Shown here: positions 1 to 64,000 of the stretch, piece after piece
Numbering within the stretch: position 1 is the first letter of the stretch
Layout of the letters: every line of letters starts with the position of its first letter
The notes under the pieces: model-generated
Database searches by the model: none
Told to the model about the DNA's origin: nothing
The model's input: only the letters and a program-made list of their open reading frames with translations
Source: Desulfovibrio legallii
Lineage (GTDB): Bacteria; Desulfobacterota; Desulfovibrionia; Desulfovibrionales; Desulfovibrionaceae
Length of the DNA: 64,000 nt
Direction: 5' to 3'
Assembly: GCF_004309735.1 (NCBI RefSeq)
Contig: NZ_SIXC01000002.1
Span: forward strand, 70,489-134,488
Position numbers and translations under genes: made by a program

Positions 1-269
1 CCGGGCCCCTTCACATAAATGCCCACGGTGCGCATGCCGTTGTCCTGCGCCTTGCGAGCCGCCGTTTCGGCCGCCACCTGGGCGGCAAAAGGCGTAGATT
101 TGCGCGAGCCCTTAAAGCCGCTCTGGCCCGAAGAGGCCCACGAAACGGCGTTGCCGCGCGTGTCCGTAAACGTGATGATGGTATTGTTGAACGAGGCCTG
201 AATGTGGGCAATGCCCACAGGCACGTTCTTCTTTTCCTTCTTTTTGACCGCTTTCTTGGGTCTGGCCAT
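1..269 (-). CDS. rpsK: 30S ribosomal protein S11 (5' part; gene runs off the window)
   Basis: The N-terminal 89 residues are visible, starting [20 protein letters not shown] and continuing into the S11 core ([20 protein letters not shown]). S11 sits on the platform of the 30S subunit and contacts 16S rRNA near the E site. It follows rpsM, as in most bacterial alpha operons, with a gap of 127 bases. The C-terminal third lies beyond base 1. The start ATG is the one after the basic leader residues usual for the family. Confidence 0.95.
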
Positions 270-396
270 ACTGCAATCCCTCTGACTGGAGCTTTTCAGA
301 TTATGCTCCGCGCGGCGGCGGAAATTCCGTTCGTCCTCACGGCAGCCTTCTACGCTGCGTCCGCTTTACAAACTGCGTCCGACGCAACCGCCAAAC

Positions 397-765
397 TTAC
401 TTCTTTTTGCCCACGGCCCCACGGCGCGGCCCCTTGCGGGTGCGCGCGTTGGTGTGGGTACGCTGCCCACGGGAGGGCAGGCCGCGCCGATGACGCAGGC
501 CGCGGTAGCAGCCGATGTCCATAAGGCGCTTGATATTGCCGGAGATGTCACGGCGGAGGTCGCCCTCCACCTTGTAGTGCTGCTCCAGCTCTTTACGAAT
601 TTCGTTCACCTCGTCGGCGGAGAGGTCGTCAATGTTCCGCTCCCAGTTGACGCCGGTGGTGTCCAGAATTTTCAGGGCCGTGGTGCGGCCAATGCCATAG
701 ATATAGGTGAGCGCAATGTCCACCCGTTTGCCGCGCGGCAAATCAACACCTGCTATTCTCGCCAC
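397..765 (-). CDS. rpsM: 30S ribosomal protein S13
   Basis: 122 residues, the usual S13 length. The start [20 protein letters not shown] is family-typical, followed by the helical domain and the helix-turn-helix region ([20 protein letters not shown]). The basic tail ends in KKK and reaches toward the P-site tRNA. S13 is in the 30S head and forms bridges to the 50S subunit. Its neighbours rpmJ and rpsK are the standard partners. Confidence 0.98.
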
Positions 766-780
766 TGTACGTCTCCTGCC

Positions 781-894
781 CTAGCCCTGGCGCTGCTTGT
801 GCCGGGGGTTTTCGCAGATAACTCGAAGCACTCCCTTGCGCCGGATAACCTTACACTTGGGGCATATTTTCTTGACGGAAGGTCTTACTTTCAT
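781..894 (-). CDS. rpmJ: 50S ribosomal protein L36, zinc-binding form
   Basis: A 37-residue gene beginning [20 protein letters not shown]. The zinc ligands of the C+ form are present: Cys11, Cys14, Cys27 and His32. A GGGAG ribosome-binding site lies six bases before the ATG. It sits 15 bases upstream of rpsM, its normal place. The separate zinc-free paralogue used under zinc starvation in some bacteria is not in this window. Confidence 0.96.
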
Positions 895-1040
895 TTTACA
901 TCTCCCAAATACGAGCCATTGCGTTGGCCGATAAAGCCGCCGGCACAACCCGGGCCGCCGCAGCCGCTGGCAACCCGCCGCCCCAAGAAGAAGGAGCGGG
1001 AACGGAAATCTTTATCCGGCTTTAGGTATTCTGTCAACCA

Positions 1041-1832
1041 TCAAACAATGGTGTGCCGGTTCAGCCCCTTGTCCGAAACGCTGAGGATGCGCGGTCCGGC
1101 CGGAGTGATGGCCACACTGTGTTCAAAATGGGCCGCCCACTGGCCGTCGCGGGTCACGGCCGTCCACTGGTCGTCCAGGATGTCCACTTCATAGGTGCCC
1201 ATGGTCACCATGGGCTCAATGGCGATGACCATGCCGTTCTGCAGGGTCAGGCCCTTCATACCGGGGCGAAAATTGGGCACCTCGGGCTTTTCGTGCATGC
1301 GCGAACCCACGCCGTGCCCCACAAAACGGCGCACCACGTTGAAGCCGGCGGCCTCCACATAGTCCTGCACGGCCCCGCCGATACTGTAGACGTCGTTGCC
1401 GGCCCTGGCCTGTTCAATGCCCACGTAGAGGCTCTCCTCCGTAACCTTGAGCAGTTTGTGCACGTCTTCGCTCACCGTGCCCACAGGAAAGGTCCGCGCC
1501 GCGTCGCCCACAAAACCTTCAAACACCACGCCCATGTCGGCGCTGACGATATCCCCTTCCTGCAAAACCCGGTCAGAAGGAAACCCATGCACCACCTGCT
1601 CGTTTACCGAGCAGCACAGGGCAAAAGGATAGCCGCAGTAGCCCAAAAAGGCGGGCTTGACCTTATAGTCGGCGCACATGTCGCGCGCCAGCTCTTCCAG
1701 ACGCATGGTGGGCACACCCGGCACCGCCATTGCGCCCACGGCATCCAGAATGTTGGCCACCATGCGGTTGGCTTCCCGCAGGCAGGCCACTTCCCGCTCA
1801 TTCTTGATGAATGCGCCGTGATACTTCTTCAT
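1041..1832 (-). CDS. map: Type I methionine aminopeptidase
   Basis: 263 residues, a standard type Ia length. It removes the initiator methionine from nascent proteins with a two-metal site. All five metal ligands are readable: Asp99 and Asp110 (SADMGVVFEGFVGDA), His173 (GHGVGSRMH), Glu206 (AIEPM) and Glu237 (HFEHSV). It lies 17 bases downstream of secY in the same direction. The family order secY-adk-map is common; here adk is absent and map follows secY directly. The 146 bases between map and rpmJ hold no ORF and no clear terminator. Confidence 0.97.
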   Translation of the reverse strand: MKKYHGAFIKNEREVACLREANRMVANILDAVGAMAVPGVPTMRLEELARDMCADYKVKPAFLGYCGYPFALCCSVNEQVVHGFPSDRVLQEGDIVSADMGVVFEGFVGDAARTFPVGTVSEDVHKLLKVTEESLYVGIEQARAGNDVYSIGGAVQDYVEAAGFNVVRRFVGHGVGSRMHEKPEVPNFRPGMKGLTLQNGMVIAIEPMVTMGTYEVDILDDQWTAVTRDGQWAAHFEHSVAITPAGPRILSVSDKGLNRHTIV

Positions 1833-1849
1833 GATTCACCGTCCCGCGC

Positions 1850-3163
1850 TTAGAGCCTGCCGCTCTTGCGCGCCTTGGCCATCAGGCCCTGGTACTGGCT
1901 GGAGATCATGTGGGATTCCACCTGATTCATGAAGTCCATGGCCACGCCCACGAGGATGAGGAGGCTGGTGCCGCCAAAGTAAAACGGCACGTTAAAGTTG
2001 CTGATGAGCAACATGGGCAGCAGGCAGACAATGGAAATGTAGATGCCCCCCGAAAGGGTCAGCCGCGAAAGCACCGTATCAATATATTCCTGTGTTCTGT
2101 CTCCGGGCCGGATGCCGGGGATGAAGCCGCCGTTCTTCTTCAAATTTTCGGCCATATCCTTGGGGTCAAAAATAATGGCCGTGTAAAAATAGCAGAAGAA
2201 GAACATCAGCGCCACATAAAGCACGTTGTAAGCCACACCGTGGGGCGAAAACCACTCCGCGGCCTGCTTCACATAGTGGTTGGTCGAAAACTGCCCGATA
2301 GTGGCCGGAAACAACAGCAGCGAAGAGGCAAAAATAGGAGGAATGACGCCCGCCGTATTCAGCCGCAGGGGCAAATGCGAGTTCTGCCCGCCATACATTT
2401 TACGCCCGATCTGGCGCTTGGCATAGCTGATGGGGATGCGCCGCTGGGCCCGCTCCACAAAGACAATGGCCACCAGCACCGCCGCCATAAAGGCCACAAT
2501 GACCACGGCCATAAAAAGGCTCATGTCCCCGGCTTCAATAAGGGCCACAGACTGAATGATGCCACGCGGGATGCCCACCACGATGCCGCAGAAGATGATC
2601 AACGAAATGCCGTTGCCGATGCCCCGCTCGGTGATCTGTTCGCCCAGCCACATGACTAGCACAGAGCCGGCCGTAAAGGTGATCATGGTCACCAGCCGAA
2701 AATGCCAGCCCGGCGTCAGCACCACGGGCATGCCCGCAGGACTGGTCATATTTTCCAGGCCCACGGCAATGCCCAGGCCCTGCACCAAGGTGATGAGCAC
2801 CGTCATATAGCGGGTGTACTGGGTTATCTTGCGCCGACCGGCCTGCCCTTCTTCGCGCGCCATACGCTTGACGTCCGGGCTGACCACCTGCAACAGCTGC
2901 ATGATGATGCTGGCCGAAATGTAGGGCATGACGCCCAGGGCAAAGACCGAAACGTTGGAGAGCCCGCCGCCGGAAAACATGTCAAAAAGACTGAACAGCG
3001 TGCCGGACATACTTTCAAAAAAAGACGCCAGAGCCGAGGCGTTGACCCCCGGCACGGGCACATGCACGCCAATGCGGTAGCAGCACAGAATCAGGAAGGT
3101 CCAGCCCAGCTTTTTGGTCAGCGAAGCCTGTCCTGCCGTCACGTTTGCCGATCCTACTGCCAT
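1850..3163 (-). CDS. secY: Protein translocase subunit SecY
   Basis: 437 residues with about ten membrane segments. It is the central channel of the SecYEG translocon in the inner membrane. Recognisable stretches are VHVPVPGVNASALASFF near the N-terminus, GVMPYISASIIMQLL (plug and TM2 region), the cytoplasmic loop with QRRIPISYAKRQ, and GFIPGIRPGDRTQEYID before TM8. It sits between rplO and map as in spc operons. The gap to rplO (138 bases) has GC-rich inverted repeats but no ORF. Confidence 0.98.
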   Translation of the reverse strand: MAVGSANVTAGQASLTKKLGWTFLILCCYRIGVHVPVPGVNASALASFFESMSGTLFSLFDMFSGGGLSNVSVFALGVMPYISASIIMQLLQVVSPDVKRMAREEGQAGRRKITQYTRYMTVLITLVQGLGIAVGLENMTSPAGMPVVLTPGWHFRLVTMITFTAGSVLVMWLGEQITERGIGNGISLIIFCGIVVGIPRGIIQSVALIEAGDMSLFMAVVIVAFMAAVLVAIVFVERAQRRIPISYAKRQIGRKMYGGQNSHLPLRLNTAGVIPPIFASSLLLFPATIGQFSTNHYVKQAAEWFSPHGVAYNVLYVALMFFFCYFYTAIIFDPKDMAENLKKNGGFIPGIRPGDRTQEYIDTVLSRLTLSGGIYISIVCLLPMLLISNFNVPFYFGGTSLLILVGVAMDFMNQVESHMISSQYQGLMAKARKSGRL

Positions 3164-3301
3164 GTATCACCTGCCGTAAAAACCCTTTGTGGTGCTGCGC
3201 CGACGTAGGCACGCCGGCAAAAAACCGAACCCGGAACCACAACACGGCCGGGGCTTCGCCGCAAAGGACGCCGCCCCGGCTGTGTCGCAGCCTGAAACCG
3301 G

Positions 3302-3763
3302 CTATTCCGCCGGAACAGCCTCAAGCTCGTTGACGCTGCCGCCGGCCTGACGGATTTTGTCCGCCGCGGCCTTGCTGAACTTGTGGGCCTCCACCGTGAG
3401 GGCCGTCGACACGTCGCCGCGCGACAGCACTTTGACCGGTGCGCCCATACGGACCAGGCCACGGGCGTAGATGTCGTCCAGGGTGATGGAAGTCTGCTCG
3501 CCAAAGGCGGCAATAAGACTGTCCAGATTGATCACCGCGTAGGTCACCTTGAACAGATAGTTCTTGAAACCGTGCTTGGGCAGACGCCGCTGCAGGGGCA
3601 TCTGGCCGCCCTCAAAACCGGGGCGCACGCCGCCGCCTGCACGGGCGTTCTGGCCCTTGTGGCCCTTGCCCGCCGTGCAGCCCAAACCGGATCCGGCGCC
3701 GCGGCCCACACGACGGCGGGTCTTGCGCTCTTCCGGAAAGGGAAAAAGATTGTGCAGTTGCAT
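3302..3763 (-). CDS. rplO: 50S ribosomal protein L15
   Basis: 153 residues. The start MQLHNLFPFPEERKTRRRVG, the glycine- and arginine-rich segment (GRGAGSGLGCTAGKGHKGQ) and the RPGFEGGQMPLQRRLPKHGF motif are diagnostic for L15. It is a late-assembling 50S protein that binds 23S rRNA. It lies between rpmD and secY, as expected for an spc operon. Confidence 0.98.
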   Translation of the reverse strand: MQLHNLFPFPEERKTRRRVGRGAGSGLGCTAGKGHKGQNARAGGGVRPGFEGGQMPLQRRLPKHGFKNYLFKVTYAVINLDSLIAAFGEQTSITLDDIYARGLVRMGAPVKVLSRGDVSTALTVEAHKFSKAAADKIRQAGGSVNELEAVPAE

Positions 3764-3782
3764 GGTCTATGTCCTCCGGCCG

Positions 3783-3962
3783 TTACTCAACAACGGCCAC
3801 CATATGCGGAACTTTGGCGATGATGCCCCGAATGGCCGGGGTGTCCTTGAACGTCCTGACCTTTTCGCGGCGCTTGAGGCCCAGGGCATCCAGCAGCTTG
3901 CGTTGCGCGGGCGTAGCGCCGATGCGCGAGCGCACCAGTTTGACCTTGATTTCTGCTGCCAT
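3783..3962 (-). CDS. rpmD: 50S ribosomal protein L30
   Basis: A 59-residue gene starting MAAEIKVKLVRSRIGATPAQ and ending PHMVAVVE. The alpha-beta L30 fold is supported by the KLLDALGLKRREKVRTFKDT segment. It starts two bases after the rpsE stop codon and is followed by rplO, which is the usual order. L30 is peripheral on the 50S subunit and absent from some bacteria, but it is intact here. Confidence 0.96.
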   Translation of the reverse strand: MAAEIKVKLVRSRIGATPAQRKLLDALGLKRREKVRTFKDTPAIRGIIAKVPHMVAVVE

Positions 3963-3964
3963 GA

Positions 3965-4477
3965 CTACTTCCTTGGAGCTTCCAGCTTCTTGCCGCGCAG
4001 GGCCGAGACATCGGCCGCGCTGCGCAGGGCGCCCAGGCCCTGCAGTGTGGCGCGAAGCACGTTGTGCGGATTGTTGGTACCGATAGCCTTGGCCAGCACG
4101 TCGCGCACGCCCACGGCTTCCATCACCGCGCGCACGGCGCCGCCGGCGATGATGCCCGTGCCTTCAGAGGCGGGCTTAAGCATGACGCGCCCGGCGCCGA
4201 AACGCCCCAGCACCTCATAGGGCAAGGTGCCCTCCACCAGGGGAATCTGCACACGGTTCTTGCGGGCGCGTTCTGTGGCTTTGCGCAAGGCTTCGGGCAC
4301 TTCCTGGGCTTTGCCCAGGCCAAAGCCCACGCCGCCCTTGCCGTCGCCCACCACCACAAGGGCGCTGAAGCTGAACCGGCGACCGCCCTTGACCACCTTG
4401 GCCACGCGGTTGAGGGAAACGATCTTCTCGATTTCGCCCAGTTCGTTCTGCTGGGTTTCGCTATTTTCCTGACGCAT
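3965..4477 (-). CDS. rpsE: 30S ribosomal protein S5
   Basis: 170 residues from the ATG giving [20 protein letters not shown]. An upstream in-frame ATG would add 41 residues, but it would run deep into rplR and the extra residues have no S5 character. The double-stranded RNA-binding domain ([20 protein letters not shown]) and the C-terminal S5 domain ([20 protein letters not shown]) are present. S5 takes part in decoding accuracy and mRNA unwinding. Confidence 0.97.
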
Positions 4478-4478
4478 A

Positions 4479-4838
4479 CTAGAACTCCAGGCCGCCTTCG
4501 CGGGCGCCGTCGGCCACGGCCTTGACGCGACCGTGATAAAGATACCCGTTGCGATCGAATACCACCAGGCTGATATTCTTCTCCTTGGCCAGGCGGGCAA
4601 TTTCCTTGCCCACGCGTTGGGCGCCGCTCAGGTTGCAGTGCAGGCCCGGTTCCGTCTTGGCCAGCGTGAGGGTGGAGGCGCAGGCCAGGGTGGCCCCGTC
4701 CACGTCGTTCACGATCTGGGCATAGATGTGCAGGTTGGACCGGAAGACCACCAGACGCGGCCGTACCGCCGTGCCGTTGACCTTTTTGCGGATGCGAATC
4801 TTGCGGCGCTGCCGGGATGAGTTCTTGCTGTTAATCAT
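4479..4838 (-). CDS. rplR: 50S ribosomal protein L18
   Basis: 119 residues with a basic N-terminus ([20 protein letters not shown]) and the core [19 protein letters not shown]18 binds 5S rRNA together with L5 and helps form the central protuberance. The gap to rpsE is one base, so the two are probably translationally coupled. Confidence 0.98.
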
Positions 4839-4848
4839 GACGCACTCC

Positions 4849-5388
4849 CTACTTCTTGCCGCCGGACTTGCCCACCTTACGGCGGATGGTCTCGGTCACA
4901 TACTTGATGCCCTTGCCCTTGTAAGGTTCGGGCTTGCGGATACGGCGGATCTTGGCGGCCATTTCGCCCACCAGCTCCTTGTCAATGCCGGAGAGGGTGA
5001 GCACCTGGCCCGCCACCGCCGCCGTAATGCCATCGGGCAGATCCACCACCACGGGGTGGGAATAGCCCACAGAAAGCTCAATCAAATTGCCCTTCACCGC
5101 CACGCGGTAGCCCACGCCAATGACTTCCAGGCCCTTGGAAAAGCCCTTGGTCACGCCTTCAATGCAGTTGGCCAGCAGCGTACGCCGCAGCCCATGCTGG
5201 GCGCGGGTGTGGCGCTCGTCGTCCACACGGGTGAGGGTCAGGTGGCCGTCGGCCAGTTCATACTTAAGCAGGGGGCAGACAGGGGTGCGCAACGTGCCCT
5301 TGGGGCCCTTCACTTCCACAACATCCGTTCCGATCTTGACGTCAACGCCATTAGGAACGGGAATGGGCAGTCTACCTATTCTCGACAT
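4849..5388 (-). CDS. rplF: 50S ribosomal protein L6
   Basis: 179 residues beginning [20 protein letters not shown], with the two duplicated L6 domains. The C-terminal signature [18 protein letters not shown] marks the sarcin-ricin-loop-binding half. It lies ten bases upstream of rplR. Confidence 0.98.
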
Positions 5389-5398
5389 GGTGCACCGC

Positions 5399-5779
5399 CT
5401 ACCAGATTTCGCACAAAAGTTCGCCGCCCACTTTCTTTTCTTGGGCGGTCATACCGTCCAGCACACCGCTGGACGTGGACAATATGCAGATGCCGAGGCC
5501 GTTCTGCACCCTGGGGATCTGGTGCGCGCCCACATACACCCGGCGACCGGGCGTGCTCACGCGCTTGAGCCCGGTGATGACGGGCCGGCCCTTTTCGTAG
5601 CGCAGGGCTATGGTGATGTTTTTATCGGCCACAGCCACGTCTTCCACATAGCCTTCCTGCTTGAGGATGGCGGCCAGCGCTTCCTTCATTTTTGAGCGCG
5701 GCACTTGCACATCTTTATGCAGGGCCAGATGCGCGTTGCGGATGCGGGTGAGCATGTCCGCAATAGGGTCTGTCAACAT
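5399..5779 (-). CDS. rpsH: 30S ribosomal protein S8
   Basis: 126 residues from the ATG giving MLTDPIADMLTRIRNAHLAL. A longer reading frame extends 73 codons upstream across the rpsN-rpsH gap, but only this ATG gives an S8 N-terminus. A GAGC ribosome-binding element precedes it. The C-terminal STSSGVLDGMTAQEKKVGGE is the S8 signature. S8 binds helix 21 of 16S rRNA and in enterobacteria also represses the spc operon; no such site was identified here. Confidence 0.97.
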   Translation of the reverse strand: MLTDPIADMLTRIRNAHLALHKDVQVPRSKMKEALAAILKQEGYVEDVAVADKNITIALRYEKGRPVITGLKRVSTPGRRVYVGAHQIPRVQNGLGICILSTSSGVLDGMTAQEKKVGGELLCEIW

Positions 5780-5889
5780 GGAAAGCTCCTGAGAGGTTGG
5801 GGGGCGGGGTTGACGGCCCCATGCCGCCACTTCCCGCGGGCGTGCGGAGCACGCCCCGGACCGCCCTGGGGCGGCCCTGAAAAACTGTG

Positions 5890-6075
5890 CTACCAGCTGG
5901 ACTTGCGCACGCCCGGCAGCTCGCCCTTGAGGGCGAGGCTGCGGAAGCAGATACGGCAAACGCCGAACTGGCGCAGAAAGGCACGCGACCGGCCGCAAAT
6001 GGGGCAGCGGTTGTAGGCGCGGGCGCTGAACTTGGGCTTGCGCTTGGCCTTTACTTCCAGAGAAGTACGGGACAT
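5890..6075 (-). CDS. rpsN: 30S ribosomal protein S14, short zinc form (type Z)
   Basis: 61 residues starting [20 protein letters not shown]. The zinc ribbon is complete: Cys24, Cys27, Cys40 and Cys43 (CPICGR and CRIC). This short C+ form differs from the ~100-residue zinc-free form. An 11-codon upstream extension was rejected because the shorter ATG matches the family start. The 110-base gap to rpsH has no gene. Confidence 0.97.
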
Positions 6076-6085
6076 GGCTTGACTC

Positions 6086-6625
6086 CTACTTACGGAACGG
6101 CATGCCAAGCTGGTCCAGAAGGAATTTGCCCTCCTTGTCCGTGGCCGCCGTGGTGACGATGGTGATGTTCATGCCCTTGGGGTTTTCCACGCGGTCCACC
6201 TCAAGCTCGGGGAAAATGGTATGCTCTTTGATGCCCAGAGTGAAGTTGCCGCGCCCGTCAAAGCCACGGTCAGGAATGCCGCGAAAGTCGCGCACACGCG
6301 GCAGGGCGAAGTTCATGAGCTTGTCCAGAAAGTCCCACATGCGGTCCTTGCGCAGGGTCACGCGCGCGCCGATGGGCATCCCTTCGCGCAGTTTGAAGGC
6401 GGCGATGGACTTTTTGGCACGGGTCACCACAGCTTTCTGGCCGGCAATGGCGGTGAGCTCCGCCACAGCCTCTTCCATGAGCTTGTTGTTCTGGCTGGCC
6501 GCGCCCATGCCGATGTTCAGAGAGACTTTTTCAATCCCGGGCAGTTGCATGACAGAGGAGTAACTGAACTCCTTTTGCAGTACCGGAACCACCTTCTCTC
6601 TATAGATCTTTTCAAGGCGTGTCAT
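6086..6625 (-). CDS. rplE: 50S ribosomal protein L5
   Basis: 179 residues with the L5 hallmarks [28 protein letters not shown]-like [20 protein letters not shown], and [18 protein letters not shown]5 binds 5S rRNA and contacts P-site tRNA. Ten bases separate it from rpsN. Confidence 0.98.
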
Positions 6626-6634
6626 CGTTTCACC

Positions 6635-6967
6635 TTATTCCATGACTTCGTTGCACTTTTTGCAAAAGCGCACTTTCTTTTCCTTGCCCTCGGACTCGAT
6701 GGTCCTGTAGCCCACGCGCGTGGCTTTGCCGCAGGCGGAGCACACCACCATGACATTGGAGACATGGATGGGCATCTCTTTTTCCACGATGCCGCCGGGC
6801 TGTTGGGCATAGGGGTTGGGGCGCATGTGGCGCTTGACCATATTGGCCTTCTCTACCAGCACCTTGTCCTTCTTGCGCAGGATTTTGAGCACCTTGCCGA
6901 TCTTGCCCGCGTCCTTGCCGGCGATTACCATCACCTTGTCGTCCTTGCGGATGCGATACGTTTTCAT
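6635..6967 (-). CDS. rplX: 50S ribosomal protein L24 with C-terminal zinc-ribbon cysteines
   Basis: 110 residues. The KOW motif is near the N-terminus ([20 protein letters not shown]). The C-terminal half carries two CxxC pairs, Cys76/Cys79 and Cys102/Cys105, in the pattern [11 protein letters not shown] and FCKKC; many bacterial L24 proteins have this, enterobacterial L24 does not. L24 starts 50S assembly at the 5' end of 23S rRNA. It is spaced ten bases from both rplN and rplE. Confidence 0.98.
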
Positions 6968-6976
6968 GACGGTCTC

Positions 6977-7345
6977 CTACAGCACTTCCGGGGCCAGCGA
7001 AATAATCTTCATAAAGTTCTGGGCGCGCAGCTCACGGGCCACGGGGCCGAAAATACGGGTGCCCACGGGTTCGCCCTGGCTGGACAAAAGCACAGCCGCA
7101 TTGCCGTCAAACTTGATGTAGCTGCCGTCGGCCCGGCGCACTTCCTTGGCCGTGCGCACGATGACGGCCTTCATCACGTCGCCCTTTTTCACCTTACTGT
7201 GGGGCATGGCTTCCTTGACGGAAACCATGATGATATCGCCCACAGAGGCATAGCGACGGTGTGAACCGCCCAGCACCTTAATGCAGGCAACCTTTTTGGC
7301 GCCGGAATTATCGGCGACCTGAAGCGTGGATTCAACCTGAATCAT
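6977..7345 (-). CDS. rplN: 50S ribosomal protein L14
   Basis: 122 residues, invariant length for the family. The start [20 protein letters not shown] and the motif [20 protein letters not shown] are diagnostic. L14 is at the subunit interface and forms a bridge to the 30S subunit. Confidence 0.99.
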
Positions 7346-7354
7346 GGCGCTACC

Positions 7355-7618
7355 CTACACGGCTTTTTCAATGACGGAGACCAGATGCCAACGCTTGTTG
7401 CGTGACAGGGGACGGTACTCCACAATCTTCACCTTGTCGCCCATACCGCATTCGTTCATGGGATCATGAGCCGTGAACTTCTTGCGGCGCCTCACATACT
7501 TTTTGAGCAGGGGGTGCTTGACCAGGGTTTCGACGCGCACGACAATGGTCTTGTCGTTTTTGTCGCTTACCACTACGCCGGTCAGCGTCCTGCCCTTGCG
7601 ATCTTCCAGAGTGTGCAT
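7355..7618 (-). CDS. rpsQ: 30S ribosomal protein S17
   Basis: 87 residues with the OB-fold motif GVVVSDKNDKTIVVRVETLV and the conserved KKFTAHDP and EYRPLSRNKRW segments. It overlaps nothing and starts one base after the rpmC stop codon, so coupling is likely. Confidence 0.98.
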   Translation of the reverse strand: MHTLEDRKGRTLTGVVVSDKNDKTIVVRVETLVKHPLLKKYVRRRKKFTAHDPMNECGMGDKVKIVEYRPLSRNKRWHLVSVIEKAV

Positions 7619-7619
7619 G

Positions 7620-7847
7620 TTACGCCCTCTGTTCCTTTTCGTTGAGAATGGTCTCCATACGCGCCACCTGGCGGCGCATGGCCTTAAGCTCGGAAGTCTT
7701 TTCGAGCTGCGCCATGGCGTGCTTGAAACGGGCGTGCATCATCTCCTGACGCTGTTCGGTCAGCTTGCCGCGCAGTTCTTCAGCGCTCATGGCGCGCAGG
7801 GCGGCAACGTCGGGCCTTGCGGCGTCGATCTTTTTTTTGGCAGCCAT
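7620..7847 (-). CDS. rpmC: 50S ribosomal protein L29
   Basis: 75 residues, a two-helix protein. A short basic leader (MAAKKKIDAARPDVAALRAM) precedes the conserved SAEELRGKLTEQRQEMMHAR core. L29 sits near the peptide tunnel exit beside L23. It starts one base after the rplP stop codon. Confidence 0.97.
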   Translation of the reverse strand: MAAKKKIDAARPDVAALRAMSAEELRGKLTEQRQEMMHARFKHAMAQLEKTSELKAMRRQVARMETILNEKEQRA

Positions 7848-7848
7848 C

Positions 7849-8262
7849 TTACAGGCCCTCCCTCACCACAATAACGGTCTTCACAGGCAGCTTGTGCGCG
7901 GCGCGGGTCAGCGCCTCGCGAGCCAGGTCCAGGCTCACGCCGCGGATCTCATAGAGCACGCGGCCGGGTTTGACCGGCGCGCACCAGCCCACGGGTGCGC
8001 CCTTACCGGAACCCTGACGGGTTTCCAGAGGCTTGGCCGTCACGGGGCGGTCGGGGAAGATGCGGATCCAGACCTTGCCGCCGCGCTTGATGTGTCGCAT
8101 CATGGCGATACGCGCGGCCTCAATCTGCTGGCTGGAAAGGTGCCCGTGCTGCACAGCCTTGAGGCCGATATCGCCGAAGGCAATGGTGGCGCCGCGGGTG
8201 GCCAGGCCGCGCAGGCGGCCTTTCTGCCACTTGCGGTATTTAACTTTTTTGGGCGCAAGCAT
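7849..8262 (-). CDS. rplP: 50S ribosomal protein L16
   Basis: 137 residues, standard length. It starts [20 protein letters not shown], with the conserved [20 protein letters not shown] and the [20 protein letters not shown] loop. L16 helps place A-site tRNA and is needed for 50S maturation. Confidence 0.99.
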
Positions 8263-8264
8263 TA

Positions 8265-8903
8265 CTATTCAACCTCTTTGTCAAGGATTTCACCCTTGTA
8301 GATCCACACCTTGACGCCAATGATGCCGTAGGTGGTGCGCGCTTCGGCAAAGCCGTAGTCAATATCGGCGCGCAGGGTCTGCAGGGGCACGCGGCCGTCG
8401 CGGTACCATTCGGTGCGGGCGATTTCCGCGCCGGCCAGTCGTCCGGCGCAGGTCACCTTGATGCCTTCGCCGCCGAACTTGCGGGCCATGGAAACCGTGC
8501 GCTTCATGGCGCGGCGGAAGGCCACGCGGCGCTCCAGCTGCTGGGCGATGTTTTCGGCCACCAGCTGGGCGTCCACTTCGGGACGACGGATTTCATTCAC
8601 TTCCAGCGAAAATTCGCGGCCGAATTTCTGGCGCAGGTCGGCGCGCAGTTTTTCAATTTCCACACCCTTGCGCCCGATGACGATGCCGGGACGGGCCGTG
8701 GACAGGATGAGCCGTACCTTGCCGCCGGCGCGCTCGATTTCGATTTTGGAAAGCCCCGCATGATAAAGGAGCTTTTTGACGAACACGCGGATTTTGCTGT
8801 CCTCGTAGACAAAGGCAGGGTATTCCTTCTTGCTGAACCAGCGGGACTGCCAGTTTTTGTTGTACCCAAGCCGGAACCCGAACGGATGTACTTTCTGACC
8901 CAT
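8265..8903 (-). CDS. rpsC: 30S ribosomal protein S3
   Basis: 212 residues. It has [20 protein letters not shown] at the N-terminus, a KH domain around [20 protein letters not shown] (GRKG loop) and the C-terminal domain with [21 protein letters not shown]3 lines the mRNA entry channel. Three bases separate it from rplV. Confidence 0.99.
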
Positions 8904-8906
8904 AGC

Positions 8907-9245
8907 CTATTCCTGCCCTTCTGCGAGTATGACGGTGATGTGGCTCGTGCGCTTGCGGATCTTGGTGGCCCGGCCCTGAGCACGGGGCATGAAGCGCTTC
9001 CAGGAGGGGCCCTCGTTGACGACGATTTCCTTCACCACCATGGCGTCCACATCCACGCCGCCCAGCTGGGAGGCGTTGGCGAGCGCGCTTTTGACCACGC
9101 CGTAGAGCACGCCGGCGGGCTTGTTGGGCGTAAAGCGGAGGAGGTTCATGGCCTCTTCCACGCCCAGGCCCTGCACGTTGCGGGCCACCAGGCGGGTCTT
9201 GCGCGGCGAGACGCGCTGGAACTTGGCAATTGCTTTGGATTCCAT
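8907..9245 (-). CDS. rplV: 50S ribosomal protein L22
   Basis: 112 residues including the extended beta-hairpin that lines the exit tunnel (GPSWKRFMPRAQGRATKIRK). The core has SPRKTRLVARNVQGLGVEEA. The macrolide-contact hairpin looks complete. Confidence 0.98.
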   Translation of the reverse strand: MESKAIAKFQRVSPRKTRLVARNVQGLGVEEAMNLLRFTPNKPAGVLYGVVKSALANASQLGGVDVDAMVVKEIVVNEGPSWKRFMPRAQGRATKIRKRTSHITVILAEGQE

Positions 9246-9254
9246 ATCCCTACC

Positions 9255-9539
9255 CTACTTCTTGGCGGCCTTGGCCTTTTTGTCGGCGGCGTGCCCATGA
9301 AAGGTGCGGGTGGGCGAAAACTCGCCCAGTTTGTGGCCCACCATGTTTTCGGTGACGAACACCGGCACGAACTTCTTGCCATTATGCACCGCAAAGGTCA
9401 GCCCCACCATTTCGGGCAGGATGGTCGAGCGGCGCGACCAGGTCTTGAGCACGCGGCGGTCACTGTTGGCCACGGCGCTGTCGACCTTCTTCATCAGATG
9501 GCCGTCCACAAACGGCCCTTTTTTCAGCGATCTCGGCAT
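9255..9539 (-). CDS. rpsS: 30S ribosomal protein S19
   Basis: 94 residues. [20 protein letters not shown] and the core [20 protein letters not shown] are the family signature, and the C-terminus is basic (KKAKAAKK). S19 is in the 30S head beside S13. Confidence 0.99.
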
Positions 9540-9548
9540 GAGCTACTC

Positions 9549-10397
9549 CTACTTCTGGCCGCGGCGTTTGATGATCAGCCGGGAAGAAGGCTTCTTCCTG
9601 TCACGGGTCTTGTAGCCCTTGGCGGGCATGCCCCACGGCGACACTGGGTGCCGGCCGCCGGAGCTGCGGCCTTCGCCGCCGCCCAAGGGGTGATCGATGG
9701 GGTTCATGGCCACGCCGCGCACCTTGGGGCGACGACCCAGCCAGCGGTTGCGGCCAGCCTTGCCCAGCGAGATGGTTTCGTGGTGCAGGTTGCCCACCTG
9801 ACCCACCGTGGCCACGCACATGGCCAGCACCTTGCGCACTTCGCCGGAAGGCAGGCGCAGCAGGGCGTACTTGCCCTCCTTGGCCACCAGCTGGGCGTAA
9901 GCGCCGGCGGCGCGGCAGATCTGCCCGCCCTTGCCGGGATAGAGCTCCACATTGTGGAGCACCGTGCCCACGGGGATACGCTGCATGGGCAGAGCGTTGC
10001 CGGGCTTGATGTCGGCAGTTTCGCCGTTGCGGACGTTGACGCCGGCCATGACCGTATCGCCCTGCTTTAACCCCACGGGCGCGAGGATGTAGCGCTTTTC
10101 ACCGTCTGCATAGTGCAGAAGGGCGATGCGCGCCGTGCGGTTGGGGTCATATTCAATATGGGCCACTGTGGCCGGAACGCCGGTTTTATCGCGCTTGAAG
10201 TCGATAATGCGGTACAACCGCTTGACCCCACCGCCGCGACGGCGGCTGGTAACGCGCCCCAGATTATTGCGACCGGCCTTTTTGGTCAGGCCCTCGGTGA
10301 GGGACTTTTCGGGCCGGGTCCGGGTGATTTCCTCAAAATCGGAAACCGTCTGGAAACGACGTCCCGCGGAGGTCGGTTTCAGCTTGCGGACAGCCAT
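9549..10397 (-). CDS. rplB: 50S ribosomal protein L2
   Basis: 282 residues, slightly longer than the usual 273-277. It has the OB and SH3-like domains and the C-terminal peptidyl-transferase-centre motif [20 protein letters not shown], which holds the conserved histidine close to the active site. The N-terminal start [20 protein letters not shown] matches the family. Confidence 0.99.
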
Positions 10398-10399
10398 GA

Positions 10400-10690
10400 T
10401 TACACTCCCTCAAAGAACTCGATTTTGTCGCCCTGGCGCAGCGTCACATACGCTTTCTTGAAGCCGGGCTTGCGGCCCACCACGCGGCCCTGCCGCTCCC
10501 GATTCCGGGGAGCGTGGCGCACCACGTTGACCGCTTCCACCTTTACGTCAAAGGCCTGCTCAACGGCCTTCTTGATTTCCATCTTGTTGGCCCCGGTGTG
10601 GACCAGAAAGGCCACCTGCCGCGCTTCGTCCTTGACCAGCGTGGTCTTTTCCGTCAGCAGGGGCTTGAGCAGAACAGAAGTGCTTTCCAT
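10400..10690 (-). CDS. rplW: 50S ribosomal protein L23
   Basis: 96 residues from the ATG giving [20 protein letters not shown]. The reading frame stays open 130 codons further upstream, but that part overlaps rplD and is not L23-like. The LLTEKT motif and the RRK-type basic loop ([20 protein letters not shown]) identify it. L23 is the tunnel-exit docking site for trigger factor and SRP. Confidence 0.97.
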
Positions 10691-10692
10691 GA

Positions 10693-11325
10693 TTAGGCCC
10701 CCTTCCTGGCAAAACGCGCCTGCACGGATTCCACAGCGCCTTCCAGCAGCACCAGCTGCTTGTGCCGAAGGATCTCCAGCACGCTGAGGCTTTCTGCCGT
10801 AATCAGGGTGAGGCCCGGGATGTTGCGGACCGAGCGGCACAAGGCCTCGTCCGCGCCGGGCGCCACAATGAGGGCTTTGGAAAGGCCCAGGGCGTCGGCC
10901 ACTTTGGCGAAATGCTTGGTCTTGGCTTCGGGCAGGGCGATCTCTTTGACCACCATCAGGCTGTCCTCGGCAAGACGGCTCGAAAGGGCCATCCTGAGCG
11001 CCAGGGCACGCACCTTGCTGTTGACCTTGAAGCTGTAGTCGCGCGGGCTGGGGCCAAAAATAATGGCGCCGCCCCGCCACACGGGCGAACGGTTGGAGCC
11101 CGCGCGAGCGCGGCCCGTGCCCTTCTGCTTCCAGGGCTTGACGCCGCCGCCGGAAACCAGGGCGCGGGTTTTGACCATGTGGGTGCCGGCGCGCTTGGCG
11201 GCCATCTGGGCACGCACCACAAGGTGGAGGATTTCCGGACGGACCTCCACTTCAAACACGTCGGAAGCCAGCGTCACTTCACCGCTTTCCTGTTTGTTTT
11301 GATCGTAAACTTTCACGGTAGCCAT
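10693..11325 (-). CDS. rplD: 50S ribosomal protein L4
   Basis: 210 residues. The extended loop that reaches into the exit tunnel is visible (GGGVKPWKQKGTGRARAGSN). In Escherichia coli L4 also represses its own S10 operon by binding the leader; whether the long leader here works that way cannot be read from the sequence. Confidence 0.98.
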   Translation of the reverse strand: MATVKVYDQNKQESGEVTLASDVFEVEVRPEILHLVVRAQMAAKRAGTHMVKTRALVSGGGVKPWKQKGTGRARAGSNRSPVWRGGAIIFGPSPRDYSFKVNSKVRALALRMALSSRLAEDSLMVVKEIALPEAKTKHFAKVADALGLSKALIVAPGADEALCRSVRNIPGLTLITAESLSVLEILRHKQLVLLEGAVESVQARFARKGA

Positions 11326-11336
11326 CGCTGCTTCCC

Positions 11337-11966
11337 CTACTGCTTGCGGATCAGCACCAGCCCGTTTTTGGGGCCGGGCACAGAGCCTTTGACCAGAATG
11401 ACGTTGTCTTCGGGACGCACGTCAACGATGGTCAGGCCCAATTCCGTCACGGTTTCATTGCCCCAATGGCCGGCCATTTTCCGGCCCTTGAAGACGTGAC
11501 CGGGAAAAGTGTTGTTACCGACGGAGCCGTTGTTGCGGTGCACCTTTTCGCAGCCGTGGGTGTCTTTAGAACCGGCGAAGTTCCAGCGGCGCATGCGCCC
11601 CTGATAGCCCTTGCCCACGCTGGTGCCCGTAACCTTGACCTTGTCGCCGGCGGCGAACATGCCCACGGTGAGCTCCTGCCCCAGCTCCTGATCCGGCGCG
11701 CCTTCCAGGCGGATTTCGCGCAGATGGCGGAAGAGCCCCTTGCCCGCCTTGGCCAGATGGCCGCGCAAGGGCTTGGAGACGTGCTTTTCCTTGGCGGCGG
11801 TCAGCGCGATCTGCACGGCGTTGTAGCCGTCCGTCGCCACAGACTTAACCTGGGTGACGGGGCACGGACCGGCCTCAATCACCGTGACAGGCACGGCGGC
11901 GCCGGCGCCGTCAAATATGCGGGTCATACCGAGTTTGCGACCCAAAATTCCCATTTTCTCAGCCAT
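11337..11966 (-). CDS. rplC: 50S ribosomal protein L3
   Basis: 209 residues starting [20 protein letters not shown]. The loop that approaches the peptidyl-transferase centre is present ([20 protein letters not shown]). L3 is one of the two 50S assembly initiators. Confidence 0.99.
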
Positions 11967-11978
11967 GACTGCCTCTCG

Positions 11979-12296
11979 CTAGAGCTTGATTTCCACGTCC
12001 ACACCGGCGGGCAAAGAAAGCTTGCCCAGCGCGTCGACGGTCTGCTGCGTGGGTTCCAGAATGTCCATGAGCCGCTTGTGGATACGCATTTCAAACTGCT
12101 CACGCGACTTTTTGTCCACGTGCACGGAGCGCTGGATGGTGTACTTGTGAATGTTGGTGGGCAGGGGGATGGGTCCCGCCACACCGGCACCGGTATTGCG
12201 CGCCGTATCCACGATTTCCGCAACGGCCTTGTCCAGGATGCGGTAATCGTAGGCTTTGAGCTTGATCCGAATGCGATCGCTGCTAACTGTCGTCAT
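11979..12296 (-). CDS. rpsJ: 30S ribosomal protein S10
   Basis: 105 residues with [20 protein letters not shown] and the loop [20 protein letters not shown], both diagnostic. It is the first gene of the S10-spc-alpha run. The str-operon genes (rpsL, rpsG, fusA, tuf) that often lie just upstream are not in this window; the next upstream gene is an unrelated divergent TPR protein. S10 (NusE) also works in transcription antitermination. Confidence 0.99.
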
Positions 12297-13038
12297 TGTG
12301 CCTACTCCGTTTGCAAAAACATCCCACGCGGCCCCAGGGCGGCAACGCGGGCTCCTTCACAGCATACACGGGCCATGAAGCGTGGCTCAGAAGGCCGGCC
12401 TCACCCTCAAGGGACGATAACGGAGCAACGTAAGGGGCTGCGCTGTTGCGCGCATCACGCCTGAACGGATCAGGATATTCGGAAGATGTGGACGCCCGAG
12501 CGCGCCCTTTGTGCATCATCCGCGTGATGCTCCCCGGCGTCGCCCAGGCCAGGCCACCGCAGAAAAGCAGTGGCGCGGCGGTCCCGCAGGGTCACCAAAT
12601 GGGGTTTTCCCCCAACCTTACAGCCCCGGGTCACACGCCGCCATAAGGCTGCGGTGGGGTCCGTCCTTGGGCTGGAACGGCTCGACATTGTTCGGCATTT
12701 GGCAACGCCTGCACATGTCAAAACCCGTAACGCGCGGTATTCCGCCGCCAAGGGTACAGCAGAACGGGCTCAACCCGTCCTTCCCTGCCGTCCAGGGAAT
12801 GCCGCCACAGTCTGCAGCGGCACCGAATGGATTAGCCTACCTCTGCCGCGGCGTCAAGTTTTTTTCGCGATTTTGCCACAACCTTTTTCCGGCGGCCCTG
12901 GGCGCGGCCCTGTGGGTTGTGATCGTCTTCACGCTGCCGAGGATATTGACACCAACCCCTCAAAGCCGATAGCCTGATTAAATTCATACAGTTTCGCGCA
13001 TCCCGTGCGCCGCAACCGCACCATCCCAAGGGGCTCTC
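12297..13038. other. 742-base non-coding stretch between rpsJ and a divergent TPR gene; probable long structured leader
   Basis: No convincing protein gene is found on either strand; short ORFs here have no recognisable features. On the rpsJ strand there are several hairpins: 12513-12530 (GCATCA/TGATGC, loop of six), 12554-12573 (seven pairs counting one wobble, loop of six) and 12601-12612 (GGGG-TTTT-CCCC). If transcription starts near 12824, rpsJ has a leader of over 500 nucleotides. That would suit autoregulation by a ribosomal protein, but it is inference. Confidence 0.5.
12831..12857 (-). promoter_or_regulatory. Candidate promoter for the S10 ribosomal operon
   Basis: On the minus strand TTGACG (12857-12852) is followed after 15 bases by GCTAAT (12836-12831), or after 17 bases by the poorer TAATCC. 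It is the best sigma-70-like pair in the intergenic stretch, but the spacing is not ideal. Confidence 0.35.
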
Positions 13039-14400
13039 ATGGCTTTTGATCCATCACAACGCGCCCGCCAGACCGTTTATCAAGATACCGTCATCAATTA
13101 CTTTACTAAGGAAAAGGGCCAAGCCCTGACCGTAAGTGACGACCAAGCCTTCTGCACCCAGCTGCGCCTGACCCTTTCCCGCGAACTGGGCGTTACCGAG
13201 GCGGGGGCCATCACCCAGTTCCCCAACCCCGCGCAGATGGTCCGCTGCCTGAACGAACTGCCCCCCGACCATTCCTCGCCCCTGCTTTTTCTGGAGCGCG
13301 TCCTCAACGGACAGGATCAGAGCCTACTGGTCAAAAAACTGCGCCAGACCTTTCCCAACATCAAAATCATCATCCTCACTACCGAGGTGCCGCGCGAACG
13401 CCTTTTACTGTTCCATGAGCTGGGCGCGGACAACGTCATTGCCAAACCCGTGTCGGCCAACACCCTTATCGAAAAAATGGCCTTCACCCTCAAACCGCAA
13501 AGCCGCATCGGGCAGGCCATTGACCTGGCCCGCAGCCTGCTGCAGCAAAAAAAATACGCCGCAGCCCAGGACGCCTGCGCCAAAATCCTGGCGCTCAAAC
13601 CCGGCAGCGCCGCCGCCTACCTGCTCTTGGGCGATACCTACCGAGAAACGGGCGACTTTACCAAGGCCCGCACCGCCTACGAAACCGCCGCCAGCAGCGC
13701 CGAGCTCTACCTGGCCCCCCTGCAGCGTCTGGCCGAGCTCTACGAAGCTACGGGCGACAAAACCCGCCTCAAGGAATGCCTGGAACGCCTGGACGAGCTC
13801 TCCCCCCTCAACGTTGACCGCAAAGTCAGCCTGGGATCCGTTAACCTTGACCTTGGAAATACGGAAGAGGCTGAAGAATACTTCAGCAAAGCCATGGTAC
13901 AGATGCAGCGCGACGCGTTAGAGGGGATCAGCGCTCTTTCCGGCCGCATTGCGGATATATACACAGAACGAGATCCAGAAAAGGCTGAGAAATATATTCG
14001 TACTAGTTTAGAAGTAAAAGAAAAATTTCTTTCGCGTGACGACATCGCCCTCTTCAACCGGCTGGGCCTCAGCCTGCGCCGCCAGGGCCGCTGGCAGGAC
14101 GCCGTCACCGAATACCGCCGCGCCCTCAAGCTGGCCCCGGACGACGCCAACCTCTATTATAACCTCGCCATGGCCCTGGCCGAAGGCCGCGCTTTTCCGC
14201 AGGCCAAAGCCCACATGCTCAAGGCCCTGGAGTACAACCCCCAGCTTCCCCAAACCGGCGCCACCATAGCCTTTAACTGCGGCGCGGTCTTTTTGCAGAA
14301 CGACGACCGCTCCCGCGCCGCCGCCTTTTTTCGGCAGGCCCTGGAACAGAACCCCGACCTGCGTTCCGCCCAGGAAGGGCTTGCCCGCGCCGCGGGGTAG
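13039..14400 (+). CDS. Degenerate receiver domain fused to TPR repeats
   Basis: 453 residues, no signal peptide or membrane segment. Residues about 28-150 resemble a response-regulator receiver: acidic pair Asp34-Asp35, conserved Thr in IILTTE and Lys136 in IAKP. The phospho-acceptor Asp appears replaced by Glu86 (LLFLERVLNG), which would mimic phosphorylation or abolish it. From residue 155 on come TPR-like helical pairs (AAAYLLLGDTYRETGDFTKA and ANLYYNLAMALAEGRAFPQA). It is probably a cytoplasmic scaffold. Around 13840-14035 base use changes sharply to AT-rich codons. No histidine kinase is adjacent, and the biological role is unknown. Confidence 0.7.
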   Translation: MAFDPSQRARQTVYQDTVINYFTKEKGQALTVSDDQAFCTQLRLTLSRELGVTEAGAITQFPNPAQMVRCLNELPPDHSSPLLFLERVLNGQDQSLLVKKLRQTFPNIKIIILTTEVPRERLLLFHELGADNVIAKPVSANTLIEKMAFTLKPQSRIGQAIDLARSLLQQKKYAAAQDACAKILALKPGSAAAYLLLGDTYRETGDFTKARTAYETAASSAELYLAPLQRLAELYEATGDKTRLKECLERLDELSPLNVDRKVSLGSVNLDLGNTEEAEEYFSKAMVQMQRDALEGISALSGRIADIYTERDPEKAEKYIRTSLEVKEKFLSRDDIALFNRLGLSLRRQGRWQDAVTEYRRALKLAPDDANLYYNLAMALAEGRAFPQAKAHMLKALEYNPQLPQTGATIAFNCGAVFLQNDDRSRAAAFFRQALEQNPDLRSAQEGLARAAG

Positions 14401-14421
14401 CGGAAAGGCCGCCCCGCGCCC

Positions 14422-15576
14422 TCAGCGGCCCAGACGCAGCGCCTTTGCGATACAGGCGGCGGCGTAGTCCAGGTCCGCGTCCGTATGCCCGGCCATGACG
14501 GTAAGCCGCAGCCGGGCCGCGCCCCTGGCCACAGTGGGGTAACGAATGCAGGGGATGAAGACGCCCCTGCGCAGCAGTTCCTCGCCAGCGCGGCGGGCTT
14601 TCTCTTCATCGCCCACGATAATGGGAAAAATGGGCGTGGCGTCGGAGGCCGGCAGGCCCAAAACCGTAAGGTTGCGCGCAAGGCGGGCCGTGTTCTCCCG
14701 CAGGCGGCGCACCAGCTCCGGGTGCGCCATGATGTACGCCACGCCCGCGTGCGCGGCCGCCGCCGTGGCCGGAGAAAGGGCGGTGGTGAAGATAAAGGGC
14801 CGGGCCGTGTTGCGCACCAAGTCGCACATATCCCGCGAACCGCAGATGACGCCCCCTTCGCTGGGCACAGCCTTGCTCAGCGTGGTCATGACGATAGCCA
14901 CATCCTGATGGCTGAGGCCGAAATGCTCCAGACTGCCGCGCCCCGTGGCCCCCAGCACGCCGGTGGCGTGCGCGTCGTCCACCATAAGCGGCAGGCCGTA
15001 GCGACGGCTGATGCGTGCCAGCTCCGGCAGGCGCGCCACATCGCCGTCCATGCTGAACACGGCATCGGTGACGATAAGCCCCTGGCGCGGACGTTCCCGC
15101 ACAATCTTCGCCTCCAGGTCCGCGGGGTCGTTGTGGGCGTAAACTACTGTGCGCGCCCGCGCCAGGCGGCAGCCGTCAATGATGCTGGCGTGGTTGAGGG
15201 CGTCGCTGAAGATATGGCTTTCTGCGCCGCACAGAGCGCTGATGACGCCCACATTGGCCGTATAGCCGCTGTTGCACAACAGGGCGGCCTCGCTGCCCTT
15301 GAAGCGGGCCAGCAGGTTCTCCAGCCGCACATGGGGGCGCATGTTGCCCGAAACGAGGCGTGACCCTCCCGCGCCCACGCCGTAGGCATCCACGGCCCGA
15401 ATGGCCGCGCGGAGAATTTCGGGACGGTTATTGAGGCCGAGATAACTGTTGGAGCAAAACAACAGCACGCGACGGCCGTCCATAACCACCTCGCGCCCCT
15501 GGGCCGATTCCATCAGATAGGGGGTCCTGTACAGGTGTGCGGCCTTGACGGCGGCCAGACGGGCGGCAAAATCCAT
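14422..15576 (-). CDS. bioF: 8-amino-7-oxononanoate synthase (BioF)
   Basis: 384 residues, fold-type I PLP enzyme of the alpha-oxoamine synthase family. It condenses pimeloyl-CoA (or pimeloyl-ACP) with L-alanine, the first committed ring-forming step of biotin. Visible motifs are [11 protein letters not shown], the substrate loop [18 protein letters not shown] (Asp201, His203) and the Schiff-base Lys235 in [12 protein letters not shown]. Alternative products of the family are threonine-glycine metabolism (Kbl) or ALA synthase, but the neighbour bioW, eight bases upstream, makes BioF by far the likeliest. Confidence 0.92.
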
Positions 15577-15584
15577 GGGCGGCC

Positions 15585-16283
15585 TCAGCGCAGGTCCACC
15601 ATGACCGGCTGACGCTCAAGATAGTCTATGCAGCGGGGCACATCCGCTTCCCCACCCCGAAAAAGGAACACGCGGCCGCCCAGTCCGCTCCCGCGCTCCT
15701 TGATATGGGGAATGCGCACATAGCCCCGCCCGCGCGCGGCAAAATACCCGGTGGTGTAGTCCGGGTCGTCGGATATGCACAACTCGCCGATAATCCAGGG
15801 GCAGTGCGCCACCTTGGTGGCCAGACACAGGGCTTCCTGCAGATGGCGTTTACCCCCGCCGTCATTGCCGGTGTAGTCCATGCAGGTAGCGCGCACGCCG
15901 CGCGCCTGATCCGGCTCCAGCCGTCGCAGACTGTCCGCATGCAGCAGCACGGCCCCACGCATGGGCCGAACGTCATAAAGCAGGGGCAAGATGCGCTCCG
16001 GCTCCAGGCCCAGCCATCGCAGCTCCGCGGCCAACACGGCGCGTGCCTCTGCCGCATTGTGCACCATGGGTTCCAGAACCGACAAAGGCGGCAGACTGAC
16101 AACAGGGGCGGTAATGGCCCTTACCGTCAGGGTAACGGCGTCGGGCTCGCCGTTGGGGTGTTCCATCGCCCGCCGGGCCAGGGCCGCCAGGGCCGCTTCC
16201 ACCTGCGGGCGCTCTACAATGCGCTCCGCCCCCGAAATATGCCGCGAGCCTTTTTCGGCCCGCATTTTGACGCTGAATGCCAT
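15585..16283 (-). CDS. bioW: 6-carboxyhexanoate-CoA ligase (pimeloyl-CoA synthetase, BioW)
   Basis: 232 residues from the ATG giving MAFSVKMRAEKGSRHISGAE; the frame is open 77 codons upstream, but this start fits the BioW family, whose members begin with a short SVxMRAS-like strand and HISGAE. BioW activates free pimelate to pimeloyl-CoA with ATP. The C-terminal half has YDVRPMRGAVLLHADSLRR, a CMDYTGNDGGGKRHLQEALC segment and RVFLFRGG. Presence of bioW-bioF implies a pimelate-scavenging or pimelate-fed route rather than BioC-BioH. The ribosome-binding site is weak (AAAGG, about 12 bases away). Confidence 0.93.
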   Translation of the reverse strand: MAFSVKMRAEKGSRHISGAERIVERPQVEAALAALARRAMEHPNGEPDAVTLTVRAITAPVVSLPPLSVLEPMVHNAAEARAVLAAELRWLGLEPERILPLLYDVRPMRGAVLLHADSLRRLEPDQARGVRATCMDYTGNDGGGKRHLQEALCLATKVAHCPWIIGELCISDDPDYTTGYFAARGRGYVRIPHIKERGSGLGGRVFLFRGGEADVPRCIDYLERQPVMVDLR

Positions 16284-16597
16284 TGCTGCGTACAACCTTT
16301 GTGCGGCCGGCGCGGCGCAAGGGGCCGCCGTGCACTTGCATTTGCGAAACAGGATAAAAACCCGCCCGCCCACGCCCCACGTTGTTTCGCGGCAAGGCCA
16401 CATCCCGTTTCTGTGCGCGTGTGCGGGGCGACTATTAGGGTAGCGCCAACGCCGCCCGCTGACAATGCGCCGCCCGGCGCCCCCACGCCCCCAGAACCGC
16501 GCCGCCGGGCACACCTGCCGGGGCTTTTATTCCTGACGGGCATCTGCTACACAAAGGCCACGCGCCGCGCTGCACGCGGCCGGCCAAGGAGGCCTAC
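16284..16597. other. Divergent intergenic region between bioW and rfbF
   Basis: 314 bases, GC-rich, no gene supported. It must hold promoters for both sides. A half-site-like GGTTGTAC lies just before bioW, but a full BirA operator (two halves about 15 bases apart) was not found. The rfbF start has a good AAGGAGG ribosome-binding site. Confidence 0.4.
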
Positions 16598-17362
16598 ATG
16601 AAAGTCGTCATTTTATGCGGCGGCAAGGGCACGCGCCTGCGCGAGGAAACCTCGGTCAAGCCCAAGCCCATGGTGGAGATCGGCGGGCGTCCCGTGCTCT
16701 GGCACATCATGTCCATTTACGCCCGCTTCGGCTTCAAGGACTTTATCCTGCCCCTGGGCTACAAGGGGGAGGTCATTAAACAGTATTTCCACGACTACAA
16801 TATCCGCAATACGGATTTTACTGTGGACCTCAAAAGCGGCGCGCTCACGGTCTACCCCAACCATGCGGAAGACTGGCGGGTGACCCTCTGCGACACCGGG
16901 CAGGAAACCCTCAAGGGCGGCCGCCTCAAGCGGGTGGCCAAATATATTGACACGGACCGCTTTATGGTCACCTACGGCGACGGCGTGGCCGATATCGACC
17001 TGAACAAGCTCATTGCCTTTCACGAGCAGTCGGGCTGCATGGGCACTTTCACGGGCGTGCGCATGCCTTCGCGTTTCGGCTCCGTGCGCACGGACGCCGC
17101 AGGCAAGATCCTTTCCTGGGAAGAAAAGCCCCTGCTCAACGAGTATATCAACTGCGGCTTTTTCGTCTTCAAGCGGGAGTTTCTGGACTACCTGAGCGAA
17201 GACGAAAGCTGCGATCTGGAAAAAGAACCCCTGCAGCGCCTGGCCGCCGAGGGGCAGCTTTCCATGTATGCGCATCCCGGTCAGTGGCAGTGCATGGACA
17301 CCCTGCGGGATTCGCTCTTCCTCAACGAACTGTGGGATTCGGGCCGCGCCTTCTGGGCCTGA
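16598..17362 (+). CDS. rfbF: Glucose-1-phosphate cytidylyltransferase
   Basis: 254 residues, the standard length. It makes CDP-glucose from CTP and glucose-1-phosphate. The nucleotidyltransferase signature LCGGKGTRLREETSVKPKPM is at residues 7-26, followed by EIGGRPVLWHIM. TYGDGVADIDL holds the metal-binding Asp. It is followed after 19 bases by rfbG, its pathway partner in surface-polysaccharide sugar synthesis. Confidence 0.95.
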   Translation: MKVVILCGGKGTRLREETSVKPKPMVEIGGRPVLWHIMSIYARFGFKDFILPLGYKGEVIKQYFHDYNIRNTDFTVDLKSGALTVYPNHAEDWRVTLCDTGQETLKGGRLKRVAKYIDTDRFMVTYGDGVADIDLNKLIAFHEQSGCMGTFTGVRMPSRFGSVRTDAAGKILSWEEKPLLNEYINCGFFVFKREFLDYLSEDESCDLEKEPLQRLAAEGQLSMYAHPGQWQCMDTLRDSLFLNELWDSGRAFWA

Positions 17363-17381
17363 CGCGCGCAAGGAGCGGCAT

Positions 17382-18497
17382 ATGTTTGCAGACGCCTATA
17401 AAGGACGCCGGGTGCTGGTCACCGGGCACACGGGCTTCAAAGGTTCCTGGCTGGCGGCCTGGCTCACCCGCCTGGGCGCGGTGGTGGCGGGCTTTGCCGA
17501 CGGCGTGCCCACCAGCCCCTCGCACTACGAGGCCATGGGCCTGGGCACGCATCTGGAGGCCGACCTGCGCGGCGACATCCGCGACCGCGAAGGCATGGTC
17601 CGCGCCCTGCGCCAATTCCGGCCCGAAGTGGTCTTTCACCTGGCGGCCCAGGCCCTGGTGCGCAAATCCTATGAGGATCCGGCGGCCACCTTCGAGGCCA
17701 ACGCCCTGGGCACCCTCAACGTGCTGGAGGCCGTGCGCGCCTGCCCCGACGTGCGCGCCGTGGTCATGATCACCTCCGACAAGTGCTACCGCAACGACGA
17801 ATGGGTCTGGGGCTACCGCGAAACCGACCACCTGGGCGGCAGCGACCCCTATTCCGCCTCCAAAGGCTGCGCGGAGATCATTGCCCATTCCTACTTCACC
17901 AGCTTTTTCAAGGACGGCCCGGCCTGCGCCACCGTGCGCGCGGGCAACGTCATTGGCGGCGGCGACTGGGCCCAGGACCGCATCGTGCCGGACTGCGCGC
18001 GCGCCTGGGCCGCCGGTGAGCCCGTACGCATCCGCAGCCCCTGGGCCACGCGGCCCTGGCAGCTGGTGCTGGAGCCCCTTTCAGGCTACCTCTGGCTGGG
18101 CGCGCGCCTGCTGACGGGCCAGAACAGCCCCTTTGACCTGCGCGGTCAGGCCTACAACTTCGGCCCGGCCGCGGATGTCAACAATACTGTGGCCGAAGTG
18201 GTGCAGGCCCTGGGCCGCCACTGGCCCCATTTCAAAAGCGAAATGGACGCCTCCGGCCAGGCGGGCATGAAGGAATGCACACTGCTCAAGCTCTGCTGCG
18301 ACAAAGCCCTGGCCCATCTGGGCTGGAAGGCCACCCTGAATTTTGAGGAAACCATCCGCTACACGGCGGAGTGGTACCAGAGCTTCTACCACGGCGAAGG
18401 CGGCAAACAGCCCCAGCGCATGCTGGACTATACCCTGGGGCAGATAGCGGCCTACGTCAACGCCGCCGAGCAGCGCGGCCAGATCTGGATACGTTGA
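17382..18497 (+). CDS. rfbG: CDP-glucose 4,6-dehydratase
   Basis: 371 residues from the ATG after an AAGGAG ribosome-binding site. It is an extended short-chain dehydrogenase: NAD-binding GHTGFKGSWLA near residue 15, LAAQALVRKSYEDP, and the catalytic SDKCYRN and YSASKGCAE segment (YxxxK). The product is CDP-4-keto-6-deoxyglucose, precursor of 3,6-dideoxyhexoses or 6-deoxysugars. The next expected enzyme, the 3-dehydrase RfbH, is not adjacent; a cupin epimerase-like gene follows instead. Confidence 0.94.
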   Translation: MFADAYKGRRVLVTGHTGFKGSWLAAWLTRLGAVVAGFADGVPTSPSHYEAMGLGTHLEADLRGDIRDREGMVRALRQFRPEVVFHLAAQALVRKSYEDPAATFEANALGTLNVLEAVRACPDVRAVVMITSDKCYRNDEWVWGYRETDHLGGSDPYSASKGCAEIIAHSYFTSFFKDGPACATVRAGNVIGGGDWAQDRIVPDCARAWAAGEPVRIRSPWATRPWQLVLEPLSGYLWLGARLLTGQNSPFDLRGQAYNFGPAADVNNTVAEVVQALGRHWPHFKSEMDASGQAGMKECTLLKLCCDKALAHLGWKATLNFEETIRYTAEWYQSFYHGEGGKQPQRMLDYTLGQIAAYVNAAEQRGQIWIR

Positions 18498-18498
18498 C

Positions 18499-19008
18499 AT
18501 GGCCGCGCACAGCGAGAATCCTGAAAGCCTGGCTCGCGACGCGGGCATAGCGGACGCCCTGCTCCAGCCCCTGGCCGCCATCCCCACGCCCGGAGGACCA
18601 GTGCTGCACATGCTGCGGCCGGGCTGCGCCCTCTGGCCCGAAGAAGGCCGCGTGGGCGAAGTCTATTTTTCCGAAACGCTGCCCGGCCACGTCAAGGCCT
18701 GGAAGCGCCATACCCGCCAGACCCAGCGCTTTGCCGTGCCCGTCGGGCTGCTCAGCATCGTGCTTTACGACGACCGGCCAGGCTCTCCCAGCCGGGGGGC
18801 CCTGCAGAAGCTGCTGCTGGGCAGGCCGGAGCACTACCAGTTGCTGTGCATTCCTCTGGGCGTGTGGTACGGCTTCACCGCCGTGGGGCCCGGCCCGGCC
18901 CTGATCTGCAACTGCCCGGACATCCCCCACGACCCCGCCGAAGGCGAGCGCCTGCCGTGGGATTCGGAGCGCATTCCCTACCGCTGGACAGAGGGGGCTG
19001 CGTCATGA
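18499..19008 (+). CDS. RmlC-like sugar epimerase family protein (cupin)
   Basis: 169 residues. It starts one base after the rfbG stop, so it belongs to the same operon. The middle matches the dTDP-4-dehydrorhamnose 3,5-epimerase superfamily: GHVKAWKRHTRQTQRFAVPV (basic cupin core), GLLSIVLYDDR and LCIPLGVWYGFTAVGPGPAL. It is shorter than true RmlC (about 180). Likely substrate is the CDP-4-keto-6-deoxyhexose made by RfbF-RfbG, inferred from context. A non-catalytic or isomerase role is possible. Confidence 0.7.
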   Translation: MAAHSENPESLARDAGIADALLQPLAAIPTPGGPVLHMLRPGCALWPEEGRVGEVYFSETLPGHVKAWKRHTRQTQRFAVPVGLLSIVLYDDRPGSPSRGALQKLLLGRPEHYQLLCIPLGVWYGFTAVGPGPALICNCPDIPHDPAEGERLPWDSERIPYRWTEGAAS

Positions 19009-19985
19009 CCTGCCGCGCCCTGCTGCGCGCCGCCTGGCAGTCCCGCCCGGCCGACGCGCCGCCCCTTGCCCCGCGCCTGCGCCTGCGCGCCTGGTGGCAG
19101 GCCTGCCGCCCGCCCTTTTTCATCACCGCCGCCATTCCCGTAACCCTGGCCCTGGCTTTTGCCTTTCAGGTTCAGGGCGTTCTGTCCTCCCGCCAATGGG
19201 GCGTGTTCGCCCTGCTGCTGCTGGGCTGTTTCATGGGTCTGACCATCGCCAATTTTGCCAACGATCTGTTTGACCACATTCTGGGCGTGGACGGCGGCGA
19301 CAATATCGGCGGTTCGCGGGTCATCCAGAGCGGGCTGATCAGCCCGCGCCAGCTCAGTGCGGCCTTGCTCCTGCTCACCCCGGCCACTCTGGCCGTGGGC
19401 GGCATCCTCATCTGCGGCGCGCCCGCCGCGCTGCGGCCCGGCCTGTGGGCCGTGAGCCTCTTTGCCGTGGCTTCAGCCGTCTTTTATGTGGCCCCGCCCA
19501 TCCGCTACGGGCACCGTGCCTTGGGCGAAGTTTTTGTCTGTTGCAATATGGGCTTCATTATTGTGGGCGCCGGCGCAACGCTGCTGCTGGGGCGCTTTGA
19601 CCCGCGCAGCCTGGCCCTGGCCCTGCCCGTGGGCCTCATGGTGGCGGGCGTGCTCTACTACCAGAGTCTGCCCGAAATCGACACAGATGCGGCCGTTGGC
19701 AAACGCACCCTGGCCAACAGCCTGGGTAAAACCCGCGCCGCCTTTTTGTTCACCCTCTGGTGGCCGGCGGTCTGGGCGCTGCTGGGCAACCTCTGGGCCG
19801 TGGGCCTGGCGGGCTGGCCCGTGCTCCTGGCTCTGGCTGCCCTGCCCCTCTACGCCAAGGCCCGCGCCCACATCGCCGCTGCCGGCCAGGGCGACTGGCT
19901 GCCCCTGGACAAGCACGGCGCGCTGGTGCGCCTGTGCTATCTGAGCAGCGGGCTCGCCCTTATCATTGGCGTGGCCCTGGCCTGA
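19005..19985 (+). CDS. UbiA-superfamily prenyltransferase, MenA-like
   Basis: 326 residues with about eight membrane helices. Start ATG overlaps the previous stop codon (ATGA). The two Asp-rich motifs of the superfamily are present: NFANDLFDHILGVDGGDNIG and LPEIDTDAAVGKRTLAN. GGSRVIQSGLISPRQ between them is the arrangement of 1,4-dihydroxy-2-naphthoate polyprenyltransferase, which makes demethylmenaquinone. Its place in a CDP-sugar operon is odd. It could instead attach a prenyl chain to another acceptor, so the gene symbol is withheld. Confidence 0.72.
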   Translation: MTCRALLRAAWQSRPADAPPLAPRLRLRAWWQACRPPFFITAAIPVTLALAFAFQVQGVLSSRQWGVFALLLLGCFMGLTIANFANDLFDHILGVDGGDNIGGSRVIQSGLISPRQLSAALLLLTPATLAVGGILICGAPAALRPGLWAVSLFAVASAVFYVAPPIRYGHRALGEVFVCCNMGFIIVGAGATLLLGRFDPRSLALALPVGLMVAGVLYYQSLPEIDTDAAVGKRTLANSLGKTRAAFLFTLWWPAVWALLGNLWAVGLAGWPVLLALAALPLYAKARAHIAAAGQGDWLPLDKHGALVRLCYLSSGLALIIGVALA

Positions 19986-20008
19986 AAAACGCTTTCCGGG
20001 ATTCTGCC

Positions 20009-21487
20009 ATGTCCGCACCTCTGCTTACTCTTGAAGACGTCAGCCTGTTTCTGCCCGGCGACGCCAGTCAGACCCTCGTTCTGCACCATATCGCCTGGAC
20101 TGTGGAGCAGGGCCGCCACTGCGCCCTCTTGGGGCCCAACGGTTCGGGCAAATCCACCTTGCTGCGGCTGTTGCGCGGCGAACTCTGGCCCGCTGCCGGC
20201 CACATTTTCTGGCACGGCCCCGAAGGCCCGGAGGAAGCCCCGCTGGCCGGCCGGGCCATGACCGCCCTGGTTTCCCCCGCCCAGCAGGAAAACTACCAAC
20301 GGCAGGGCTGGGATCTCACGGGCCGCGACCTGCTGCTCACGGGCTTTGCCGACACGCCCCTGCTCTACACCGCACCCCAGCCCGCCCGGGAAGAAGCTGT
20401 GGAGGGCATGGCCCATCGCCTGCAGGCCCAGGGCCTGCTGGAACGGCGCATGCCCACCCTCTCACAAGGGCAATTGCGCCTGCTGCTGTTGGGCCGCGCC
20501 CTGCTGCGCGCGCCGGAACTGCTCTTACTGGACGAATGCGCCGAGGGCCTGGACTCCCGGCACAGACAAATCTTTTTTGACGTGCTGGAAGAACACGCCG
20601 CGCGCTGCACCGTGGTCATGAGCGCCCACCGGCCCAGCCAGATACCCGCTTGGTGCGCGGAACGCCGCTACCTGCGCCGAGGCCGCCTGCTTACGGCCCC
20701 GCCCGCCGAAGAATACGCTGCGGACAGCGTCGCCGCGATTGCGCCGGTGGCGCCCGCGCCCCCTACGGCTCCTGAGGCGCGGGGACATGTCCTTTTGGAT
20801 CTGGAACAGGCCACGGTCTTCATTGACCGGCAGGAGACGCTCCACCAGATCACCTGGAGCCTGCACCGGGGCGAACACTGGCGCATCACCGGAGCCAACG
20901 GTTCCGGCAAATCCACCTTGCTGCGGCTGCTGGCCGGGGACGAATTTGTGGCCGCCGGAGGGCGGCTGGAATACTGGCTGCCCGGTCAGGGCGGCCCGGT
21001 AACCACCCTGGCCCAGGTGCGCCGGGGCGTACGCCTGGTTTCCGATCTCTCCCAGGCTCTGTACGGCTATACCCTTACGGCCGGGGACATGGTCTGCACC
21101 GGCTTTGACAACAGCATCGGCGTCTACCGCCGCTTTACCCCGGCCGAACGGGCCGAGGCGGCCAGCCACATGGCCTTCATGTTTCCCGAAGAAGACGCGG
21201 CGGGGCTGACGTGCCTGGCCGGCCGCTCCATCCGCCAGCTTTCCACCGGACAGCTGCGCCGCCTGTTCCTGGCCCGCGCTCTGGCCGGCGGGCCGGACAT
21301 TCTGCTGCTGGACGAGCCCTGCTCCGGGCTGGACGCGCCAAGCCGCGCCCGCTATCTGCGCCTGCTGGACCAGCTGGCCGCCCGCGGCCTGCACCTGGTC
21401 TTTGTTTCCCACCACAGTGAAGATGCGCCTTTGTGCATCAACCGCGAAGCCCGCATGGAAGACGGCCGACTGCGCGTCCTGATCTAG
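20009..21487 (+). CDS. ABC ATPase with two nucleotide-binding domains in one chain (ModF/PhrA-like)
   Basis: 492 residues from the ATG at 20009, no membrane segment. Both halves are complete. The first has Walker A GPNGSGKST (42-50), signature LSQGQLRLLLLGRALL and Walker B LLLLDECAEGLD (note Cys after the catalytic Glu). The second has GANGSGKST, LSTGQLRRLFLARAL and ILLLDEPCSGLD. The order and spacing fit ModF-type soluble tandem ATPases linked to molybdate genes, but no molybdate gene is near. The stop codon TAG is the first three bases of a family A repeat. Confidence 0.8.
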   Translation: MSAPLLTLEDVSLFLPGDASQTLVLHHIAWTVEQGRHCALLGPNGSGKSTLLRLLRGELWPAAGHIFWHGPEGPEEAPLAGRAMTALVSPAQQENYQRQGWDLTGRDLLLTGFADTPLLYTAPQPAREEAVEGMAHRLQAQGLLERRMPTLSQGQLRLLLLGRALLRAPELLLLDECAEGLDSRHRQIFFDVLEEHAARCTVVMSAHRPSQIPAWCAERRYLRRGRLLTAPPAEEYAADSVAAIAPVAPAPPTAPEARGHVLLDLEQATVFIDRQETLHQITWSLHRGEHWRITGANGSGKSTLLRLLAGDEFVAAGGRLEYWLPGQGGPVTTLAQVRRGVRLVSDLSQALYGYTLTAGDMVCTGFDNSIGVYRRFTPAERAEAASHMAFMFPEEDAAGLTCLAGRSIRQLSTGQLRRLFLARALAGGPDILLLDEPCSGLDAPSRARYLRLLDQLAARGLHLVFVSHHSEDAPLCINREARMEDGRLRVLI

Positions 21488-21612
21488 CGCAGTTAGCGAA
21501 TGAAATGAGCTAACTGCTCTGCAAGGATTTTCTTGAAAATCCTTGCCACAAAATGCGAGAAGGCAGGCTTTTGCCTGCCGTAAGCGAGCATTTCAAGTGT
21601 TGAATGCTCTAG
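21485..21612 (+). repeat. Family A repeat, copy 1 (128 bp, four hairpins)
   Basis: One of four 128-bp copies in the window. In order it has hairpin 1 (GCAGTTAGC/GCTAACTGC, loop of 11), hairpin 2 (GCAAGGATTTTC/GAAAATCCTTGC, loop of 2), hairpin 3 (GGCAGGC/GCCTGCC, TTTT loop) and hairpin 4 (GAGCATT/AATGCTC). The outer ends are TAG...CTCTAG. Base 21485 is the T of the ABC ATPase stop codon, so the element starts at the stop. Confidence 0.95.
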
Positions 21613-21747
21613 CGGCGGCGCAACCGGCCGCCGGCAACGCCCTCAAGCATTGCAGCGCAGCACAACCCCGTGAATATACGCTTTTCACGACCTGTTGGAG
21701 AACGTTGCCACGGCAGGCCCCGGGTTTTATCTGCTGCGCTTTGACAG

Positions 21748-21814
21748 AAAGACGTCCGGACCGGAACGAGGCCAGTACGTACAGTACAACCCCGGACCGG
21801 ACCGGACGTCTTTT
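21748..21814. terminator. Long inverted repeat, candidate bidirectional terminator
   Basis: AAAGACGTCCGGACCGG (from 21748) pairs almost perfectly with the arm ending in CCGGACGTCTTTT at 21814. An inner AGTACGTACAGTA segment is also near-palindromic. It lies between the convergent ABC ATPase (plus) and metY (minus) genes. A four-T run follows on the plus strand, so a terminator role is plausible. Confidence 0.55.
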
Positions 21815-21849
21815 ACGGCCGCGTCAATGTCCTCGACGCCGCGGGCAGA

Positions 21850-21903
21850 CGGCGGGCGTCTGCCTACGCAAGCGCCAGGGCCTTGCAACGCTGCAAAGGC
21901 CTA
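21850..21903 (-). repeat. Family B repeat, copy 1, directly after the metY stop
   Basis: On the minus strand, right after the metY TAG codon, a hairpin GGCCTT(T)GCA/TGCAAGGCC is followed by CCTGGCGCTTGCG and then GCAGACGCCCGCC. The same layout is found after the Cache gene (32238) and after tamB (34262). Bases in the stem differ between copies while pairing is kept. Confidence 0.85.
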
Positions 21904-23166
21904 CACTTGCGCCAGCGCCTGGCCCAAATCCTCCAGAATGTCGTCCAGATGCTCCGTACCCACAGAGAGCCGCACCATGCCGGGGGAGATACCCGCGTCC
22001 GCAAGCTGCTGGTCCGTGAGCTGGCGGTGGGTGGAGCTGGCCGGGTGCAGCACGCAGGTGCGGATGTCGGCCACGTGCACTTCCAGGGAAACCATTTTGA
22101 GGCTGTCGATAAAACGGGCCCCGGCTTCGCGGCCGCCTTTGAGGGTAAAGGCAATGACGCCGCTGCAGCCCTTGGGCAGGTATTTATCCGCCAGGGCCTT
22201 GTGCGGATGGCCGGGCAGACGCGGATAGTTGACCGCGTCCACGGCGGGCTGACCGCACAGCCATTGGGCCACGGCCTCGGCATTGCGGCAGTGGCGTTCC
22301 ATACGCAGGGGCAGGGTTTCCAGCCCCAGGTTGATGTAAAACGCGCCCTGCGGGGTCTGGCAGCAGCCCATGTCGCGCATGAGCTGGGCGCGGGCCTTGA
22401 CGATATAGGCGGCCTGGCCGAAGGCCTTGGTGTAGATCAGCCCGTGGTAGGAGGGGTCGGGCTCGGTAAATTCCGGAAACTTGCCGGAGGCCCAGTCAAA
22501 ATTGCCGCTGTCCACAATGACGCCACCCACCTGCAGGGCGTGGCCGTCCATGTACTTGGTGGTGGAGTGCACCACGATATCCGCCCCGAATTCAAAGGGC
22601 CGACAGAGCACGGGCGTGGCAAAGGTATTGTCCACTATGAAGGGCAGCCGGTGACGGTGGGCCAGCTTGGCAAAACGCTCCAGGTCCAGCACGTCCATAG
22701 AAGGGTTGGACAGGGTTTCGCCGAACACGGCGCGGGTTTCCGGGCGGAAGGCCTTTTCCAGCTCGGCGTCCGTGGCGTTCTGGTCCACAAAGGTCACCTC
22801 AATGCCCATGCGCTTGAGGGTGACGGCAAACAGGTTGAACGTGCCGCCGTAGATGCTGGAGGCGCTGACCACATGATCGCCCGATCGGGCCACGTTAAGC
22901 ACGGAAAGCATGCTGGCCGCCTGGCCGGAGGAGGTGCAGAGCGCGCCCACGCCCCCTTCCAGTGCGGCAATTTTGCGCTCCACGGCATCCACTGTGGGGT
23001 TGCCCAGCCGGGAATAAAAAAACCCCGCCTCGGCCAGATCAAAGAGCTTGGCCACCTCGGCGGTGGTGGCGTACCTGAAGGTGGTGCTCTGCGCAATGGG
23101 CAGCACGCGCGGTTCGCCGTTGCCGGGTTCGTAACCCGCGTGCAGACAAAGGGATTCGGTTTTCAT
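21901..23166 (-). CDS. metY: O-acetylhomoserine sulfhydrylase (MetY-like), Cys/Met-metabolism PLP enzyme
   Basis: 421 residues, the longer size typical of O-acetylhomoserine aminocarboxypropyltransferase rather than MetB (about 380). PLP lysine is Lys204 in VHSTTKYMDGHA; the phosphate-binding SSGQAASMLSVLNVA and YSRLGNPTVDAVE are present. It uses sulfide (abundant in a sulfate reducer) or methanethiol to make homocysteine or methionine from O-acetylhomoserine. MetB or a methionine gamma-lyase activity cannot be excluded from motifs alone. It is monocistronic, with its own promoter upstream. Confidence 0.88.
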   Translation of the reverse strand: MKTESLCLHAGYEPGNGEPRVLPIAQSTTFRYATTAEVAKLFDLAEAGFFYSRLGNPTVDAVERKIAALEGGVGALCTSSGQAASMLSVLNVARSGDHVVSASSIYGGTFNLFAVTLKRMGIEVTFVDQNATDAELEKAFRPETRAVFGETLSNPSMDVLDLERFAKLAHRHRLPFIVDNTFATPVLCRPFEFGADIVVHSTTKYMDGHALQVGGVIVDSGNFDWASGKFPEFTEPDPSYHGLIYTKAFGQAAYIVKARAQLMRDMGCCQTPQGAFYINLGLETLPLRMERHCRNAEAVAQWLCGQPAVDAVNYPRLPGHPHKALADKYLPKGCSGVIAFTLKGGREAGARFIDSLKMVSLEVHVADIRTCVLHPASSTHRQLTDQQLADAGISPGMVRLSVGTEHLDDILEDLGQALAQV

Positions 23167-23226
23167 TCCTTCCTCTATATCCTGTAAAAAATTCCGGATG
23201 TTTTTGGCCGATACTGCAGCCGGACA

Positions 23227-23255
23227 AGCCTAGCCCAAGGCCGCGCCGGAGGCAA
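23227..23255 (-). promoter_or_regulatory. Candidate promoter of metY
   Basis: TTGCCT (23255-23250), 17 bases, TAGGCT (23232-23227) on the minus strand, giving a leader of about 55 bases. The hexamers are partial matches to the sigma-70 consensus with ideal spacing. No SAM riboswitch core was seen in the leader. Confidence 0.5.
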
Positions 23256-23446
23256 CCGCCCGTGCCTGCGGCGGCCTCCAACATACCGTGCGCGTAAGGC
23301 AGAACATCCCCGGCGCCCCCCGCGCCCCTGTCGCCGCAAAACACGCCGTGACGCCCTTGCCCGCCCTCCTTCCGCTTCAAGCCGCCCACTTGTCGTAACC
23401 AGCCGCTCGCCCCGCGCATTTCGCCCGCATTTTCCGCGTAACTGTA

Positions 23447-23475
23447 TTGACCGCACTGCACCTGGGGTATATGGT
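23447..23475 (+). promoter_or_regulatory. Candidate promoter of the hynBAC hydrogenase operon
   Basis: TTGACC (23447-23452), 17 bases, TATGGT (23470-23475). The same -10 hexamer appears in the cytochrome c3 promoter in this window. Transcription would begin near 23482, leaving a leader of about 240 bases with no ORF that looks real. Confidence 0.5.
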
Positions 23476-23664
23476 TACGACAATGGCGGACGGCGCTGCC
23501 GTGGGGCACGGGGGCGCTGTCGTGTTGCGGCTCTGCAATGCCGCGCGCCGACCATTTCCGGGTTTATCTTGTTACAGGCAGCGCCGCCGGGGCGCCGGTT
23601 TGTGCCGGTCGGGCCACGGGCTGCCGCGACGTGGACGGCGTGAGGTTTTTTTCGCGCCGCACTA

Positions 23665-23683
23665 GGGCTCTGTGGCAGAGCCC
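23665..23683 (+). promoter_or_regulatory. Perfect hairpin in the hynB leader
   Basis: GGGCTCTG-TGG-CAGAGCCC, eight perfect pairs, 38 bases before the hynB start. There is no T-run after it, so it is not a typical terminator. It may protect the mRNA 5' region or affect translation. Confidence 0.6.
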
Positions 23684-23721
23684 GCATCGCAAGCCTTATT
23701 CACTTTTGCCAGGAGGCTATT

Positions 23722-24669
23722 ATGCGTATTGCCGTGGGTCTGGGCAAAAAAGACGGGGACGAGCGTTTGGAACGCCAGGGCATCAGCCGCCGCGACTTCA
23801 TGAAGTTCTGTACGGCTGTGGCTGTAACCATGGGGTTCGGGCCGTCCTTTGCTTCCGAAGTGGCCGCCGCCCTCACGGGCCGCCGTCCCTCGGTGGTCTA
23901 CCTGCACTGCGCCGAGTGCACAGGCTGTTCCGAAGCGCTGCTGCGCACCTACAAGCCCTTTATTGACGCCGTCATTCTGGACACCATTTCTCTCGACTAC
24001 CACGAAACCATCATGGCCGCCGCCGGCGACGCCGCCGAAGAAGCCCTGCAGGCCGCCGTGGCCAACCCCAACGGCTTTGTCTGCATGGTGGAAGGCGCCA
24101 TCCCCACCGCGCAGGACAACAAGTTCGGCTACATCGCCGGGCACACCATGTACGATATCTGCAAGGGCATCCTGCCCAAGGCCAAGGCCGTGGTAAACAT
24201 CGGCACCTGTGCCTGCTACGGCGGCGTACAGGCCGCCAAGCCCAATCCCACCGCCGCCAAGGGCGTCAATGAATGCTTTGCCGACCTGGGCGTCAAGGGC
24301 ATCAACATCCCTGGCTGCCCCCCCAACCCCCTCAATATGGTAGGTGCGCTGGTGGCCTTCCTCCAGGGCCAGAAGATCGACCTGGACGAACTGGGTCGCC
24401 CCACCATGTTCTACGGCCAGAGCGTGCACGACCTTTGCGAACGCCGCAAACACTTCGACGCCGGCGAATTTGCGCCCTCCTTCAATTCCGAAGAAGCGCG
24501 CAAAGGCTGGTGCCTCTACGAAGTGGGCTGCAAAGGGCCGGAGACGTACAACAACTGTCCCAAGGTCCTCTTTAATGCGACCAACTGGCCTGTGGGCGCC
24601 GGGCATCCCTGCATCGGTTGCAGTGAGCCCAATTTCTGGGACGATATGACGCCGTTTTACCAGAACTAG
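23722..24669 (+). CDS. hynB: Periplasmic [NiFe] hydrogenase, small subunit
   Basis: 315 residues. A Tat signal is at the N-terminus (twin Arg in SRRDFMKF, residues 22-29, then a hydrophobic stretch). The mature part holds the cysteines of the proximal, medial and distal Fe-S clusters: [36 protein letters not shown], and the C-terminal [17 protein letters not shown] and [13 protein letters not shown]. It passes electrons from the NiFe site to cytochrome c3. An AGGAGG ribosome-binding site precedes the ATG. The large subunit follows after ten bases. Confidence 0.97.
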
Positions 24670-24679
24670 GGGGTAAACC

Positions 24680-26359
24680 ATGAGCCAAGTTAAAGCGACG
24701 CCCCAGAGCAGCTACACCGGTCCCATTGTGGTGGACCCGCTGACCCGCATTGAGGGGCATTTGCGTATTGAAGTGGAAGTGGAAGGCGGCAAGATCAAAA
24801 ACGCCCGCAGCTGCGGCACCCTCTTCCGCGGGCTGGAACTCATCCTCAAGGGCCGCGACCCGCGCGACGCCCAGCACTTTACCCAGCGCACCTGCGGCGT
24901 CTGTACCTACACCCACGCCCTGGCCTCCACCCGCTGCCTTGAGGACGCCATCAACAAGCCCATACCGGCCAACGCCACCTATATCCGCAACCTGGTGCTG
25001 GCCATGCAGTTCATGCACGACCACATCGTGCACTTCTACCACCTGCACGCCCTGGACTTTGTGGATGTGGCCAACGCCCTGCAGGCCGACCCGGCCAAGG
25101 CCGCCAAGCTGGCCGAATCCGTTTCGCCCCGCAAGGTCAAGGCCGCCGACTTGGCCGCAGTGCAGGCCAAACTGAAGACTTTTGTGGAAAGCGGCCAGCT
25201 CGGCCCCTTTACCAACGCCTACTTCCTGGGCGGCCACCCCGCCTACTACCTGGAGCCCGAAGCCAACCTGGTGGCCACGGCCCACTACCTTGAAGCCCTG
25301 CGCGTGCAGGTGGATGTGGCCCGCGGCATGGCCGTGTTCGGCGCCAAAAACCCCCACACCCAGTTTACCGTGGGCGGCGGCGTGACCTGCTACGACGCCC
25401 TCAAGCCCGAACGTATCAAAGAATTCCGCGAACTGTACAAGAAGGCCCGCGCCTTTGTGGAACAGGTCTACATTCCCGACCTGCTCATGGTAGCCGGTGC
25501 GTACAAAGACTGGGCAGGCATCGGCGGCACCACCAACTTCATGGCCTTTGGCGAATTCCCCTTCGCCGGCGGCGAGCGCGACCTCAACAAGCGCTGGTAC
25601 CGGCCCGGCATCATCTATGATCGCAAAATCGGTGACGTGCAGAGCTTCGACCCCTCCAAGATCGCCGAACACGTCCGCCACAGCTGGTACGAAGGCGAAA
25701 CCGCCCGCACCCCCTATGAGGGCGAAACCAAGCCCGCCTTCACCAAGATGGGTGACACGGACCGCTACTCCTGGCTTAAGGCCCCGCGCTACGACGGCCA
25801 TTCCATGGAAACCGGCCCTCTGGCCCAGATGCTGGTGGCCTACGGCCAGAACCACAAGGTCATCAAACCCATGGTGGACCATGTGCTCAAGACCCTGGGC
25901 GTGGGCCCCGAGGCCCTCTTCTCCACCCTGGGCCGCACCGCAGCCCGCGGCATCCAGACCCTGGCCATTGCCCAGCAGACCGGCGTATGGCTGGACGAGT
26001 ACGAAAAAAACATCGCCAAAGACAAGCAGATTGTTGAAAACTACGAAGTGCCCGCCGACGCCAAGGGCGTGGGCTTTGTGGACGCGCCGCGCGGCGGCCT
26101 CTCCCACTGGATGCGCATTGAAGGCGGCAAGATCGGCAACTTCCAGCTGGTGGTGCCCTCCACCTGGAATCTTGGCCCCCGCGACGACAAAGGCGTGCTG
26201 GGCGCTGTGGAAGAAGCCCTCATCGGCACCCCTGTGGCCGACCCCAAACGCCCCGTGGAAATTCTGCGCACCGTGCACTCCTTTGACCCCTGCATGGCCT
26301 GCGCCGTGCACGTTATTGACGGAGAAACCAACGAGGTGCACAAGTTCCGCGTGCTGTAA
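24680..26359 (+). CDS. hynA: Periplasmic [NiFe] hydrogenase, large catalytic subunit
   Basis: 559 residues. The four NiFe cysteine ligands are Cys72 and Cys75 (RTCGVC) and Cys538 and Cys541 (DPCMAC). The C-terminus carries a 15-residue extension after His544, the site cut by the maturation protease once nickel is inserted. It has no export signal and travels with the small subunit through Tat. GPIVVDPLTRIEGHLRIE is the family N-terminal motif. Cysteine rather than selenocysteine is coded at position 538. Confidence 0.98.
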   Translation: MSQVKATPQSSYTGPIVVDPLTRIEGHLRIEVEVEGGKIKNARSCGTLFRGLELILKGRDPRDAQHFTQRTCGVCTYTHALASTRCLEDAINKPIPANATYIRNLVLAMQFMHDHIVHFYHLHALDFVDVANALQADPAKAAKLAESVSPRKVKAADLAAVQAKLKTFVESGQLGPFTNAYFLGGHPAYYLEPEANLVATAHYLEALRVQVDVARGMAVFGAKNPHTQFTVGGGVTCYDALKPERIKEFRELYKKARAFVEQVYIPDLLMVAGAYKDWAGIGGTTNFMAFGEFPFAGGERDLNKRWYRPGIIYDRKIGDVQSFDPSKIAEHVRHSWYEGETARTPYEGETKPAFTKMGDTDRYSWLKAPRYDGHSMETGPLAQMLVAYGQNHKVIKPMVDHVLKTLGVGPEALFSTLGRTAARGIQTLAIAQQTGVWLDEYEKNIAKDKQIVENYEVPADAKGVGFVDAPRGGLSHWMRIEGGKIGNFQLVVPSTWNLGPRDDKGVLGAVEEALIGTPVADPKRPVEILRTVHSFDPCMACAVHVIDGETNEVHKFRVL

Positions 26360-26378
26360 CTGACCACCGCATTCCCTC

Positions 26379-26409
26379 GAGCGGGGGCTCCGGCCCCCGC
26401 TCTTTTTTT
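26379..26409 (+). terminator. Rho-independent terminator between hynA and hynC
   Basis: GAGCGGGGGC-TCCG-GCCCCCGCTC stem of ten pairs followed by seven Ts. It should uncouple most hydrogenase structural transcripts from hynC, lowering protease expression, or leave hynC to read-through. Confidence 0.88.
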
Positions 26410-26458
26410 ACCGGCCAGGGCTTTGCGCCCCCAAAACATCCCTTTCCAAGGACAGCCC

Positions 26459-26956
26459 ATGAACAACCAGCGCGTGCTCATCCTCGGCGTGGGCAACATT
26501 TTGATGACCGACGAAGGCTTTGGCGTGCGCGCCGTGGAATACCTGCAGCAGCACTACGCCTGGCCGGAACACGTCAGCCTGGAAGACGGCGGCACCATGG
26601 GCCTCAGGCTCATGAGCACTCTCATGGACTGTGACAAACTCGTGGTGCTGGACGTGGTGCTCGGCCCCGAAGCCCCCGGCGCCACCTACCTTCTTGAAGG
26701 CGAAGACCTGCGCAAAAGCCTCAGCTTCCGCGATTCCATGCACCAGACCGACCTGGTGGACACCCTCATTACCTGCCAAATGGCCGGGCACAAGGTGGAC
26801 GCCATTGTCGTGGGGCTGCAGCCCTTTGACTACCACACCATGCAGCCGGAACTCACCCCGCAGGCCGCCGCCCTGCTGCCCCAATTCTGCCGGAAGGTCG
26901 TTACCCTGCTGCAGGAACGCGGCCTCGCCCAGGCCACACCGTTGCAGACAACATAA
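26459..26956 (+). CDS. hynC: [NiFe] hydrogenase maturation endopeptidase
   Basis: 165 residues from the ATG with AAGGA eight bases before it; a 12-codon upstream extension was rejected. It is a member of the HyaD/HybD protease family that trims the C-terminus of the large subunit. Nickel-sensing residues of the family are at Glu19 (MTDEGFG), Asp65 (VVLDVV) and His95 (DSMHQTD). It starts 50 bases after a terminator, so expression relies on read-through or an unseen promoter. Confidence 0.93.
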   Translation: MNNQRVLILGVGNILMTDEGFGVRAVEYLQQHYAWPEHVSLEDGGTMGLRLMSTLMDCDKLVVLDVVLGPEAPGATYLLEGEDLRKSLSFRDSMHQTDLVDTLITCQMAGHKVDAIVVGLQPFDYHTMQPELTPQAAALLPQFCRKVVTLLQERGLAQATPLQTT

Positions 26957-26961
26957 CTTTT

Positions 26962-27032
26962 GTGGGGGAGGCCCTTTTTTGAAAAAAGGGGCCTCCCCCA
27001 CGCCCCCGCCACCAAAAACTTTCATTCCTCCA
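26962..27032 (+). terminator. Family C repeat, copy 1: terminator-like palindrome after hynC
   Basis: A stem of about 19 pairs, GTGGGGGAGGCCC + T-run / A-run + GGGCCTCCCCCAC (26962-27001), then a CGCCCCC...AAAAACTTTC tail. It begins six bases after the hynC stop. The tail is shared with copies 2 and 3. Confidence 0.85.
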
Positions 27033-27108
27033 CAGCACTGCGCAGGACATACCCAGGCCAGGACAGCGCCCTGCCCTTGGGCCGACAGGACGCATCTGTG
27101 CCGTTACT

Positions 27109-27236
27109 TAGAGCAGTTTACGAATGAAATGAGTTAATTGCTCTGCAAGGATTTTCTTGAAAATCCTTGCCACGAAATGCGAGAAGGCAGGCTTTTGCCT
27201 GCCGTAAGCGAGCATTTCAAGTGTTAACTACTCTAA
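27109..27236 (+). repeat. Family A repeat, copy 2 (128 bp)
   Basis: Same four-hairpin layout as copy 1. The first hairpin has mismatches (GCAGTTTAC/GTTAATTGC) and hairpin 4 is partly eroded (CTACTC). Hairpins 2 and 3 are unchanged. It lies alone between the convergent hynC and thiF genes, enclosed by two family C palindromes pointing at each other. Confidence 0.95.
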
Positions 27237-27238
27237 AA

Positions 27239-27312
27239 GAGAAAGTTTTTTTGAAGGATGGGGGCGTGGGGGGGAAGGGAACTTTTGTACACAAAAGTTC
27301 CCTTCCCCCCAC
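27239..27312 (-). terminator. Family C repeat, copy 2: terminator-like palindrome after thiF
   Basis: On the minus strand: GTGGGGGGAAGGGAACTTTT pairs with AAAAGTTCCCTTCCCCCC (27312-27266), then a CACGCCCCCATCC and TTCAAAAAAACTTTC tail. It starts 18 bases after the thiF stop. Tail sequence matches copy 3 almost base for base. Confidence 0.85.
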
Positions 27313-27330
27313 AAAAAACCTTCCCTCTGC

Positions 27331-27936
27331 CTATTCTCCGTCCAGGATCATCTCAAGTACGGCGTCGGCCAGGAGGGCGGCGGCTTCGGTAACGCGGGGG
27401 GCCAGAGGCGGGGCCACAAGAATATCGGTAGTAAAATCGCCCACAAGAACAAGGTTGCCCAAGCTGCGGCGGCTCATGGGCGCGCCGCCGCAGCCGCCCA
27501 TGCCGGAGGCGCTGGCCACGCGGCGGTCCAAGAGCAAAGCGTTTTCCACCAGCAGGCTTTTATCGTCCGGGCCGTCCAGGGCTTCCACCCAGATGGGGCA
27601 AACGGGCAGGATTGCGGGCAGGTTTTGGGGCGTAAGGCGTTCCTGGCGGGTCTGGACGTCCAGATCGGGGTTGAGTTCGCACAGTAATTCGGCCAGAGCC
27701 TCCACCTTAGGGCGGCCCACATGGCGGGGCCAGTACTGTTGGCGATTGAGGTTGGAAGCCTCCACCAGATCGTGATCCACCAGCAGCAGATGCCCCAGGC
27801 CACAGCGGGCCAGCATGAGGGCGGCGTTGGAGCCAAGGCCCCCGGCCCCGGCCACGCCCACCCGCGCGGCGCTAAGTCGGGCGCGCTGTTCCGGGGTGAA
27901 GTAACGTTCCAGACCGGTGTGCAGAAGATTGGGCAT
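27331..27936 (-). CDS. thiF: ThiF-family adenylyltransferase (short form)
   Basis: 201 residues. The E1-like nucleotide-binding motif GVAGAGGLGSNAALMLARCG and the following DHDLVEASNLNRQQY (catalytic Asp and Arg region) are clear. It lacks the CxxC zinc pairs of the longer MoeB/ThiF proteins, as in the small ThiF group associated with anaerobes. It would adenylate the C-terminus of ThiS for thiazole sulfur transfer. No thiS, thiG or thiH is adjacent, so a different sulfur-carrier partner is possible. It starts nine bases after the chemotaxis receptor gene, so the two may be co-transcribed. Confidence 0.8.
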   Translation of the reverse strand: MPNLLHTGLERYFTPEQRARLSAARVGVAGAGGLGSNAALMLARCGLGHLLLVDHDLVEASNLNRQQYWPRHVGRPKVEALAELLCELNPDLDVQTRQERLTPQNLPAILPVCPIWVEALDGPDDKSLLVENALLLDRRVASASGMGGCGGAPMSRRSLGNLVLVGDFTTDILVAPPLAPRVTEAAALLADAVLEMILDGE

Positions 27937-27945
27937 GGGATTTCC

Positions 27946-29703
27946 CTACTGGGCGCGCAGGCTGCCCATGAGGTCCATAAGGTTGCGGGTCTGGGCGGCC
28001 AGGTCGGCCACGGCCCGGGCGGCTTCGGTCATGGCCTGGGCGGTCTGGGCGGACATCTGGCTCACCTGACCCATGGTGCGGTTGATTTCCTCGCTGGCGG
28101 CGGACTGCTCTTCACTGGCCGCGGCAATGGCCCCCACCTGGTCAGCTGTGGTTTCCACCGTGCTGACGATAGCCTCCAACGCATCGCCGGACTGACGGGC
28201 AAAGTTTGTGGCCGCACCGATCTGCTCCACCGCCTTGTCAGCCGAAGCCGCACTCTGTGAAGCGCTGCCCTGGATGGCCTGAATAGCCGCGCCCACGTCA
28301 TGGGTGGAGGCCATGGTCTTTTCAGCCAGCTTGCGCACTTCGTCGGCCACCACGGCAAAGCCGCGACCCGCCTCGCCGGCACGGGCGGCCTCGATGGCGG
28401 CGTTGAGGGCCAGCAGATTAGTCTGATCCGCAATATCTGAAATAACGCCCATAATGCGGCTGATGGCCTGGGTATGCTCCTCCAGTCGGGCCATATCTGC
28501 CTTGAGGTCCAAAGAAACGTGCTGCACGGCGTCGATGCTCTGCAGCGAACGGCGCACCACCGCAGCGCCGCTTTCGGCTTTTTCACGGGTTTCGGCAGAG
28601 GCTGCGGAGGCTGCGGCCGCGTTTCTGGCCACCTCCTGGACAGTGGCGTTCATCTGGGTCATGGCCGTGGCGGCCTCGGAAAGGCGCTGCGAGGTTTCCT
28701 GCGCGCCCCGGTCGGACTGCTCGATCTGCGCGGCCAGCACGGAAGAGGCCGAAGAAACCACCTGGGCCACTTCTTCCAGGCGCAGGGCAGCTTCGCGCAT
28801 GGCCTGGGTCCGTTCCGCGGCCTGCTCCCCGGCTTCTTCGGCCTGCTGCAGAGCTGCCGTGGCCTTTTGGGATTGGGCTCGCGCGTTTTCCGATTCGCGG
28901 CGGGCCTGTTCCATATGTTTTTTCAGGGCCGCCACCATGGCCGTCATGTGGGCGTACACCCCGGTCTTGGGTCCGTCGTCGTTATAGCTGTAGTCTCCTT
29001 CGGCCACCCGCCGGGCAATGACGGCCAGCTCGCCGGGATCCTTACCCAACTGCAGCCCCACGGAACGCGTGATGCGCCAGGCAATGCCCAGGCTGATGAG
29101 CACGGCGGCCAGGGCCAGGGCCACCGTCATGCGGCGGGCGCGTTGGCCGATTTCCGCCGCCTGCCGCGCCACTTCGCGGCTGCCCGTGACGTTGAGCTCC
29201 ACGGCCTGGGCGTAGGTTTTGCCCAGTTCGTCGAATACGGGCCGGTACTTGCTGTTGAACAGGGCGTTAGCCGGGCCGCGACGGCCGTCCAGCATATTTT
29301 TGACCAGTTTGGCGCGGATGGCGTCCTCTTCTTTGGACAAATCGGCAATGCGGGCCATGAGCGCCTTGTCGCGGCTGTCCGAAGCCGCCGGCTGCACATC
29401 AATAAGGGTGGCATAGAGGGCATAGTTCTTCTGGATGTCCGCCAGGGAAGCGGCCAGACTTTTTTCGTACTTGCGGATTTCATCCACATAGGTCTGCGAG
29501 AGGATAGAGGCCAGGTCGGCCCGCACGGCATTGAGGTCCACGTTCATAGACTGGATAGCAATGACCGAGGGCAGCCAGACGGCGTCCATTTCGTCGATGC
29601 GCTCGTTCATGGCGGCAATATTGCGCAACGCCGCCGCAGAAAGCACCAGAAGCACGGTGATGACGCAGCAAAACGATAAGGCCAGCTTGGTGCTCAATTT
29701 CAT
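27946..29703 (-). CDS. Methyl-accepting chemotaxis protein
   Basis: 585 residues from the ATG with GGAG seven bases before it (an ATG six codons upstream lacks this). TM1 is at residues about 7-27, then a helical periplasmic sensor of about 160 residues resembling the four-helix-bundle type, TM2 ([18 protein letters not shown]) and HAMP. The signalling tip is intact: [20 protein letters not shown] followed by [20 protein letters not shown]. The C-terminus has no CheR-binding pentapeptide. The ligand is unknown. A sigma-28-like promoter precedes it. Confidence 0.93.
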
Positions 29704-29805
29704 GGGCGTTCTCCAGCGCATATTTCAGGACGGCCGTCGGCAAAATCCGGGCCGCACCCGGCAGCGTAAAAAAAACGTTTGCGTGGATATTTTTTGCACT
29801 TTTCC

Positions 29806-29832
29806 TTTTCGGCTGCAATCACAATGCCATTA
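29806..29832 (-). promoter_or_regulatory. Sigma-28 (FliA)-type promoter of the chemotaxis receptor
   Basis: TAAT (29832-29829), 15 bases, GCCGAAAA (29813-29806) on the minus strand. This matches the flagellar consensus TAAA-N15-GCCGATAA at 10 of 12 positions. It lies about 100 bases before the receptor start, which would place the gene in the motility regulon. Confidence 0.65.
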
Positions 29833-29987
29833 CCCCCAGGGTGACGCCACACAGGCCGCAGCAGACGACATTTAGTAAAAATCTGCGCAAATCGCGTTGT
29901 TGCCCCTTATGCTTTGGCTCCCCCGGTCGATGAGAGGCTTCTATATCCGTACGCTGCACGGCCGCAGCCCACTGCGAAAACAATACA

Positions 29988-30010
29988 ATTTTGTTTTTTC
30001 AGTACAAAAT
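29988..30010 (+). promoter_or_regulatory. Inverted repeat in an AT-rich island upstream of the Cache gene
   Basis: ATTTTGT, nine bases, ACAAAAT: perfect arms in the only AT-rich patch of this region, 150 bases before the Cache start. It could be a regulator-binding site or part of a promoter. Confidence 0.4.
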
Positions 30011-30159
30011 AATTGCAGCCCCACGCGCGGGCATGACGCGGCGAAGGCCGCTGCCGCGCCGACGGCGTATTGGCATGGCCTTTGCTGACAAACGGACGCA
30101 ACGCTGAAAATGACAATCCCTCATGCGGCTCTACGGCCGCGCAAAAAAGTGAGTTCCCC

Positions 30160-32205
30160 ATGTCGGACGCCGGAACGCGCACGCAGACCTCGCTGAAGAC
30201 CCTCCTTCCCCTTATGCCGGAAATCCGGCGCTGCCAGGATGTTTTTGCCCAGCTGGAACGCAAGTGGACCTGGATTGCCCTGACAGGCAAGATCAACTGC
30301 AACGCCATTGCGGCCACCCTGTTCGACTTCATCTTCAAGACCAGAGACACCTTTGCCGCCCTGCGGCAAAACCTCTCCGCCATGCTGGCCGAAAAATCTT
30401 TGGACAGGGCTATCCGGGAAATGGCCCCCGTGGCCCAGGTGGCCATTGACATCATCAAGCGTAATCTCTACGAACGCACGGCGGACGTGAGTTTTTTGGC
30501 CACCGACGCGGATATTGTCCATTTTCTCTGTCATCCCCGGCCGGACGCGGCAGCCATGCGCGAGCGGCTGGCCGCCTATCGCGCCAACTACACGGTGTAC
30601 CAGGATATTCTCATTCTGGACCCCAACGGTAATGTGCGCGTGCAGCTGGACACGCGCCGGCCCGTACGCCGTTCGTGCGACCCGCTTATCGCCCAGGCCC
30701 TGGCCTCGCATGAATATGTGGAAGCCTTCGGCCAGACGGATCTGGTTCTGGACGGCCGTGCGGCATTGGTCTACGCCCACGCCATCCGTGCGGAAGGCGA
30801 AAGCGCTCCTTTGGGCGTGCTTTGCCTGGTCTTTGATATGGACGGCGAGGTGGCGGATCTTTTCGCCGGGCTGTCCCGCTTTGCCGACGACATGGTCATT
30901 CTGCTGCTGGACGACCAGGGCACAGCCTTTGCCGGCAGCGACAAGGCCCTGGCCCCCTTGGGCCGCCGCTACCGCCCTTCGCCCCAGGACGGCTATGCCG
31001 TGACCCGCTTCGGCAACGAAACGGGGCTGGCGGTAACCCGAAGTTCAGCGGGCTATCAGGGTTATACGGGCCAGCACTGGCAGGCGCATGTGCTGCGCGG
31101 GGCCTACAGCGCCTTTGCCCGCCGCCGTGCGGAAACCGGCCTGGATACGGCCCTGGTGCGGCGCGAAGCCGAATTTTCCAGCCAGCTCATCAGCATTGAA
31201 GAACAGGCCGGGGATGTGCTGGGCGACCTGACTCTGGCCGCCCAGAATGGGCAGATCATGGCCGCCCGCCAAAGCTCCAACGCCAAGGAAGAAGAACGCG
31301 GCGCGGCCCAGGCCCTGCCGCCCATTCTGGACGCCGTACGCCAGATGGGCGGCCAGATGGAACGCGAATTCCACTATTTTACCGACGGGCTGCTCAATAC
31401 GGTTACGGCCTCGCGCCTGCGCGACGCGGCCTTTCTGGCCTCCATCACCGTGGAAATCATGGACCGCAACCTTTACGAGCGCGCCAACGACTGCCGCTGG
31501 TGGGCCCTGACCCGCGACTTCCGCGCCGCTCTGGCCAAGCCCGCCCTGGACCCGCAGGATCTGCGGCAACTGGAAGGCATCCTCGCCTACATCAACAGCT
31601 ACTACACGGTCTATGCCAACCTGTTTCTCTACAACGCCCAAGGGAACATCTTGGCCTGTTCGCAGGAGGCGGAACGCTTCCGCTACGGCAGCCAGGTGGC
31701 CGAAGACTACGCACGCCGAACCCTGAGCCTGGACCACCCGGAAGACTACGCCGTTTCCGCCTTTCGGCCCACCGATCTCTACCATCCTGCAGGCGAGCCG
31801 CAGCCGACCTACATCTACAGCGCGCCGGTCTTTCCTCTGCAGGGGGGCAGGCCCGTGGGCGGCATAGGCATTGTGTTCGACGCCCTGCCCCAGTTTGGCG
31901 GCATGCTGCAGGAAACCCTGCCCAAAGACGCGCAAGGCGTGGTGCGCAAGGGCGCTGCGGGCCTGTTTGTGGATGCCGGGGGCACCGTCATCGCCTCTTC
32001 TCTGCCGGACCTGCCTCCGGGCGCGGCCTATCGCCTCCACAAGGAATGGCTGACCCTGGACGAAGGCGAAAGCCGTTCCTATCTCGAATCGCAGGCGGGC
32101 GTGCTCTACGCCATGGGCTGTGCGCGTTCGCGCGGCTACCGCGAATACAAACGCGACAATCGCTACCGCAACGACATGTACTGCGTTATGCGGCTGCCCA
32201 TCTGA
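30160..32205 (+). CDS. Duplicated Cache-like sensor protein without membrane or output domain
   Basis: 681 residues from the ATG giving MSDAGTRTQTSLKTLLPLMP. The same module occurs twice: NLYERTADVSFLATD at 102-116 with YTVYQDILILDPNGNV at 144-159, and NLYERANDCRWWALT at 437-451 with YTVYANLFLYNAQGNI at 482-497. These are hallmarks of Cache (PAS-like) ligand-binding domains. No signal peptide, membrane helix, kinase, GGDEF or receptor tip is seen, so it is probably a cytoplasmic sensor acting through a partner. Neighbours are a chemotaxis receptor and a diguanylate cyclase. An upstream ATG 30 codons earlier lacks a ribosome-binding site. Confidence 0.65.
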   Translation: MSDAGTRTQTSLKTLLPLMPEIRRCQDVFAQLERKWTWIALTGKINCNAIAATLFDFIFKTRDTFAALRQNLSAMLAEKSLDRAIREMAPVAQVAIDIIKRNLYERTADVSFLATDADIVHFLCHPRPDAAAMRERLAAYRANYTVYQDILILDPNGNVRVQLDTRRPVRRSCDPLIAQALASHEYVEAFGQTDLVLDGRAALVYAHAIRAEGESAPLGVLCLVFDMDGEVADLFAGLSRFADDMVILLLDDQGTAFAGSDKALAPLGRRYRPSPQDGYAVTRFGNETGLAVTRSSAGYQGYTGQHWQAHVLRGAYSAFARRRAETGLDTALVRREAEFSSQLISIEEQAGDVLGDLTLAAQNGQIMAARQSSNAKEEERGAAQALPPILDAVRQMGGQMEREFHYFTDGLLNTVTASRLRDAAFLASITVEIMDRNLYERANDCRWWALTRDFRAALAKPALDPQDLRQLEGILAYINSYYTVYANLFLYNAQGNILACSQEAERFRYGSQVAEDYARRTLSLDHPEDYAVSAFRPTDLYHPAGEPQPTYIYSAPVFPLQGGRPVGGIGIVFDALPQFGGMLQETLPKDAQGVVRKGAAGLFVDAGGTVIASSLPDLPPGAAYRLHKEWLTLDEGESRSYLESQAGVLYAMGCARSRGYREYKRDNRYRNDMYCVMRLPI

Positions 32206-32237
32206 CCGCAGCGCTCTAAGGCAGCCGGCACATCCAG

Positions 32238-32425
32238 GGCATTGCAGCGCTGCAATGCCCTGGCGGTTGCGGAAGCAGACGCCCGCCATAGAGGCACAAA
32301 CGCAGCTGCAGCTGTTGTGACGCGGGCGCTGCGGATGAGGACAGCAGCGCAATGTCTTTGCGCGGGTAAGCGCCGGAATGAGCGTGCCGTAAACTTTGAG
32401 AAGACATATTCTCAAAGGTAATCTG
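32238..32425 (+). repeat. Family B repeat, copy 2, extended form
   Basis: Starts about 30 bases after the Cache stop. It has the perfect 24-base palindrome GGGCATTGCAGC/GCTGCAATGCCC, then CCTGGCGGTTGCGGAAGCAG and ACGCCCGCC. After about 50 variable bases comes a second conserved box (32343-32408) from AGCGCAATGTCTTTG to GTAAACTTTGAGAAGACA, ending in hairpin CTTTGAGAA/TTCTCAAAG. Confidence 0.85.
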
Positions 32426-32485
32426 CTCCATGACTCGCCTTGACGCGCATCCGCCCGTTCCGCTCCTCCGTGCGGCGCTTCGGTC

Positions 32486-32515
32486 TTGACGGGTCGAATA
32501 CTTCCTAGCTATCAT
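32486..32515 (+). promoter_or_regulatory. Candidate promoter of the GGDEF gene
   Basis: TTGACG (32486-32491), 18 bases, TATCAT (32510-32515; five of six consensus positions). It is 46 bases before the ATG and lies just downstream of the family B repeat. Confidence 0.6.
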
Positions 32516-32560
32516 TCTCAGTTCAAACGTTTTACACACCCGGCTTGCAGGAACCGCGCC

Positions 32561-33994
32561 ATGAACCAGACTTTGTCCACAGAGCTTTTGCCGGAATGGC
32601 AGAGGATCGTCGACCTCATTGCCCATATCGCCAAGGTGCCCGTGGGCCTCATCATGGGTCTGCGGGACAACACCCTCACCGTGCTGGTTTCCAGCCGCAC
32701 CAAGGGCAATCCCTACCGGGCGGGCGAAACGACCAGCCTGCCCGACTCCGGGCTCTACTGCGAGCACGTCATCCGGTCGCAGCAGGCTTTGCAGGTTCCG
32801 GACGCGCTGCAATCCCCCCAATGGGACCATAATCCCGACCTGGCTCGCCACATGGTGGCCTACCTGGGCTTTCCCGTGCGCTACCCGGACGGCACGCCCT
32901 TTGGCACCATTTGCCTGCTGGACAGCAAAGAACACCACTTTTCGCAAGAAGTCACTGAACTTATTGAACGAATGCGCGCCCTCATTGAGGGCAATCTCAA
33001 AATGCAGAACCTGCTCAATCAGAACGCCAAAAGGGTGTCTGAAATCCACGAAAAAAACCAGAGGCTGGAAAAGCTCCTCCAGGCCCTGGACGAAAGCGAA
33101 AAAAAATTCCGCTTTATTACCGAAAATACCGTGGACTTCATCTGGATGTACAATGTCAGCAAGAGACGATTTCTCTATGCAAGCCCAGGCCTCAAGCAGC
33201 TCACCGGGCAGGAGGCCGAAACTCTGCTCACCATGCCTCTTCATAATATTGTACTGCCGCAGTATCTGGACAACATTAAACGCAATATGCAGAATGCCGT
33301 GCGCAAGTTGCGGGAAAACCCCACTACAGAACCCGTTTCACAGAGTGAAATTCAGCAGTATCGCGTGGACGGCAGCGCCGTGTGGGTAGAATACAAAGTC
33401 AAATATCTGATCAATCAGGAAGGGGACGTGGAAGCGGTGGGCGTCAGCCGCAATATTGAAGAACGCAAACGCAGGGAACAGGAAATCAGATTCCTCAGCA
33501 CCCACGACTATCTGACCAAGACGCACAACAGGCTGTACCTGTATGCCGAGGCTCGCAAAGAAATAGCCTTGACGGAACGGAGCGGCCGCCCCCTGGCCAT
33601 GCTCTTTTTTGACCTGGACGGCTTCAAGGCCGTCAATGACCAGCACGGCCACGCCGTAGGCGACGCGGTGCTGCAGCGGACCACCCATGTGGTGATGCAA
33701 AACCTGCGCAAATCCGACGTGCTGGCCCGCTACGGCGGTGAAGAGTTTGTCGTCCTCATGCCGGACATGCCCCTGGAGGCGGCCCACAACGCGGCCGAAC
33801 GCATCCGCCTGGCCGTGGAAGCCGAACCCATGCCCAAGGGCCTGACCATGACCGTCAGCATCGGCGTGGCCGTACGCGCCCCCCACGAAAGTCTGGAACA
33901 GTGGGTAGACCGGGCGGACAGGGCTATGTATGAGGCCAAGGACCAGGGCCGCAACTGCTGTATAGTCAGCTCTTCGGCCCCACCCGGCCCCTAG
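32561..33994 (+). CDS. GAF-PAS-GGDEF diguanylate cyclase
   Basis: 477 residues, cytoplasmic, from the ATG with AGGA nine bases before it. GAF domain at about 10-145 (LYCEHVIRS and YLGFPVRYPDGTPFGTICLL). A coiled linker at 150-180 leads to a PAS domain at 180-305 (VDFIWMYNVSKRRFLYASPG and a PAC-like segment). GGDEF domain from 310: DYLTKTHNRLYLY, FFDLDGFKAVND, active GGEEF at 392-396. The inhibitory I-site RKSD is at 383-386, exactly five residues before it, so product feedback by c-di-GMP is expected. No EAL domain. Its TAG stop is supplied by a family A repeat. Confidence 0.93.
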   Translation: MNQTLSTELLPEWQRIVDLIAHIAKVPVGLIMGLRDNTLTVLVSSRTKGNPYRAGETTSLPDSGLYCEHVIRSQQALQVPDALQSPQWDHNPDLARHMVAYLGFPVRYPDGTPFGTICLLDSKEHHFSQEVTELIERMRALIEGNLKMQNLLNQNAKRVSEIHEKNQRLEKLLQALDESEKKFRFITENTVDFIWMYNVSKRRFLYASPGLKQLTGQEAETLLTMPLHNIVLPQYLDNIKRNMQNAVRKLRENPTTEPVSQSEIQQYRVDGSAVWVEYKVKYLINQEGDVEAVGVSRNIEERKRREQEIRFLSTHDYLTKTHNRLYLYAEARKEIALTERSGRPLAMLFFDLDGFKAVNDQHGHAVGDAVLQRTTHVVMQNLRKSDVLARYGGEEFVVLMPDMPLEAAHNAAERIRLAVEAEPMPKGLTMTVSIGVAVRAPHESLEQWVDRADRAMYEAKDQGRNCCIVSSSAPPGP

Positions 33995-34119
33995 AGCATT
34001 TAACACTTGAAATGCTCGCTTACGGCAGGCAAAAGCCTGCCTTCTCGCATTTCGTGGCAAGGATTTTCAAGAAAATCCTTGCAGAGCCGTTAGCTCATTT
34101 CATTCGCTAACGGCTCTAG
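33992..34119 (-). repeat. Family A repeat, copy 3 (128 bp, inverted)
   Basis: Reverse orientation relative to copies 1, 2 and 4. In hairpin 1 the stem reads GCCGTTAGC/GCTAACGGC where copies 1 and 4 have GCAGTTAGC/GCTAACTGC: a paired change that keeps base pairing. Bases 33992-33994 are the GGDEF stop codon. Confidence 0.95.
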
Positions 34120-34124
34120 AGCAG

Positions 34125-34262
34125 CGCACCCTTGGGAATTGTCTTCTCAAAGTTTACGACACGCTCGTTAGCGCTTAACGACACAAAGACATTGCGCTTA
34201 ACCTGCGTGACGGGCGCCTGCTTACACAACCGCCAAGGCCTTTCAAAGTTGAAAAGCCCCGA
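34125..34262 (-). repeat. Family B repeat, copy 3, extended form
   Basis: On the minus strand, starting 19 bases after the tamB stop: hairpin GGGCTTTTCA/TTGAAAGGCC, then CTTGGCGGTTGTGTAAGCAG and GCGCCCGTC, then the second box AGCGCAATGTCTTTG to GTAAACTTTGAGAAGACA. It is inverted relative to copy 2, so the two bracket the GGDEF gene. Confidence 0.85.
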
Positions 34263-34280
34263 ACCGCGCGGGCAACGCGC

Positions 34281-37200
34281 TCAGTAATTGTACTTCCAGC
34301 GAAAGCCGCCCCAGGTGCCGCCCTCTTCCGTGCGCAACTCCAGGTTGGCGCGCGAGGTCAGCTCCCATTGGATGATGAAGGCGGTACTGCCCTGCTTCAT
34401 GCCCTGCTGTACGCCCACATAAAGCTCTTCTGTAAGGTATTTGCCCATTTCCACAGAAGCGCCGGCGGTCATATCCTCACTGTTCTCGCCGGACCCGCCG
34501 GACGTGCTCCGCCCGCTGTCCGTATTAAGGCGCAGCACATCCACGCCCAGCGTCTTGCGACCCAAATCTGAAAAGCTGCCCCCGCCGCCGCTGCCAAAAC
34601 CGGCCAACTGGGCCACGGCTGCGGCCAGGCGCAGGTTTTCCAGCCGCCCCAGTTCACTGGTGCTCTTGCCAAACAAAATCTGGGCCAGGATCTCGTCCCT
34701 GGGCATTTCCGGCTCGCTACGCAGCGCCAGCTGCAGTTTGCGCGCGGTGCCAGTGAGGGCAATGTAGGCCGTAAGCTCCGGCGTTTCATTGCTCAGCAGC
34801 AGATCCAGCATGGGGTTGCCGGGCGAACCGCCGGCAAAGCCCACCCGGCCGCGCGACAACTTGAAATTTTTGCCCATGAAGTCCAGGCTGCCTCTGGCCG
34901 CCTCCACCTGACCGTCAATGATGGGCGCGGCGGGCGTACCGCCCACATGCATGTCAGCCCGCCAGACGCTCTTCAGCCCGTACCCTTCCACGGAAAACCG
35001 GCCGGGCATGACCAGGCGCAGGTCCAGCAGACCGGCGGGCTCTGTGGCTTTGGCCGGTGGCGCGCCCTTGGTTGAAGGCGGAGATGCGGCGGATTTGGCC
35101 GCCGCCGGGGCCGGAGCCTCGCTGAGGGGCAAGGTGGTCACCGTGCCCGTTACCGCCAGCTTGTTCAGCCAGACTTCGCCCTGATTCACGCGCACTTCAC
35201 CGCGCACTTCCGGGGCCGCAGCCGTGCCCGTTACCGCGACTCGGCCAGAAAGGTCCACGCGCACGTCGCGCCGCCGCAAAGGCCGCAGCCGGTCCAGAAC
35301 CGTCACAATATCCAGGCCCGCACCGTCCAGGCCGGCCTGGCCCGTGACCCGCAGGCTGCCGCCAAGGCCGTCGGCCGCGGCCAGACGCAGACGGGCCTTG
35401 CCCGGCTTCATGCCTTGCTGTTCCAGATCCACCCGCAGGTTGATGTCCTGCAGTTGCGCGCCCAGCTGCACATTTTCGTAGCGGCCGCCGTCCATCTGCA
35501 CAAAACCCTTGACCGCCGGGGCTGCCGGACTGCCGCCCAAATCCAGAGAAAGATCCAGCTGTCCGCCCAGGCGCTGGTCCGCCACGGGCACCAGGCTCCA
35601 AAGCGGCCCCACCGCCCCCTTCCAACGCACCACCCCTCTCAGGGGGCCGTGCATATCTGGCGTAGGCAGACCGTCCGGCCCAAACCGCAGAGGCAAACGC
35701 GCCTCCAACCGACAAACGCTGCCGCCCAGAGCCCGCACGCTTTCCGGGTCCAACAGCAGACGCAGGGCCAGGGCATCCCCACCGCCGCGCTCTATCTTGC
35801 CTGTAAGGGTCAAATGCAGGGGCTTGAGCGGGCTGTTGGGCAGCCGCAGATCCCGCACCTCCAGGCGCAGGTCGCCGCCAGGGGCAGCGGCCTTGCCGCT
35901 GAACTGGACCTGCGCCGCCACCACGCCTTCGGGCACGGCCTCCGCCAGGGTTCGCCAGGGGGTCAAATCCAGATTTTCCAAAGAGAGCCGCGCCGTCATC
36001 CCCGTTGCGTCCTTGCTGCCCTGCGCCCGCAGCCGCCCCGAAGGGCTGAGCCGCAAGTCCAGGCCCTCCAGGCCGAAGCCGTCCTCGCCGTAGCGCAGCT
36101 GCAAACCGGGAGCCGCCGTGAAGCCCAGCTTTTTCTTCTCCAGGCGGGCCTCCAGGCGGTCCACCACAACGCTGCCGGGCTGCCAGCGCAAGGCCGTATG
36201 CGCGACCACAAAGCCGCTGGTCCGCAGTTCGGCGTTGAGGGGGCCGTGCAGTGAACCCTGGGCGCGCAGATGCGCCCCCAGCTGCAAGGCGGCCTGCCGC
36301 AACTCCGTCAGGTCCAGGCTGGCCTCGGCCAGGGCCTTGCCCCAGAGGTCCGCCAGCCGCACCGTGCCCGCAAGCCCACGCACCTGCAAAGGCTCCGCCC
36401 CCGCCGCCGTGTAGACAAGACGCGGCACGCGCCAGCCCAACGTCACCCCCTGCACTGCGGGCACGGGGGCGACGGGCGCGGTGGACGTCGACGGCAAGGA
36501 GGACGTCTGCAGCCCTGAAGGCTGCGGGGCGGGAGACGGTGGAACGGCCTGCGCCACCGCTGTGGCCGCAGACGGCTGCGCCGCCGGGGGGCGGAACGCA
36601 TCCGTGGAAGAACCGGAGGAAGTAGCGGCCTGGGAACGCAGCTGCAGGGAAAGGGCCGCCTCGCCGGAAAGGCGTGCGCCGGGCAGCAGAGCGGCAAGGG
36701 CCTGCCAGTCGGCCACGCGCACGCTCAGCTCCCCGTCCAGCGCGGGGTAGGGGTTGCCCTGCGGCAGTACGGCGCACACAGCGCCCGTAGCCGCCACACC
36801 CGCCGTCAGGCTGGAAAGTTCACGCAGCCCCGCACGCAGGTCCGTGCCCGCGCGCGCAGCAAAAAGCACGGCATGGGTTTTGAGTGCCCGCCCGTCCAGC
36901 GCGCCGACAAGGTCCAGAGTCACGGTCAGCTCCGGAGCGGCGGCCGACGAAGAAGCCCCGGTCGCGACGGGCGCAACAACGGGTGCGGCATCGGGCTCAT
37001 CCGGTCCGTTGCCCCGCTCCCCGGCCGCGGAGACAGGTTGCAAAACTGCGGCCGCCGTACTGCCGGAGGCACTGACCTGCGCACTTTCGGCGGGAGCCGC
37101 GACGTCGGCCGGCGTCGGCAGCAGCGCTGTCCAGCGCAGGGGCTCGGCCGCAAGCCGCAGGGTTGTGCCTGTCAGGCTGTGGCCCCCGGCGCGCACATTT

Positions 37201-38789
37201 GCACAGTCCAGCGTGAGCAGGGTGCGGGGCGCTGCCAGCGGCCCCTGGGCGGTCAGGTCCAGGCGCAGGGGCGCGCCCAGCATATCCAGGGGTGAGGCGA
37301 CGCCCTGCGCGGCGGCAACGGCGGACGCCTCGCCCGAAGCTGGAGCGGATGCTGCCTGCGTGGTTGTGGTCGCCGGAGTTGCCGCGGCAGGCGGGGTCAG
37401 GCCCACGCCCAAGGCCAGATCCAGAGGGCCGCTCAGCCAGGAACCTGTGGCCGGGCTGGTCCAGACGGCGTGGCCGTCCACCTGCAGCGGCCCCGCAGTC
37501 AGGCGCAACGCTGTAAGCCCGGCGGAAAGCCCTGTGGCCGGACCCGCGTCCTCAGGTGCGGTGAGCCCACCCTCCAGGCCCAAGGTCAGGGCCGCGCCTT
37601 GGGCCAGCACAGCGGCGGGCAGGCCGGCGGCCTGCGACGCGGTTCCGGCGGGTGCCGGGGTCAGGGCGGCCGTAAGGGAGGCCGTGGCCTTGAGGGACGC
37701 GCGCCCCCCCTGCCGGACCGGGGTCAAAGCCGCTTCCGCCTGCAGTGACGCGGCGGCGCAGACGGCGCCGCTCAAAAAGAAGGCCGCGCCCGTGGTTGGG
37801 GCCAGCGTGGCCATGGCGCGCAGGTGCGCGCCTGCCGTCCCCGCCTGCGCCTGCAGTGTCAGATCCACGCGTAAAGTCTGCGGCGCGGCCGGGGCCGGAT
37901 TTGCAAGGGCCGCCCCGTCGCCCACGGGTGTGGCCTGTGCTGCCGCGTTGTTTTCGGACGTCAGTTTTTCGGGCGCAACCTTCGCCGACGGGCTCTTTGC
38001 AGCCGCCCCTTGCTCCGATGAACTGTTCTCCGGCCCGGACAGCGCCGATGCAGACGGCCCGGGCGCGGGCGGCAGGCTTGCGCCCAGCAGGTCAGCGGGC
38101 AGACGCGCGTTTTCCAGGGCCACTTCCTCCAGGCGCACCTGGGGCAGCCAGCCGGGCAATTGCGCCGCTGCCCGCACCGCTTGCCCCAACAACTGCCGCA
38201 AGCCCGCTTCAGTGAGCGGAGGCGTAGGCTCCGGCGGCGGGCCGGGCGGCAGCTGTGGCCGCCGCAGCAATGTCGCATTCTGCACGCGCAGTTCCGCAAT
38301 GCGCAAAGCCCCCGGCAGGGCCTGCCAGTCCCAGACAAAGCGCACGCTGGGCACCCGCAGCCAGAGGCCCTGGCCGTCGTACAGCTCCAGCCCCAGCTGT
38401 GCGCCGAAGGGCAGCGGGCCCGCAAGACTGGTGATGCGCACGCGCAGACCTTCCGGCGCGGCGGGCGCTTCCGCAGGCGCGCCGGGCGGCGGAACAGAAC
38501 CGGCGTCCAGGGTGACAGGCCGGTCCAGGGCGGCATTGATCCGTTCCACCAGCCAGCCCTGCACCGCAGGGCTGCGCAGGGCCAGCACCGCGCCGACCGC
38601 AACCAGGGCGAGCAGCAGCACCAGGCCCGCCAGCACACGCCACAGGACGCGCCAGATCCGCCACCAGGCGCGGGGCCGGACAGGGGGCCGGGCCGGGCCG
38701 GAAGCCGGTGGGCCGACGGGAGCCGACGGCTGCGGGGGACGGACGTCGGGGCTGGCGTCCGGAAAGCGGGGAGGAGTGGGAGCCGCCAT
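34281..38789 (-). CDS. tamB: TamB-like translocation and assembly module protein
   Basis: 1502 residues. A proline-rich N-terminus is followed by a membrane anchor at about 48-70 (VLAGLVLLLALVAVGAVLAL). The long middle is beta-strand-rich with Ala/Pro-rich low-complexity inserts (about 245-310 and 480-800). The C-terminal 300 residues are the TamB (DUF490) domain: FSVEGYGLKSVWRADMHVGG, AARGSLDFMGKNFKLSRGRV and DEILAQILFGKSTSELGRLE, ending in an aromatic KYNY. TamB spans the periplasm and, with TamA, inserts outer-membrane proteins or moves phospholipids. Its ATG overlaps the tamA stop (TGATG). Confidence 0.93.
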   Translation of the reverse strand: MAAPTPPRFPDASPDVRPPQPSAPVGPPASGPARPPVRPRAWWRIWRVLWRVLAGLVLLLALVAVGAVLALRSPAVQGWLVERINAALDRPVTLDAGSVPPPGAPAEAPAAPEGLRVRITSLAGPLPFGAQLGLELYDGQGLWLRVPSVRFVWDWQALPGALRIAELRVQNATLLRRPQLPPGPPPEPTPPLTEAGLRQLLGQAVRAAAQLPGWLPQVRLEEVALENARLPADLLGASLPPAPGPSASALSGPENSSSEQGAAAKSPSAKVAPEKLTSENNAAAQATPVGDGAALANPAPAAPQTLRVDLTLQAQAGTAGAHLRAMATLAPTTGAAFFLSGAVCAAASLQAEAALTPVRQGGRASLKATASLTAALTPAPAGTASQAAGLPAAVLAQGAALTLGLEGGLTAPEDAGPATGLSAGLTALRLTAGPLQVDGHAVWTSPATGSWLSGPLDLALGVGLTPPAAATPATTTTQAASAPASGEASAVAAAQGVASPLDMLGAPLRLDLTAQGPLAAPRTLLTLDCANVRAGGHSLTGTTLRLAAEPLRWTALLPTPADVAAPAESAQVSASGSTAAAVLQPVSAAGERGNGPDEPDAAPVVAPVATGASSSAAAPELTVTLDLVGALDGRALKTHAVLFAARAGTDLRAGLRELSSLTAGVAATGAVCAVLPQGNPYPALDGELSVRVADWQALAALLPGARLSGEAALSLQLRSQAATSSGSSTDAFRPPAAQPSAATAVAQAVPPSPAPQPSGLQTSSLPSTSTAPVAPVPAVQGVTLGWRVPRLVYTAAGAEPLQVRGLAGTVRLADLWGKALAEASLDLTELRQAALQLGAHLRAQGSLHGPLNAELRTSGFVVAHTALRWQPGSVVVDRLEARLEKKKLGFTAAPGLQLRYGEDGFGLEGLDLRLSPSGRLRAQGSKDATGMTARLSLENLDLTPWRTLAEAVPEGVVAAQVQFSGKAAAPGGDLRLEVRDLRLPNSPLKPLHLTLTGKIERGGGDALALRLLLDPESVRALGGSVCRLEARLPLRFGPDGLPTPDMHGPLRGVVRWKGAVGPLWSLVPVADQRLGGQLDLSLDLGGSPAAPAVKGFVQMDGGRYENVQLGAQLQDINLRVDLEQQGMKPGKARLRLAAADGLGGSLRVTGQAGLDGAGLDIVTVLDRLRPLRRRDVRVDLSGRVAVTGTAAAPEVRGEVRVNQGEVWLNKLAVTGTVTTLPLSEAPAPAAAKSAASPPSTKGAPPAKATEPAGLLDLRLVMPGRFSVEGYGLKSVWRADMHVGGTPAAPIIDGQVEAARGSLDFMGKNFKLSRGRVGFAGGSPGNPMLDLLLSNETPELTAYIALTGTARKLQLALRSEPEMPRDEILAQILFGKSTSELGRLENLRLAAAVAQLAGFGSGGGGSFSDLGRKTLGVDVLRLNTDSGRSTSGGSGENSEDMTAGASVEMGKYLTEELYVGVQQGMKQGSTAFIIQWELTSRANLELRTEEGGTWGGFRWKYNY

Positions 38790-40870
38790 CAGAAAGACTG
38801 TCCTATACTTATGTAGACCTGTACGGGCGGGTCGCCGTCAACAGGCTGCAGGGGCACGCCCACGTCCAGGCGCAGGGGGCCTATGGGCGTGTAGTAGCGC
38901 AGGCCCAGACCCGTGCCCCAGTTCATGTCGCCCAAAATGCGCGGCAGTTCGTCCCTGTAGACCATGCCGCCGTCCAGAAAGGGCACCAGGCCGACGTTTT
39001 CCGCCACTTTAAAGCGGGCCTCCAGGTTGACCACCTGGTAGGAGCGGCCGCCCAGGGGGTCGCCCCCGCTGTCGCGCGGGCCCAGCGACTGGTAGGCGTA
39101 GCCCCGCACAGACCCCGCTCCGCCCGAATAGTAGCGCAGGCTGGCGGGGATGGTGCGCAGATCCGCGCCCGCAAGGCCCCCGGCCTCCACCCGGCCCGCC
39201 AGAACCAGAACATCGTCCGGCCGCCCCTTAGCCGTGCGAAAAGGCGCATAATAAGCGCTGCCGCCCACGCTGCCGCCCAGGGCGTTGAAAGATTCCTCAT
39301 AAAAGCCTGTGTACGGCCGGAACTTGACAAAAAGTTCCGAACCACGCGTAGGATTGAGGATATTGTTGCGCGAATCGCGCCGCAGGCCTGCGCGCGGGCC
39401 AAAAAAACCGTAGCCCTGGGCGTCGCGCTCATTATCCTTGATGGAACCGCTCTCGCCGCCCAGCCCCAGACTGCCCCACCAGTGCCGGGAAAGACGGCGC
39501 TCCACATCCGCCCCGGCGTTGCCGGCGATCTTTTCGTAAGCCTGGGTGTTTTCGCGCAGGGCCGAGGCCGAACCCAGCAGGCGCTGCTCCCGGCCAAAAA
39601 AAGCAGGCTTCTCGAAAGCCGCTTTAAGGCCTTGGGTTTCGGTGGCTATGGGCGCGGTAAGAGTGAGCTTTTCGCCGTTGCCGAAGAGATTGCGGTGCTG
39701 CCAGAAGCCTTCCACGCCCAGGCCCGTATCTGTATCATAGCGGGCACTGCCGCCCACGGAGCGGAAGGGGGCCTCGGCCACCTCCACTTCCACGGGCAGC
39801 ACGGCCAGGCCGTCGGCTCCGGACCGCGCCCCGCCATCCGCACCGGCGGCAAGGGCCGCTGTCTGCGGTCGGGCCTCCACTGTGCGAAAAATGCCCAGGG
39901 CGCGCAGTTGGTTGGCGTAGTCTTCCACCTTATCCGCGTTCCAGGGGTCTTCCCCCGGCTGCCAGGGGGCCAGACGCTGCACATAGGCCGCGCTGACGTC
40001 CTCATTGCCGCGCACCGTCACCCCGCCCATGAGTGCAGGGGGCCCGGTGCGGATCACAATGCGCGCCAGCAGCTGCCGTTTTTCCCTGTCCAGGCTGTAA
40101 TGAGCGTCCGCCACTGCGGCCAGGGGGTAGCCCCGCTTTTGCAGCCTCTGGGGCAGGGCCTCCACCGCCGACAGCATGTCTGAAGCCGTCACCGGCTCCC
40201 CCACCAGGACGCCGGGCAGGGTGCGGGGAAATTTGGGCGGCGGCACGGGCTCCGTCTCCCACCCCCAGAAGCCCGTTTCACGCACGCGGTTACGAAAAGC
40301 CTCGGGCAGCACGGGTTCCGGCTCATAGATCACGTCCGCCGCGCCCAGCGTGTAGCGCGGCCCGGGCTGCAGGGACAGGGTCACCGTCACGGGCCTGGCT
40401 TCCTGGTCCAGACTGAAGGCGGCCGTGCCCTCGTAATAGCATTGGGACTGCAGGAGCTGCCCCGCCGTGTCCACATCCAGGCGGGCGCGCCGCTCCAGGG
40501 CCAACAGACTGTCCGGCGGCTCTTTGACGAGTTGCTCCAGCTGGCTCAGATCGCGCATTTTGTCGGCCAGTCCCCCAGCTTCCTTGTCAACGGGCTCCCG
40601 CACCACAATCCTGACCTTATAGGGGATGGGCTCGCCCTCCCAGGCGGCTTCGTCCCTGGCCGCGTCCCCACCGGGCTGCCCCGCTCCGGCAGCCGCGGGA
40701 TCGGACGGCGCGGCGTCCTTGGCGGCAAGCAGGCCGCAGCCGCCCAGCACCGGCCAGAGCAAAAGCCACAGCAAAGCCCAGGTCCGCCGCGCCCGCGCCG
40801 ACAAACCACCACAGCAGCGGCGGCGCGGCAGGAGGGCACAGAACCTATGATCGCTGCGGCACAAACTCAT
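38789..40870 (-). CDS. tamA: TamA-like outer-membrane assembly protein (BamA/Omp85 family)
   Basis: 693 residues if begun at the ATG giving MSLCRSDHRFCALLPRRRCC. N-terminal POTRA-like region (about 70-390), then a 16-strand barrel with the Omp85 features GSARYDTDTGLGVEGFWQ, GPRAGLRRDSRNNILNPTRG and a terminal aromatic FVQVYIS-type strand ending in QSF. The signal region (WALLWLLLWPVLGG, Cys45) reads like a lipoprotein signal. The frame is open 57 codons further, but a good promoter sits right before this ATG, so the mRNA may be leaderless; a later start is also possible. Coupled to tamB. Confidence 0.85.
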   Translation of the reverse strand: MSLCRSDHRFCALLPRRRCCGGLSARARRTWALLWLLLWPVLGGCGLLAAKDAAPSDPAAAGAGQPGGDAARDEAAWEGEPIPYKVRIVVREPVDKEAGGLADKMRDLSQLEQLVKEPPDSLLALERRARLDVDTAGQLLQSQCYYEGTAAFSLDQEARPVTVTLSLQPGPRYTLGAADVIYEPEPVLPEAFRNRVRETGFWGWETEPVPPPKFPRTLPGVLVGEPVTASDMLSAVEALPQRLQKRGYPLAAVADAHYSLDREKRQLLARIVIRTGPPALMGGVTVRGNEDVSAAYVQRLAPWQPGEDPWNADKVEDYANQLRALGIFRTVEARPQTAALAAGADGGARSGADGLAVLPVEVEVAEAPFRSVGGSARYDTDTGLGVEGFWQHRNLFGNGEKLTLTAPIATETQGLKAAFEKPAFFGREQRLLGSASALRENTQAYEKIAGNAGADVERRLSRHWWGSLGLGGESGSIKDNERDAQGYGFFGPRAGLRRDSRNNILNPTRGSELFVKFRPYTGFYEESFNALGGSVGGSAYYAPFRTAKGRPDDVLVLAGRVEAGGLAGADLRTIPASLRYYSGGAGSVRGYAYQSLGPRDSGGDPLGGRSYQVVNLEARFKVAENVGLVPFLDGGMVYRDELPRILGDMNWGTGLGLRYYTPIGPLRLDVGVPLQPVDGDPPVQVYISIGQSF

Positions 40871-40876
40871 GCGATT

Positions 40877-40905
40877 ACTATACGCAGCTCTTTGCCTGTA
40901 AGCAA
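40877..40905 (-). promoter_or_regulatory. Candidate promoter of tamAB
   Basis: TTGCTT (40905-40900), 17 bases, TATAGT (40882-40877; five of six). Seven bases downstream is the A of the proposed tamA ATG, so transcription and translation may begin at the same place. Confidence 0.55.
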
Positions 40906-41042
40906 GAAACATTCGCAACTCTATGCAGCCAGGCCACTTGGCAAGGCCGCACCGCTCTGGTACCACGACAAGAGGGGTGCGGAACCCCTTTTCGGGAAGG
41001 CTGTTCACCGTTCCGAACCCCCAAGCCCAGGGAGTATCCACA

Positions 41043-41390
41043 ATGAACTATGACCTCTGTCTGCATATGGACGCCGACGACCCCGCCGCCCTGCGCCTGA
41101 CGCTCAAAAACGCCTTCAATTATCTGAAGGCCCTGCCGGACCAGATTTTCCAGCTGGTGCTGGTGGTCAACGGTCCCGGGGTGCGCCAGTTTGTGCTGCA
41201 CAACGCCGACGGCGCGGCTCTGGCCGCCCCCCTGCAGGCCAAGGGCCTGCACATCCGACTCTGCGCCAACGCCCTGGCCGACAACAACCTTACCCCGGAC
41301 GACCTCTGGCCCGGCTGCCAGGTGGTGCCTGCCGGCCTGGTGGAAATTGTGCGCCTGCAGCGCAAAGGCTTTGCCTACATCAAGCCCTGA
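41043..41390 (+). CDS. DsrE/DsrF-like family protein
   Basis: 115 residues from the ATG with AGGGAG eight bases before it; a 40-codon upstream extension was rejected. Single-domain DsrE-like fold: MNYDLCLHMDADDPAALRLT, FQLVLVVNGPGVRQFVL, LCANALADNNL and a C-terminal VPAGLVEIVRLQRKGFAYIK. Family members bind or shuttle sulfur on a conserved Cys (here perhaps Cys79 in LCANAL). It is a single protein, not a DsrEFH complex. Its location near dsrMKJOP suggests sulfur handling, which is inference. Confidence 0.78.
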   Translation: MNYDLCLHMDADDPAALRLTLKNAFNYLKALPDQIFQLVLVVNGPGVRQFVLHNADGAALAAPLQAKGLHIRLCANALADNNLTPDDLWPGCQVVPAGLVEIVRLQRKGFAYIKP

Positions 41391-41403
41391 TCTGCGCGCG
41401 ACT

Positions 41404-41435
41404 GCCGCGCCGCCTTGGCAAACCTGCGGCGCGGC
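41404..41435 (+). other. Perfect ten-pair hairpin between the DsrE-like gene and thiM
   Basis: GCCGCGCCGC, 12 bases, GCGGCGCGGC. No T-run follows, so terminator function is doubtful. No thiamine-pyrophosphate riboswitch core was seen in this 117-base gap. Confidence 0.5.
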
Positions 41436-41507
41436 GCTATCTTGAGCGCCACAGTCGCCGGAAGAGCATGCCAGCACCCTGCGTCGATGGCCCGGGAGGA
41501 GAACAGC

Positions 41508-42341
41508 ATGAACGGTTTTGCGCAGATTCTGGACGCCGCGCGCCGCACGACGCCCGTGGTGCACAGCATCACCAACTATGTGACGGTCAACGACTGCGCC
41601 AATATGATCCTGGCCTTGGGCGGTTCGCCCATCATGGCCGACGATCCCGACGAAGTGGAGCAGATCGTGGCCATAAGCGCGGCCCTTGTCATCAATATCG
41701 GCACCCTCAACCGGCACACAGTGCCGGCCATGCTGGCCGCCGGCAAGCGGGCCAACGCCCTGGGCAAACCCGTGGTGCTGGACCCCGTAGGCGCCGGCGC
41801 TTCGGATTTGCGCAACAACGCCCTGGCCCGCCTGCTGGGCGAGGTCCGTTTTGCGGCCATCAAGGGCAACAGCGCGGAAATTCGCTTTCTGGCCGGCAGT
41901 GCCGTGGCCGCCAGGGGCGTGGACGCCGGGGACGATACCCTGGTTACAGAAGCCAACCTGACGGCCAGCGCCCGCATGGCCGCCGGCCTGAGCGCCCGCA
42001 CGGGCGCTGTGGTGGTGGCAAGCGGCCCCATCGACCTGGTGGCCTGCCCCACTGCGGTCTGGGCCGTACGCAACGGCAACGCGCGCCTGACGGGCATCAC
42101 CGGCGCGGGATGCATGGCCGCCGCCGTCACGGGCTGTTGTCTGGGCGCCGCCCCGGACAAAGCCCCGGAGGCCTGCCTCTGCGCCATGACAATTATGGGC
42201 GTAGCCGGCGAAATAGCTGCGGCGCAATCTGCCCCCGATAAAGGCGGACCGGGCAGCTTCCGCATGTTTCTTCTAGACGCCGTGAGCAGCCTGAGCAGCC
42301 CCGCGCTGGCAGCGCGCGCCAGAGTGGAAGCCGTACTGTAA
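41508..42341 (+). CDS. thiM: Hydroxyethylthiazole kinase
   Basis: 277 residues from the ATG after GGGAGGAG; the frame is open 31 codons upstream without a binding site. It salvages the thiazole half of thiamine by ATP-dependent phosphorylation. Motifs: TPVVHSITNYVTVNDCANMI, LGGSPIMADDPDEV, VLDPVGAGASDLRN, IKGNSAEI and the anion-hole region GITGAGCMAAAVTG, where the catalytic Cys of the family is present. No thiE or thiD is adjacent. Thiamine salvage combined with a distant lone thiF. Confidence 0.95.
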   Translation: MNGFAQILDAARRTTPVVHSITNYVTVNDCANMILALGGSPIMADDPDEVEQIVAISAALVINIGTLNRHTVPAMLAAGKRANALGKPVVLDPVGAGASDLRNNALARLLGEVRFAAIKGNSAEIRFLAGSAVAARGVDAGDDTLVTEANLTASARMAAGLSARTGAVVVASGPIDLVACPTAVWAVRNGNARLTGITGAGCMAAAVTGCCLGAAPDKAPEACLCAMTIMGVAGEIAAAQSAPDKGGPGSFRMFLLDAVSSLSSPALAARARVEAVL

Positions 42342-42548
42342 AGCGTCGGCCAAAGCAGTGAGAGTTACGACATTGGGCCGCCGCAGCTGGGATAAGGCGC
42401 ATCCGGCCAACTATAACCGAAGTGGTTCCCGCCGTGACGGCGGCCTTGGTGCGCCCATCTTTACGCAAGGCACAAAACAGCCTATAGGGAGAGGGACATC
42501 CGTCATCCCGGCGCGTCCGCAGTCCACATTTCCAGCCACAGGTAGGTC
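42342..42548 (+). other. Gap between thiM and the VKOR-like gene
   Basis: 207 bases without a gene. There is a small hairpin CCGCCG-TGA-CGGCGG and no strong promoter. The VKOR-like ATG has a weak AGGTAGG ribosome-binding site. Confidence 0.35.
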
Positions 42549-43553
42549 ATGAACCGCCCCCACGAAATTCTCATTGGTCCCTTGTGTCTTGCCCTGCTGG
42601 CCACGGCCTTCAGCGCCTGGAGCGCTCTGGGCAACGAAGTCAGCATCTGCGTTACGGCGGGCTGTTCTTTGTATCAGGACAGCGCCATCGCCGGCATCCC
42701 TCTGTGGTGGCTGGGCGCAGGCGTCTTCGCCGCCTTGGCGGGGCTGGCCTTGCTGGGGCAGGCCGCAGCCGGTCGCGCCCTGGCCGGGCTCGCCCTGCTG
42801 GGCGATGTGTTTCTGCTCGCCCTCATGGCCTTCACCGCCCCCTGCGTAAGCTGTCTGGTAGCCGCCGTATTTTTTGCCTTGCTCTACCTGGGTTTCAGGC
42901 AGGCGACGGCGACGCGCAACCGCGCTTCACGGCCGGGGCGCTCGGTGCTGCTGGCGGTCTGGCTGGTGCTGTTTATCGTCAACGTAGGCGCAGTGGCCCG
43001 CAGTTTGGCGCAGGTCTGGCCCCTGACCGACAACGGCGAGGAAGCCACGGTCCACATGTTCTTTTCCCCGTCCTGCCCCAGCTGCCGCGAGGGCATCCGC
43101 GTCCTTTCCGGCCATGTGGACGTAGCCTTCTACCCCGTGGCGGAAAACGAGGCTGACGTATACAAGACGGCCCGCATGATGGAGCTCCTGGACCAGGGCC
43201 AAAGCATGGCGCAGGCCCTGGAAGGCGCGCAGCAAGCCCAGCCGCCCACGGGGCTGGCGGCCTGGTGGCCCGACCACTTCTGGCTGCGCTTCCGTCTGTT
43301 GCGCAACAAGGCGCACATTTTTCTTTCCGGCGGCCAGGCTGTGCCTTTCTTTGAATACCACGGCCTGCCCAGCATGCTGACCCGGCAGGGAGGGAACGCG
43401 GCACGAAATCAGGGGCAAAGCCCGCCCTTGTCGTCCGCCGCGCCGCAAGGCCAGAACGGCTTTGTCCCCACAACGGACCCGGCCCTGCCCGCAGAGCTGG
43501 CCCCGACCCCCCAGATAGCGGGGCAGTGCTCCGGGCCTGTGCCTTGCCCGTAG
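42549..43553 (+). CDS. VKOR-like membrane disulfide oxidoreductase with a thioredoxin-like domain
   Basis: 334 residues. Four or five membrane helices in the first 155 residues carry the vitamin K epoxide reductase pattern: loop cysteines Cys34 and Cys39 (CVTAGC), GIPLWWLGAG, and a CxxC at Cys99/Cys102 inside a helix (APCVSC). A periplasmic domain follows with Cys176/Cys179 (CPSC) in VHMFFSPSCPSC, like a DsbA-type partner. Such fusions oxidise secreted thiols and pass electrons to quinone. The C-terminal 60 residues are Pro/Gln-rich and low in structure. The assignment rests on motifs and layout. Confidence 0.65.
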   Translation: MNRPHEILIGPLCLALLATAFSAWSALGNEVSICVTAGCSLYQDSAIAGIPLWWLGAGVFAALAGLALLGQAAAGRALAGLALLGDVFLLALMAFTAPCVSCLVAAVFFALLYLGFRQATATRNRASRPGRSVLLAVWLVLFIVNVGAVARSLAQVWPLTDNGEEATVHMFFSPSCPSCREGIRVLSGHVDVAFYPVAENEADVYKTARMMELLDQGQSMAQALEGAQQAQPPTGLAAWWPDHFWLRFRLLRNKAHIFLSGGQAVPFFEYHGLPSMLTRQGGNAARNQGQSPPLSSAAPQGQNGFVPTTDPALPAELAPTPQIAGQCSGPVPCP

Positions 43554-43677
43554 CCCTGCGTCACATTGAAACGGCTTCAGGGACGGGGGAGCAGCGCACT
43601 GCCCCGGCCACGACAACGCTGGGGGAGGCACACGTTTTCTCCACCTCCCCAGACTTGTGCCAAACACGACAAGGGGC

Positions 43678-43706
43678 TTGACGCACTTTGCGCTTCCCAT
43701 TTATAT
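43678..43706 (+). promoter_or_regulatory. Strong candidate promoter of the dsrMKJOP cluster
   Basis: TTGACG (43678-43683), 17 bases, TTATAT (43701-43706). It is 37 bases before the RsbRD-like start and the first good promoter upstream of the operon. Confidence 0.65.
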
Positions 43707-43709
43707 GAG

Positions 43710-43731
43710 AGAGCCTTGGCCGCAAGGCTCT
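43710..43731 (+). promoter_or_regulatory. Perfect hairpin at the 5' end of the dsr operon mRNA
   Basis: AGAGCCTTG-GCCG-CAAGGCTCT, nine perfect pairs with a four-base loop. It starts within a few bases of the expected transcription start and ends before the GAAGGGG ribosome-binding site. Such 5' hairpins shield mRNAs from decay. Confidence 0.65.
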
Positions 43732-43742
43732 GAAGGGGTGGC

Positions 43743-44279
43743 ATGAAAGCAATCGACGTTTTTCGTCAGCATAAGGATGCCGTGACGGCTTTGTGGACGG
43801 AGACCGTGTTCAACACTTATCCGTTTGAAACGACAGGGTTTCTGCGTACCAAGCACGACCCCTTCGGCAACCCTGTGGCCCACATGACCAAGGAGGCCGC
43901 CGCAGCCCTTTACGACGCCGTTACCGGCGAACATGTAGCTGTGGAGCAGGTCCGCAAGGCGCTGGACCGCTTCATCAAGCTGCGGGCTGTGCAAAAATTC
44001 ACGCCAAGCCAGGGTTTGGGGGTCTTCAGCGCGCTGAAGCCCATCCTGCGCGCGCAGGTCATGCCCGCCCTGCAGGCGGAAGGCCTTTTGGCGGAATATC
44101 TGGAGACCGAATCGCGCGTGGATACCCTGACCCTCCTGGCCTTTGATATGTATATGGAAGACCGGGAGATTCTGGCGCAATCGCGCATTACGGAAATACG
44201 CAACCAGTACGCCCAGTTGGCGCGCTGGGCGCAAAAGCTGGAGAGCGGCTCGCCGGACGGCCCGGCGAACGCGCGCTGA
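43743..44279 (+). CDS. RsbRD N-terminal-domain-like protein, first gene of the dsrMKJOP cluster
   Basis: 178 residues, all helical, cytoplasmic. The layout KAIDVFRQHKDAVTALWTET, FETTGFLRTKHDPFGNPV and KALDRFIKLRAVQKFTPSQG resembles the N-terminal domain of the RsbT co-antagonist RsbRD, a globin-like sensory fold. It lacks a STAS domain. In sulfate reducers a gene of this type often precedes dsrM, so a role linked to the complex is likely, but its biochemical function is unknown. Confidence 0.65.
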   Translation: MKAIDVFRQHKDAVTALWTETVFNTYPFETTGFLRTKHDPFGNPVAHMTKEAAAALYDAVTGEHVAVEQVRKALDRFIKLRAVQKFTPSQGLGVFSALKPILRAQVMPALQAEGLLAEYLETESRVDTLTLLAFDMYMEDREILAQSRITEIRNQYAQLARWAQKLESGSPDGPANAR

Positions 44280-44502
44280 CCCCCCTGCGCAGTGCAACCC
44301 TGATCCGCGTTGCGGCCGCATAGGCGGCGCATGCCCAAGCGGCGCGGCTGCGGCCGAAATCCGCGTTTTCCGGCTGCGCAAACCTTTGGGCGTTTCAAGG
44401 GGCTGCCCGCACCAGGGAAAGGCCTGCCGCGCCCGGGGCACGACAGGACGGCGCGGGATTCGGCAGGCAGTGAGAGGCCGCTCCGGGCCTGCTGCTCAAA
44501 AA

Positions 44503-44539
44503 GCGCCGGAAGCTCTTTTCCGGCGCCAAAATGCTCTAG
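44503..44539 (+). other. Hairpin plus a stray family A end before dsrM
   Basis: GCGCCGGAA-GCTCTT-TTCCGGCGC (44503-44526), nine perfect pairs, followed by AAATGCTCTAG (44529-44539), identical to the right end of family A copies 3 and 4. It lies in the 277-base gap between the RsbRD-like gene and dsrM and could reduce read-through or be a repeat remnant. The rest of the gap holds no gene. Confidence 0.55.
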
Positions 44540-44556
44540 TGGAAGTGAGGTAGGGA

Positions 44557-45576
44557 ATGTTCAATTCATTACTGCTGGTGCTGCTCATAGGAGCCGTCGC
44601 CTGGGCGGGGTCGGCCATCGGGCTGGCGGGCCTGTTCGGCGTGGCGCTGCCCTATGTGGCGGTGGTCGTGTTCATCGGCGGCATGGTCTGGCGCATGGTC
44701 TACTGGGCCAAATCGCCCGTGCCCTTCTGCATCCCCACCACGGGCGGGCAGGAGCAGTCGCTGGACTTCATCAAACAAAACAAGATCGACTGTCCCAGCA
44801 CCACCTGGGGCGTGGTCAAGCGCATGTTTTTTGAAGTCTTTCTTTTTCGGTCTTTGTTCCGCAACACCTATGCCGAAGTGCGCGAGTTTGACCCCGCCAA
44901 CAAAGGCCCGCGCACCATCTACTATTCTTCCAAGTGGCTCTGGGCCTTCGCCCTGCTGTTCCATTACTGTTTTCTGCTCATTTTCATCCGGCATTTTCGC
45001 TTTTTTATGGACCCCGTGCCGTCCTGTATCCGCTTTCTGGAGAGCATCGACGGCATCATGCAGGTGGGTTCGCCGCGCTTTTTCATGACCGGCGGCCTGG
45101 TGCTGGCGGCCCTGCTCTTCTTGCTGGCGCGCCGCGTGTTCAACGAACGGCTGCGCTACCTTTCGCTTTTCAACGACTACTTTCCCCTCTGGCTGCTCAT
45201 GGGCATCGTGGGCACGGGCATCTGCCTGCGCTACTTTGATAAGACCGAGATCGCCCAGGTCAAGATTTTCATCATGGGCCTCACGCACTTTACGCCCGTG
45301 ACCACTGCGGGCATCAATGCCCTGTTCTTTACCCACCTTACTCTGGTCTGCGTGCTGCTGATCTACTTCCCCTTCTCCAAGCTGGCGCACATGCCGGGCG
45401 TGTTTTTCAGCCCCACGCGCAACCTGGCCAACAATTCGCGCCGGGTGCGGCACATCAACCCCTGGAATCCGCCCAAGCAATTCTTCACCTACGCCGAGTA
45501 CGAGGATACCTATCGCGACGCCATGGCCGAGGCCGGGCTGCCGCTGGAAAAGCAACCCGACAAGGCCGCCGAGTAA
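44557..45576 (+). CDS. dsrM: Sulfite reduction-associated complex, membrane cytochrome b subunit DsrM
   Basis: 339 residues with about five to six membrane helices. It resembles the nitrate-reductase gamma family (NarI-like), binding two b-type hemes; candidate His ligands lie in FALLFHYCFLLIFIRHFRFF and MGLTHFTPVTTAG. It exchanges electrons between menaquinol and DsrK. Soluble C-terminal tail. DsrK follows after 12 bases. Confidence 0.95.
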   Translation: MFNSLLLVLLIGAVAWAGSAIGLAGLFGVALPYVAVVVFIGGMVWRMVYWAKSPVPFCIPTTGGQEQSLDFIKQNKIDCPSTTWGVVKRMFFEVFLFRSLFRNTYAEVREFDPANKGPRTIYYSSKWLWAFALLFHYCFLLIFIRHFRFFMDPVPSCIRFLESIDGIMQVGSPRFFMTGGLVLAALLFLLARRVFNERLRYLSLFNDYFPLWLLMGIVGTGICLRYFDKTEIAQVKIFIMGLTHFTPVTTAGINALFFTHLTLVCVLLIYFPFSKLAHMPGVFFSPTRNLANNSRRVRHINPWNPPKQFFTYAEYEDTYRDAMAEAGLPLEKQPDKAAE

Positions 45577-45588
45577 GGAGTCTTCATC

Positions 45589-47235
45589 ATGGCCAAATTA
45601 CCTACGCCGCAAATGCTTGTCGCCAGCCGTCCGGCCTTTCCGGACGCCCAATGGCTTGACGTCAAGCCCGAATTTACGCCGGGCAGTTACTGCTACCCGG
45701 CAAAAAAAGAGACTATGGAACTGCTGCACATGCCGCACCCCCACGACTGGGATCCGTCCGCCGAGGACTGGAACCTGCCCGAGGACTGGGAGCAGATTCT
45801 GTGCGACGCCTTTGCCGAACGCCTCGAAAAACACCGCTCGCTCAAACTCTTTATGGATATCTGCGTGCGCTGCGGGGCCTGTGCGGACAAGTGCCACTTT
45901 TTCCTCGGTACCAATGACCCCAAAAACATGCCCGTGCTGCGCGCGGAGCTTTTGCGCTCCCTTTACCGGCGCGACTACACCATGCTCGGCAAACTGCTGG
46001 GCAAGAAGGTGGGCGCGCGCGGCTGGGACAAAAGCGTAGTGAAAGAGCTTTTCTACTACGCCTACCAGTGTACGGAATGCCGCCGCTGCTCCCTGTTCTG
46101 CCCCTACGGCATCGACACGGCGGAAATCACCGCCATCGTGCGCGAACTGCTGCACGAAGTGGGCCTGGGCATTCACTGGATCATGGACCCGGTGAAAAAC
46201 TGCAGTTTTACCGGCAACCACTTGGGCATTCAGCCCCACTCCTTTGTGGAAATCGTGGAAATGCTGGCCGACGACTGCGAAACCGTCTGCGGCATCCGGC
46301 CCAAGACTCCCTTCAACGAAAAGGGCCACGAAATCCTTTTCATTACGCCCTCCGGCGACGTTTTTGCCGACCCCGGCATCTACACCTTCATGGGCTACCT
46401 CATGCTCTTCCATGAGCTGGACCTGGACTACACCCTGTCCACCTATGCCTCTGAAGGCGGCAACTTCGGTTCTTTCACCACCTTCAACATGGCCAAAAAG
46501 CTCAACGCCAAGATGTACGCCGAGGCCGAGCGCCTGGGCTCCAAGTGGATTCTGGGCGGCGAGTGCGGCCATATGTGGCGCGTGATCAATCAGTATATGG
46601 ACACCTACAACGGCCCGGCCCCCGCCAGCATGGAGGTGCCCGTTTCGCCCATTACCGGCACGGTGTTCAAAAACGCGGCTTCCACCAAGATGGTCCATAT
46701 TGCCGAATTCACGGCCGACCTTATCCACCACAACAAGCTCAAGCTGGACCCCAGCCGCAACGACCACCTCATCACCACCTTCCACGATTCGTGCAACCCG
46801 GCCAGGGCCATGGGCCTGCTGGAAGAGCCCCGCTACGTGCTCAAGGCCGTGTGCAACAACTTTGTGGAAATGCCCGAAAACACCATCCGCGAGCAGACCT
46901 TCTGCTGCGGCGCGGGTTCGGGCCTGAACACCGAAGAAATTATGGAACTGCGCATGCGCTCCGGCATGCCGCGCGGCAACGCCCTGCGCTATGTGCAGCA
47001 GAAGTACGGCGTCAACCACATGGCCTGCGTGTGCGCCATTGACCGCGCCACCCTGCCCCCCCTGGCCAACTACTGGGCGCCCGGCGTCTCCGTAAGCGGC
47101 CTGCACGAGCTGGTGGCCAACGCCCTGATCATGAAGGGCGAGCACAAGCGCACCATGGACTTGCGCCAGGAAGACCTGCCCAATGTGGCGGAGGACGAGG
47201 ACGACGCGCCTGAGACGCAGGGGGAGGGCCAATAA
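45589..47235 (+). CDS. dsrK: DsrK, HdrD-like iron-sulfur subunit of the DsrMKJOP complex
   Basis: 548 residues, cytoplasmic. Two [4Fe-4S] ferredoxin motifs: Cys92/95/98/102 (CVRCGACADKC) and Cys161/164/167/171 (CTECRRCSLFC). A C-terminal CCG-domain motif is present (TFCCGAGSGLNTEE), which in heterodisulfide reductases binds the non-cubane catalytic cluster. It is thought to reduce the DsrC trisulfide made during sulfite reduction. Upstream CCG-type segments (GGECGHMWRV and TFHDSCNPARAMG) complete the site. Confidence 0.96.
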   Translation: MAKLPTPQMLVASRPAFPDAQWLDVKPEFTPGSYCYPAKKETMELLHMPHPHDWDPSAEDWNLPEDWEQILCDAFAERLEKHRSLKLFMDICVRCGACADKCHFFLGTNDPKNMPVLRAELLRSLYRRDYTMLGKLLGKKVGARGWDKSVVKELFYYAYQCTECRRCSLFCPYGIDTAEITAIVRELLHEVGLGIHWIMDPVKNCSFTGNHLGIQPHSFVEIVEMLADDCETVCGIRPKTPFNEKGHEILFITPSGDVFADPGIYTFMGYLMLFHELDLDYTLSTYASEGGNFGSFTTFNMAKKLNAKMYAEAERLGSKWILGGECGHMWRVINQYMDTYNGPAPASMEVPVSPITGTVFKNAASTKMVHIAEFTADLIHHNKLKLDPSRNDHLITTFHDSCNPARAMGLLEEPRYVLKAVCNNFVEMPENTIREQTFCCGAGSGLNTEEIMELRMRSGMPRGNALRYVQQKYGVNHMACVCAIDRATLPPLANYWAPGVSVSGLHELVANALIMKGEHKRTMDLRQEDLPNVAEDEDDAPETQGEGQ

Positions 47236-47616
47236 ATGTACAACGCCAAAGCTGTCATTGTGGGGATCATCATCTTCGTGGTCCTGTTCACCTCCCCTTT
47301 CTGGGTCAGCATGCTGGGCAGCAAATATTCCAGCACCGGCATTGTGTTGCCCAAGAATGAAAAAGAGTGCATTGAAAGCACCGCCTTCATGCGCGACCAG
47401 CACATGCGCCTGCTCAACGAATGGCGCGACGAGGCCCTGCGCAAGGAAAACCGCGTTTATGTGGCAACCAACGGCAAAAAATGGACCATCAGCCTGCAGA
47501 ACACCTGTTTAAAGTGCCACAACAACTACAAGGAATTCTGCGAAAAGTGCCACGTGGCCAACAGCGTTGATCCTTACTGCTGGACCTGCCACATCATTCC
47601 TCAGGGGAGCAAGTAA
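47236..47616 (+). CDS. dsrJ: DsrJ, periplasmic triheme cytochrome c of the DsrMKJOP complex
   Basis: 126 residues, starting directly after the dsrK stop. The N-terminal hydrophobic helix (residues 6-23) is an uncleaved anchor or signal. Three heme motifs: CLKCH (91-95), CEKCH (102-106) and CWTCH (115-119). Cys45 (KECIES) is at the place of the unusual Cys axial heme ligand described for DsrJ. It exchanges electrons in the periplasm, perhaps with cytochrome c3. Confidence 0.96.
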   Translation: MYNAKAVIVGIIIFVVLFTSPFWVSMLGSKYSSTGIVLPKNEKECIESTAFMRDQHMRLLNEWRDEALRKENRVYVATNGKKWTISLQNTCLKCHNNYKEFCEKCHVANSVDPYCWTCHIIPQGSK

Positions 47617-48407
47617 TGAACAAGAGCAGAAGAAGCTTTCTGAAAGTGGCGGGGCTTTCTGCCTTTGCCCTGAGCAGCGGGGTGGCGGCTCTGGACGCTC
47701 TGGCCGGCAATGCTCTGGCCCAGGTGGCCCCCGGCCGCTATGAACGCGCCGACCACGCCCTGCACGCCAAACGCTGGGCCATGGTCATTGACACGCGGCA
47801 GTTTGCCGGCCCTCAGGACTATGAACCCCTGATCGAGGCCTGCCACAAGGCGCACAACGTGCCGCACATTCCCGACAATCAGGATATCAAGTGGTTCTGG
47901 CTCGATTCTTTTGAGCACACCTTCCCCGATGAAATGAACGCCCACCTGGACACCAAACGGGCTACCGCCAGCTATCCCTTGCTCTGCAACCATTGCAGCA
48001 ATCCGCCTTGCGTGCGGGTCTGCCCCACCCAGGCCACCTACAAGATGGAAGACGGCATCGTGGCCATGGACTACCACCGCTGCATCGGCTGCCGCTTCTG
48101 CATGGCGGGCTGTCCCTTTGGCGCGCGCTCTTTCAACTTCAAAGACCCGCGCAAATTCCTGCCCGACCCGGTGCCCAACCCCGCCTTCCCCACCCGCATG
48201 ATCGGCGTGGTGGAAAAGTGCACCTTCTGCGCTGAGCGCCTGGCCGTGGGCCAGATGCCCGCCTGCGTGGAAGCCGCCAAGGGCAAAATCCTGTTCGGCG
48301 ACCTGGAAGACCCCAATTCGTCGGTGCGTCAGGCCCTGGCCAACAACTACAGTATCCGCCGCAAGCCCAACCTGGGCACGCAGCCCGGCGTCTACTACCT
48401 TATCTAG
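47616..48407 (+). CDS. dsrO: DsrO, periplasmic iron-sulfur subunit of the DsrMKJOP complex
   Basis: 263 residues, with the start overlapping the dsrJ stop (TAATG). Tat signal RRSFLK followed by AGLSAFALSSGVAAL. Ferredoxin-type cysteine sets are CNHCSNPPCVRVC, CIGCRFCMAGC, CTFCAERLAVGQMPAC and an N-terminal EACHKAH, matching the four-cluster NrfC/DmsB-like electron-transfer proteins. It passes electrons between DsrJ and DsrP. Confidence 0.96.
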   Translation: MNKSRRSFLKVAGLSAFALSSGVAALDALAGNALAQVAPGRYERADHALHAKRWAMVIDTRQFAGPQDYEPLIEACHKAHNVPHIPDNQDIKWFWLDSFEHTFPDEMNAHLDTKRATASYPLLCNHCSNPPCVRVCPTQATYKMEDGIVAMDYHRCIGCRFCMAGCPFGARSFNFKDPRKFLPDPVPNPAFPTRMIGVVEKCTFCAERLAVGQMPACVEAAKGKILFGDLEDPNSSVRQALANNYSIRRKPNLGTQPGVYYLI

Positions 48408-48419
48408 GGGGAACAGGCC

Positions 48420-49592
48420 ATGCTTGAAAAATTGCTCGACGGTCCCAAGACCTACTACGTGTGGCTGCTCTTTCTGCTCTGCGTCATCGCGGGCTGCGGC
48501 CTTGTCTACCTTGATCAGCTTAAAAACGGCCTCTCCGTCACGGGCATGAGCCGCGACGTTTCGTGGGGCCTCTACATCTCGCAGTTCACCTACTTTGTGG
48601 GCGTGGCGGCCTCGGCCGTCATGCTGGTGCTGCCCGCCTACTTCCACCACTACAAGAAATTCAAGCGCATGATCATCTTCGGCGAGTTCATGGCCGTGGC
48701 CGCCGTGTGCATGTGCGCCCTTTTCATCGTGGTGGACCTGGGCCAGCCCCAGCGCATGCTTAACGTCATGATCCACCCCACGCCCAACTCCGTCATGTTC
48801 TACGACATGCTGGTGCTCATCGGCTACCTGCTGCTGAACATCACCATCGGCTGGGTGACCCTGGAGGCCGAGCGCCATGAGATTGATCCGCCCAAGTGGA
48901 TCAAGCCCCTCATCTACCTCTCCATCCTCTGGGCCTTCTCCATCCATACGGTCACGGCCTTCCTCTACGCGGGCATCCCCGGCCGCCACTACTGGCTCAC
49001 GGCCATTATGGCCGCGCGCTTCCTTTCCTCGGCCTTCTGCTCCGGCCCCGCCATCCTGCTGCTGCTCATGCTGGTGCTGCGCAAGCTCACCGGCTTCGAG
49101 CCCGGCAAAGAGGCCACCAAAACCCTGGCCACCATCATCGTCTACGCCATGTGCGTCAACGTGTTCTTCTACCTGCTGGAGCTTTTCACCTCCTTCTACA
49201 GCGGCATTCCCGGCCACGCCGAGCCCATCCGCTACCTCTTCTCCGGCCATGACGGGCACCTGCCCTGGGTGAGCTACTGGATGTGGGCCGCGGTCATTAT
49301 GGCCTTCGGCTGCCTGGTCATCCTCATCCCGCCGCAGTGGCGCACCCACCCCACCCTCATGCCCATCGCCCTGATCATGCTGGTGCTGGCGTCCTGGATC
49401 GACAAGGGCCTGGGTCTGCTGGTGGGCGGCTTCACCCCCAACATGTTTGAAGCCGTCACCCCCTACATGCCCACGGCCAAAGAAATCGCCGTGGCTCTGG
49501 GCGTCTACGCCATCGGCGCCCTGGTCCTTTCCCTACTCTGGAAAGTGGCTCTGGGCATTAAACGCGAAACAGGCCACTTCTGCGGCGACTAA
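48420..49592 (+). CDS. dsrP: DsrP, NrfD-like membrane subunit of the DsrMKJOP complex
   Basis: 390 residues, about ten membrane helices. The NrfD/PsrC family is indicated by MSRDVSWGLYISQFTYFVGV, the helix pair with FHHYKKFKRMIIFGEFMAVA and a cofactor-free quinone-binding architecture. Follows dsrO by 12 bases with a GGGGGA ribosome-binding site and closes the operon. Confidence 0.95.
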   Translation: MLEKLLDGPKTYYVWLLFLLCVIAGCGLVYLDQLKNGLSVTGMSRDVSWGLYISQFTYFVGVAASAVMLVLPAYFHHYKKFKRMIIFGEFMAVAAVCMCALFIVVDLGQPQRMLNVMIHPTPNSVMFYDMLVLIGYLLLNITIGWVTLEAERHEIDPPKWIKPLIYLSILWAFSIHTVTAFLYAGIPGRHYWLTAIMAARFLSSAFCSGPAILLLLMLVLRKLTGFEPGKEATKTLATIIVYAMCVNVFFYLLELFTSFYSGIPGHAEPIRYLFSGHDGHLPWVSYWMWAAVIMAFGCLVILIPPQWRTHPTLMPIALIMLVLASWIDKGLGLLVGGFTPNMFEAVTPYMPTAKEIAVALGVYAIGALVLSLLWKVALGIKRETGHFCGD

Positions 49593-49622
49593 CACCGCCG
49601 TCTCGCTACAATAAAAAAATAC

Positions 49623-49668
49623 TTTTGCGGGGGAAGGACGTTGCAACAAACGCCCTTCCCCCGCAAAA
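49623..49668 (+). terminator. Terminator-like hairpin after dsrP
   Basis: TTTTGCGGGGGAAGG pairs with CCTTCCCCCGCAAAA around an inner 16-base loop. A-rich before and partly T-rich after. It resembles a shortened family C palindrome without the conserved tail, 30 bases after the dsrP stop. Confidence 0.75.
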
Positions 49669-49854
49669 ACGTTTATGCTCCCGGAATTTTGCGTCAGCCG
49701 CCCCCTTCCCGCTTTTCCCCTTTTCCGCTTTCGCCCGCTTGCCGCGCTTTTCCCCTTGACGCCACCGGCCGCGGCCTTACTCTTTTCCCAGACGCGCCGT
49801 TCCGGGTCTACACACCGGGGCGGCCTTGTCAGACCCGTACGGGGGAGCGCAAGC

Positions 49855-50805
49855 ATGGCAGTATCGTACAAGGATTATTACAAACTTCTGGGCGTAGAGC
49901 GGGGATCCAAGGCCGAGGACATTTCCCGGGCCTACAAAAAGCTGGCCCGCAAATACCACCCGGACCTCAACCCCGGCGACAAGCAGGCCGAAGAAAAATT
50001 TAAGGAAATCAACGAAGCCTACGAAGTGCTGAAAGATCCGGAAAAACGGAAGCTCTACGACCAGCTGGGCCCCAACTGGCAGCACGGGCAGCAGTTTCAG
50101 GGCGAACCGGGCTTTGAAAACGTGCACTTTACCTTCAACGGCAAAAACTTTGACGGTTCGGGCTTTTCGGACTTTTTTGAGACCCTCTTCGGCGGCGGCG
50201 CGCGCAGCCAGTTTGGCGGAGGACGCCAGGCAGGCGGCTTCGGCCCGGACCCCTTTGGCGGCTTTTCCGCGCGGCAACGCCGGGGCCGCGACGTGGAGGC
50301 CGAGTTGCCCCTGAGCCTGGAGGAGGTCATGCGCGGCGGGCCGCGCACGGTCACCCTGCAGATGGCCCAGGGCCCCAAGACCCTGGAGGTCAACGTGCCT
50401 GCGGGCATCCGCGAAGGGGCCAAGCTGCGCCTGGCCGGCCAGGGCGACCCCGCCCCCGGCGGCACGCCCGGCGACCTTTTTTTACGGGTGCGCTATCTGC
50501 CCCACAACACCTTCAAGGTGGACGGCACAACCCTGCAGTGCGATGTGGCCCTGGCCCCGTGGGAAGCGGCCCTGGGCGCGCGCGTGCAGGTGCCTACCCT
50601 GGAAGGCGCGGTGGAAATGCAGATTCCCGCAGGCTCCAGTTCCGGGCGCAAGTTCCGTCTGCGCGGCAAGGGCCTCGGCGCGGCCGGCCAACGGGGCGAC
50701 CTGCTGGCCAGAGTCATGATCAAGGCCCCAACTGCCCTGAGCGACGCGGAGCGCGAACTCTGGCAAAAGCTGGCGGAGACCTCGACCTTCAAGGCGCGGG
50801 CCTGA
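49855..50805 (+). CDS. cbpA: CbpA-type DnaJ co-chaperone
   Basis: 316 residues from the ATG after GGGGGAG; a 60-codon upstream extension was rejected. J domain at 6-70 with HPD at 35-37. A Gly/Phe-rich linker follows (GSGFSDFFETLFGGGARSQF). The C-terminal peptide-binding domains are present (VNVPAGIREGAKLRLAGQGD), but the zinc-finger CxxCxGxG repeats of full DnaJ are missing, which defines the CbpA class. It stimulates DnaK. It is the first gene of a chaperone operon; no heat-shock promoter was convincing. Confidence 0.93.
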   Translation: MAVSYKDYYKLLGVERGSKAEDISRAYKKLARKYHPDLNPGDKQAEEKFKEINEAYEVLKDPEKRKLYDQLGPNWQHGQQFQGEPGFENVHFTFNGKNFDGSGFSDFFETLFGGGARSQFGGGRQAGGFGPDPFGGFSARQRRGRDVEAELPLSLEEVMRGGPRTVTLQMAQGPKTLEVNVPAGIREGAKLRLAGQGDPAPGGTPGDLFLRVRYLPHNTFKVDGTTLQCDVALAPWEAALGARVQVPTLEGAVEMQIPAGSSSGRKFRLRGKGLGAAGQRGDLLARVMIKAPTALSDAERELWQKLAETSTFKARA

Positions 50806-50827
50806 CGGCCGGGTGGAGGGTAACATC

Positions 50828-51142
50828 ATGAGCATGACGCCAAAAAAGCCGTCCTGGCCTGTCCCTTCTGCGGTCATGGCCTGGGAAGAATTTGTAGAGG
50901 CCACCGGCATCGCGCCGGAACGCCTGGAAGAACTGCTCAGCCTGGGCTGGATTGAAACGCGCACCAGCGCCGCCCGGCAGTACTTTTTCCGCGATGCGGA
51001 CATTTACCGCGTGCGCAAGCTGGAGCGCATCTGCTGCGATTTTGAACTGCCCGTGCTGGGCGGTACTATTATTGTGGACCTGCTGGAGCGCATCGACGCT
51101 CTGGAACGCAGCGTGCGCAGCCTGCAGAAGTTTGAGGAATAA
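50828..51142 (+). CDS. cbpM: CbpM-like chaperone modulator (MerR-like fold)
   Basis: 104 residues, starting MSMTPKKPSWPVPSAVMAWE after GGAGGG. The helix-turn-helix-like part (EEFVEATGIAPERLEELLSL) and a C-terminal coiled segment (DLLERIDALERSVRSLQKFE) match CbpM proteins that bind the CbpA J domain and inhibit it. Placed 22 bases after cbpA. A MerR-type DNA-binding function is less likely given this context. Confidence 0.83.
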   Translation: MSMTPKKPSWPVPSAVMAWEEFVEATGIAPERLEELLSLGWIETRTSAARQYFFRDADIYRVRKLERICCDFELPVLGGTIIVDLLERIDALERSVRSLQKFEE

Positions 51143-51189
51143 CAGGGAGGCGGCTCCGGCCCCTGCGTAAAAAAGCCGGAAGACCGCGG

Positions 51190-51205
51190 CGCCCCCTTGG
51201 GGGCG
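51190..51205 (+). other. GC-rich hairpin before the clpB ribosome-binding site
   Basis: CGCCCCC-TT-GGGGGCG (outer five pairs can form with a six-base loop), 12 bases before the GGAGG of clpB. It could slow translation at low temperature or be a weak attenuator. The 84-base gap has no other element. Confidence 0.4.
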
Positions 51206-51226
51206 TACAGCGTGTGGAGGAATGTT

Positions 51227-53827
51227 ATGGACATCAACAAGTTTACCGACAAAGCCCGCGAAGCCGTCAGCGAAGCACAGACCCTTGCCGCCGGCATGGG
51301 CCATCAGGAAACTGACGCCGAACACCTGGCCCTGGCCTTGGTGCGGCAGGAAAACGGCATCGTGCCCCGCATTCTGGAGCAGATGGGCGTGCAGCCCAAG
51401 GCCCTGGCCGTGGGCCTGGAAGGCGCGCTGCGCAAGCGGCCCGCGGTTTCCGGCGGCGGCATGGACCCCACCAAGATCATGATCACCCAGCGCCTGGCCA
51501 AGGTGCTGGGCGACGCCCAGAATGAAGCCAAACGCATGAAGGACGAATACGTCAGCGTGGACCACCTTTTTGCCGCGCTTACCGACGTTGCCCCTGCTTC
51601 GCCTCTGGGCGAGGTTTTTAAGGAATACAAGCTCACCCGTGCCGCCTTTGTGGCCGCCATGGAAGAACTGCGCGGCGGCGCGCGCGTGACCAGCGCCAAC
51701 CCCGAAGACACCTTCGAAGCCCTTTCCAAATACGCGCGCGACCTGGTGGAGGCCGCGCGCCAGGGCAAGATGGACCCCGTCATCGGCCGTGACGCCGAAA
51801 TCCGCCGGGTGGTGCGCATCCTCTCCCGCCGCACCAAAAACAACCCTGTGCTCATCGGCGAGGCCGGTGTGGGCAAGACCGCCATTGTGGAGGGTCTGGC
51901 CTTCCGCATCGTCAAGGGCGACGTGCCCGAAGGCCTCAAGGGCCACAAGCTCTTTGCCCTGGATATGGGTTCGCTCATCGCCGGGGCCAAGTACCGCGGC
52001 GAATTTGAAGAGCGCCTCAAGGCCGTGCTCAACGAAGTGGAAAAAAGCGAAGGCCAGATCATCCTCTTTATTGATGAGCTGCACACCATTGTGGGCGCGG
52101 GCAAAACCGAAGGCGCCATGGACGCGGGCAACCTGCTCAAGCCCATGCTGGCCCGCGGCGAGCTGCACTGCATCGGCGCCACCACTGTGGACGAGTACCG
52201 CAAGTACATCGAAAAAGACCCGGCCCTGGAGCGCCGCTTCCAGCCCGTCATGGTGGACGAACCCACGGTGGAAGACGCCATCTCCATCCTGCGCGGTCTC
52301 AAAGAGCGCTTTGAAGTCCACCACGGCGTGCGCATCAGCGACTCGGCCATCGTGGAAGCCGTGGTGCTCTCCCACCGCTACATCACGGACCGCCAGCTGC
52401 CGGACAAGGCCATTGACCTTATTGACGAGGCCGCTGCCCTCATCCGCACCGAAATCGACTCCCTGCCTGCCGAACTGGACGAGGTGAACCGCAAGGTCAT
52501 GCAGCTCGAAATCGAGCGCGAAGCCCTGCGCCGCGAAACCGACGCCGCCTCCCAGGACCGCCTGCAACGCCTGGAAAACGAACTGGCCGACCTGCGTACC
52601 CAGCAAGCCGCCATGCGCAAACAGTGGGAGAGCGAAAAAGGCTCCATCAACACCGTGCGCGAAATCAAAGGCGAAATCGAACAGACCAAGCTGGCCATCG
52701 AACAGGCCGAACGCGCCTACGACCTCAACAAGGCCGCAGAGCTCAAATACTCCAAGCTCCTTGAGCTGCAAAAAAAGCTGGCCGAAGCCTCCAAGGCCGG
52801 CAGCTCTGAAGGCCAGCGCCTCTTGCGGGAAGAAGTGGGCCCCGACGACGTGGCCGAAATCGTGGCCAAGTGGACGGGTATCCCGGTCACGCGTCTGCTG
52901 GAATCCGAACGCGAAAAACTCCTCAAACTGGCCGATCAGCTCCACGAGCGCGTGGTGGGCCAGGACGAGGCCGTGACCGCCGTGGCCGACGCCGTGCTGC
53001 GCGCCCGCGCCGGACTCTCCGATCCAGACCGGCCCACCGGCTCCTTCATCTTCCTCGGCCCCACCGGCGTGGGCAAGACCGAGCTTTCCAAAGCCCTGGC
53101 CGAAGCCCTGTTCGACACCGAAGACAATATGGTGCGTCTGGACATGAGCGAATACATGGAAAAATTCTCCGTGTCCCGCCTCATCGGCGCGCCCCCAGGA
53201 TACGTGGGCTATGACGAAGGCGGCCAGCTTACTGAAGCCGTGCGCCGCAAGCCCTACTCCGTGGTGCTTTTTGACGAAATCGAAAAAGCCCACCCGGACG
53301 TGTTCAACACGCTGCTGCAGCTGCTGGACGACGGCCGCCTCACGGACAGCCAGGGCCGCACCGTGGACTTCCGCAACTGCATCATCATCATGACCTCCAA
53401 CATCGGCTCCACCCACCTGCTGGACGGCATCTCTCCGGACGGAGCTCTCAAGGAAGGCGCACGCGAACAGGTCATGGAAGAACTGCGGGCCCACTTCCGG
53501 CCGGAATTCCTCAACCGCGTGGACGAAACCGTAGTCTTTCTGCCCCTGCGCCGCGACCAGATCGCCCGCATTGTGGACCTGCAGATGCAGCGCCTGCGCC
53601 AACGCCTGGAAGAACGCAAAATCAAACTGGACCTCACGGACGCCGCCCGCACCTTTATGGCCGACGCGGGCTACGACCCAGTCTACGGCGCGCGGCCCCT
53701 CAAACGCTACGTCCAGCAGGCGGTGGAAACGCCCCTGGCCCGCGAACTGGTCAGCGGCAAAATCCGCGACGGCCAGCACGTTACCGTGGACGTGCAGAAC
53801 GACGCCCTGGTCTTCAACGCCAAATAA
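51227..53827 (+). CDS. clpB: ClpB disaggregase
   Basis: 866 residues from the ATG after GTGGAGGA. Clp N-terminal repeats (about 3-145), AAA1 with Walker A GEAGVGKT (211-218) and [12 protein letters not shown], the coiled-coil M domain (about 410-530; charged helices such as [20 protein letters not shown]), and AAA2 with Walker A GPTGVGKT (611-618) and [14 protein letters not shown]. There is no IGF loop for ClpP docking, so it acts as a disaggregase with DnaK. Operon partners CbpA and CbpM fit this. Confidence 0.97.
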
Positions 53828-53846
53828 GGACTAAGGGGAGTTCTTT

Positions 53847-53920
53847 GTGGGGGGAAGGGAACCTTTTTGCAAAAAAGTTTCTTCCCCCCACGCCCCCCCA
53901 TCCTTCAAAAAACTTTCCTC
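53847..53920 (+). terminator. Family C repeat, copy 3: terminator-like palindrome after clpB
   Basis: GTGGGGGGAAGGGAAC.../...CTTCCCCCCAC (53847-53891), then a CGCCCCCCCATCC and TTCAAAAAACTTTCC tail. It starts 20 bases after the clpB stop. The tail is the same as in copy 2 near thiF. Confidence 0.85.
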
Positions 53921-54082
53921 CCCTCACAGGGACCGCGCGGGCGGACCCTGACCGCCGCACCAACCTGGCGAAGGGCTGTCTTGTCGCCGGATTCTGCCCG
54001 CCACTGCTTCAAAAACGTCGCGCATTTCTTTACTGCCGCCCCACCGGCAACCGGAGAAAGGGGATGTTATTCCCCGACAAAA

Positions 54083-54145
54083 AAGAGGCTGATGCGGAAG
54101 GGGGAAAGTACGCCTTGGTACAGACCCGGTCCACAACAGCCTCTT
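54083..54145. terminator. Inverted repeat in the clpB-cytochrome c3 gap
   Basis: AAGAGGCTG (54083-54091) pairs with CAGCCTCTT (54137-54145), with a small GTAC...GTAC stem inside. An A-run lies before it, giving a T-run on the minus strand, so it could stop minus-strand transcription coming from the cytochrome gene. A shorter GGGGA/TCCCC stem lies just upstream. The rest of 53921-54184 holds no gene. Confidence 0.45.
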
Positions 54146-54184
54146 AACGCAGTCAGGGAGGCAAAAGCCGCCCGCGCTGCGGGC

Positions 54185-54312
54185 TAGAGCAGTTAGCGAA
54201 TGAAATGAGCTAACTGCTCTGCAAGGATTTTCTTGAAAATCCTTGCCACGAAGTGCGAGAAGGCAGGCTTTTGCCTGCCGTAAGCGAGCATTTCAAGTGT
54301 TAAATGCTCTAC
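54185..54312 (+). repeat. Family A repeat, copy 4 (128 bp)
   Basis: Same layout and 128-base length as the other copies; hairpins 1 to 4 all fully paired. Its right end (CTCTA) supplies, on the minus strand, the TAG stop codon of the cytochrome c3 gene. Confidence 0.95.
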
Positions 54313-54695
54313 GGATGGCACTTGGACTTAGCGCAGCCCGTAAGATCCTTCTTAAGTTCGGGCTTTTCAGCCACGACCTTGGAGTGGCAACCCAGGCAGG
54401 TCATGTGCTTGAGTTCCGTGCGGGTGTGCACCACGGCGTAGAGGCTCTTTTCGCCCTTTTTAGCCTTCAGGTCGTCGTGGCAACCGGCGGAGCCGCACTT
54501 GGCGAAGCTCTCTTTGCCGTTTACCAGATGGTGACAGGTGACGCACTCCACCTTGGCGTGGGGGGCATGGGGGAACATGACAGTCTTTTGTGCGCCCTTG
54601 AACTCCAGCGGCTTGTCCGGAGCAGTGGGGGCGGCCAGCGCGGGCAGAGCCAGCGCCAGCACGAGGCTACAGGCCAGAACCAAAGTTTTTTTCAC
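54309..54695 (-). CDS. cycA: Tetraheme cytochrome c3 (type I)
   Basis: 128 residues from a GTG start with a perfect AGGAGG seven bases before it. The frame is open further upstream to an ATG, but that part overlaps the promoter. Signal peptide KKTLVLACSLVLALALPALA is cut near residue 22. Four heme motifs with the c3 spacing: CVTCH (51-55), CGSAGCH (67-73), CLGCH (100-104) and CAKSKCH (121-127), i.e. alternating CX2CH and CX4CH. Extra His residues (43, 46, 56, 90) supply the axial ligands. It is the periplasmic electron acceptor of the hydrogenase. Confidence 0.96.
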   Translation of the reverse strand: MKKTLVLACSLVLALALPALAAPTAPDKPLEFKGAQKTVMFPHAPHAKVECVTCHHLVNGKESFAKCGSAGCHDDLKAKKGEKSLYAVVHTRTELKHMTCLGCHSKVVAEKPELKKDLTGCAKSKCHP

Positions 54696-54737
54696 GGCGG
54701 ACCTCCTTGTAAAATGCGGAAAATGGGAATTGTCCAG

Positions 54738-54766
54738 ACCATACGGTCCTCTTGTCCCTCTGTCAA
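54738..54766 (-). promoter_or_regulatory. Strong promoter of the cytochrome c3 gene
   Basis: TTGACA (54766-54761), 17 bases, TATGGT (54743-54738): perfect -35, ideal spacing. The leader is about 37 bases. High expression is expected, as known for this cytochrome. Confidence 0.78.
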
Positions 54767-54890
54767 TGTGGACCGGCTGCAGGGGATAGCCCTTGCGTGC
54801 ACCTTTTTGCCGAGAAGGAAACAACTGGCTACAATAGCTTGTATTTTCAATTTTAATGAGTACGCCGTATTCTTAAAAAGAGTGACATAT

Positions 54891-54919
54891 TTGACGCCCC
54901 CCTTGCAAGGGTCTATATC
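54891..54919 (+). promoter_or_regulatory. Promoter with a palindromic spacer upstream of the DUF169 gene
   Basis: TTGACG (54891-54896), 17 bases, TATATC (54914-54919). The spacer contains the perfect 12-base palindrome CCCTTGCAAGGG (54900-54911). A regulator bound there would sit directly on the promoter. Confidence 0.65.
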
Positions 54920-54985
54920 CTGCCGTATCATTACGCCCTATTGGCAGAAAGTTCACCCCAACATACTTGACTGAAAGGGAGGAAT

Positions 54986-55780
54986 ATGAACATCTTCGCA
55001 CGGCTTCAAGAGGTTTTGATGCGTGAATTGCGGCTGATGCATTATCCCATAGCCGTAAAGTACTTTTTTGATAAAAAAGAATTGGAAGACTTCAAACGCG
55101 ATCAGCCCCACTATGCGCCCGTAAAGGCCCTGACTTTCTGCCAGGCCGAAGTAGGCGCGCGCATGGAGGGCCTTACCGTGCTGCTGGAGCAGGATAAGCT
55201 GGGCTGTTCCAATGCCAAGTTCGTCTTCGGCTGGAAAGGCCTGGACGAAGGGGAAATAAAGAGCCACGCCAAGTACTGCGCGGACGAGGCCCATGCCCGC
55301 AGCGTACTGGAGGCCAAACCCCGTCTCAAGGAAAATGCCCTGCTGGCCGTGGCTGTGTCGCCGCTGGCTCTGGCCTCCGGCATGCCGGACGTGGTGCACT
55401 TTTACTGCGATTCCATGCAGGCCTACCACCTGGTGGACGACTGGATGGCATCGCAACGACGGGCGCGCTTCCAGCCTTCCATGAGCGTAAATTCCGCCGC
55501 CTGTTCCGGCAACGTTTACAGCTTCAACACCCAGGAGGCCAACCTCTACCTGGCCTGCAGCGGCAGCTACAATTCCGGCAAGACCGAACGGGGCGAAATC
55601 AACGTTTCCATTCCCGGTTCGCAGTTGGAAGGCGTGGTACAGCGCCTGGAAGACCGCATCAAGGCCAAGGGCGGGGCCGCTATCACCCGTCTGGGCAATC
55701 CCTTCCCAGGCGCGGCCATCTGTAAGAACTGCCCGCTCATCATCTTCAAAAAGGAGACGAGCGGGGCGGCGCAGGCCTGA
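54986..55780 (+). CDS. DUF169 family protein
   Basis: 264 residues, cytoplasmic, no signal. Matches the uncharacterised DUF169 family: YPIAVKYFFDKKELEDFKRD, ALTFCQAEVGARMEG, KLGCSNAKFVFGW and a C-terminal AICKNCPLIIFKK. Several conserved Cys (52, 74, 97, 252, 255 approx.) suggest metal or cofactor binding, which is unproven. Such genes are common in anaerobes and methanogens. Monocistronic, with a notable promoter palindrome. Confidence 0.75.
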   Translation: MNIFARLQEVLMRELRLMHYPIAVKYFFDKKELEDFKRDQPHYAPVKALTFCQAEVGARMEGLTVLLEQDKLGCSNAKFVFGWKGLDEGEIKSHAKYCADEAHARSVLEAKPRLKENALLAVAVSPLALASGMPDVVHFYCDSMQAYHLVDDWMASQRRARFQPSMSVNSAACSGNVYSFNTQEANLYLACSGSYNSGKTERGEINVSIPGSQLEGVVQRLEDRIKAKGGAAITRLGNPFPGAAICKNCPLIIFKKETSGAAQA

Positions 55781-55789
55781 CCTTCACGG

Positions 55790-55825
55790 GGCTGCGTTAG
55801 CCCACCCCAAAAGGCCGACGCAGCC
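55790..55825. terminator. Weak inverted repeat between convergent DUF169 and cobJ genes
   Basis: GGCTGCGT (55790-55797) and ACGCAGCC (55818-55825), eight perfect pairs with a 20-base loop containing an A-run. It may end transcription from the minus strand. No strong T-run on the plus strand. Confidence 0.35.
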
Positions 55826-55896
55826 GCACGCACAGGTGGGGGCTGTGTCCGGTCTGGAGTCTTATTTCAGCTTCCGGGGTGCGGCCTCTGCCCGCC

Positions 55897-56688
55897 TTAT
55901 GCGCCCCGCATCGGCGGTCTGGCGTCCGGCAAGGGCCGCCTTTTGCGCTCGTAGCCGCGCGGGGTGAGCATGTACGGGCCCAGGGCGCGGCTTGTGGCGT
56001 TGCCGATGATGCACAGGCTGAGCATGTCCACCTGCTCCGGGTCCACCGTATCCAGACGCAGCACGGCCGCGCTCTGCCCGGGGCGAAAGGCCTGGCGCAC
56101 CACGCCCACGGGGCAGTGCGGCTCCCGATAGTTGCGCGCCAGGTCCAGGGCCGCAGCCAACTGCCCCTGCCGTCCGCGGGAACGCGGGTTGTAGAGCACG
56201 CAGACAAAATCCGCGGCCAAAGCCGCCTCCAGCCGGCGCACAATGGTTTCCCAGGGCGTAAGCAGATCGCTCAGGCTGATGCAGGCAAAGTCGTGCATCA
56301 GCGGTGCGCCCAACAGGGCCGCCGCCGCGCACACCGCGGGCACGCCCGGCACCACGGCAAAGGGCACCACACCCACCAGACCGCGCGCCTCCAGGGTTTC
56401 CAGGGCCAGACCGGCCAGGGCGTAAATGCCTGGGTCGCCGGAGCAGACCAGGGCCGTGGGCTCCCCGGCCAAGGCCGCGTCCACGGCGGCGGCGCAGCGC
56501 TCGGCCTCCTGGCGCATACCCGTACTGATGCGGGTTTTGCCTTCCAGCAGTTCCGGCGGCACCAAATCCATATAGAGATGGTATCCGGCCACGCAACGGG
56601 CTTCGTGCAGCACCTGCCGGGCCTGGGGCGTGAGGCATTGGGCGTCGCCGGGGCCAAGGCCCACCACATGCAAGGTCGCGGGATTCAT
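55897..56688 (-). CDS. cobJ: Precorrin-3B C17-methyltransferase (CobJ/CbiH)
   Basis: 263 residues from the ATG after GGAGG; 24 extra upstream codons were rejected. Tetrapyrrole methylase fold: VVGLGPGDAQCLTPQAR at the N-terminus, CSGDPGIYALAGLALE as the SAM-binding loop, FAVVPGVPAVCAAAALLGAP and SLSDLLTPWETIVRRL. It contracts the corrin ring with C17 methylation. Start overlaps the cbiG stop (ATGA). Part of the anaerobic cobalamin route. Confidence 0.93.
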   Translation of the reverse strand: MNPATLHVVGLGPGDAQCLTPQARQVLHEARCVAGYHLYMDLVPPELLEGKTRISTGMRQEAERCAAAVDAALAGEPTALVCSGDPGIYALAGLALETLEARGLVGVVPFAVVPGVPAVCAAAALLGAPLMHDFACISLSDLLTPWETIVRRLEAALAADFVCVLYNPRSRGRQGQLAAALDLARNYREPHCPVGVVRQAFRPGQSAAVLRLDTVDPEQVDMLSLCIIGNATSRALGPYMLTPRGYERKRRPLPDARPPMRGA

Positions 56689-57968
56689 TTTTTTTCCTCC
56701 ATGCCTACGACGGCCGCGCAGGGCGGACACAGGGCTACGGCCAAGGTCAGGGCCGCGCAAAATATGGTCTTGGGCGTGAGCAGGCGCGCCTGCCCTCCGA
56801 CAGCTTCAGCCGCCAGCAGGGCCGCCCCTTCGCACACGCTGAAGGGCGGCAGGCCAAAGCGCCGCCCCGCCGCCGCCGAAGGGTGCGGCACAGGGCAGCG
56901 GGCCAGATCTGCGGCGTCAAAACCGCGCAGGGGCACGCGCAGCAGGGCGGCCAGTTGTTGCAGGGCCGGTTCCTCCAGTTTTTCCCGCACGGTGGCCAGA
57001 CCGGCCACGGCAGACAGCTCCAGCCCCTGCCGGGCGCAAAGGGAGCACAGGGCGTCTGCCGCCGACAGATCGGGAATACCCTTGCGGCAGCCCAAACCCA
57101 CATATAGGCGCGGCACAGCCACCCGCAGCCTGCCGAACGCGGGGGGCAGCCGCCGATAGTGCGCGGCCAGCAGCAAGCCGCCTTCCGGCTGCCGGGGCGG
57201 CGCGACGTGCTCCGCCTGGGGGTCTGCCGCCGCCAGCCGGTCCGTTTGCGTGTCCACACGCTCCAGCCAGGGTCGGGACGGCACAGCACCGCAGGGATCC
57301 CAAAGCCGCACGGTCCGGCCTTCCAACAAGGCCGCCTGCAACCGGGGCAGCAGGGGCCAGTCTGCCAGGCGCAGGCCCGCATCCCGCAACAGCAGGTCCA
57401 GGGCTTCGGGCGGGCGGCCCGCCGTGCTGTCCTGTTCCGGCCCTGCCCCGCCCGTTGCTGTCCCTTGCTCCGCCGCGTCCGAAGCGGTGGTGATGACCGG
57501 CACGGCCCCCAGCAGAGCCGCCAGACGCCGGGCCAGGGCATTGCCGCCGCCCCAGTGGCCGGAAAGCAGGCTCACCACATGGCGGCCTGCCGGGTCCAGG
57601 ACCAGCACGGGCGGGTCCACGCTTTTATGCGCCAGCAGGGGGGACAGGGCGCGCACGGCAATGCCCGCCGCACCCACAAAGATGTGCGCGTCAAAGCGGC
57701 GGTAGGTGTCGGCCAGCAGGGCGCTCAGGCTGTCAAAAGGGCTGGCGTCCGCCGGACAAAAGCGGCTGGGGGCATAAAGACGACAAAGAGCTTTATCAGA
57801 ACCGAATGGAGAGGGGATGACGGCGTCAGCAGGTGTAACGGATGCCGCCGCAGGGCCGGATACAGCAGCAGGGGCGGGCCGGGGCGCGTTCGTGAGCGCC
57901 GCCGCCACCCGCCGGGCCAAGGCCAGGCCCCCGGAGCTGCAGACATAACAGGCCATGACGGCGGACAT
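56685..57968 (-). CDS. cbiG: Cobalt-precorrin 5A hydrolase (CbiG)
   Basis: 427 residues from the ATG after GGAG (the start giving MSAVMACYVCSSGGLALARR). The CbiG middle part has HIFVGAAGIAVRALSPLLAH, VLDPAGRHVVSLLSGHWGGG and NALARRLAALLGAVPVITTA. The C-terminal domain has LYVGLGCRKGIP. It opens the delta-lactone in anaerobic B12 synthesis, releasing acetaldehyde. Ala/Pro-rich inserts (residues about 24-45 and 150-175) make it longer than the usual ~350. Lies 49 bases after livF. Confidence 0.92.
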   Translation of the reverse strand: MSAVMACYVCSSGGLALARRVAAALTNAPRPAPAAVSGPAAASVTPADAVIPSPFGSDKALCRLYAPSRFCPADASPFDSLSALLADTYRRFDAHIFVGAAGIAVRALSPLLAHKSVDPPVLVLDPAGRHVVSLLSGHWGGGNALARRLAALLGAVPVITTASDAAEQGTATGGAGPEQDSTAGRPPEALDLLLRDAGLRLADWPLLPRLQAALLEGRTVRLWDPCGAVPSRPWLERVDTQTDRLAAADPQAEHVAPPRQPEGGLLLAAHYRRLPPAFGRLRVAVPRLYVGLGCRKGIPDLSAADALCSLCARQGLELSAVAGLATVREKLEEPALQQLAALLRVPLRGFDAADLARCPVPHPSAAAGRRFGLPPFSVCEGAALLAAEAVGGQARLLTPKTIFCAALTLAVALCPPCAAVVGMEEKK

Positions 57969-58002
57969 AGGCATCTCCAGGCAGTGCATCACGCCGCTGG
58001 GG

Positions 58003-58017
58003 AAAAAGGGGGTTCCC

Positions 58018-58018
<1 letters not shown>
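58003..58018 (-). terminator. Short hairpin with T-run between livF and cbiG
   Basis: On the minus strand: GGGG-AA-CCCC then TTTTT, next to the livF stop. The stem is only four to five pairs, so it would be a weak terminator at best; read-through into cbiG is possible. Confidence 0.3.
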
Positions 58019-58728
<710 letters not shown>

Positions 58729-58730
58729 GC

Positions 58731-59501
58731 TTACCACTCTCCGTCGTCCGCGCCCAGATAGGCTTCAATGACCGCGGGATCCTGCCGCACGGTCTGGGGG
58801 CTGCCCTGGGCGATCATGGCGCCGTGTTCCAGCACCACCAGTTTTTCGCAGATCTGCATGACCAGGCGCATGTCGTGTTCGATGAGCAGCACAGTGATGC
58901 CCCGGTCGCGGATGGCGCGGATGGTTTCCACCAGGGCGGCGGTTTCCTGGTCGTTCATGCCGCCGGCGGGTTCGTCCAGAATGATCAGGCGCGGGTCCGA
59001 GGCCAGGGCGCGGGCGATCTCCAGCAGGCGCTGATTGCCATAAGAAAGCCCCCCGGCGGCCTCGGCGTAGTGGTCGGCCAGGCCCACAAAGCGCAGCTCC
59101 TCCATGCAACGGTCCACGGCGGCGCGTTCTTCGCGGCGCTGGGCCGCGGTGTGCAGCATACAGGAGAGCAGCCCGGCGCGCATGCGGCAGTGCCGTCCGG
59201 CCAGGACGTTTTCCAGGGCGGGCAGTTTGCCGAACAGCCGGATAGTCTGAAAGGTGCGGGCAATGCCCAGCTCCACCACCTTGTGGGGACGCAGCCCGGC
59301 GATGGACGCGCCGTCGAAAAAGACGCGACCCTGTTCCGGCGTGTAGTTGCCGGTAATGCAGTTGAAGACCGTGGTCTTGCCCGCGCCGTTGGGGCCGATG
59401 AGGCCCACGATGCTGTCGGCCTCCACGGTGAAGGTCAGATCGTTGACGGCCACCAGCCCGCCGAAGACCTTGGTCACCTGCTGCAAATGCAAGAGGCTCA
59501 T
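58731..59501 (-). CDS. livG: Branched-chain amino acid ABC transporter ATPase LivG
   Basis: 256 residues. Walker A GPNGAGKTT, signature LSYGNQRLLEIARAL, Walker B LIILDEPAGGMN and a switch His in VLLIEHDMRLVM. The extra insert with AGLRPHKVVELGIARTFQTI is typical of LivG. Start overlaps the livM end. Confidence 0.95.
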   Translation of the reverse strand: MSLLHLQQVTKVFGGLVAVNDLTFTVEADSIVGLIGPNGAGKTTVFNCITGNYTPEQGRVFFDGASIAGLRPHKVVELGIARTFQTIRLFGKLPALENVLAGRHCRMRAGLLSCMLHTAAQRREERAAVDRCMEELRFVGLADHYAEAAGGLSYGNQRLLEIARALASDPRLIILDEPAGGMNDQETAALVETIRAIRDRGITVLLIEHDMRLVMQICEKLVVLEHGAMIAQGSPQTVRQDPAVIEAYLGADDGEW

Positions 59502-60484
59502 ACGGGCCTCCCGGCAGGGGCGACGGACGGTTCAGCGGGGCCGTCCGGGGGCGGCGTCACGCGGTAGCGCCGGGGCCGGGGGGGCAGCAGGCCCTGGGGC
59601 CGCCAGACCATCATGACCATCATGGCCAGACCAAAGATGAGCATGCGCGCGTTGGAAAATTCGCGCAGCAGTTCGGGCAGGCCGATGAAGAGAAAAGCGC
59701 TGATGAGCACGCCGATCTGGCTGCCGCCGGAAAGGATGACCACGGCAAAGATGATGACAGATTCCATAAAGTTGAAGGATTCCGGCGCGATGGTGGTCAT
59801 TTTGGCGGCATAGAGCGTGCCGGCCATGCCGGCCCAGAAGGCCCCCAGCACAAAGGCGGCCAGCTTGTAGTGGGTGACGTTGACGCCGCAGCCTTCGGCG
59901 GCCACGTCGTCCTCCTTGATGTAGTTGAGGGCACGTCCGAAGCGGGAGTGCCACAGGCCGTAAAAGAGCAGCAGGCTCACGCCCACCATGCCCCAGACCA
60001 AATAATAGAAGTGCAGACTTTTGACGATTTTGAAGCCGAAAAAACGCGGCCGGGCAATGCCGAAAATGCCGTTGGAGCCGCCGGTGAGACCGAAAATATC
60101 GTTGATGAGCGCAATGCGCACTATCTCCACAATGCCTATGGTCACAATAAGCAGGTAGTCGCCCCGCAGATGAATGATGGGACGGGCCACCACCAGGGCC
60201 ACCACAGCGGCGGCCGCGCCCGCCAGGGGCATGACCCAGAGCACGGGCCAATGGTAGACGGTATTGAGAATGGCCGTCGCATAGGCCCCCACGGCAAAGA
60301 ACGCCGCGTGCCCCATGTGGAAGATGCCGGCCTGCCCCAGAATAACGTTGAGGGAAAGGGCCAGCAGGGCGTAGAGGCCGATGCTCACGCAGACGTCCAG
60401 CCAGTAGGCGTTGCAGACCAGGGGCAGAGCGCAGAGCAGGACGGCCGACAGAATATACAGCCAGGGAGAACGGCGCGCGCTCAT
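59498..60484 (-). CDS. livM: Branched-chain amino acid ABC transporter permease LivM
   Basis: 328 residues from the ATG overlapping the livH stop (ATGA); the longer upstream frame overlaps livH. About eight to nine membrane helices, with ALSLNVILGQAGIFHMGHAA and the EAA-like loop with FGRALNYIKEDDVAAEGCGV. Pairs with LivH to form the channel. Confidence 0.94.
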   Translation of the reverse strand: MSARRSPWLYILSAVLLCALPLVCNAYWLDVCVSIGLYALLALSLNVILGQAGIFHMGHAAFFAVGAYATAILNTVYHWPVLWVMPLAGAAAAVVALVVARPIIHLRGDYLLIVTIGIVEIVRIALINDIFGLTGGSNGIFGIARPRFFGFKIVKSLHFYYLVWGMVGVSLLLFYGLWHSRFGRALNYIKEDDVAAEGCGVNVTHYKLAAFVLGAFWAGMAGTLYAAKMTTIAPESFNFMESVIIFAVVILSGGSQIGVLISAFLFIGLPELLREFSNARMLIFGLAMMVMMVWRPQGLLPPRPRRYRVTPPPDGPAEPSVAPAGRPV

Positions 60485-61386
60485 AGCTTTTCCGCCGTGC
60501 GTTCGCCCAAAAGCCCCGTGGGCCGGACAATGAGAATGAGGATCAGCACCACAAAGGCTATGGCGTCCTTCCAGGCAATGGCAATATAGCCCGCGGCCAG
60601 GGCTTCCACCACGCCCAGCAGCAGGCCGCCCAGCATGGCGCCGGGAATGTTGCCGATGCCGCCCAGGATAGCGGCGGTAAAGGCCTTGAGCCCATAGGAC
60701 CAACCCATGGTAAAATCGATCTGCCCGTAGTAGATGCCCACCATGAGGCCCGCCGCGCCGCCCAGGCCGGGGCCGATAAGAAAGACCAAGGAGATGACCC
60801 TGTCCACGTTGATGCCCATGAGCTGCGCCGCGCCGGGGTCAATGGCCACGGCGCGGATGGCCGCGCCCGTGCGGGTGCGCTGGATAAAGGCCGAAAGACC
60901 CAGCATGAGCAGCACGCAGGCGGCGATGACCAGGAGGCGCACGCCGGGCACGGCCAAGCCGAACAGGTGCACGGTGAAGTCCGGCCGCAGATAGTCCGGG
61001 TAGACGTAGAAGCGCGCCCCGTAGATGAGCATGATGGCGTTCTGAAAAAAGATGGACGCGCCCAGGGCCGAAACCACAGCGGAGAGCCGCCCGGCGTTGC
61101 GCAGGGGCCGGTAGGCCGTGCGCTCCAGCAGGTAGCCCACCAGGGCCACCAGCAGCGCCACCATCAGAAAAACCAGCCCTACGGCCAGAAAGGGCGGCAA
61201 AAGCCCGGCCAGGTTGCAGCTCACCAGCAAGGTCAGGCCCAGGTAGGCCCCCACGGTAAAAAGGTCGCCGTGGGCAAAGTTGATGAGCTTGAGCACGCCG
61301 TAGACCATGGTGTAGCCCAGGGCCACCAGCGCGTAGATGCCCCCCACGGCCAGGCCGTTCAAAAGCTGTTGTAAGAATTGTTCCAT
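60481..61386 (-). CDS. livH: Branched-chain amino acid ABC transporter permease LivH
   Basis: 301 residues, about eight helices. N-terminal LLNGLAVGGIYALVALGYTM and VYGVLKLINFAHGDLFTVGA are the LivH signature, and the EAA-type loop with GAAIRAVAIDPGAAQLMGIN contacts the ATPases. Follows livK after a 144-base gap with a strong hairpin. Confidence 0.95.
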   Translation of the reverse strand: MEQFLQQLLNGLAVGGIYALVALGYTMVYGVLKLINFAHGDLFTVGAYLGLTLLVSCNLAGLLPPFLAVGLVFLMVALLVALVGYLLERTAYRPLRNAGRLSAVVSALGASIFFQNAIMLIYGARFYVYPDYLRPDFTVHLFGLAVPGVRLLVIAACVLLMLGLSAFIQRTRTGAAIRAVAIDPGAAQLMGINVDRVISLVFLIGPGLGGAAGLMVGIYYGQIDFTMGWSYGLKAFTAAILGGIGNIPGAMLGGLLLGVVEALAAGYIAIAWKDAIAFVVLILILIVRPTGLLGERTAEKL

Positions 61387-61469
61387 GTTTTTTGGGTGCG
61401 CCCGGCCGCACGGCGGACCGCCAGCGGGGCACGGGAAGGCGGCGTAGGGCCGGGGCCCGCGCTGGCAAG

Positions 61470-61497
61470 GCGAGGCCCCGGTGTACCGGGGCCTCGC
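61470..61497 (-). promoter_or_regulatory. Perfect hairpin between livK and livH
   Basis: GCGAGGCCCCGG-TACA-CCGGGGCCTCGC on the minus strand, 12 perfect pairs, 33 bases after the livK stop, no T-run. It can stabilise the upstream livK part of the mRNA after processing and allow more binding protein than permease. Confidence 0.75.
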
Positions 61498-61530
61498 ACA
61501 ACCGCGCCGACAGCGGACAGCCGCCGGTGG

Positions 61531-62652
61531 CTATTTGGGTTGCAGCACAAAGCGGCCTTTGTCGTCCACCTTGTACACACGGTAAAACTCGCCCACCCTG
61601 TCGCCCTTGGCGTTAAAGCCCAGCGCGCCGGAAAGGGCCGGCATGCCCTTGAGCTGCTTGAGCCATGCGGCCATGGCTTCCGGCTTGTCCTGGCCGGCAT
61701 CCAGCGCACCCACAATGGCCCTGAAGGCGTCGCCCGCCAGCACGGCCCAGACGGACACGGGCACCGCGTGGTAGCGGGCCTTGAAGGCATCCAGAAAGGC
61801 CTTGGCTTCGGGCGTGTCCATATCCTGCGGCAGGGGCGGGCTCACAAAAAAGTAGCCTTCGGCGGCTTCGTTGCCGGCGATTTTGACCAAATCCTGATGG
61901 TTGGCGGCGTCGCCGCCCATCATGGGCACGTTCCAGCCCATTTCCCTCTTTTGCCGCAGCAGCATGCCCGTTTCAGGGTAGTAGCCGGTAAAGAAAATCA
62001 GGTCGGGTTTAGCCGCCTTGAGTTTGGTGAGGATGGCCGTGTAGTCGCGCTCTCCGGGGGTAAGAGCGTCGTAAAAGACCACCTTCACGCCCAGCTTGTC
62101 CAGCTGAGCCTTGGTTTCCTGGGCCAGGCCCTTGGCGTAGGAGGAATTGTCGTGCAGCAGGGCCACAGCCTTGTAGCCGCCCTTGATAATGGTCGTGGCG
62201 GCGGCATGTCCCTGAGCGTCGTCACGCGGGCAGGTGCGGAAAAAAAGCGGCAGGCCCTTTTCCGTCAGGCGCACGCTGGTGGAGCCCGTGCCGATCTGCA
62301 CCAGACCCGCCTCGTCCAGAATGCTCTGACTGGCTTCGGTCACGGCCGAACCGTAGGTGCCGATAACCGCAACCACGCCGGAGGAGGCCAGCTTCTGCGC
62401 GGCCAGGGCGGCGGTGCGCGGGTCGCCCGCATCGTCTTCCACCACCAGCTCGATTTTGCGGCCCTTGACGCCGCCTTTGGCATTAACCTCGTCGGCCAGC
62501 AGGCTGACGATGTTTTTCATGTCCTGGCCTTCGGAGGCCCACTTGCCCGTAAGCGGACACATGAGCCCGATCTTGACGTCCGCCGCCAGCGCCACGGCCG
62601 GCAGCAGCAGGGTCAGGGCCAACGCCCCGAGCCAACGGCCACATCCTTTCAT
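61531..62652 (-). CDS. livK: Branched-chain amino acid-binding protein (periplasmic)
   Basis: 373 residues. Signal peptide at 1-23 (LGALALTLLLPAVALA). Type I periplasmic-binding fold: VKIGLMCPLTGKWASEGQDM, AVIGTYGSAVTEASQSILDE and FFTGYYPETGMLLRQKREMG. It delivers substrate to LivHMGF. The exact ligand (Leu/Ile/Val, or amides or urea) is not determined by these motifs. First gene of the operon. Confidence 0.92.
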   Translation of the reverse strand: MKGCGRWLGALALTLLLPAVALAADVKIGLMCPLTGKWASEGQDMKNIVSLLADEVNAKGGVKGRKIELVVEDDAGDPRTAALAAQKLASSGVVAVIGTYGSAVTEASQSILDEAGLVQIGTGSTSVRLTEKGLPLFFRTCPRDDAQGHAAATTIIKGGYKAVALLHDNSSYAKGLAQETKAQLDKLGVKVVFYDALTPGERDYTAILTKLKAAKPDLIFFTGYYPETGMLLRQKREMGWNVPMMGGDAANHQDLVKIAGNEAAEGYFFVSPPLPQDMDTPEAKAFLDAFKARYHAVPVSVWAVLAGDAFRAIVGALDAGQDKPEAMAAWLKQLKGMPALSGALGFNAKGDRVGEFYRVYKVDDKGRFVLQPK

Positions 62653-63111
62653 GTAACACCCCCGTCAGGTATGCGTGTTGCGAACAGACCCCCACCCTAA
62701 CCCAAAACGGCAAAAAGCAAAAGCCCCTGCGGTCCGCGGCCTTTTTGCACCGCTTTTCCGCTTTTCCGTAGGGGGTAAACCTCGACAAGTAAAGAAAACT
62801 GCCGTAGAATACAAGTGAAAACAAGGGGAATTCTCACTGCGGACACGCTATCTGACGTCGGCAGTTTTTCCCCTCCCTCTCCGCCGTGCCGATTCCGGGC
62901 ACGTCACGGCAGACACGCAGCCCGGTTATGACGCCGCGTTTCGCTGCGCCTCTTTCCCGCCTTACCGCAGCCACGCGGCCCGCCGCCAGAGCGGTCGCCA
63001 GCCTTCCTTCCGCTTCGGAGTGCCCCCCCGCGGGACGCCCCTGCGGTTGGTCGCGGCGACCGCCCCACCCTGGCGGCCGCCGGGCGCGCAAGCCCCGGCA
63101 AGGAGCGCCCC
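62653..63111. other. Divergent intergenic region between livK and the debranching-enzyme gene
   Basis: 459 bases. Bases 62690-62800 are rich in A/T runs and carry a weak TTGCTT/TAGGGT pair (spacing 15) on the livK strand, 35-60 bases before its start. The remainder is GC-rich, with no gene supported. The plus-strand gene has a good AAGGAG ribosome-binding site. Confidence 0.4.
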
Positions 63112-64000
63112 ATGCGGTTCAGTTTCGACAAGGCCGCCTGCCAGAACACCCGACGGGCTCTGCGCAAGGAATGGCTGCTCACCAACGGCCGGGGCGATTA
63201 CGCCGCCGGCAGCATTCTGGGCTGCAATACCCGCAAGTACCACGGCCTGCTGGTGGTCAATACCGCGCACGGCCGCCATGTGCTGCTCTCCGCCCTGGAG
63301 GAATCCGTACTGGGCGGCGGCAAAGAGTTTTTCTTCTCCACCCGCCAGCACCCCGGCCAGCTCTATCCCCACGGGCACGAGTATCAGGAGGCCTTCCGCC
63401 TGGACCAATGGCCCCAGTGGACCTACCGCGTGGGCGAAGTGCGTCTGGACCGGGAGCTTTTTCTCATCCGGGGCGCAAGCCGTCTGGTGTTGCGCTACAG
63501 CCTGCGCGGTCCGGCGGATTTGCCGCCCCTGCGTCTGCGCCTGCGGCCCCTGCTGGCCTGCCGCTCCATGCACGCCCTCACCAGAGCCAACCCCCAGGCG
63601 CGCTTTGCCGCCGTCCTTCTGCCGGGGGGCTTCAGCGTCCAGCCCTACGCCAGCCTGCCGCCGCTCTATTTTCAGGTTCAGGGGGCGTCCGCCCAAGGGC
63701 AAAGCAACGCGGACGGCCAGGGCGCCGGGGCAGGGTTCACCCCCTGGCCCGACTGGTACCGCGAGGTGGAATATTTTCAGGAGGCGGAACGCGGCTTCCC
63801 AGCCAGCGAAGATCTTCTCACGCCGGGATTTCTGGAAATTTCCCTGCCGGATCCGGCCGCCGGGGCCCAGGTCTACCTTTCGGTAGGCATTGCCCCCCAC
63901 ACGGACGATCTGGCCGCGCTCTGGACGACGGAAAGCCGCGCCCGCACCCTGGCCCACCGCGCAGGCGGCGGCCTGGCCGGGCACCTGACCCAGGCCGGAC
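63112..64000 (+). CDS. Glycogen-debranching-type enzyme (amylo-alpha-1,6-glucosidase), N-terminal part
   Basis: 296 residues are visible and the gene continues past the window. The start MRFSFDKAACQNTRRALRKE follows AAGGAG. The N-terminal domain of archaeal/bacterial amylo-alpha-1,6-glucosidases is recognised by KEWLLTNGRGDYAAGSILGC and NTRKYHGLLVV. The catalytic (alpha/alpha)6 GH133-like domain lies outside the window. Expected to trim branches of glycogen or related glucans in the cytoplasm. Confidence 0.85.
   Translation, partial: MRFSFDKAACQNTRRALRKEWLLTNGRGDYAAGSILGCNTRKYHGLLVVNTAHGRHVLLSALEESVLGGGKEFFFSTRQHPGQLYPHGHEYQEAFRLDQWPQWTYRVGEVRLDRELFLIRGASRLVLRYSLRGPADLPPLRLRLRPLLACRSMHALTRANPQARFAAVLLPGGFSVQPYASLPPLYFQVQGASAQGQSNADGQGAGAGFTPWPDWYREVEYFQEAERGFPASEDLLTPGFLEISLPDPAAGAQVYLSVGIAPHTDDLAALWTTESRARTLAHRAGGGLAGHLTQAG

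Follow-up and report, generated by a model that had tools for sequence, protein, structure and literature searches.

Inverted miniature repeats around a GGDEF gene in Desulfovibrio legallii are most likely scattered elements with IS630-like ends, not a mobile gene cassette

Introduction

The nearest known case to the two repeat families described here is RUP of Streptococcus pneumoniae together with IS630-Spn1, a likeness drawn from published description. RUP is a small non-coding pneumococcal repeat with about a hundred copies, ends like those of the IS630 family and insertion at TA, for which movement in trans has been proposed, and it is reported to cluster and nest with other repeats (PMC2229807, PMC3049150, PMC10969869). 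For ISY100, a member of the IS630 family, one report describes duplication of the TA target on insertion in vitro (PMC2170065). Like elements can also surround a gene, as in composite units with MITEs at their flanks, class 1 integrons being one example (PMC10969869).

Here we describe a locus within a 64,000-nucleotide stretch of the Desulfovibrio legallii genome (contig NZ_SIXC01000002.1, positions 70,489 to 134,488), hereafter the window, in which two copies of a repeat that we call family B bracket a GGDEF gene in inverted orientation, with a copy of a second repeat, family A, lying between them. Family A resembles IS630 and ISY100 in that a TA target is duplicated; unlike these insertion sequences, neither A nor B has room for a transposase gene, and we infer their mobility. 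The locus also differs from MITE-flanked composite units, in that a relative carries the gene at this very site with no elements around it and the two outer flanks are unlike each other. Titles and opening lines of abstracts on Desulfovibrio miniature inverted repeats, IS630 and MITEs mention neither family, a search whose scope took in few of the subscription papers. From their sequences, A and B appear to be new families of an element type, the IS630-type MITE, that is already known.

Results

The inverted B pair and its surroundings

The features of the locus, and further copies of the two families in the window, are as follows, with positions counted from the first base of the window.

30160-32205, plus strand: Cache-domain gene, upstream of the GGDEF gene (Pfam dCache_1 match under the model cut-off; 84% identical orthologue in the sister species, G068)
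32237-32428, plus strand: family B element B+, long form of 192 bp, with CA on both sides (right-box model R1, 109.7 bits)
32486-32515, plus strand: promoter-like site TTGACG-18-TATCAT, 5' of the GGDEF gene and downstream of B+ (consensus match only)
32561-33994, plus strand: GAF-PAS-GGDEF gene, a diguanylate cyclase by domain (Pfam; orthologue in G068)
33994-34116, plus strand: family A element of 123 bp with strong hairpins, with TA at 33992-33993 and 34117-34118
34119-34259, minus strand: family B element B-, short form of 141 bp, whose right end adjoins the TA common to A and whose left end is flanked by CG
34281-38789, minus strand: tamB, convergent with the GGDEF gene, its stop codon 21 bp from B-
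21485-21609, 27109-27233 and 54185-54309: further family A copies
21849-21901: family B fragment

An Omp85-type gene also lies in the neighbourhood of the Cache, GGDEF and tamB genes. The original prediction placed the second conserved box of family B near 32343-32408 on the plus strand and near 34145-34205 on the minus strand, and these coordinates fit: AGCGCAATGTCTTTG occurs exactly at 32346-32360 (+) and 34184-34198 (-), and GTAAACTTTGAGAAGACA exactly at 32389-32406 (+) and 34140-34157 (-), so that both strings are present in inverted orientation. The GGDEF gene, its promoter and a family A copy, said to lie inside the boxes, are all there, the promoter by consensus match only; a TTGACG box can be seen by eye upstream of the G068 GGDEF orthologue too. 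With up to three mismatches allowed, the longer conserved B string has only these two sites in the window, where 0.01 are expected, while the shorter has six against 1.9 expected, the exact ones being B+ and B-. At the pair, a repeat search recovers three inverted arms, 52, 30 and 28 nt long and 77, 93 and 86% identical, respectively.

In both copies the second box is the right-hand part of a longer element, and the first box (approximately 32237-32303 and 34194-34259) is part of the same two elements, each of which starts with a self-complementary GGGC end and finishes with TGCTC. B+ begins 31 bp past the Cache stop codon and, as it lies between that stop and the GGDEF promoter-like site, is probably outside the GGDEF transcript. 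B- sits where the GGDEF and tamB genes converge, and the TA at 34117-34118 is common to it and the family A copy. Rfam returns no match at gathering score within the window.

Family A and its TA target

Family A is 123 bp long and has at least 80 matches (from the best 40 of 117 candidates). Fifty-two copies could be read in the loci of the D. legallii genome, 45 of them complete at both ends. TA stands on both sides of 43 of the 45 complete copies, compared with a rate of 0.0004 for random 123-bp stretches of the window, a count in which the right-hand TA is part of the query and only copies reaching the query end (47 of 52) are included. C or T precedes the left TA in 46 of 48 copies, and G or A follows the right TA in 44 of 47, which gives the target as YTAR. 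IS630 itself reportedly prefers CTAG, going by the title of Tenzen and Ohtsubo 1991. The terminal inverted repeats of family A are GAGCNNTT (6 bases), with TGAAATG at both ends of the window copy, and since the complete copies are 93.6-100% identical to that copy the family looks young. Matches are present in eight of the ten genomes examined, frequent in G017 and G088 and absent from G036 and G068; in G068 there is none anywhere in the genome. A 25-base A pattern has no exact match in viral contigs.

An exact empty site of A is found beside an amidohydrolase gene, where G068 reads CTGCTT-TA-ATAGACC and D. legallii reads CTGTTC-TA-[A]-TA-ATAGACC, with [A] standing for the element. At this site a B element lies at the stop codon in both species (G068 locus L197, 8250-8620; D. 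legallii contig 5, locus L026, 1300-1820), A is present only in the window species, and the stop codon is TAG there versus TAA in G068. The same comparison at two more A sites of the window gives no clean empty site, G068 having TGA at the codon matching 21485 and an unalignable flank at 54309.

A chemotaxis-receptor gene and the amidohydrolase gene are adjacent in G068 (L197, 6532-9926), with B between them. In D. legallii the same two genes are on different contigs (window 27109-29721 and L026), each near an A copy or a B and A copy, and the split is a rearrangement breakpoint that coincides with A/B elements.

Family B is dispersed and more varied

Family B is represented in the D. legallii genome by at least 54 matched pieces (from the best 40 of 161 candidates, some copies falling into several pieces). 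The right-box model matches 21 of the 79 genus genomes, in a search that scored 58 candidates per genome and so yields lower bounds for copy number, and the family is more varied than A. TA flanks 21 of 41 left ends and 21 of 45 right ends, and CA flanks 10 and 8, respectively; the window copies are flanked by CA/CA (B+) and CG/TA (B-). Duplication of TA, evident for A, is no more than probable for B, because about half of the B ends keep TA, B+ has CA on both sides and B- has CG on its left. The terminal inverted repeats of B, GGGCA...TGCTC, are weaker than those of A. Neither A nor B contains a transposase gene, and both are non-coding as judged from length. Judged by eye, the length of B varies with the count of a unit of about 25 bp in its middle (for example, at L018, L009 and L024), and that middle is missing from the short form.

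The ends of A and B resemble those of an IS630-type element

A 995-bp IS630-type element in the congener G022 (L295) carries a DDE_3 gene in two frames and has the ends TAGAGCGTTTCAACTTTGAAATG and TAGAGCAATTCAACTTTGAAATG. With the TA excluded, the two ends of the window A copy share 16 and 13 of 21 bases with them. For B, the left ends share 18 (B-), 14 (B+) and, in another copy (L019), 19 of 21 bases, and the right ends 14 (B+) and 12 (B-). The transposase domain PF13358 is found in 28 of the 79 genus genomes, with no match in D. legallii itself or in G068, G017, G088 and G066. With the D. legallii assembly in 35 contigs, a repeated IS may have dropped out of it, but the one-contig genome of G088, which is rich in A, has no PF13358 match either. 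The B right-box model has no match in G022 or G098, the genomes with the best-matching IS. Taken with the TA flanks and the empty site of A, these ends make MITEs of the IS630 type (Tc1/mariner-like) the best reading of A and B, and their likely engine would be an IS630-type transposase.

The GGDEF gene is in place without the boxes in the sister species

In the sister species G068 the order Cache-GGDEF-tamB is the same as in the window, with amino acid identities of 84% for Cache, 74% for GGDEF and 81% for TamB over residues 780-1502. The gap between Cache and GGDEF is about 225 bp, and 56 bp separate the GGDEF stop from the tamB stop. When the right-box model is run over this 15.5-kb stretch it has no match in either gap; it matches at 8454-8536, beside another gene, together with a weak overlapping reverse match. 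G068 is rich in B elsewhere, with at least 58 matches (all 58 scored candidates match).

The C-terminal part of TamB is present in 68 of the 79 genus genomes, the nearest being that of G068 (87% over 400 residues). Among 20 tamB regions, Cache lies near tamB in G088, G066 and G023 besides G068, at distances of about 930, 1220 and 115 bp, respectively, with no GGDEF match. The N-terminal part of the GGDEF protein (302 residues) has matches in 4 of the 79 genus genomes, namely D. legallii, G068 (72%), G062 (56%) and, weakly, G084 (23%). The G062 homologue is at another locus, away from tamB, and the B model has no match around it. A comparison of the protein with named genomes, in which D. legallii and its nearest relatives were possibly left out, gave 27-50% identity over the best segment and no orthologue in the best 80 loci of 310 relatives, and in a comparison with a set of 60 relatives that did not include G068 all GGDEF matches were distant. 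The gene is patchy in the genus, but its presence is not tied to the boxes where this can be checked.

A second gene and a second repeat in the same gap

The Cache-tamB gap of G066 holds a GNAT acetyltransferase gene (L209, 7227-7808) that is bracketed by inverted repeats of about 150 bp, at L209 7025-7176 (+) and 7851-7980 (-), which are 77% identical. This repeat is dispersed, with at least 40 matches in G066 and at least 40 in G088 (from 40 scored candidates per genome). It shares 20 of its final 21 bases with the end of B+, and its ends agree with the IS630-type end in 14-18 of 21 bases. G088 has an orthologue of the acetyltransferase (70%; L208, 7303-7836) in the same gap, where the G066 repeat has no match and one string like the IS end (15/21) lies at the Cache stop codon. 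For both the GGDEF and the acetyltransferase gene, a relative holds the gene without the bracket.

The Cache-tamB gap appears to take up both genes and repeats. We read the two brackets, with some reserve, as two independent outcomes in a tolerant gap; the recurrence in G066 is less comfortably explained by chance scatter and favours something special about this gap. The setting also departs from that of RUP, in that the host of A and B has no IS630-type gene match, and A, B and the G066 repeat make several families with related ends.

Cassette, palindromic repeat or 3' element

The original prediction had raised the possibility of a mobilisable cassette carrying a c-di-GMP gene, with the inverted B copies as the ends of a composite transposon. 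The B pair is indeed inverted with like ends outward, the GGDEF gene is patchy, the acetyltransferase gene of G066 is bracketed in the same gap by inverted related repeats, and MITE-bracketed units are described in other bacteria (PMC10969869). We nevertheless regard a cassette as very improbable. Gene and ends are not present or absent as a unit, since G068 keeps the gene in place without boxes (one relative, rather than many), the G062 homologue is elsewhere with no B nearby, and the G066 repeat has no match in the G088 gap that holds the acetyltransferase. The outer flanks show no matching target duplication, being CA to the left of B+ and CG to the right of B-. Close inverted B pairs are, moreover, expected by chance: 56 merged B positions include two neighbouring pairs within 2 kb, both inverted, where random placing gives 2.28 pairs with 1.15 inverted, and six pairs within 5 kb, five of them inverted, where random placing gives 5.5 and 2.7. 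The bracketing is most likely ordinary scatter of repeats. The high copy number and the palindromes of A and B could also suggest repeats of the REP/BIME type, moved by a RAYT (Y1) transposase instead of a DDE enzyme, but this is, if anything, even harder to credit than the cassette, given the TA flanks, the exact TA-duplicating empty site of A, and ends like those of an IS630-type element.

A further reading is that B and A are oriented 3' regulatory elements of the flanking genes, terminators or mRNA stabilisers, kept by selection. Placement gives this some encouragement, as 45 B copies classified with a home-made gene caller lie in 20 convergent, 22 tandem and 3 divergent gaps, while the gaps of at least 60 bp in the window comprise 6, 12 and 8, respectively. 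So does folding, which is far better than in shuffles for the window A copy (z of -8.5 and -9.0 on the two strands, with -60 kcal/mol at z -8.5) and more weakly so for B- (z of -2.8 and -3.6). In the left hairpin of B, ten cells are changed on both sides, a count reached by none of 500 shuffles, although seven are at one pair and the number of pairs with two-sided change is ordinary (162 of 500 shuffles). Against this, B is same-sense in 8 of the 22 tandem gaps and opposite in 14, scanning for terminators gives no hit within the elements, covariation in the right hairpin is weak (66 of 500 shuffles), and G068 has no elements at this locus. Self-complementary ends account for the hairpins and promoter avoidance accounts for the placing, and we consider selection for oriented signals unlikely. 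What fits better is that B insertions are tolerated close to the ends of genes and lost close to promoters. The original prediction's other suggestion, two independent 3' elements of Cache and tamB that happen to face each other, thus survives in its independence, which agrees with G068 and with chance pairing, whereas the label of 3' elements is at odds with the orientation counts. Because A folds very strongly, an effect of that family on transcript ends is plausible. A conserved RNA in the B boxes was considered separately and set aside, with RNAalifold consensus structures of 4 and 10 pairs and little covariation.

The A insertion supplies the GGDEF stop codon

The stop codon of the GGDEF gene, TAG at 33992-33994, consists of TA plus the first G of the A element, so that the insertion supplies the stop. 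As A elements start with G after the duplicated TA, an insertion in a YTAA or YTAG stop restates that stop as TAG. Of 93 junctions, 22 have a frame of 80 or more codons and GC3 above 0.7 that reads in phase into the junction TAG, and the other two frames give 8 and 9. With a stricter gene call, which misses genes cut by locus ends, 9 of 46 A copies are at stops, about the same as the 9 of 47 YTAR sites of the window at stops, a small background that includes stops made by A itself. We claim no enrichment of A at stop codons. The idea that family A uses stop codons as safe landing sites, giving genes new structured 3' ends, is a speculative one that we think doubtful. If true, the GGDEF gene and the amidohydrolase gene (TAA in G068, TAG with A) would illustrate how, across the genus, MITEs drive turnover of stop codons and 3' ends.

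Discussion

We consider it very probable that the locus was built by separate, dispersed non-coding B copies and a later A copy, all MITEs of the IS630/Tc1-mariner type, around a GGDEF gene that was ancestral at this place. The ancestor shared with G068 would already have had the gene in its place between Cache and tamB, as suggested by the comparison with this one sister genome, and the B and A copies would have been added in the window lineage or, less simply, lost from G068. The boxes would be the right-hand parts of family B, a dispersed miniature transposable element present here in two separate copies, and the younger family A would have inserted later at the terminal TA of B-, an order that we infer from the layout. 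Insertion would use GAGCA-like inverted ends and duplicate a TA target, preferably YTAR, and movement would presumably be in trans, by an IS630-type transposase. The observations beneath this history are the repeat families with their ends and TA flanks, one exact empty site of A, and the gene without the boxes.

This removes a likely false lead, that of a c-di-GMP gene cassette. What is gained in its place is a set of MITE families, all from one genus, whose ends are clear, along with an autonomous element related to them in a congener and an exact empty site. Together with its sister species, which has B but not A, D. legallii forms a usable pair for timing the arrival of such elements and for following how they land at gene ends.
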